Origin: a virus
Strand: one strand, 5' to 3'
Length of the DNA stretch: 22,085 nt
Virus record (IMG/VR): IMGVR_UViG_3300020020_000169
Location: 1-22,085 of that record
Positions within the stretch are counted from its first letter, which is position 1. Each line of letters starts with the position of its first letter. Made by a program: the position numbers and the translations under genes. The notes beneath the pieces were generated by a model. That model saw only the letters and a list, made by a program, of their open reading frames with translations. It did not search any database and was not told where the DNA came from. Shown one piece after another: positions 1-22,085 of the stretch.

Positions 1-794
1 ACCAACTCGTTCGGCAATCCGCTCGCCTCACGCGGCCGTGCGTCCTTGTTCACGGTTTCGAGCGAGGTTTTCAGATCGCGGAACGAGTTGGTGCCCGCGA
101 ACATGACGTAATACTCGTAGCCGTCCCTGGTCTTGTAGGGACGAATGCGAGGGTTTGAGAGAGACGCAACGCGCTTCATGCGCGACACGTTCGCCGCCGT
201 CAGCCTGTCAACCGTGGTGCTCGTAACCGAGTTGAGCGCGGTCGTGTGCGTCGCATTGAACGCAACCGAGCCGTACACGACGCGATCCGAGTTGTCCGAG
301 TTCCAGGTATTGCGCTGGCCGACCGTGGCCAAGTCATACTGGATGCCGTTGACGCGGACGCCGGCCGAGGGCTGGGATTCGGACGGGAGAGCCATCAGCG
401 CGGCGATAAGCTCGTCGCGGTTCAGTTCCTTGATCCAGTCTTCCAGAAGCGGCTTGGCCTCACCGAAGATGTCGGCCGAGTCCTTCTGTGCTTCCGCCCG
501 GTTCGACACGACGGCGTGACGTGCCCAATCGAGCCAGACGCGCATACCGTAGTTGTCGATCTGCTCTTCGTTGCCGACTAGCGTGCCGGTCGAGACACCC
601 GCACCGGTCAAACGAGTGACCAACGGAATGTTCATCTGCTCGCCGCCGGACTTCAATTCCATCCGGCGCCGAATGATCGAGGTAGCGTCCTCGCCCATGT
701 AGGGGGAGAACAGATTGCCGCGAACAAATTCACGCCCGATTTCCTGCGTGAACTTCAGCAACTTGTTGTTGCTTTGGATCGTCGTAACGGCCAT
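1..794 (-). CDS. Major capsid protein, N4-gp56 family (partial, 3' end outside window)
   Basis: The frame is open from the ATG at 794 to the left edge, so the C-terminus is missing (about 264 codons present). The conserved N-terminal core of the N4-gp56/DUF4043 major capsid family is readable: a start resembling MAVTTIQSNNKLLKFTQEIG, then FVRGNLFSPYMGED, GGEQMNIPLVTRLTGAG, GTLVGNEEQIDNYGMRVWLDW, and KDSADIFGEAKPLLEDW. The protein would form the icosahedral shell. An AAAGGA ribosome-binding site lies about 7 nt before the ATG. It follows the scaffold gene, as expected for a capsid gene, but an intrinsic terminator separates the two. The family call is from recalled motifs and is firm; the truncation is only the window edge. 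Confidence 0.88.
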   Translation of the reverse strand, partial: MAVTTIQSNNKLLKFTQEIGREFVRGNLFSPYMGEDATSIIRRRMELKSGGEQMNIPLVTRLTGAGVSTGTLVGNEEQIDNYGMRVWLDWARHAVVSNRAEAQKDSADIFGEAKPLLEDWIKELNRDELIAALMALPSESQPSAGVRVNGIQYDLATVGQRNTWNSDNSDRVVYGSVAFNATHTTALNSVTSTTVDRLTAANVSRMKRVASLSNPRIRPYKTRDGYEYYVMFAGTNSFRDLKTSLETVNKDARPREASGLPNEL

Positions 795-830
795 GGCCGT
801 AATCCTTTCTGTCGGCCGTCACGCGCCCAA

Positions 831-854
831 TAAAAAACCCGCCACTGGGGCGGG
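831..854 (-). terminator. Intrinsic terminator between scaffold and capsid genes
   Basis: Read on the minus strand, a perfect 6-bp stem CCCGCC/GGCGGG with a 5-nt loop is followed at once by GGGTTTTTTA, i.e. six U residues in the RNA. It lies 26 bp downstream of the scaffold stop codon and 37 bp upstream of the capsid ATG, leaving no room for a new promoter before the capsid ribosome-binding site. Confidence 0.75.
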
Positions 855-879
855 CATCAGATCGGACGTTGAGCGACGG

Positions 880-1752
880 CTATCTTATGGCGTTTGCGTA
901 GAGGTCCTTGTCGTCAAACGTGCCGGGGCTGGCATTGCCAGCGGTGCCGGGCTGACGATTAAGGGATGGCGGAAGCTTCACGATGTTGGTTGCGCCGTTC
1001 TGTGCTGCTGGTGCGAGATGCTTCGCTGTGAACTCCGGGTCTGCTTTCCGGCGCTCTAGCTCCTTCTCAAACCAAGCATTCGGATCATCCCCGACAGTTG
1101 AAATTGCCTTGTCGCGCTTGAACGCCGTGATGATCTCCCCGAAAGGATCGATCGAGTTCATGGCGCGTTGCAGTACCGGCCCGGCCTTCGGGTCGCCTGT
1201 GTTGGTGGCCTGTTGAAGCCACGCATAAGCGTCCTTGACCGTCTGCTCTCCGTGTTTGATTTCGGCGAACATGCGCGAGTAATGCTCTCGCGTTTCCGAT
1301 AACTGCTTGGTGACCGGATCGATTGCTTGCCGCACGCCTGCATCCCGGAACTTCTCGGGATCGACGTAGGGGTCAATCGGCTCGGCCGGCTTCTCCAACT
1401 GCTGCAATCGTCCACTGAGTTGACGGAGTTGATGTTCAAGCTGTGAGGCACGGGATTCCGCCGACCGGCGGGCTTCCGCTTCCTCTCGCAACCGCCACGG
1501 CGGGATGACATCAGCGTTTTGCGCTGGCGCTTCCGTCTTGGGCTGCTCAGCTACGGCTTCTGTAGCCTGCTCGACTTGGCCTTCCTTTGGAATGAAGCGG
1601 CCCGTTGCCGGATCGCGATTGTCATCCTTGGGCTGTTCGGCTTCCGGTGCTGCTTCCGCGACGGGCGTTTCCGCCGCCGGGGCTGCATCACTCATTGCCG
1701 ACTCAAACAGGGCCTTGTCGTCCATCGGTACAGTGGATGTAGTCTCACTCAT
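880..1752 (-). CDS. Putative capsid scaffolding protein
   Basis: 290 residues, highly charged. The first 80 are low-complexity, rich in Ala, Glu and Pro, with the motif DNRDPATGRFIPKEG common at the start of phage scaffolds. Residues about 87-121 (WRLREEAEARR..QLEHQLRQLSGRLQQLEK) are a predicted coiled coil, and the following half is helical with a PYVDPEKF motif. It sits directly before the major capsid gene, the usual place for a scaffold that templates procapsid assembly and is then lost or cleaved. The start ATG at 1752 has a GAAAGG ribosome-binding site. No protease domain is seen. Function is inferred from composition, coiled coil and position. Confidence 0.8.
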   Translation of the reverse strand: MSETTSTVPMDDKALFESAMSDAAPAAETPVAEAAPEAEQPKDDNRDPATGRFIPKEGQVEQATEAVAEQPKTEAPAQNADVIPPWRLREEAEARRSAESRASQLEHQLRQLSGRLQQLEKPAEPIDPYVDPEKFRDAGVRQAIDPVTKQLSETREHYSRMFAEIKHGEQTVKDAYAWLQQATNTGDPKAGPVLQRAMNSIDPFGEIITAFKRDKAISTVGDDPNAWFEKELERRKADPEFTAKHLAPAAQNGATNIVKLPPSLNRQPGTAGNASPGTFDDKDLYANAIR

Positions 1753-1948
1753 GGCGCACCTTTCGCTGTGTCGTAGCGTGACGAGTCCGCGCTATCCCCG
1801 CGCTTGGGGCCGCCGTGTCGTGGTCGGATACGTGTTGCGCCGTATCGTGGCGCTGACGAAAACTCATCAAAACTGATCAAAACCTCAGAAATGGGTTATG
1901 ATCATAGGTTATGATCAAAGCCCGCGCCGTATCGTCGGCGCTACGATT
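1753..1948. promoter_or_regulatory. Gene-free spacer with AT-rich iteron-like repeats
   Basis: About 196 bp without a gene in an otherwise gapless region. It holds an AT-rich patch (1859-1918): three 10-bp units (AAAACTCATC, AAAACTGATC, AAAACCTCAG at 1859-1888), then GGTTATGATCA twice, 13 bp apart (1894-1904, 1907-1917). TGATCA occurs three times (1874, 1899, 1912). A GC-rich inverted repeat GCGCCG/CGGCGC lies at 1924-1941 and a related copy (GCGCCGTATCGTGGCGCT) at 1837-1854. It could be a promoter or protein-binding site for the scaffold/capsid genes; no canonical -35/-10 pair is convincing. Confidence 0.4.
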
Positions 1949-3388
1949 TCATGCGACGAGAAGCAGAGACGCTATGTCGTCGTCCTCTTCGTCCTGTATG
2001 CGCTGGGCCTCTGCCGCCTCATGTTGGGCTATGGCGAAGTCCACGGCGCGCGATAGTTCGGCAACCGCCGCTGACAACCGCTCGACCCTGGCCAGCGATT
2101 GAACGGCGCGCTCTAAAGCCTCTGTTTCAACGGTGAGCGGGCTTGCCTTTGCCTCTGCCCGTAATTCTTGCGCCGCCTCGCGTATTTCGGCGGCTGTTGT
2201 GTCCTCATCAAACCGATAGCGGCGATAGCCGCGGGGCTGTCTGCGTGCCGTCCTGGATTGGAGCGGATGAAGACTGCCCGCCCCACCAGAGTCCACCACA
2301 ACGGGCGGCTGCTCTTCTTCGTCTGCAACAACGGTTAGCGTTCCAGCCAACCCATTAGCCTGAACGCCGACTAGCTCGACCGAAACCGCACCGCTCGCAC
2401 CGGTAGCGTCTACCTCACCGGCCGCCGCTGTGGCCGCTACGCCCGTTAGCGTGACAATCGCAGCGCCCGTGACAGTCAAGTCACCGGCCGCAGCCGTAGC
2501 AGCAACGCCCGTGATTGCCGCGCTGACGTTCCCGGCAGTCTCAGCGACCAGCGTGCCAATCGAGCCGGTAGCAGCAACCCCGGTGAGGTCTACGACAGCC
2601 TTTCCGCTGACAGTGGGGGTGTTGACCGCAGCAGTGGCCGCGACACCCGTGACGTTGGTATTGGCCGCCGCTGTGACAGTTGCCGTACCGACCGCAGCAG
2701 TACCGTTGACACCCGTCAGCGTGACGTTGGCCTTACCCGTGACGGTTGGCGTGTTAACCGCCGCAGTCGCAGCGACACCCGTTAGAGTGACATTGGCCTT
2801 TCCTGAAACTGTGACGTCACCGACAGCGGCGGTTGCCGCAACTCCGGTGACGGTTGTTGACGCATTACCCGAGACAGTCGGCGTTCCAACTGCCGCCGTG
2901 GCAGCCACGCCGGGTAGAGTGACGTTCGCAGCAGCGGTAATCGTTACCGTGCCAACCGCCGCAGTAGCCGCAACTCCCGTGACGTTGGCTGTTGTACCTG
3001 ACGCGAGCGAAACGGTGACATCACCGGCCGCGGCCGTAGCTGCAACGCCGGTAATCGAAACAATCGCCTTGCCGGTCGCATCCAACGTGCCGACGGCAGC
3101 CGTTGCAGACACCCCCGTCAGCGTGACGTTGGCTTTTCCAGTCGCGTCCAGCGTGCCGACAGCAGCCGTAGCAGAGACGCCCGTGATGCTTGCCGAAACC
3201 GGCAGCGAAGCTGTCAGTGTACCGACAGCAGCGGTCGCGCTCGTGCCGGTTATATCGACGACGGCCTTGCCGCTTACAGTAAGCGTTCCGACCGCAGCGG
3301 TTGCCGCAACGCCGGTAATATTGGCAGTGACAGCGCCAGCCGCACCCGACTCGCCCGCAGCCGGGAGCGGCTGGAAGACCCAGGACAT
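1949..3388 (-). CDS. Tandem 22-residue repeat protein, putative virion fibre or decoration protein
   Basis: 479 residues in three parts: a short N-terminus (1-23, SWVFQPLPAAGESG), fifteen tandem repeats (about 24-356), and an acidic/helical C-terminus (357-479). The repeat consensus is ITGVAATAAVGTLTVSGKANVT; eleven of the first fourteen are exactly 22 residues, three are 24-25, and the last is shorter. The Thr-Gly near each repeat start and the alternating Val/Thr pattern suggest two short beta strands per repeat, i.e. a beta-solenoid or fibre. The C-terminus has a Glu stretch and a coiled coil (TTAAEIREAAQELRAEA..AVDFAIAQHEA). The ATG overlaps the upstream stop as TAATG. Its place between portal and scaffold genes implies a virion part; the exact role is not known. 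Confidence 0.7.
   Translation of the reverse strand: MSWVFQPLPAAGESGAAGAVTANITGVAATAAVGTLTVSGKAVVDITGTSATAAVGTLTASLPVSASITGVSATAAVGTLDATGKANVTLTGVSATAAVGTLDATGKAIVSITGVAATAAAGDVTVSLASGTTANVTGVAATAAVGTVTITAAANVTLPGVAATAAVGTPTVSGNASTTVTGVAATAAVGDVTVSGKANVTLTGVAATAAVNTPTVTGKANVTLTGVNGTAAVGTATVTAAANTNVTGVAATAAVNTPTVSGKAVVDLTGVAATGSIGTLVAETAGNVSAAITGVAATAAAGDLTVTGAAIVTLTGVAATAAAGEVDATGASGAVSVELVGVQANGLAGTLTVVADEEEQPPVVVDSGGAGSLHPLQSRTARRQPRGYRRYRFDEDTTAAEIREAAQELRAEAKASPLTVETEALERAVQSLARVERLSAAVAELSRAVDFAIAQHEAAEAQRIQDEEDDDIASLLLVA
2321..3319 (-). repeat. Fifteen tandem ~66-bp coding repeats
   Basis: The DNA encoding the 22-residue repeats has a period of 66 bp, with three units lengthened by 6-9 bp. 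Units differ at many silent positions while the encoded GVAATAAVG core is kept, so selection on protein sequence rather than recent duplication explains most of the similarity. Not a CRISPR array: there are no unique spacers and the frame is open throughout. Confidence 0.85.
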
Positions 3389-3732
3389 TAGGCGACCTTA
3401 CGAATAGACCACGTGACCGTTATCGTTCCTGCGATGGCGTCGAGAGTCGCGTCCCATCCATGCATCAGAATAAGCGACGGAGACACCCATATTGGCGGGG
3501 ACTGCGGCCCCACTAGATTTGACTGGTAGGCGATGCGCTGCGTGTCAGAGGATTGCACTTTCTCGTAAATGCGTATTTGCAATTCGTCGCCAGTAACCAT
3601 GTCGCTGACATCAAGGAAGACCTGGAAAATGCCGTCGCTGGTTTCAACGTCGGGGCCTGACGTATCCGTCGTCATCGAATGCTCGGTAGTGCTGACCGCT
3701 TCGGTTCCGGCAAATGCTTCTGTAATTGCCAC
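3388..3732 (-). CDS. Conserved-type phage virion protein, function unknown
   Basis: 114 residues with a GTG start at 3732. GGGAG lies about 7 nt before the GTG and overlaps the stop codon of the preceding gene, so the two are probably translationally coupled. The sequence is beta-rich without Cys or membrane segments: acidic/Thr N-terminus (TEHSMTTDTSGPDVETSDG), then FQVFLDVSDMVTGDELQIRIYEKV and a C-terminal GTITVTWSIRKVA strand. This resembles small beta-sandwich virion proteins. It ends in a TAATG overlap with the repeat-protein gene. No family name can be given. Confidence 0.65.
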   Translation of the reverse strand: MAITEAFAGTEAVSTTEHSMTTDTSGPDVETSDGIFQVFLDVSDMVTGDELQIRIYEKVQSSDTQRIAYQSNLVGPQSPPIWVSPSLILMHGWDATLDAIAGTITVTWSIRKVA

Positions 3733-3735
3733 GAC

Positions 3736-4602
3736 CTAGCTCCCGAGCGCGTACACGATGGCGCTCATGCCGCTATCCGGCGCGGCATTGCCAGCACCGC
3801 GAACATACACGTCTTGGCCCGAAGAAATCATTCTGTAAGGAACTTCTGCACCAAAGGCAGACTTGCCTGACTGCTCCACAGTACCAACAACTGTATGTTG
3901 GACGCCTTCCATGCACATGATTTTGTTAGTGGCGTTTGCCGCGACATCAAACAAATAACTGTTAGCGGTCATTGTGCCGTCAGTGCTCAATATACCAAGC
4001 TGCCACCACCACGCATCGAAGTTCAACGTTCCGAGCGTTGCGCTGTATGATCCCATCGCACTTGTTCCGGGCGTAACGGTGACGCCTACGGTCGTGGCGG
4101 TGGTCGCCCCTAGTGTCTGAACGCGAGTGCCGACTTTGAGAAGATCAGGTCTGCTCGGTTTCCCGTAAACTCGAATAGCCACGCGCAGCGCCTGAGTGGT
4201 AGCCGAAGAATCCTGGTGGGCGGTTCCAATTGCAGTTCCTGCGGCAAGATAGATCGGGAAATAATACCAGACTCCCGGCGCGCCCGCAGTAAAAGCAGAG
4301 CTTTTAGCCGCCAGATTGGCGATTAGGACCGACCACGACGAGCCAGCGTTTCCGGCCCCGGCGGCCGGGTCGATGAGTATGTCAACCATGCATTGGCGCG
4401 AGACACCGTTGCTGTTTCCACCAGAAAAGCAAATAGCAAGACCGTAGCAATCTTCAGCGATACCGCTGATGATGTTTGTATTCGCGCCCTTTTGGTTGGC
4501 GTTGGCGTGTCCGGGGCTATTCGTACCTAGTCCGCCGTCTGTGAATGTCGCGCCGAAATTGTCGGTCCTGTAATTGAACTCGTTGCCGGGCGTCCAGAGC
4601 AT
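3736..4602 (-). CDS. Putative virion surface/tail protein, function unknown
   Basis: 288 residues, rich in Gly, Ala, Thr, Ser and aromatic residues, with the beta-strand-and-turn look of receptor-facing or decoration proteins (GNEFNYRTDNFGATFTDGG near the N-terminus; FDAWWWQLGIL near residue 200; CMEGVQHTVVGTVEQSGKSAFGAEVPYRMI near 233-262). No enzymatic motif, signal peptide or coiled coil is visible. It follows the 82-residue gene by 3 bp (TAA then ATG at 4602) and lies in the same minus-strand virion operon. Tail, spike or capsid decoration are all possible; the assignment rests on composition and neighbours. Confidence 0.6.
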   Translation of the reverse strand: MLWTPGNEFNYRTDNFGATFTDGGLGTNSPGHANANQKGANTNIISGIAEDCYGLAICFSGGNSNGVSRQCMVDILIDPAAGAGNAGSSWSVLIANLAAKSSAFTAGAPGVWYYFPIYLAAGTAIGTAHQDSSATTQALRVAIRVYGKPSRPDLLKVGTRVQTLGATTATTVGVTVTPGTSAMGSYSATLGTLNFDAWWWQLGILSTDGTMTANSYLFDVAANATNKIMCMEGVQHTVVGTVEQSGKSAFGAEVPYRMISSGQDVYVRGAGNAAPDSGMSAIVYALGS

Positions 4603-4605
4603 TCT

Positions 4606-4854
4606 TTAGCTCACGGTAACAATGGTCACTGATGCCTCAGCGGCCAGCAAAGCTGCCTGCCTCTCGTGGCGGCGCACCATCTGCTTGAGCGTGCTGATAA
4701 CGTCCTGCCGAATCCGCTCCGTGATTTCAACATTGGTCATGTTACGAAGCCCGCCCGCACCGTCATCAACCTGACCGAACTGAGCGCGAGCCGCAGCCTG
4801 TAGCCGCAAAACCTGATCGTCCGGTATCGTCACCGATAGGTTGAGAATTGCCAT
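4606..4854 (-). CDS. Small helical phage protein, function unknown
   Basis: 82 residues. A beta-type start (MAILNLSVTIPDDQVLRLQAAA) is followed by a Gly/Asn loop and a long helix (NVEITERIRQDVISTLKQMVRRHERQAALLAAEAS). Such short proteins are common among phage virion genes next to beta-rich structural proteins and may be an adaptor or chaperone. The start at 4854 lies 4 bp after the stop of the preceding gene. High-GC3 codon use matches its neighbours. Confidence 0.6.
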   Translation of the reverse strand: MAILNLSVTIPDDQVLRLQAAARAQFGQVDDGAGGLRNMTNVEITERIRQDVISTLKQMVRRHERQAALLAAEASVTIVTVS

Positions 4855-4858
4855 GCGC

Positions 4859-5500
4859 TTAAGCTATTCTCAAGATCGCATTCGAGCTATCAGCGGTCGG
4901 AAATACAACCGTGAAGTCCCCCGCCGTCGAGGTCTTGTCCGCCCCGAAGTCGTGTGTGCTCATCGATCGGTTCAGGGCGCCATAGGCGTTATAAATCAAA
5001 CAACCCCGCGCCGTGGTCGTGACCGCCGAAATCACCAGGTCCGCAAAGTCCATCCATGCGACGGTCGTCGTAAGCGAGGGCATCGACGCGGAGAACGTCA
5101 GCGCATAGCCGCCGGCCGTAACGCCAGATGCCTCGTTGGTCGCGCTGTAAGCGGTCGTAGTGGCGTCCAACGTGGCCGACGATGTGTAGAGCGCCAGCTT
5201 GACGGTCGTTGCGTGCGGGTTCGTGAAGGTCAGGTTGCCCACCGCGCCGGTCGAGGCCACCGTTGAGGTAAACGCCTGCGCGCCGACGATGTTCAGAACC
5301 GCCGAGGAGGCGCCGACGTTCGTCCCCGTGAAGGTCATGCCCTCACGGATCAGCCCCATCGTGGTCGTGTCCACGTTGGTATAGTTGACCGTGGTGGCTG
5401 CCGTTGCCGTCGAGGACACAAAGCCCGTCGTCGTCAAACAGTGCTGACCCCGGAACAATTGCTGCTTGAACGAGGACGTGAATGTCGTGGAAATCGCCAT
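4859..5500 (-). CDS. Putative virion structural protein
   Basis: 213 residues. The start (MAISTTFTSSFKQQLFRGQH) and second half (VKLALYTSSATLDATTTAYS, EASGVTAGGYALTF, WMDFADLVIS, TTARGCLIYNAYG, STHDFGADKTSTAGDFTVVFP, SNAILRIA) match a common phage structural protein type of about 140 residues. Relative to that type there is an extra segment of about 70 residues (roughly 22-93, Thr/Val-rich), as if a second beta domain had been inserted. A strong AGGAG ribosome-binding site precedes the ATG at 5500. The exact position in the virion (tail, neck or decoration) cannot be read from sequence. Confidence 0.7.
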   Translation of the reverse strand: MAISTTFTSSFKQQLFRGQHCLTTTGFVSSTATAATTVNYTNVDTTTMGLIREGMTFTGTNVGASSAVLNIVGAQAFTSTVASTGAVGNLTFTNPHATTVKLALYTSSATLDATTTAYSATNEASGVTAGGYALTFSASMPSLTTTVAWMDFADLVISAVTTTARGCLIYNAYGALNRSMSTHDFGADKTSTAGDFTVVFPTADSSNAILRIA

Positions 5501-5509
5501 TGAAGGCTC

Positions 5510-5800
5510 CTAAATCTTGAGAACGATGTCGGCGACTTCCTTGAAGCCCGCGCCGCGCAGTTGATTGTAGAGGGTGGTCCGATCTGACTTGATCGCCTGA
5601 TGCAGATACGCAATCAGCAACAGCCGGATTTGCGCCTTGAACTGATTGGCCTGCTCACGCAGGACCGGCGGCGCAGTATCGGCCACATGGATCATCTTCC
5701 GCATGGCCATGTCGGCTATCTCTTCGACGTTCAGCCCCCGACCGCTTGTGGTGTAGGCCCTGACCTCGCCGAGCTGGCCGCCGCTTTCAACGCTCAACAT
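5510..5800 (-). CDS. Conserved-type small phage protein after portal
   Basis: 96 residues from the ATG at 5800, which overlaps the portal stop as TGATG; an in-frame TTG one codon upstream (5803) is less likely. The protein is largely helical: LNVEEIADMAMRKMIHVADTAPP, VLREQANQFKAQIRLLLIAYLHQAIKSD and a C-terminal GAGFKEVADIVLKI. It has no cysteines or signal peptide. Direct coupling to the portal gene suggests a role in head assembly or packaging, such as a connector accessory protein. No family name is recognised. Confidence 0.65.
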   Translation of the reverse strand: MLSVESGGQLGEVRAYTTSGRGLNVEEIADMAMRKMIHVADTAPPVLREQANQFKAQIRLLLIAYLHQAIKSDRTTLYNQLRGAGFKEVADIVLKI

Positions 5801-8007
5801 CAAACCGCCTCGTCAATCGTTGAAACCGACTCGACCGGCCGACCCTTGCCGTCCCGGATGATCTTTGACCGGCGCGGGGCAGATGCAGCCTTGTGTGAAG
5901 CCGCCGTCAGTTCCGCAATATGCTTCAGGGCTTCCATCACAGGGCTTTCAACCGCAGTCTCGCCGTCGTCTTTCGTTTCCTCGCCCATCTGCTGACGCTT
6001 TAGTCCGGCCTCAAACTTGAACTTCATCTGCTGGTGCTTCTGATCGTTCTCAGCCTTGAAGCCCTGCACCTTGGCGTCCTGACCGGCCTTGAACTCTTGC
6101 AGTTGCGCGTCCTGGTGGGCCTTCTCGCGGGCGATCTGGATTTCCGCCATTGCCTTTTGCTGGGCAATCTCAATCTGGGCCGCAGCCTTGGCGCGCTCGA
6201 GCTCGATCTCCTGCTGGGTCTTGCTCGCCTCTAGCTGCGCGTCCTGTTGTTTGATTTGGGCGTCGAGCTGCGCCTTCTGTTGCGCGATCTGCGTTTCCTG
6301 CTGCGCCTTGACCACTTCCGGGCTGGGCTGTGGCGGCTGCTGCGCCATCTGCTGGTTTACGTCGCTATATTTCTTCTTCACCTCGGAAGGCAGCGGCGAT
6401 GTGGAAATCAGCGAATCCACCAAGGCAGAAACCTTCGGGGGCGGCATGACCTGAGCAATCGCCGGGATGATTTCCTTTAGCGTCTCGTAGAAATCCGCCT
6501 GCGCGTTGATCGTGTCCGGGCCTTCGTCCAGGATAATATCAACGTCCACTGCGCCAAGCGCGTTAACCATTTGCGTCTGGCCCGTCGTCGGGTCAAGTTG
6601 CTGGCCGTTGATCTGAATGAATTGAGCAAGTCCCTCATCATCCGTGACCCGAATCCAACGCTCGCCGGTCCAGTATTTCTGGATGGCCGCAAACACCGCC
6701 CGATAAACCCTTAACTTCCAGCCCTTGTAGGACAGCATGAACGGGCCGAGCTCGGACAAGGCCGCATTCTGTCGAAGCTGAATGGCCCGACCGCTTTGGT
6801 TATCAACACCCTCGCCGGTCACGACCTGAGACGGGCCGTAGTTGTCGATTTCGGCCTTGGCGTCCTCAAGGAACTTGATCTGGCCCTGTAGGTCTAGCTG
6901 CTTGGCCTGATCGTCAAACTCGGCTTCAAAGCCCTTGTTGCGGAGCACAAACCCGTCAGGCTTGGCGGCCTCTCGGCGGGCTTCCTCTATGTCGTCAAAC
7001 GCACCGACCTCACCGATAATCCGGCGGGTGTTTAGAATGTGCAGGCCCTTTGAGCGCCTTTGATTGATTTCGTCCTGTGAGCTCTTTAGTGCCCGCACAA
7101 ACCCGTAACTGTCGCCGTCCTGATCGACGGCACAGCGGAACATGATATATTTGCTGGCGGTCTTTTTCTTCTCGTCAAGGAAATAGGACTGGCCCTCCAT
7201 GAGGACGGCCGAGCCTGTAAAGATCGACCAACAGAACTCGCCCCGGTGCTTATACCAGACGTCAACAAGGCGAATGAACTTGCGCTTGCCGATCGTTGTG
7301 AACCAGCGGCTATCCCGGTCGGTGTTGCTCGCCAATTCCCCGCCGGTATCGACCGCTGCGCGAATTTCGTCTTCCTTGTCCGGCATCATCTCGATTGCCG
7401 TCTCAACGTCCACCAGCTTCGACACGCCCATGTATCGAGCATCCGAGAAGTCCAGCCGGAACGAGCGTGGATCGTAGAAAAACCCGTCCTCTACCAGATT
7501 AAGGCCAACCTCGTTATCGCCGTGGTCGCCCTGGATAATCTCAAGCTCTACACCGGAATGCCCGTCCGTCGCGCAGTTGTCGGCCGCAATCGGCGTCTTG
7601 GCTTCCCAGTTCTGCGCCTCAAGGGCATAGCGCAATGCTGCCGTGGACAGGTCCGCGCCCTGTTCCTGCTTCGGTGTCCGGGGATAAGCCTTGGGATCCT
7701 GCTTGAGCCGTTCAACCGTTCCCACAATGCCGTCAATCTTGCGGCCGATACGGGGATAGGTAACAACCGGCTGCTTGCGCTTGTTCAGGACTGCAATCTG
7801 CTCAGCCGTCCATTGGCTGTGATGACGATAGCGGCGGGCTTCCTTGATTTCCTCAAGTTCGAGCGACTTCGATCCGGTGTAGTCGAGATAGGACTGCTTG
7901 CACTGCTCAAGCGTCCAGTACTCACCCTTCTTTGGCTGCTCTGCGGACGCACCTGTGCCTGCCGCGCCGTTGGTCGGTGCAGCGGGTGAATAGCCGGTGT
8001 CAGCCAT
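5800..8007 (-). CDS. Portal protein, P22-type
   Basis: 735 residues, the usual length for P22-like portals. The N-terminal half has features of this family: YLDYTGSKSLELEEIKEARR, QWTAEQIAVLNKRKQPVVTYPRIGRKIDGIVG, AADNCATDGHSGVELEI, VEDGFFYDPRSFRLDFSDARYMG, and later GEGVDNQSGRAIQLRQNAAL and LGPFMLSYKGWKLRVYRAVF. From about residue 556 a Pro/Gln stretch leads into a long Gln/Ala coiled coil (about 565-675), comparable with the helical barrel of P22 portal. A dodecamer of this protein would form the DNA entry vertex and dock the terminase encoded just upstream. Start ATG at 8007; the ribosome-binding site is weak. Confidence 0.9.
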   Translation of the reverse strand: MADTGYSPAAPTNGAAGTGASAEQPKKGEYWTLEQCKQSYLDYTGSKSLELEEIKEARRYRHHSQWTAEQIAVLNKRKQPVVTYPRIGRKIDGIVGTVERLKQDPKAYPRTPKQEQGADLSTAALRYALEAQNWEAKTPIAADNCATDGHSGVELEIIQGDHGDNEVGLNLVEDGFFYDPRSFRLDFSDARYMGVSKLVDVETAIEMMPDKEDEIRAAVDTGGELASNTDRDSRWFTTIGKRKFIRLVDVWYKHRGEFCWSIFTGSAVLMEGQSYFLDEKKKTASKYIMFRCAVDQDGDSYGFVRALKSSQDEINQRRSKGLHILNTRRIIGEVGAFDDIEEARREAAKPDGFVLRNKGFEAEFDDQAKQLDLQGQIKFLEDAKAEIDNYGPSQVVTGEGVDNQSGRAIQLRQNAALSELGPFMLSYKGWKLRVYRAVFAAIQKYWTGERWIRVTDDEGLAQFIQINGQQLDPTTGQTQMVNALGAVDVDIILDEGPDTINAQADFYETLKEIIPAIAQVMPPPKVSALVDSLISTSPLPSEVKKKYSDVNQQMAQQPPQPSPEVVKAQQETQIAQQKAQLDAQIKQQDAQLEASKTQQEIELERAKAAAQIEIAQQKAMAEIQIAREKAHQDAQLQEFKAGQDAKVQGFKAENDQKHQQMKFKFEAGLKRQQMGEETKDDGETAVESPVMEALKHIAELTAASHKAASAPRRSKIIRDGKGRPVESVSTIDEAV

Positions 8008-8010
8008 ATG

Positions 8011-8247
8011 CTATGAGCGCCGCCCGAGTTGTGCCTTGAGCTCTGCGTTCTCACGCTCAAGCAGATCGACAATGCCGAGCGCCTCGTTCACGCCGCTAAA
8101 CGGGCCGTTCGACATGCCGAGCAACTCGCGATCTGGATGCTTGAAACAGGCATCGTGCGCTGTCATTAGGGCTTCCAGTGCGCGGGTATAGTGCGGTCGT
8201 TCGATCATTTGCGCATCAGTATGTTTGCCAATCCCCGGCCGCTGCAT
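8011..8247 (-). CDS. Small phage protein between terL and portal genes
   Basis: 78 residues if the ATG at 8247 is used, which overlaps the end of terL by 32 bp. A second ATG at 8208 (MIERPHYTRALEALM) would remove the overlap and give 65 residues; neither has a good ribosome-binding site. The sequence is helical with a C-terminal short coiled coil (GIVDLLERENAELKAQLGRRS), and the HDACFKHPDRELLG segment has one Cys. Many phages encode such a protein here; role unknown. Confidence 0.55.
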   Translation of the reverse strand: MQRPGIGKHTDAQMIERPHYTRALEALMTAHDACFKHPDRELLGMSNGPFSGVNEALGIVDLLERENAELKAQLGRRS

Positions 8248-9682
8248 GTGACTTCGCAGGGCGATAGCCGCTAACGTCTTTGGGCCGCTCGGGCTTCTTC
8301 GGGTGTTGCCCGGCTAACATGTAATCGAGCAACTGACCGACCAACCCGAGCGCATCAACCTGGTCGTCATGCTTCCCAGCAGGGAAGCTCAACAGTTCGC
8401 TTCGCAGCGCCGGATACCAATCCGCCTTGGTCGGAACGTACAGCCCTTCCAGCGCCATCCTGCCGCGAATGGACTGCGCTCTAACGGCCTTGTCGCCTCG
8501 GGCTGGAAATGCCTCACGGGCGCAATAGGCTTGGCGCTCGCGCTGCCGTCTGTCGAGGTAAGGTCCAATGCCCGAACGTATCTGGCCCTGCTCCTCGGCC
8601 CAGCCCATGGGCTTCCATTGCTTTACGAGGTCGCAGAAGGCTTCGACCCATTCGTCTGAAGCGGCCTGTTGTCGCCAGAGGTCGAGGAGATACATTCGCC
8701 CGTCTGGATCGAGGCCGACGACTGCGTGGACGGTGTAATCCCCACCATCAGCAGTAACTGCGTAATCTGATCCGCCGTATATTCTAAGCGACGAACGTTC
8801 GGGCTGCTTGTCATACGGTTTCAGCCATTCCGCTTTGAAGTAATCGCCATCCTCGGGCGCCGGCCGCTGCTGGTAAAGCGCGGACCATTCTCGCGGGCCG
8901 ACCGCCCTGCGCTTGCGCCCGAGCTCGTCGTTGTTTTCCCATTCAGGCCAGAGAGCTTCACCCGCGCGCCGGCCAAGCGGATCGTCACCTTCGGCAATGG
9001 CAGGCAGCGATATGACTTCCCACTGATCGCCGCCCTTGCCCATGTCTTCCAACAGGCGCCCGGCCAGATCATCCTCATGCCATCGGGTTTGAATGAGAAC
9101 GATGCGGCCGCCGGGTTTTAGCCGGGTGTAAAGATCGGACTTGTACCAATCCCAGGTCTTGTCCCGGATCAGTTCCGAGTCGGCATCTTCCCGGCTTCGC
9201 ACTGGGTCGTCGATAACGACAAGATCAGCTCGCCGCCCCGCAATGGCACCACCAACGCCGGCAGCGAAATACTCCCCACCTCGATCAGTCTCCCATCGGC
9301 CAGCCGCCTGACTATCAGCAGCCAATCCGGCTCCAATGACAAGGCTGTGTTCGCTGACCAAGTTACGAACTCGCCGCCCCCACTTCTCCGCGAGTTCTGC
9401 CGTGTGCGAGGCCGCGATGATGCAATGGTCAGGATGTGCCCCGAAATACCAAGGCGCGAAAAGGATCGATGCGTAGGTTGATTTCGCGGCGCCGGGCGGC
9501 ATGAACACGGCCAGCCGGTCAATATCGCCCCTGGTTATCGCTTCCAGCTTCTCAATCAGCAGTAAATGGTGGCGAGCAGGCTCAAACCCGGCAAACCGGC
9601 ACCAGTCAGTTAAGCTGCGACGGATCGAGCGACGATGCAGTAGCGTCTTCGCCGCCTCCTGCCGCGATATGGGCGAGTTCAT
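8216..9682 (-). CDS. terL: Terminase large subunit (packaging ATPase and nuclease)
   Basis: 488 residues, full length. ATPase domain: Walker A at 61-69 (MPPGAAKST, Lys67), Walker B at 154-159 (LVVIDD), and motif III IQTRWHEDDLAGR at 197-209. RNase H-like nuclease domain: GGSDYA with Asp306, AEEQ around 362-365, and KHDDQVDA at 437-444, giving the acidic cluster for two-metal cleavage. This is the type found in TIGR01630/Terminase_6-like proteins. It cuts concatemeric DNA and pumps it through the portal. The ATG at 9682 overlaps the upstream terS gene by 77 bp; the RRRSxxRSLxDWCRF-like N-terminus belongs to the family, so the overlap is probably real. The C-terminus overlaps the next small gene. 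Confidence 0.93.
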   Translation of the reverse strand: MNSPISRQEAAKTLLHRRSIRRSLTDWCRFAGFEPARHHLLLIEKLEAITRGDIDRLAVFMPPGAAKSTYASILFAPWYFGAHPDHCIIAASHTAELAEKWGRRVRNLVSEHSLVIGAGLAADSQAAGRWETDRGGEYFAAGVGGAIAGRRADLVVIDDPVRSREDADSELIRDKTWDWYKSDLYTRLKPGGRIVLIQTRWHEDDLAGRLLEDMGKGGDQWEVISLPAIAEGDDPLGRRAGEALWPEWENNDELGRKRRAVGPREWSALYQQRPAPEDGDYFKAEWLKPYDKQPERSSLRIYGGSDYAVTADGGDYTVHAVVGLDPDGRMYLLDLWRQQAASDEWVEAFCDLVKQWKPMGWAEEQGQIRSGIGPYLDRRQRERQAYCAREAFPARGDKAVRAQSIRGRMALEGLYVPTKADWYPALRSELLSFPAGKHDDQVDALGLVGQLLDYMLAGQHPKKPERPKDVSGYRPAKSHAAAGDWQTY

Positions 9683-9896
9683 CGTCAGTCATTCCGAGAG
9701 CTGCATTCATCTTGCCCATGTCGTCCGTCGCGAATTGCGGGGGCTTGCCCCAACCGCGATCCAGCAAAGCTACGGCGGCCGATACACGAGCGCTGTGAGG
9801 CGCTTCTGGTTCACGCATGATGTTTGAAAGCGTACGCAGGGCTGCGTCAGTATGTGAACGCGCCAAAGATCGAATATCTGCAGGTGCTTTAGCCAT
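9606..9896 (-). CDS. Putative terminase small subunit
   Basis: 96 residues, directly upstream of and overlapping terL. The N-terminal 55 residues (ADIRSLARSHTDAALRTLSN, EPEAPHSARVSAAVALLDRGWGKP) are a helical module often seen in proteins encoded before terL in alphaproteobacterial phages. The acidic tail (DDELAHIAAGGGEDATASS) could contact TerL. TerS recognises the packaging site and stimulates TerL ATPase. No clear helix-turn-helix motif is visible, so the assignment rests mainly on position and recalled resemblance. Confidence 0.6.
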   Translation of the reverse strand: MAKAPADIRSLARSHTDAALRTLSNIMREPEAPHSARVSAAVALLDRGWGKPPQFATDDMGKMNAALGMTDDELAHIAAGGGEDATASSLDPSQLN

Positions 9897-9900
9897 TTAG

Positions 9901-10092
9901 CTAAGTTCCAGTCTTCCCGTGCTTGGCCAGCAATCCACGGGCCGAGGCCACCTCCGGATTATCCCGTCCACCGCTGGTTTCAGCCGCCGTCACCATGCTG
10001 CGCAGTGCAGCGCACAATTCGTCAATGGGCGTGGCTTTGGCTGGCTTGCGTTTGGCTTTCCGGGGGAGCTTGCGCTTGGGTGCTTTGGTCAT
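9901..10092 (-). CDS. Small basic phage protein, function unknown
   Basis: 63 residues from the ATG at 10092, chosen because GAGGG lies about 5 nt upstream; the open frame reaches 10155 but the extra 21 residues overlap the membrane-protein gene and lack a ribosome-binding site. The N-terminus is Lys/Arg/Pro-rich (MTKAPKRKLPRKAKRKPAK), followed by a helical segment (PIDELCAALRSMVTAAETSG) and a short tail. The basic arm suggests nucleic-acid binding. It lies just before terS, so a packaging accessory role is possible but unproven. Confidence 0.55.
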   Translation of the reverse strand: MTKAPKRKLPRKAKRKPAKATPIDELCAALRSMVTAAETSGGRDNPEVASARGLLAKHGKTGT

Positions 10093-10099
10093 GTGTCCC

Positions 10100-10303
10100 T
10101 CACAATCGCATCGGGGACACAACGCCCAACAGGCCGCCAATGATCCACACAACAACCAAAACGATGATAACGGTGATGAGCACGTTGATGATCGTCGCGA
10201 ATGGGGCCGGCAAGGGGATGAGCGGCAGGAGTTGCTGAATACCCCAGATAATCACGCCTAGGACGATCAACAGCAGCACGATTTGGATCAGCATACCGAT
10301 CAT
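10100..10303 (-). CDS. Small membrane protein, Thivi_2564-like
   Basis: 67 residues from the ATG at 10303. This ATG overlaps the upstream stop as ATGA and has GAGGT about 6 nt ahead; a frame extension to 10336 looks spurious. Two hydrophobic helices are evident (MLIQIVLLLIVLGVIIWGI and INVLITVIIVLVVVWIIGGL) joined by a Leu/Pro loop (QQLLPLIPLPAPFAT). The pattern matches the small two-helix family named after Thivi_2564 in alphaproteobacteria and their phages. In a late operon such a protein might serve as a holin, but the family is not known to be one, so that is only a possibility. Confidence 0.7.
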   Translation of the reverse strand: MIGMLIQIVLLLIVLGVIIWGIQQLLPLIPLPAPFATIINVLITVIIVLVVVWIIGGLLGVVSPMRL

Positions 10304-10491
10304 GACGACCTCGGTTTGTGTTCGCCGCACACCCATTCGAGCTTTACGGGCACATAGGCGCTGCGCAGATCAACCCGGATGCTGGGTGGATAACGGCGGC
10401 AAAAGGCATCGGCGCCCTCGCGCGAGACGTGAATGCACGTTTCGCAGGACGGTTTCTTCTGGCGTGATTTGGGAGGTTGCCTATTTGACAT
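10300..10491 (-). CDS. Small four-cysteine (zinc-binding-like) phage protein
   Basis: 63 residues. Cys16, Cys19, Cys31 and Cys55 (CETCIH, FCRRYPP, WVCGEHKP) could bind one metal ion. The Lys/Arg-rich N-terminus suggests nucleic-acid contact. Short proteins with CxxC, CRRYPP and a late WCGE-type motif are frequent in prophages of alphaproteobacteria, without known role. The ATG at 10491 directly follows the upstream TGA (TGAATG), and the end overlaps the membrane-protein start as ATGA, so it is part of a coupled operon. Confidence 0.65.
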   Translation of the reverse strand: MSNRQPPKSRQKKPSCETCIHVSREGADAFCRRYPPSIRVDLRSAYVPVKLEWVCGEHKPRSS

Positions 10492-11055
10492 TCATTTCCG
10501 CCGATTTGTCAAGTCCCAGTACTCCGCCAGCCAGAGTAACCCCCGATTTAGTGCTATCTGCTGTTCGTGCCCCTCGGGCTGAGTATCCCGCTCGCAAACA
10601 TTTCGGACCATCGCCTCGGCCATAATGCCCGCCGCAACCAGAACCGAATGAGCGGCAAGGAAGTCCGTTACCGCCTGAGTGTCACGCTTGACCCGGCTTT
10701 TCCCTTCGTCGCTGTCCGGATCGGGTGGGGTTCCGCCGGCGCGGCCTTCCAGCACCAGCGCCCTTGCGTTCGGTGGAGGGGCGTCAATCGCTTCGTGATA
10801 TTTGGAAACCCGCTCCGACCAGCGTTTGCCGGCCGCATACATGGGCGTCGTGATCTTCTGGCGCACGTACAGGCGGCCAAGCGATGTTCCCCACTCCGCG
10901 TCAGCCATTCCGGCCATTGACGCATCCAGGAGCCTGCGAACGCGAGTGGGGGCATATTCCTTTTCGTCTGTTGATCGGGATACCCGCCCATTCGGCTCGC
11001 GCACAACGATCAGCTTTTGACGCTTCCGTGATTTGACCATTTCCAGCCCGTGCAT
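10492..11055 (-). CDS. Phage protein of unknown function
   Basis: 187 residues from the ATG at 11055, which has an AGGGGGA ribosome-binding site; an internal ATG at 11040 lacks one. The basic N-terminus (MVKSRKRQKLIVVREPNGRVSR) is followed by a conserved-looking helical core: APTRVRRLLDASMAGMADAEW, GTSLGRLYVRQKITTPMYAAGKRW and, at the C-terminus, LNRGLLWLAEYWDLTNRRK. The type recurs in alphaproteobacterial prophages between replication and packaging genes. A regulatory or antitermination role would fit that place, as lambda Q does, but no motif supports it. Arg/Lys richness suggests nucleic-acid binding. Confidence 0.65.
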   Translation of the reverse strand: MHGLEMVKSRKRQKLIVVREPNGRVSRSTDEKEYAPTRVRRLLDASMAGMADAEWGTSLGRLYVRQKITTPMYAAGKRWSERVSKYHEAIDAPPPNARALVLEGRAGGTPPDPDSDEGKSRVKRDTQAVTDFLAAHSVLVAAGIMAEAMVRNVCERDTQPEGHEQQIALNRGLLWLAEYWDLTNRRK

Positions 11056-11065
11056 GAGTTTCCCC

Positions 11066-11683
11066 CTAGTGCGCCGCGATTTGTCGCAATTCGTCCTTTT
11101 GGCGCATCGTCTCGATCAACGATGGCGACACACCCCCAGCCGGATCAATCCCAGCCGCCCGACACTCAGCCTCGAATGTCTTCCGGTTGACTTCCTGCAT
11201 CGCAGCAGTGCGCTTGGCTTTCGCTTCCGGGTTTTCTTTATCGGCTGTTATGAGGCCCCAGTTTTCTCCGTATTTCGCCTTCATTTCCTGAAGTGTGGGC
11301 TTCCGCTGCTGGCTTTCTTGCCACGCCTTCCGCTCAGCGATTTGTTGTTCGGCCGCCTGCGCCTGCTTTTCAAATCCACGGATGCGTGCTTGCTCAGCTT
11401 CCCAAGCCTCAAGCGCATCCCGAATAGCTTTCATCGAAGGAAGCCATTCGCTGCGTCCGACCAGCCCCGTCACAGGGTCCACAACGAACTGAACCGCTGC
11501 CGGTGGGTAGGCTGTGAATAACCTCAAGCAGCCAGCCGTGAACGTCTCGGGATCGTCAGCGTCCGCTTTCCGAAATGAGCCGAAGAACAGGTTCACCTGG
11601 GCCGTCGCCCAGCTTAGGTGCTCCTCCGAAACGCTCGGCTGCTTTGCGAGCGGCGGCAACGAGGCTCCGATTCTCTGCAACAT
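11066..11683 (-). CDS. Putative replication accessory protein
   Basis: 205 residues if started at the ATG at 11683, which has GAAAGG about 9 nt upstream; this overlaps the preceding gene by 128 bp in another frame. A GTG near 11596 (NLFFGSF) would shorten the overlap but lacks a suitably placed ribosome-binding site. The conserved part is ADDPETFTAGCLRLFTAYPP, VDPVTGLVGRSEWLPS, followed by a coiled coil (ALEAWEAEQARIRGFEKQAQ..IAERKAWQE) and a MKAKYGENWGL motif. Proteins with a YPxxVV..DPxxGL..WLPS block often follow initiator genes in alphaproteobacterial phages and may help load helicase. Function is inferred from position. Confidence 0.6.
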   Translation of the reverse strand: MLQRIGASLPPLAKQPSVSEEHLSWATAQVNLFFGSFRKADADDPETFTAGCLRLFTAYPPAAVQFVVDPVTGLVGRSEWLPSMKAIRDALEAWEAEQARIRGFEKQAQAAEQQIAERKAWQESQQRKPTLQEMKAKYGENWGLITADKENPEAKAKRTAAMQEVNRKTFEAECRAAGIDPAGGVSPSLIETMRQKDELRQIAAH

Positions 11684-12353
11684 GGGCAGGGCCTTTCGAT
11701 GGGATTTGCTGTGCTGGCTGGTCGGTCCAGCGTTGTTGGTTGATCCAAGTGGCCGGGTTGCACCACGGCCGATCGTCGGTTTTGGCGACATACCGCTCCA
11801 AGCCGCCCCACAACTCGGCCCACGGAACGCCACCACTCCGAGCGCGCTCGAGCTTTTTCAGCGCGTCAGGCTTCCCGACCTTGTTCGGGTATTTTGTCCA
11901 AAACCTATCGCGAAAGTCAGAAGGCCAGTCGTCGGCCGACGGAAGCGCGACTGCGCGCGTTCTTTCCTTCTCTGATTCTGTTCTGTTATCTGCTTCTGTA
12001 TCTGGGGGCGTTACTGTAACGGCGTCTGTAACGTTACATTGCCGTTCCCTGTGGCGTTTCACGCGCTCGTTTGAAACATCACTTTTGAATTGCCTCTTGT
12101 CCCAATTATGGGGCCTAAGTTCATCGTCCACCTCATCAATTAACCCCGCATTAGTGAGGCCGAATATAAGCGCGGCAACCCTTTCTGGCTTCATACGAAG
12201 CTTGAACGCGATGTCATCAATCGACGGAAGCTTTCCACCATTATTCGACGCGAGGCACCACAAATTCACCAAAGCCTTGAAGGATGCGTCGGGCAGACGC
12301 TGGACTTTCGGGTCGTCTACCATGTCGTCATAGACACGAAACCAGCGGCTCAT
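11556..12353 (-). CDS. Replication initiator-like protein with N-terminal winged helix
   Basis: 265 residues. The N-terminal about 95 residues (RVYDDMVDDPKVQRLPDASF, LVNLWCLASNNGGKLPSIDD, IAFKLRMKPERVAALIFGLT, NAGLIDEVDDELRPHNWDKR) look like the winged-helix DNA-binding domain of phage replisome organisers of the lambda O/DnaD-DnaT kind. A linker rich in Glu, Thr and Arg follows. The C-terminal half (DFRDRFWTKYPNKVGKPDALKK..LERYVAKTDDRPWCNPATWINQQRW) is a known C-terminal module of such proteins. It probably binds the phage origin and recruits the host helicase. The ATG at 12353 directly follows the RusA stop (TAAATG). Confidence 0.75.
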   Translation of the reverse strand: MSRWFRVYDDMVDDPKVQRLPDASFKALVNLWCLASNNGGKLPSIDDIAFKLRMKPERVAALIFGLTNAGLIDEVDDELRPHNWDKRQFKSDVSNERVKRHRERQCNVTDAVTVTPPDTEADNRTESEKERTRAVALPSADDWPSDFRDRFWTKYPNKVGKPDALKKLERARSGGVPWAELWGGLERYVAKTDDRPWCNPATWINQQRWTDQPAQQIPSKGPAHVAENRSLVAAARKAAERFGGAPKLGDGPGEPVLRLISESGR

Positions 12354-12701
12354 TTATTCCACCCCCGCCGGTTCGATGATGACTGTGACGCCCTCGCCGC
12401 TTGTCACCCAGCGAGCGACCAACATTTCGCACATGTGATCGTTTTCGATGATCCCGACATGCTGCAGGAGGTCGCTGGTAGGCTTGAGAATGTTGTCGAG
12501 GTCGCGCTGGCGCTTGTCGGGGCGAGCTGCCTGGATGCTGATCTTGTACGGCCCGCGAATGCCTCCCACGCGCTGGGATTTGGCCGCCCATCCAGCTTCG
12601 TCCAGCCAAGCCAGATATTCATCCGATCGGCGCATGCCCTTCTTGGCGCGCGTCCACAGGCGATTGGCGCTAGGTGGGTAAGGGAGGGTGAGTGTTATCA
12701 C
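12354..12701 (-). CDS. rusA: RusA-family Holliday-junction resolvase
   Basis: 115 residues from a GTG at 12701, chosen because GAAGG lies 7 nt upstream and the GTG overlaps the previous stop as GTGA; an upstream ATG frame adds 21 unlikely residues. The family start MITLTLPYPPSANRLW is clear. Catalytic acidic residues are visible in RDLDN (Asp67, Asp69) and ENDH (Asp88), with Lys73 nearby, matching the RusA metal-binding pattern. RusA dimers cut four-way junctions symmetrically, resolving recombination and replication intermediates before packaging. Its partners (annealing protein, NinB) are in the opposite operon. Confidence 0.88.
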   Translation of the reverse strand: MITLTLPYPPSANRLWTRAKKGMRRSDEYLAWLDEAGWAAKSQRVGGIRGPYKISIQAARPDKRQRDLDNILKPTSDLLQHVGIIENDHMCEMLVARWVTSGEGVTVIIEPAGVE

Positions 12702-12898
12702 AATGAAACCTTCACGCGCCTGCGACTGTCGCTGGCGCGAATTGCCCGCAATGAGCGGAGCCATTTCGGAGCGCCGTTAAGTGTGCGCAGGCCCCGGTTT
12801 TCTCCGGTCTTTGCGCCGCGCATGTCTTTGCGCGATCCTACATTTTGGTGAAATGCCGCCTGCTCGGTCCAGTCTTCAAGATCATCTATTTCGTCCAT
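12698..12898 (-). CDS. Small basic protein upstream of rusA, function unknown
   Basis: 66 residues. The acidic N-terminus (MDEIDDLEDWTEQAAFHQN) changes into a strongly basic second half (KWLRSLRAIRASDSRRRVKVSL). The stop overlaps the rusA GTG by 4 bp, which supports expression. The ATG at 12898 has only a poor GGGG element upstream. The segment RGAKTGENRGLRTLNGAPKW is Gly/Arg-rich, as in nucleic-acid-binding peptides. No family recognised. Confidence 0.5.
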   Translation of the reverse strand: MDEIDDLEDWTEQAAFHQNVGSRKDMRGAKTGENRGLRTLNGAPKWLRSLRAIRASDSRRRVKVSL

Positions 12899-12925
12899 GT
12901 GCGCCCCGACACGAAAACAACTGAG

Positions 12926-13069
12926 TTATTTAGCCCAGACCTTCCGCCGCGCCGCCGAAACAGAACTCCATTCCGAACGTCTTGCCGGCCGCTGCCTGGT
13001 ATTCTTCGCGCACCACTCACGCGCACGCTGCAATTGTTCCGCTTTTCTCACTAGGTACGGCTTTCGCAT
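12926..13069 (-). CDS. 47-residue basic small protein
   Basis: A frame too short for usual ORF calling: ATG at 13069, TAA at 12928-12926. An AAAAAGGG ribosome-binding site lies about 5 nt before the ATG. The product begins MRKPYLVRKAEQLQRAREW, contains a single Cys, and is rich in Arg/Lys (RQRPARRSEW, AARRKVWAK), so DNA or RNA binding is plausible. It overlaps the end of the GcrA-like gene by 53 bp in another frame and fills what would otherwise be a gap in a coupled operon. Confidence rests on the ribosome-binding site and the fit in the operon. Confidence 0.5.
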   Translation of the reverse strand: MRKPYLVRKAEQLQRAREWCAKNTRQRPARRSEWSSVSAARRKVWAK

Positions 13070-13220
13070 TTCGACCCTTTTTCATCATGCCAAGACGGAA
13101 TAGCTTTCCGAGTGCAGTGGAGCGAGTGACGCCGAAATGGTCGGCAATCTGTTGGCCGGTGTAGCCAGCACGCCACAGCGACTTCATCATTTCGCAGTCT
13201 TTTCCGCTCCAAAGTTTCAT
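13017..13220 (-). CDS. GcrA-like helix-turn-helix protein
   Basis: 67 residues from the ATG at 13220, which has GAGGGG immediately upstream and overlaps the preceding stop (ATGA). The pattern WSGKDCEMMKSLWRAGYTGQ, QIADHFGVTRSTALGKLFRLG closely follows the N-terminal DNA-binding domain of GcrA, the alphaproteobacterial cell-cycle regulator that acts at promoters carrying methylated GANTC. GcrA proteins are much longer and have a C-terminal segment contacting sigma70; here only a 20-residue tail remains. It could act as a minimal DNA-binding regulator or compete with host GcrA. Resemblance is seen by eye; function is inferred. Confidence 0.7.
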   Translation of the reverse strand: MKLWSGKDCEMMKSLWRAGYTGQQIADHFGVTRSTALGKLFRLGMMKKGRNAKAVPSEKSGTIAACA

Positions 13221-13384
13221 GTGCCCCTCTCCCATCCATGATGGATTGCCCAGCGCATTCGTTCGCAGAACGCCTGATCGCGCGCGATAGCCTTATTGCG
13301 GCGCGCTTCTTCGGTATCCGTGTCGAGGATGGGCTCGCCAGCCTTTGAGTTTCTGGATGCGGGATTAACGGGACGGCCTGCCAT
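13217..13384 (-). CDS. 55-residue small phage protein
   Basis: Too short for ordinary ORF calling: ATG at 13384, TGA at 13219-13217, the latter overlapping the next start as ATGA. The product begins MAGRPVNPASRNSKAGEPIL and continues DTDTEEARRNKAIARDQAFC, ERMRWAIHHGWERGT. The start GRPVNPxSRN resembles the beginnings of small basic phage regulators. The gene fills the space between two helix-turn-helix genes and is coupled to the downstream one. Role unknown. Confidence 0.6.
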   Translation of the reverse strand: MAGRPVNPASRNSKAGEPILDTDTEEARRNKAIARDQAFCERMRWAIHHGWERGT

Positions 13385-13387
13385 TAG

Positions 13388-13654
13388 TCATTTCCGCAGA
13401 TATTGGCCGAAGATTTCAGCGTTGACGGCGTGAACGATGCAGATCGGCGGTTCAAACTCGCCTGATAGCCATCGCTTTGCGGTTCGTTCGTCACGGCCGG
13501 AGATTGCTGCGAGACAAGCCGCAGTTTTGTCGGGCCATAAGACTTTGGCGATTTGAGCGAATTTGGTTGTTCCGACAAAAACGTCCCTGCCTTGCAGGAT
13601 GCGTCCTTGGATTTCGCGTGCTTCTGCAACTCGCTCAGCAAATACTCCAGACAT
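13388..13654 (-). CDS. Helix-turn-helix-like phage protein
   Basis: 88 residues. The middle part (FAQIAKVLWPDKTAACLAAI, SGRDERTAKRWLSGEFEPP) has the layout of a Cro/CI-type or Mor-like helix-turn-helix in which RTAKRWLSG would be the recognition helix, as in short regulators typical of rhizobial prophages. It is the second gene of the leftward early unit, so it may act as an early regulator. GGGG lies about 8 nt before the ATG at 13654. The stop is followed by the next ATG after 3 nt (TGACTAATG). Confidence 0.65.
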   Translation of the reverse strand: MSGVFAERVAEAREIQGRILQGRDVFVGTTKFAQIAKVLWPDKTAACLAAISGRDERTAKRWLSGEFEPPICIVHAVNAEIFGQYLRK

Positions 13655-13937
13655 GAGATTGCCCCGTCACTCGCAGACACAACAGAACTCGTGCCAGCCC
13701 CCGGCGCGTGCGACCGATCAGGATGGGCCGCCGCCCGCGTTCCTGATCGGTCGATCTTTTTCAGACGTGCTTCGATGTAGGTGCGCCCAAAAGCCAAGCG
13801 GTCAGTTGAGTTCCTCTGCGGAACATGGGGATTGCATGATGGGTGCGCGTGAAATGCATATTCACAGCGTTGTGAAGTTTGATAGCCTTCCCCGTTCGGG
13901 GGGAGGCTTTCATGGGTTTGGTGGTTGGATTCCCGCG
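13655..13937 (-). ncRNA. Structured untranslated region after the cro-like gene
   Basis: 283 bp with no convincing gene, in an operon otherwise almost without gaps. It carries three inverted repeats: a perfect 13-bp stem CGACCGATCAGGA/TCCTGATCGGTCG (13711-13723 with 13741-13753), TTCACA-GCGT-TGTGAA (13861-13876), and AGCCTYCCCC/GGGGRAGGCT (about 13884-13908). On the plus strand the long stem is followed by T5 (13757-13761). In the leftward transcript these hairpins would lie just behind the first gene, where lambdoid phages have nut or put sites. The role is not established. Confidence 0.4.
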
Positions 13938-14162
13938 TCACGCGCGGGCCTCGACCGATTGTGCATCAGAAGTCAGCGGGCCGGTCCAGTCGTCGGCCGC
14001 AACGGCGCCATCCGTGAACGCCTTGATCTTGTCGATGGCTTCCCAGTCTGGGCGCACCAACCGTCTGCGCCAGCGGCTTACCGAGACGCGATTACGGCCA
14101 ACGGCCGCAGCCACTTCTTCGTCGGACAAATCGCGCCGGGCCATGAAGTCTGACAAATGCAT
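13938..14162 (-). CDS. Cro-like helix-turn-helix regulator
   Basis: 74 residues from the ATG at 14162. The open frame extends 9 codons upstream, but that part would lie inside the promoter. The helix-turn-helix is MARRDLSDEEVAAAVGRNRV, SVSRWRRRLVRPDWEAIDKI, and an Asp/Ala-rich tail (AFTDGAVAADDWTG) follows. As first gene of the leftward lytic unit, next to two operators and opposite a repressor gene, it holds the position of lambda cro and probably represses the same operators. There is no ribosome-binding site, and the -10 hexamer lies only about 8-10 bp before the ATG, so the mRNA may be leaderless. Confidence 0.75.
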   Translation of the reverse strand: MHLSDFMARRDLSDEEVAAAVGRNRVSVSRWRRRLVRPDWEAIDKIKAFTDGAVAADDWTGPLTSDAQSVEARA

Positions 14163-14168
14163 AACGGA

Positions 14169-14222
14169 CAATGTACACCCTGCGCACAATGCCGGTCAAG
14201 CAGAATGTACGCCCTGTGTTAT
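14169..14222 (-). promoter_or_regulatory. Leftward early promoter with two operators (PR-like)
   Basis: Minus-strand promoter: -35 TTGACC (14199-14194), 16-bp spacer, TGTACA (14177-14172); TACATT at 18 bp is an alternative -10. The proximal operator TGTAC-ACCCTGC-GCACA (14172-14188) covers the -10. A distal operator TGTAC-GCCCTGT-GTTAT (14206-14222), degenerate in one half, lies upstream of the -35. Their centres are 34 bp apart. Bound repressor would block RNA polymerase and may activate the repressor gene on the other side. Confidence 0.7.
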
Positions 14223-14250
14223 TCCAAGCGATCCGACTCGCGTGCATCCT

Positions 14251-14526
14251 ATGTACATGGCGCGGAACGCTAAGCTTAAACCAGCCAAACCACCGTCTAG
14301 GGCGCCAACCTGGCGGCGCACCAATATGGTCAACTGGCGCAAGCACGCTCGGCTCACTCAGGAGCTAGTCGCAGACGCCGTAGGAGCGTCCTACGTCACC
14401 GTAGGGCGATGGGAGCGGGGCGAGGTGCCTCCCGACGCAAACGCACTGGAAACCCTTGCTAGGCTCTACGGAACCGACATCCATTCCATGTTGAATCGTC
14501 TGCCGTCCACGACAGACCAAAAATAA
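14251..14526 (+). CDS. Short XRE-family repressor (CI-like)
   Basis: 91 residues from the ATG at 14251; ATGs at 14257 and 14326 (MVNWRKHARL) are alternatives, and none has a ribosome-binding site. The XRE helix-turn-helix is canonical: ARLTQELVADAVGASYVTVG RW then ERGEVPPDANALETLARLYG (about residues 33-74 from the first Met). It lies between two operator pairs and reads in the same direction as the recombination operon, exactly the place and direction of lambda cI. Unlike lambda CI there is no LexA/S24-type autocleavage domain, so RecA-dependent induction by self-cleavage is not expected. It is the best candidate for the immunity repressor. Confidence 0.75.
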   Translation: MYMARNAKLKPAKPPSRAPTWRRTNMVNWRKHARLTQELVADAVGASYVTVGRWERGEVPPDANALETLARLYGTDIHSMLNRLPSTTDQK

Positions 14527-14528
14527 AT

Positions 14529-14582
14529 TGTACGCGCGGTGAACAATTGACTTGACGCCCCCTGTACGCGGGGTGTACAAGT
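14529..14582 (+). promoter_or_regulatory. Rightward early promoter with two operators (PL-like)
   Basis: Plus-strand promoter: -35 TTGACG (14552-14557), 16-bp spacer, TGTACA (14574-14579); TACAAG at 18 bp is an alternative -10. The proximal operator TGTAC-GCGGGGT-GTACA (14563-14579) is a perfect dyad covering the -10. The distal operator TGTAC-GCGCGGT-GAACA (14529-14545; with the flanking bases TTGTAC..GAACAA) lies upstream of the -35. Centres are 34 bp apart, as in the leftward module. Confidence 0.75.
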
Positions 14583-14607
14583 GCTCCTGCGAACACAGGA
14601 GCACGCC

Positions 14608-14907
14608 ATGTCAGCCCGCCCCACCGATTTCAGCCAGTTCGTAGTCACCCAGAGCCACGGGACGCACGGACACCAGAGCGTCACGTCGCCGGAAGACACC
14701 CGCGCAAGCATCGCCAACGACATCGCCACCGGCCAGATCGAACGCGATCGCGTTGTCTCCGTCGTTGAGTTCAACGTGTCCGAAGGGTGGTGCAAGGACA
14801 TTACCGACGACATTCTTGACGATGCAGAAATCATGTTCGGGCGGCAGCACGGCCCGCGCCGCGATCCGATGACTGGCGTCGATTTCCCCTTCGCTGAAAA
14901 TCATTGA
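14608..14907 (+). CDS. First gene of rightward operon, small phage protein
   Basis: 99 residues from the ATG at 14608, which has ACAGGAG about 8 nt upstream; nine extra upstream codons would lie inside the leader. The sequence starts MSARPTDFSQFVVTQSHGTH and contains ETTR-like polar stretches, FNVSEGWCKDITDDILDDAE and GPRRDPMTGVDFPFAENH. There are no cysteine clusters or membrane segments. As the first rightward gene it would be made immediately after derepression. No family recognised. Confidence 0.6.
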   Translation: MSARPTDFSQFVVTQSHGTHGHQSVTSPEDTRASIANDIATGQIERDRVVSVVEFNVSEGWCKDITDDILDDAEIMFGRQHGPRRDPMTGVDFPFAENH

Positions 14908-14915
14908 GGCGCGTC

Positions 14916-14996
14916 ATGGATCAGGCATCAGACTTTCTCGCGTTCTTCGCAATCTCGTTCTTCGTGGTTTTCGTCCTGATGATGGTGCCAGCATGA
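14916..14996 (+). CDS. 26-residue single-pass membrane peptide
   Basis: ATG at 14916 to TGA at 14996, missed by length filters. The peptide reads MDQASDFLAFFAISFFVVFV plus LMMVPA: a short polar N-terminus and one strongly hydrophobic helix. GAGG lies 6 nt before the ATG, and the end overlaps the next start as ATGA. The hydrophobicity together with both junctions suggests a real small membrane protein. Function unknown; its early position makes a lysis role unlikely. Confidence 0.55.
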   Translation: MDQASDFLAFFAISFFVVFVLMMVPA

Positions 14997-15325
14997 GCGT
15001 CCGGGACGCCTGCAAAGACTTACGCGAATGGCAAGAGCTGCGCCGCATGAACGACGATTTATTCGGCTATCCCGACACGCCGGGCCATCGTGGAGTTTTC
15101 ACACAAATCAAAGCGGCGGAAGCCATCAAGCCATGCACCGGACGGCTGCACAAATTGATCCTGTCCCACCTGACCAAAGGCGGCGCGACACGACAGGAAA
15201 TCTCGGACGACCTTGGCCTGAAACTGCAAACGGTATGCGGGCGCGTGCGGGAATTGGTTTTAGCTGGGTCGCTCAAGGATACCGACAGCGTTCGCAATGG
15301 CGGCAGAGTTGTGGAGGTGACGTGA
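14993..15325 (+). CDS. Winged-helix DNA-binding-like protein
   Basis: 110 residues. The N-terminal third is polar (MSVRDACKDLREWQELRRMN, PDTPGHRGVFTQIKAAEAIK). The C-terminal half (LHKLILSHLTKGGATRQEIS, DDLGLKLQTVCGRVRELVLA, DTDSVRNGGRVVEVT) has a winged-helix pattern: helix, GATRQEISDDLGL turn, recognition helix TVCGRVRELV, then a wing with R.GGRVVEV, as in small MarR-like phage proteins. It may regulate the early operon or assist replication. Coupled on both sides (ATGA at the start, TGATG at the end). Confidence 0.65.
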   Translation: MSVRDACKDLREWQELRRMNDDLFGYPDTPGHRGVFTQIKAAEAIKPCTGRLHKLILSHLTKGGATRQEISDDLGLKLQTVCGRVRELVLAGSLKDTDSVRNGGRVVEVT

Positions 15326-15525
15326 TGAGTATCGAAGAATACACGCCCGAGCATGTTTGGGGAATGGCGCTCCATTCCTTCCGCGAAGCAACGCGCACAA
15401 TTACCGAAATGGCACGCTCGCCCGACTATCGCGATTTTGCCGTCGAGGAAAGCGGCGAGATTGCCGAGGTTGTTCTGGCCGCAAATCTCATGTGGTCGAT
15501 GCTCGAAAAACGGAAGGCTGCGTGA
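15325..15525 (+). CDS. Small phage protein, function unknown
   Basis: 66 residues from the ATG at 15325, which overlaps the previous stop by one base (TGATG) and has GGAGG about 9 nt upstream. The sequence is acidic and helical: MSIEEYTPEHVWGMALHSFR, TRTITEMARSPDYRDFAVEE, SGEIAEVVLAANLMWSMLEK. Its own stop overlaps the next start by one base. Located directly before the probable annealing protein; no family known. Confidence 0.6.
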   Translation: MSIEEYTPEHVWGMALHSFREATRTITEMARSPDYRDFAVEESGEIAEVVLAANLMWSMLEKRKAA

Positions 15526-16211
15526 TGCCGAATTTTCCGAAAGAAATTGCCGACTTCATGGCGAAGTTCAAAGTGTCGTTCGATGAGGTGTGGAAAATCC
15601 CGCAGGGCAACGCCTATGCGGTCAAGCACAAGGCGCTAGAACGCGTCGCCGCAGAACAGAAGATCGAGCATCACCCGCCGATCATCGTGCAAGCCGATCT
15701 AGCAAACAAAACCGTCGCGCTTGTCGTCACCTCCACAATGGGCGGCCGGCACGAATGGGCGACTGGCGAAGCGGCTCCGTACAACAACAAGAACGGCTAT
15801 CCGCTGGCGATGGCTGAGAAGCGCGCGAAAGACCGCACCATTCTCAAGCTGCTGCAAGCCCACGGCGCGCTCTATTCCGAGGACGAGGCCGACGACTTCA
15901 AACGCGAGAACCCGCACGTCACCAGGCCGACCGACATCGTGCCGGACGTTGAATACGACGAACAGGGCCAGCCGGTAGACAACATTCCGAACGGCGATCC
16001 GTCGATTGACCAGCTGCCGAAGGCCAAAGCTCGCGCTGATTTCGAGGCCGCGCAAAAGGAAATGCGCGCGACTGTGACAATCAAGCAGCTTCAGGATTGG
16101 GGCGAGCGGAACGCAAACCGTGTCGCATCATTCCCGAACGACTGGCAGGCGATCTTTCGCGGCCTCTACATCGAACAACGTGATGCGCTTCGTGGAAAGG
16201 TCGCAGCGTGA
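15525..16211 (+). CDS. Putative ssDNA-annealing recombinase (Rad52-like)
   Basis: 228 residues from the ATG at 15525 (TGATG with the previous gene). The core (KFKVSFDEVWKIPQGNAYAV, ALERVAAEQKIEHHPPIIVQ, GRHEWATGEAAPYNNKNGYP, LAMAEKRAKDRTILKLLQAH, GALYSEDEADDF; residues 15-125) has the order of beta strands, a GEA motif and a final MAEKRAKDR helix reminiscent of phage annealing proteins of the Rad52 superfamily (Sak/ERF type). The C-terminal half is charged and helical, with a KQLQDWGERNANRVASFPND segment. It is followed at once by an SSB-tail protein and NinB, which supports a role in annealing replication intermediates. Family assignment is by eye and context. Confidence 0.6.
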   Translation: MPNFPKEIADFMAKFKVSFDEVWKIPQGNAYAVKHKALERVAAEQKIEHHPPIIVQADLANKTVALVVTSTMGGRHEWATGEAAPYNNKNGYPLAMAEKRAKDRTILKLLQAHGALYSEDEADDFKRENPHVTRPTDIVPDVEYDEQGQPVDNIPNGDPSIDQLPKAKARADFEAAQKEMRATVTIKQLQDWGERNANRVASFPNDWQAIFRGLYIEQRDALRGKVAA

Positions 16212-16480
16212 TGGCATACGAGCAAAAAGATAACACCGGGTCGTTGTTCAAAAACGACAAGAAAGAAACCGACAGTCACCCCGACTATACCGGCAGCGCG
16301 CTTATCGACGGCGCCAGCTATTGGATGTCTGGCTGGCTCAATGAAACCAAGGACGGCCGGAAGTATATGAAATTCGGCTTTAAGCCGAAGGAAGATCGCC
16401 AGCCGGGGCAGAGGATCAGCGACCGCGCCAAGGCAACTCAGCCGAAATCCCGTGATCTTGACGACGAAATTCCTTTCTAA
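16211..16480 (+). CDS. Mini-protein with SSB-like acidic tail
   Basis: 89 residues from the ATG at 16211 (TGATG with the annealing gene; an in-frame GTG one codon upstream is less likely). The N-terminal half (MAYEQKDNTGSLFKNDKKET, YTGSALIDGASYWMSGWLNE, DGRKYMKFGFKPK) is a short beta-rich domain common in phages. A Gln/Arg linker leads to the C-terminus SRDLDDEIPF, which copies the tip of bacterial SSB (DDDIPF) that recruits recombination and replication partners. It may bring host SSB-binding proteins to phage DNA coated by the annealing protein. It is too short for a typical full OB-fold SSB. Confidence 0.7.
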   Translation: MAYEQKDNTGSLFKNDKKETDSHPDYTGSALIDGASYWMSGWLNETKDGRKYMKFGFKPKEDRQPGQRISDRAKATQPKSRDLDDEIPF

Positions 16481-16875
16481 TGAGCCGACACACCATCATC
16501 CTTCGCGGAAGTGCCGACCGGGCGCGGGTAGTTAAGTATGCGTCCCAAGCCCCGGTCGGAACCCGCGTGGATTTCAAGGCAGCAAAGCGAACGCTGCCGC
16601 AGAACGATCGCATGTGGGCAATGCTCACCGACATCGCCAATCAGAGGGAACATTGCGGGCGCAAATACACACCCAACCAATGGAAGGTGCTGTTCATGCA
16701 CGCCTGCGGACAACAAATGGAATTTGTCCAGACGCTCGACGGATCAACCTTTATGCCGCTTGGCTATCGGTCGTCCGAGTTGTCGGTAGGTGAAATGTCG
16801 GAGCTAATCGACTGCATGGCCGCGTGGGGCGCTGAGAACGGTGTCAAGTTCCACGATCAGGCGGAAGCGGCATGA
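16480..16875 (+). CDS. ninB: NinB / Orf-family recombination mediator
   Basis: 131 residues, the usual length. Typical NinB features are present: a FKAAKRTLPQNDRMWAMLTD block (residues about 33-52), ANQREHCGRKYTPNQWKVLF, MHACGQQMEFV, LGYRSSELSVGEMSELIDCM and the C-terminal WGAENGVKFHD. In lambda this protein (Orf) binds single-stranded DNA and SSB and replaces RecFOR functions in Red recombination. The start overlaps the previous stop as TAATG. Finding it directly after the SSB-tail gene is typical of phage recombination cassettes. Confidence 0.88.
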   Translation: MSRHTIILRGSADRARVVKYASQAPVGTRVDFKAAKRTLPQNDRMWAMLTDIANQREHCGRKYTPNQWKVLFMHACGQQMEFVQTLDGSTFMPLGYRSSELSVGEMSELIDCMAAWGAENGVKFHDQAEAA

Positions 16876-17261
16876 TCCGTCGCCCGCGAGTTCACAACGA
16901 GAAGCACCTGAAATTTGTGCGCGGCCTGCCGTGCTGTGTGTGCGGCAACAACATCGCGAGCGAAGCAGCGCATGTCCGCTTTGCCTGTGAGGCAGTCGGG
17001 AAGCGCAAGGTTGGGGTCGGCGAAAAGCCCGACGATAAATGGACGGTCCCTCTGTGTGGCATGCATCACCGGATGCAACACGAATGGGGCGAACGTGAGT
17101 TCTGGAAAGCCTACGGCAAAGACCCGATCGTGATTGCGCAGGCGCTATGGATGTGGACGGGCGACCAGGAGGCAGGCGAGGGAATAACGGGCGCGCGTTG
17201 GCTTGAACGTGAAAGATTGAAAATAGCGACCAAGGCCAATAACCGCCGCTTCAATAGCTAA
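16872..17261 (+). CDS. HNH/DUF968-type zinc protein, putative nuclease
   Basis: 129 residues, ATGA overlap with ninB. The metal-binding pattern is clear: Cys21/Cys22 and Cys24 in LPCCVCG, His34 in EAAHVRF, then VPLCGMHHRMQHEWG with Cys62, His65, His66 and His70. This layout is that of the DUF968/HNH-like proteins found next to NinB in many phages, thought to be recombination nucleases with a beta-beta-alpha metal fold. The C-terminal part (EFWKAYGKDPIVIAQALWMW) is helical and may position DNA. Nuclease activity is inferred from the family. Confidence 0.8.
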   Translation: MIRRPRVHNEKHLKFVRGLPCCVCGNNIASEAAHVRFACEAVGKRKVGVGEKPDDKWTVPLCGMHHRMQHEWGEREFWKAYGKDPIVIAQALWMWTGDQEAGEGITGARWLERERLKIATKANNRRFNS

Positions 17262-17282
17262 CGCAGGATGAAGGATAATCCG

Positions 17283-17687
17283 ATGCCAATTCAAAGGGTC
17301 TACGACACAGAACGCGGCACGGTGATGGCATTTGTTGCCGATGTCATCTGGACGCGCCCAGAGGACTCCACGCCTCCGTTTAACGAGCCCGTTCTGGTCG
17401 TGCTTGGAAGCTGGCTCAATCGAGGAGCCGGATTTCAACGGCATACCACCGTCTCAACCGTTCGCATCATGCAACAGGACACCACCGGAGACGAGGACGA
17501 AGGCGAAAAGATGCGCGCCGAACTAGAGAGCGGCGAAACGGCGTGGAGCGATCTGCAATTTCTAATGCTGGACGACGACGACGACGAATTGTCTGCCTAT
17601 TCGGACAGCATCCAATGGTGGTCAGCCTTCCCGGACCTCCCAGACCCAACGTCGCTCGCGACAGCTTTAGGCCAAATGGAGAAGTGA
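17283..17687 (+). CDS. Acidic phage protein, function unknown
   Basis: 134 residues from the ATG at 17283, which has AAGGA about 8 nt upstream; an ATG at 17268 lacks a spaced ribosome-binding site. Beta-strand N-terminus (MPIQRVYDTERGTVMAFVAD, NEPVLVVLGSWLNRG), then an acidic stretch (GDEDEGEKMRAELESGE) and LMLDDDDDELSAYSDS, encoded in part by a run of GAC triplets near 17571-17585, ending in WWSAFPDLPDP. The VLVVxGSW...WxxLPDxP pattern recalls DUF551-like phage proteins, but the match is not firm. Confidence 0.6.
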   Translation: MPIQRVYDTERGTVMAFVADVIWTRPEDSTPPFNEPVLVVLGSWLNRGAGFQRHTTVSTVRIMQQDTTGDEDEGEKMRAELESGETAWSDLQFLMLDDDDDELSAYSDSIQWWSAFPDLPDPTSLATALGQMEK

Positions 17688-17688
17688 C

Positions 17689-17955
17689 ATGCTCTACGAT
17701 CCGAAGTGGGAAAAGCCTGCACGATCTCTAGCTGGCTTTGTCGCGTGGCTGGAATTGCAGCCCGCCAACAAGCAGTACTGCCCCGTCTCGCCGAATGTAT
17801 GTGCATTGGCGCAATACCTCGGCGGCTTCTGCAATCCCAGTGATGAGGGCGCGATCATTGGCGGGGACGGGGACATCATCTTTGGGCACCCGCGCACCTT
17901 TGGTGGAGTCCTTGAGCGTGCCCGTTCGGCGTTATCCGCAGGGGAAGGTCGATGA
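17689..17955 (+). CDS. Small phage protein, function unknown
   Basis: 88 residues. Starts MLYDPKWEKPARSLAGFVAW and contains LQPANKQYCPVSPNVCALAQ followed by YLGGFCNPSDEGAIIGGDGD. Three cysteines are present but not in a clear metal-binding spacing. Such LxxFxxWLExQP...Y.......CxxAQYL proteins occur widely in phage early regions. The ATG begins one base after the previous stop, and its end overlaps the next start as ATGA. Role unknown. Confidence 0.65.
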   Translation: MLYDPKWEKPARSLAGFVAWLELQPANKQYCPVSPNVCALAQYLGGFCNPSDEGAIIGGDGDIIFGHPRTFGGVLERARSALSAGEGR

Positions 17956-18152
17956 TAGGCGAGAGGTTTGAGATCACGATCAAATACACCGTGGACAGGG
18001 ACGCAATCCCTGGCTGGGGGCACCAGCCCGAGAACTGGATCGATCTCGCCACGCACGCAGTCAGTATCCAGACCCACTATCACCCGGAGATCGAGGTGAT
18101 GTCGGTGGCAACACTGCCGCCCCAACCCAGTGGGCAGGGAGAGCAAAAATGA
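17952..18152 (+). CDS. Small phage protein, function unknown
   Basis: 66 residues, ATGA-coupled at both ends. Likely beta-rich: MIGERFEITIKYTVDRDAIP, GWGHQPENWIDLATHAVSIQ, THYHPEIEVMSVATLPPQP. No recognised motif. Five His residues are spread through the C-terminal two thirds, without a metal-site spacing. Confidence 0.55.
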   Translation: MIGERFEITIKYTVDRDAIPGWGHQPENWIDLATHAVSIQTHYHPEIEVMSVATLPPQPSGQGEQK

Positions 18153-18274
18153 CCCCGCGCGCCAAGAGCAGGCTGGACGAGACGTACTTTCGCGGCTGCG
18201 CCTGGATGGTCCTTGGCATGTTTGTCTTCGCCGGGCTGTGCGGTGTGGTCGCAACGATTTGGGGCAAGCCATGA
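18149..18274 (+). CDS. 41-residue single-pass membrane protein
   Basis: ATG at 18149 (ATGA overlap with the previous stop) to TGA at 18274, itself overlapping the next ATG. A polar, positive N-terminus (MTPRAKSRLDETYFRG) precedes one hydrophobic helix (CAWMVLGMFVFAGLCGVVAT) and a short IWGKP tail. The charge distribution suggests an inner-membrane protein with its N-terminus inside. Too short for routine calling, but both junctions are coupled. Confidence 0.55.
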   Translation: MTPRAKSRLDETYFRGCAWMVLGMFVFAGLCGVVATIWGKP

Positions 18275-18333
18275 GCGCAAAACGGCGACGCAAGAAGCGA
18301 GTCTGGGTAATCGTTGTGGTGGAGTTCGACTAA
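18271..18333 (+). CDS. 20-residue basic-hydrophobic peptide
   Basis: ATG at 18271 (overlapping TGA of the previous frame) to TAA at 18333, where the next gene starts (TAATG). The peptide begins MSAKRRRKKRVWVIVVVEFD: seven basic residues then a short Val/Ile segment. It may be a real micro-protein or merely a coupling frame that carries ribosomes between its neighbours. The only evidence is the perfect junctions. Confidence 0.35.
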   Translation: MSAKRRRKKRVWVIVVVEFD

Positions 18334-18536
18334 TGACTGACATCGCACGCCTCAAGGATCAACTCAGCGGCGCTTACTTTATCCAAAGCAAGCTGACGGC
18401 CGAGAATGAACGGCTGCGCGGCGCGCTGACGGAAATGCTTGCCGACCTAGACGACCCGGACTTGATCGAGATTTCGGCCGCAACAATTGCGCGAGCACGT
18501 CAGGCCCTCAACATCCATTTAGGAGACGGGAAGTGA
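18333..18536 (+). CDS. Small coiled-coil phage protein
   Basis: 67 residues from the ATG at 18333 (TAATG). Residues about 5-37 form a coiled coil (RLKDQLSGAYFIQSKLTAEN, ERLRGALTEMLADLDD), and a second helix follows (ISAATIARARQALNIHLG). Such ENERLRxAL proteins are frequent among accessory genes of early phage operons and are thought to oligomerise. Function unknown. The stop overlaps the next GTG start. Confidence 0.65.
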   Translation: MTDIARLKDQLSGAYFIQSKLTAENERLRGALTEMLADLDDPDLIEISAATIARARQALNIHLGDGK

Positions 18537-18787
18537 CTGCTCACTATCTGCTCGATCCACTCTCGCCCCTCCCCGCTCGCTGGCGCGACAAGCACGGGCC
18601 GCTGCGTGTGCTCGCTGGTCCGGTCAAGGGATGGGTGATGGTTAAGCGGCCTCACGCTGAAACGCCATTCGTGCTTCGTGTGTCGGACCTCTGCAACGCG
18701 ACGAAGCGCGAACCGCACGGGCCGTTTGAAGTGGTTGGAGTGAAGGTGGGAACGACGCTCCGCACGCATGAAGGACGGGGAGAATGA
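18533..18787 (+). CDS. Small phage protein with GTG start, function unknown
   Basis: 84 residues. The GTG at 18533 overlaps the previous stop (GTGA) and has AGGAG about 9 nt upstream, which decides the start. Basic, beta-rich sequence: HYLLDPLSPLPARWRDKHGP, LRVLAGPVKGWVMVKRPHAE, TPFVLRVSDLCNA, VVGVKVGTTLRTH. The AGPVKGWVMVRRP core followed by PFVxxVxDL resembles small SH3-like folds, an unverified impression. Confidence 0.55.
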   Translation: MTAHYLLDPLSPLPARWRDKHGPLRVLAGPVKGWVMVKRPHAETPFVLRVSDLCNATKREPHGPFEVVGVKVGTTLRTHEGRGE

Positions 18788-18981
18788 ACGACTTTCTTAT
18801 GAACGCTGTTGGCCTCACGGCTTCAATGTTTGGAATCCCGGGCATGACCGGCATCTTCATGATGTCGATATTTCTTGGCTCAACAGTTCACCCTCTGCTT
18901 TTCGGCTGCGTTCTATTAGTTCCCGTGTGGGGAGCCGGAGCAATAGCGATAATGAATTGGTCCTATGACCGCTGGGCCTAA
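18784..18981 (+). CDS. Small two-helix membrane protein
   Basis: 65 residues, ATGA overlap. Two hydrophobic segments (VGLTASMFGIPGMTGIFMMS continuing IFLGS; and VHPLLFGCVLLVPVWGAGAI) with a C-terminal MNWSYDRWA. The overall look is of a small inner-membrane protein. Position in the early rightward operon argues for a host-takeover or exclusion function rather than a holin, but neither is supported by a motif. Confidence 0.55.
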   Translation: MNDFLMNAVGLTASMFGIPGMTGIFMMSIFLGSTVHPLLFGCVLLVPVWGAGAIAIMNWSYDRWA

Positions 18982-19003
18982 ACGACAAACAAAGGATAGG
19001 GGA

Positions 19004-19219
19004 ATGACGAGGGATGTTGATGTGAACGTGGCGCGCGAGACGTGCGACGCGCTGATGGCTCTCAACAAGAAGGTTGGCGAGTGCGCTCGCCTGGGAATCC
19101 TTGTTGAGATGATGCCGACGCACAACGGTCGCGGCCTAGTCACCGGCTACACGGTTGAGTTCACGCGCACCGAAAGAATTGTGCCGTTCAAGACTGGCGA
19201 CGACGCAAACGAAAAGTGA
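19004..19219 (+). CDS. Small phage protein, function unknown
   Basis: 71 residues from the ATG at 19004, chosen because of AGGGG about 3-4 nt upstream preceded by AAAGGAT; the frame is open to 18965. Helical N-terminal half (MTRDVDVNVARETCDALMAL, NKKVGECARLGILVEMMPTH) and a beta C-terminal half (GRGLVTGYTVEFTRTERIVP). Three-element alpha-beta architecture is likely. No known family. Confidence 0.55.
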   Translation: MTRDVDVNVARETCDALMALNKKVGECARLGILVEMMPTHNGRGLVTGYTVEFTRTERIVPFKTGDDANEK

Positions 19220-19230
19220 AGGAGAAACCG

Positions 19231-19410
19231 ATGGCAACCGATTTCAAAGAGGCGACCGAGTATCTCGAAACCGGCGGGATTGGGGAAGTCTACGGGCTTG
19301 CCGAGATGTCGCTGCGCCTGGGGGCACCCAAGGTGCAGATAGACGCCGACATGGCGATGGCGCTGTGCCTGCTCGCCAACGAGGCGCTGAACCGCCGCAA
19401 AGCTCACTAA
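19231..19410 (+). CDS. 59-residue small phage protein
   Basis: ATG at 19231 with AAGGAG about 9 nt upstream; an in-frame GTG at 19216 is embedded in that ribosome-binding region. Sequence MATDFKEATEYLETGGIGEV, YGLAEMSLRLGAPKVQIDAD, MAMALCLLANEALNRRKAH: mostly helical, weakly amphipathic. No motif recognised; membership of the operon rests on spacing and codon use. Confidence 0.55.
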   Translation: MATDFKEATEYLETGGIGEVYGLAEMSLRLGAPKVQIDADMAMALCLLANEALNRRKAH

Positions 19411-19425
19411 CGAGGACATTAGAAC

Positions 19426-19635
19426 GTGACCCCCATCCAGTTCAAAGCCCTTGAGTGGTTTGCCGCAAACGGGCCGATAGGCTGGTTTGATGCGAACGCA
19501 CCAACGCGGCACACACGCAGGCGGCTTGAGCAGGCCGGATGGATCGCGCCGCTGCCCGCTCAGTCGATGCAAGTTCTCAAGTTTGAGATCACCGAGGCGG
19601 GCAGAAAAGCTTTGGCTGCCCGTACCCCGACATGA
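19426..19635 (+). CDS. Winged-helix-like small protein
   Basis: 69 residues with a GTG start at 19426, GAGGA about 10 nt upstream. The arrangement FKALEWFAANGPIGWFDANA, TRHTRRRLEQAGWIAPLPAQ, LKFEITEAGRKALAA is that of a compact winged helix: helix, short helix, RRRLEQAGWI recognition helix, wing, and ITEAGRKAL ending as in MarR/PadR-like proteins. It may bind DNA as an early regulator. The stop overlaps the next ATG (ATGA). Confidence 0.6.
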   Translation: MTPIQFKALEWFAANGPIGWFDANAPTRHTRRRLEQAGWIAPLPAQSMQVLKFEITEAGRKALAARTPT

Positions 19636-19886
19636 AGAAATCACAGAGGACCACAATCATCAAACTGGCGTGTGAGGCATTTCAGCCGAGGGTTATGAAA
19701 GAGCCTTGCAGGTTTCCTGACTGTGCTTGCAAGGGACCGCCTGAGACGGCGGACGGTGTGATCGATATGCTCTGGATGGAATTGAGCGAAGCGTTATCCG
19801 GCCAAGAGACAGACCTGAAGCGCGACACAGATTGGGATCATCGCGCCGTAAACACACCGCTCAATTTCTTTGAGCCGAAGCGTTAA
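19632..19886 (+). CDS. Small phage protein with Cys cluster
   Basis: 84 residues, ATGA coupled to the gene before. Contains CRFPDCACKG (three Cys within 8 residues) after EAFQPRVMKEP, and an acidic helical segment (DGVIDMLWMELSEALSGQET). A fourth Cys at residue 14 could complete a metal site. The C-terminus is DWDHRAVNTPLNFFEPKR. No family is recognised. Confidence 0.55.
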   Translation: MKKSQRTTIIKLACEAFQPRVMKEPCRFPDCACKGPPETADGVIDMLWMELSEALSGQETDLKRDTDWDHRAVNTPLNFFEPKR

Positions 19887-19910
19887 CCGGCCGTTTGGGA
19901 GGGTCGAACG

Positions 19911-20195
19911 ATGCCTGAGATGTGCTCATGGTGCGGCGGCATCGGCAAGGTTCGCAATCTCGCAACCATGTCGCCATCGGATGACGAGGAGTGCTCGCAG
20001 TGCAACGGCACTGGCCTAGCCAAGACCACGCTCGAAAAGCTCGAAGCCATTTGCGACGAAATCTTTGAGCGATGGGACAAGGACCAACGATCCGGCAAGT
20101 TGTTGTCGGCTCTCGCTGGTCGCCTGCCCGGCTATCGGGGGGACGTGGATGAGGTCCGCGCGGCGTTAACCACCCGTTTCGGAGAAAAGCCATGA
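19911..20195 (+). CDS. DnaJ-type zinc-finger small protein
   Basis: 94 residues. Two CxxCxGxG-like motifs, CSWCGGIG (Cys5, Cys8) and CSQCNGTG (Cys28, Cys31), form one zinc ribbon as in the Cys-rich region of DnaJ, followed by an independent helical region (TTLEKLEAICDEIFERWDKD, DVDEVRAALTTRFGEKP). No J domain is present. Single DnaJ-like zinc modules are common in small phage proteins of unknown role. The stop overlaps the next ATG (ATGA). Confidence 0.7.
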   Translation: MPEMCSWCGGIGKVRNLATMSPSDDEECSQCNGTGLAKTTLEKLEAICDEIFERWDKDQRSGKLLSALAGRLPGYRGDVDEVRAALTTRFGEKP

Positions 20196-20512
20196 GGCCA
20201 GAACTTCCAGTTCTCATCAAAGCGCGCGCCAAGATCGCTGATCCCGCAAAGTGGGGAAAGGGGATACGCGGCAACGGTCGGCGGTCGCTTGATACTTGCT
20301 GCGCGGCTGAAGCAATCGAGGACTGCGAAGTTCCGGCGGATATACGGAGCGCCGCGTTCCAGGCCGTGCGGCGCGGGGCGGGACTCAATCTAGCAATGGA
20401 CATCGTGCGGTGGAACGACGCGCATACAACAAAGCACGCCGACGTGCTGGCGGCCTTCGACAAGGCAATTGCGGACGCCGTTAACCCCACATTTGAGAGG
20501 ACACCAGAATGA
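20192..20512 (+). CDS. DUF6197-like phage protein
   Basis: 106 residues. The order WGKGIRGNGRRSLDTCCAAE, then AAFQAVRRGAGLN and the C-terminal IVRWNDAHTTKHADVLAAFD KAIADA matches the DUF6197 pattern (N-terminal W-containing turn, CxxxA, and a WNDxxxxxxxDVLAxxDxAI helix). These proteins occur in actinobacteria and phages without assigned function. Coupled by ATGA to both neighbours. Confidence 0.6.
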   Translation: MRPELPVLIKARAKIADPAKWGKGIRGNGRRSLDTCCAAEAIEDCEVPADIRSAAFQAVRRGAGLNLAMDIVRWNDAHTTKHADVLAAFDKAIADAVNPTFERTPE

Positions 20513-20880
20513 AATATATTGCCATCACGCTCGCCGCCGTTGGCCTTGCTGGCTGCGCCAATGACGCTGACGTGGCCTCGCGCAATCTGTCCCAAGCTGC
20601 GGACAACTTCGAGATCAATCGCCGCGTCGTTTTCTACAACGGCATCACGAACGACTACATCCTCACCATCGAGGGGCTTTGCTCGCTTGACGCCAGCGTT
20701 GCCAAGAACCTGAAGGTGACGTGCAAGACGGGGCCGGCAGCCTTCAAGAAGCACTTTCTCGGCCTGTCCGACAACGTGACGTTCTTTGCGGAACAGATCG
20801 ATGGCGCGAAGGCGAGCACGTACTTCTACCGCGTGACCTTCAAGCCATCGACGATCATCCCCGCAATCGACGTGCGATGA
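20509..20880 (+). CDS. Beta-sandwich lipoprotein
   Basis: 123 residues. A signal peptide with lipobox (MKYIAITLAAVGLAGC; Cys16) indicates lipidation by Lgt and export. The mature part shows the family sequence: LSQAADNFEINRRVVFYNGI, TNDYILTIEGLCSLDAS, LKVTCKTGPAAFKKHFLGLS, DNVTFFAEQI, YFYRVTFKPSTIIPAIDVR. This is the beta-sandwich lipoprotein known from prophages of many proteobacteria. The role is not known; a lipoprotein made by a prophage could modify the cell envelope or exclude other phages. The gene ends the tight run of plus-strand genes. Confidence 0.85.
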   Translation: MKYIAITLAAVGLAGCANDADVASRNLSQAADNFEINRRVVFYNGITNDYILTIEGLCSLDASVAKNLKVTCKTGPAAFKKHFLGLSDNVTFFAEQIDGAKASTYFYRVTFKPSTIIPAIDVR

Positions 20881-20918
20881 CCGACGCTAACACGCAATGA
20901 AGGTTTAAAACCGTGAAC

Positions 20919-21098
20919 CTAGTGCAACGTCTCGCGCATGAAAACCATGATGCCAACTTGGTTGGCGATCATGTGGGCTTCGACTTCATCGCCCGTCACG
21001 AGGTCGATGCCGGTCGTGTCCCACCATTCGTCGCCCTCATCGCGAACCTTGATGAAGCGGTCGTCCGTGGTGCGGCTTCCATTCGGATAGGTCTGCAT
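20919..21098 (-). CDS. Lone minus-strand 59-residue gene
   Basis: ATG at 21098, TAG at 20921-20919. GGGGAG lies about 6 nt before the ATG, and about 80% of codons end in G or C, as in neighbouring genes. The product starts MQTYPNGSRTTDDRFIKVRD and continues EGDEWWDTTGIDLVTGDEVE, AHMIANQVGIMVFMRETLH. The overlapping plus-strand frame (GTG at 20913) has poorer codon use and no good ribosome-binding site. This is the only minus-strand gene among the rightward genes. It may be expressed independently, for example in the prophage state; no family is recognised. Confidence 0.6.
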   Translation of the reverse strand: MQTYPNGSRTTDDRFIKVRDEGDEWWDTTGIDLVTGDEVEAHMIANQVGIMVFMRETLH

Positions 21099-21133
21099 GA
21101 CGGCTCCCCAATCGACGGGCGATTCTAGCGTAG

Positions 21134-21922
21134 ATGGCAGCCTATTACAACGAGATTGATCCGTATGCAGCGCAATGGCTCCGAAACCTCATCGACGCAG
21201 GGCACATCGCCCGCGGAGACGTTGACGAGCGGTCAATCGTTGATGTGCGCGCCGACGATCTCGCCGGATATGTCCAGTGTCATTTCTTCGCTGGCATCGG
21301 CGGATGGCCCTACGCCCTGCGGCTTGCTGAATGGCCCGACAGGTGCCCGGTCTGGACGGGAAGCTGCCCGTGTCAGTCGATTTCGGGCGCGGGACAACAA
21401 AAAGGACATGCCGACGAACGACACCTCTGGCCCGCTTTTTACGAGCTCATCGCCAAGTGCGCGCCTCCAATTATCTTTGGAGAGCAGGTTGCGAACGGCG
21501 ATGGACGTGAATGGTTCGCCGGAGTTCGTGCTGACTTGGAAGCAGTGGGATATGCCTGCGGGGGTGCCGATTTGTGCGCTGCGGGCGTCGGCGCCCCGCA
21601 CGCGCGGCAGAGAATCTTTTGGGTGGCCGACGCTATACGCCCACAAGTTCACGTCGAATACAGCCGATCCGGCCGACATGGTGGACAGCAGGGGCAACCC
21701 TTGGCGCCCAGGCCAGAAGCCCCACGACCGGAGAACAGGCAAACACGTAACGACAACTTTGCACGACTTTCTCCGTTTCTATGGCCGCTCGGACCTTCAA
21801 GAGTCGGCGAAATTCCACGGGCAACTGATGGGTTTCGCAACAGAACTGGTCAACTGCGCGCCCTTGGAAACGCCATCGTCCCTCAAGTCGCGGCGGAGTT
21901 CATCCGCGCAGCCCGACCCTAA
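21134..21922 (+). CDS. C5-cytosine DNA methyltransferase
   Basis: 262 residues, compact but complete. Motif I FFAGIGG (51-57, AdoMet binding), motif IV GSCPCQS (76-82, nucleophile Cys80), motif VI FGEQV (115-119; Glu117, Gln instead of the common Asn), motif VIII QRIFWVA (159-165) and motif X GNAIVPQVAAEF (245-256). The target-recognition part (about 168-230) is short, so specificity cannot be guessed. No restriction endonuclease is nearby; it probably protects phage DNA against host restriction or alters gene expression. The start MAAYYNEIDPYAAQWLRNLI matches phage relatives. A second long frame overlaps nearly the whole gene. Confidence 0.9.
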   Translation: MAAYYNEIDPYAAQWLRNLIDAGHIARGDVDERSIVDVRADDLAGYVQCHFFAGIGGWPYALRLAEWPDRCPVWTGSCPCQSISGAGQQKGHADERHLWPAFYELIAKCAPPIIFGEQVANGDGREWFAGVRADLEAVGYACGGADLCAAGVGAPHARQRIFWVADAIRPQVHVEYSRSGRHGGQQGQPLAPRPEAPRPENRQTRNDNFARLSPFLWPLGPSRVGEIPRATDGFRNRTGQLRALGNAIVPQVAAEFIRAARP

Positions 21923-21926
21923 CTAG
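21156..21926 (+). other. Long conserved-looking frame overlapping the methyltransferase gene
   Basis: A 256-codon plus-strand frame, shifted by one base relative to the methyltransferase, stays open to 21926. Its middle (SGPLFTSSSPSARLQLSLES RLRTAMDVNGSPEFVLTWKQ, WDMPAGVPICALRASAPRTRG, GWPTL) and end (LMGFATELVNCAPLETPSS) resemble sequences recalled from phage proteins annotated as hypothetical or methyltransferase-related (LTWK...PSG..I.ALRASARRTSG..WPTP; LMGYP.EW). This may be dual coding or a frame kept open by base composition. No ribosome-binding site is evident. Confidence 0.35.
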
Positions 21927-21937
21927 CACCTAATGAC

Positions 21938-22085
21938 ATGACAGACCGCCTCCCATATCCACCGCCGTTCCAAGACCTCGCCACGCTGGCCGAGCACATT
22001 TGCGCGGGCGAAAGCACGATTGAAAATTGGGTGCGGATGGGGATGTTTCCGAAGCCATTCTATCAGGGCGGCAAGCGGCTTTGGC
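21938..22085 (+). CDS. Excisionase/AlpA-like helix-turn-helix protein (partial)
   Basis: Frame open from the ATG at 21938 to the window edge (49 codons). The sequence DLATLAEHICAGESTIENWV, RMGMFPKPFYQGGKRLW has the MerR-like/HTH_17 fold of phage excisionases and AlpA regulators: helix, recognition helix with STIENWVRMGMFPKP, then the start of the wing (GGKRLW). Such a gene normally precedes the integrase in rhizobial prophages, and would direct excision. The ribosome-binding site is weak. The C-terminus lies outside the window. Confidence 0.75.
   Translation, partial: MTDRLPYPPPFQDLATLAEHICAGESTIENWVRMGMFPKPFYQGGKRLW

Follow-up and report, generated by a model that had tools for sequence, protein, structure and literature searches.

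The window analysed here, the whole stretch of 22,085 nucleotides of viral DNA, contains a small XRE-type gene with a divergent Cro-like gene on one side and an early operon on the other (Table 1). The XRE protein of about 90 residues matches Pfam HTH_31 (8.8e-11) and HTH_3 (3.2e-09) and belongs with the PHROG transcriptional regulators. Its Pfam matches are to helix-turn-helix (HTH) families only, and neither a peptidase nor a C-terminal dimerisation domain was found in that search; as a single-domain protein it therefore stands outside the lambda CI/S24 (LexA-like) repressor family, which is marked by a C-terminal dimerisation and autocleavage domain. No solved structure matched it at E<=0.001. 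The Cro-like protein has weak matches to HTH_26 and HTH_31, below the Pfam cut-off, and is assigned to the PHROG transcriptional repressors; it has relatives in the same place in two related loci (L058 and L077).

Besides the Cro-like gene, which comes first, the leftward operon has genes for GcrA-like and replication-initiator proteins and for a RusA-like resolvase; terminase and portal genes lie beyond. The rightward operon starts with a gene for a 99-residue protein, of which a distant relative occupies the same place in L017; this is followed by a recombination-like gene, similar in DNA sequence to one annotated for recombination in a phage, and by genes for SSB and NinB, with a methyltransferase at the far end. 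The GcrA-like protein (13017-13235, minus strand; Pfam GcrA 2.1e-07) is small; GcrA is a family of cell-cycle regulators of alphaproteobacteria. A 479-residue protein encoded beside the structural genes (1949-3388, minus strand) consists mostly of short repeats (TGVAATAAVGT...). Of the proteins of this 22-kb fragment that were searched, none was identified as an integrase.

Table 1. Genes and predicted regulatory features of the switch region, in window coordinates.
Feature	Position	Strand	Remarks
Cro-like small HTH gene	13938-14162	minus	74 aa; divergent from XRE gene
Leftward -10 TACATT (predicted)	14170-14175	minus	18-bp spacer; consensus scan
Left proximal operator (candidate)	14172-14188, centre 14180		1 mismatch to TGTAC-N7-GTACA
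Leftward -35 TTGACC (predicted)	14194-14199	minus	sequence reading and consensus scan
Left distal operator (candidate), degenerate	14206-14222, centre 14214		3 mismatches; held-out rank 4/22,061
Third left operator (candidate), weak	14241-14257, centre 14249		2 mismatches; PWM rank 13-16
XRE/HTH gene, presumed prophage repressor	14251-14526, ATG 14251 or 14257	plus	89-91 aa; HTH only
Right distal operator (candidate)	14529-14545, centre 14537		1 mismatch
Rightward -35 TTGACG (predicted)	14552-14557	plus	sequence reading
Right proximal operator (candidate)	14563-14579, centre 14571		perfect TGTAC-N7-GTACA, 0 mismatches
Rightward -10-like TACAAG	14576-14581	plus	18-bp spacer; inferred from mirror, not in consensus scan output
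Shine-Dalgarno AGGAG of first rightward gene	14597-14601	plus	sequence
First gene of rightward early operon	14608-14907	plus	99 aa; open reading frame, function not assigned

The XRE gene is flanked by two outward-facing modules (14172-14227, minus strand; 14524-14579, plus strand). When the two are aligned as mirror images, 33 of 56 columns are identical, a score which exceeds that of all 200 shuffles (mean 25.6, maximum 32) and corresponds to z=4.2 in the flank scan. An earlier sequence-only reading had described mirror-image promoter/operator modules beside a repressor gene, and this description is borne out. It had also read each promoter as a -35 element followed by a 16-bp spacer and TGTACA. 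The letters are indeed present on both sides, with TTGACC (14199-14194) on the minus strand and TTGACG on the plus strand, each followed by N16 and TGTACA, and all three TGTACA hexamers of the window lie within the switch (14172, 14252 and 14574). As a -10 element, however, TGTACA is poor, and TACATT or TACAAG at 18 bp fits better. TTGACC-N18-TACATT was reported by the consensus scan, which returned only the left of the two promoters; the -10 elements of both are poor matches to the consensus.

Each module contains a pair of candidate operators, and in both pairs the centres are exactly 34 bp apart (14180/14214 and 14537/14571), as originally proposed. The proposed consensus, TGTAC-N7-GTACA, describes three of the four sites to within one mismatch and fits the left distal site, TGTACGCCCTGTGTTAT, less well, the match there coming mainly from one half-site. 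A search of the window for this motif, suggested at the outset as a check, gave five occurrences with two or fewer mismatches against 3.3 expected; at this stringency the motif is not rare by itself, and stricter tests were therefore made. With position weight matrices (PWMs) trained on three sites, the held-out site ranked first, third, third or fourth of 22,061 positions. A PWM from the right pair alone placed the left pair third and fourth of 22,061, and the reverse training also works. An unsupervised paired-dyad search, which was given neither motif nor spacing, returned D=34 for the window with a score of 40/48, the maximum among 150 column shuffles being 35.

Relatives were gathered as loci with common terminase, recombination or replication proteins and were then searched for switch proteins. 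Matches to the XRE protein, the Cro-like protein and/or the first rightward protein were found in L017, L077 and L058; all three have mirrored modules on either side of the XRE gene, with scores above every shuffle. Further mirrored modules surround HTH genes in L085, L166/L164, L084, L011, L295, L300, L303, L312 and the Acetobacter phage phiAP1; L295, L300 and phiAP1 are not independent of one another. As a control, z>=4 was reached by 13 of 117 HTH open reading frames, near-duplicate contigs (L164/L166, L105/L107) included, compared to 2 of 600 random ones, the mirror scan being noisy near the threshold when gene context is left aside. The layout is constant while the operator sequence differs completely among phages: it is GCCTAATGGGC in L077, CTATGCRTTRYGCATAG in L085, GTGGATGTGATCCAC in L058 and TTCGCA-N3-TGCGAA in phiAP1.

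The XRE protein alone matched no viral contig, and a DNA search of GenBank phages with the window matched the recombination gene only. When the right module was turned into a degenerate DNA pattern, it retrieved 11 contigs, none of which had an XRE match or z>=4 in the flank scan. A search of the genus to which G001 (a Bradyrhizobium) belongs, covering 265 genomes, gave no close XRE; the host of the phage is probably an alphaproteobacterium. An Afipia locus (L328) has a divergent HTH pair and no mirrored right module, and the mirror score was not significant in Sinorhizobium PBC5 or Rhizobium RHph_I1_23. Nor was it significant in two loci with repeated sites. Bradyrhizobium phage ppBjS10J-1 (L318) has three CCTACCGTTTTGG-type sites between divergent HTH genes (1866-1945) and two downstream of its XRE gene (2310-2380), with a possible 45-bp spacing. 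In Synechococcus phage Yong-M4-211 (L323), TGTACA hexamers like those of the window flank the XRE gene (1912-1940 and 2992-3032), and the spacing search suggests 35 bp.

The unsupervised method was applied to 12 switches, each of which gave a spacing that beats its own 150 column shuffles. Seven of the 12 have 32-35 bp: 34 bp in the window, L077 and phiAP1, 35 bp in L166, 33 bp in L058 and L280, and 32 bp in L084. Three lie one turn away, at 24 bp (L085), 25 bp (L011) and 44 bp (L017). These ten agree in helical phase, at about +2.4 bp (Rayleigh p=9e-5, for a subset picked post hoc); with the two exceptions included, p=0.007 for all 12, and both values are optimistic because some of the systems share ancestry. 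The exceptions, L303 (17 bp) and L312 (16 bp), fall outside the common phase. In both, the XRE switch has repeats every 16-17 bp (2840-2910 and 3384-3440 in L303; 2900-2958 and 3341-3400 in L312), a different operator array. The spacing described at the outset is supported as non-random, and the same anatomy recurs in relatives with other operator sequences. The figure of about three helical turns needs correction, as 34 bp amounts to 3.24 turns at 10.5 bp per turn.

The two outward operons also differ in where translation starts, a point on which the sequence-only reading is silent. In the window, the Cro-like gene begins (ATG at 14162) where transcription is itself predicted to begin. Across the 14 switches listed, the Cro-side ATG is 34-37 nt from the first T of the -35-like TTGAC (mean 35.6), the nearer TTGAC-like sequence being taken where two exist; this set includes L303, whose -35 is only TTGCGC, L325, with TTGAT, and the close relatives L295, L300 and phiAP1. 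On the opposite side, the start codon is 54-61 nt from the -35 (eight switches), and in the window an AGGAG precedes the start at 14608. This makes a leaderless mRNA probable for the Cro-like gene, and a leadered one for the opposite operon. The asymmetric pattern of starts is seen in the window (14162 and 14608) and in L077, L166, L058, L017, L085, L084 and L322. To our knowledge, the regular occurrence of a leaderless Cro-like mRNA in such switches is undescribed. The mechanism itself is not new, since the cI and cro mRNAs of PY54 were found to be leaderless by RACE (PMC4488713), and the repressor mRNAs of CP-933P (paaR2) and lambda (cI) are also known to lack leaders (PMC8630535).

Taken together, these features make it very probable that the locus is the immunity region of a lambda-type temperate phage, in which XRE, bound at paired palindromes, would hold both early promoters off. 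XRE would bind a pair of 17-bp palindromes at either outward promoter. On each side the proximal site extends over the spacer and -10, so that its occupation would block RNA polymerase, and the distal site is found on the upstream side of the -35. With their spacing fixed at 34 bp, the two sites stand in a constant helical relation, in which dimers could touch. Filled sites would keep off both the leftward operon, with its Cro-like, GcrA-like, RusA and replication genes, and the rightward operon, with its recombination, SSB and NinB genes; on loss of the repressor, both would fire together. The XRE promoter would in turn be repressed by the Cro-like protein, the mRNA of which is probably leaderless.

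Several alternatives bear on parts of this scheme. The number of operators on the left is one of them. Two per side, as the sequence-only reading had it, are clear, yet 'only two' is not secure, because a weak third candidate on the left overlaps the XRE start codon. With this site, 35 bp past the left distal one, the left side could have three operators (14180, 14214 and 14249) against two on the other side, the arrangement of N15 and phiKO2, and the third would autoregulate XRE. Against such an arrangement are the low PWM rank of the third site, its one poor half-site and the lack of a comparable inner site in the relatives tested, and we regard it as rather unlikely. Chance similarity of GC-rich sequence could be invoked for the modules as a whole, given the frequency of the loosely matched motif; it is exceedingly improbable, in view of the mirror score against its shuffles, the PWM ranks and the D=34 search, and of the recurrence of the layout in relatives with other operator sequences. 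It is also improbable, if less extremely so, that the roles of the two proteins are swapped, the minus-strand HTH protein being the lysogenic repressor and the plus-strand XRE the Cro-like one. Neither has a peptidase domain and both are small HTH proteins, and the annotation of related phages is inconsistent, the XRE of RHph_N2, for example, being called a 'cro-like repressor'. Yet the XRE gene lies between the operator modules, like cI in lambda, the minus-strand gene stands at the head of the leftward early operon, which includes the replication genes, and the gene at the XRE position in the relative L084 encodes a 217-residue protein which by eye looks like a LexA-like CI.

A question of a different kind is what sets the spacing. 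Promoter geometry alone might do so, if one independent site covered the -10 and another lay behind the -35 while the dimers never touched. The proximal operator of most switches, though not that of L084, is centred 16-19 bp downstream from the first T of TTGAC, which places it over the spacer and -10, and in most the -35 is found between the paired sites or next to them; furthermore, an HTH protein of about 90 residues has no known dimer-dimer domain. Geometry alone does not, however, predict distal sites at 24/25, 32-35 and 44 bp, in steps of about one turn, and we consider this account less probable than not. Because XRE has no C-terminal dimerisation/peptidase domain, cooperativity of the lambda CI type at the window sites is inference only.

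Repression by XRE from paired operators is the preferred reading, and it may extend beyond this phage. We suggest, tentatively and at a little under even probability, that alphaproteobacterial phages share an undescribed design: a single-domain XRE, operator pairs that keep to one helical phase (24/34/44 bp) and change freely in sequence, promoters that are symmetric, and translation that is not, the Cro-like mRNA being leaderless and the opposite operon leadered. The phage group is known mainly from contigs, and we know of no previous description of its operator sites. The relatives can serve as a natural test both of how so small a repressor exerts immunity-specific, perhaps cooperative, control and of how operator specificity shifts under a nearly constant spacing.

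Lambda OL/OR is among the closest characterised systems, and the lambda-like arrangement first proposed holds at the sequence level. In both, a gene for an HTH repressor lies between two outward early promoters with common, repeated operators which overlap them, and a Cro-like gene (with weak family scores in the window) opens an early operon, here one with replication genes. The region thus appears to be a true lambda-type switch whose repressor has a single domain, the layout itself being familiar. The centres of lambda OR1 and OR2 are about 24 bp apart, which is the same helical phase as the 34 bp of the window. Lambda differs in having three operators per side, whereas the window has two clear ones per side and a weak third on the left; the window is also unlike lambda in its 34-bp spacing, in its repressor without a C-terminal cooperativity/peptidase domain and in its leaderless-looking Cro-like mRNA. 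The telomere phages N15, phiKO2 and PY54 (immB) have OL upstream of repA and another operator sequence and arrangement; the window layout would, like that of N15, be three plus two if the site at 14241-14257 is real. phiAP1 is temperate, active and inducible with mitomycin C; the paper on it, from which the word 'operator' is absent, proposes its XRE pair among the possible switch proteins (PMC8566455). Like L077, L017, L058 and L085, phiAP1 has an XRE gene between mirrored operator pairs and a leaderless-looking Cro-like gene; these phages differ in their phage-specific operator sequences and, in L058, L085 and L017, in spacing (33, 24 and 44 bp), while phiAP1 and L077 have the same 34-bp spacing as the window.
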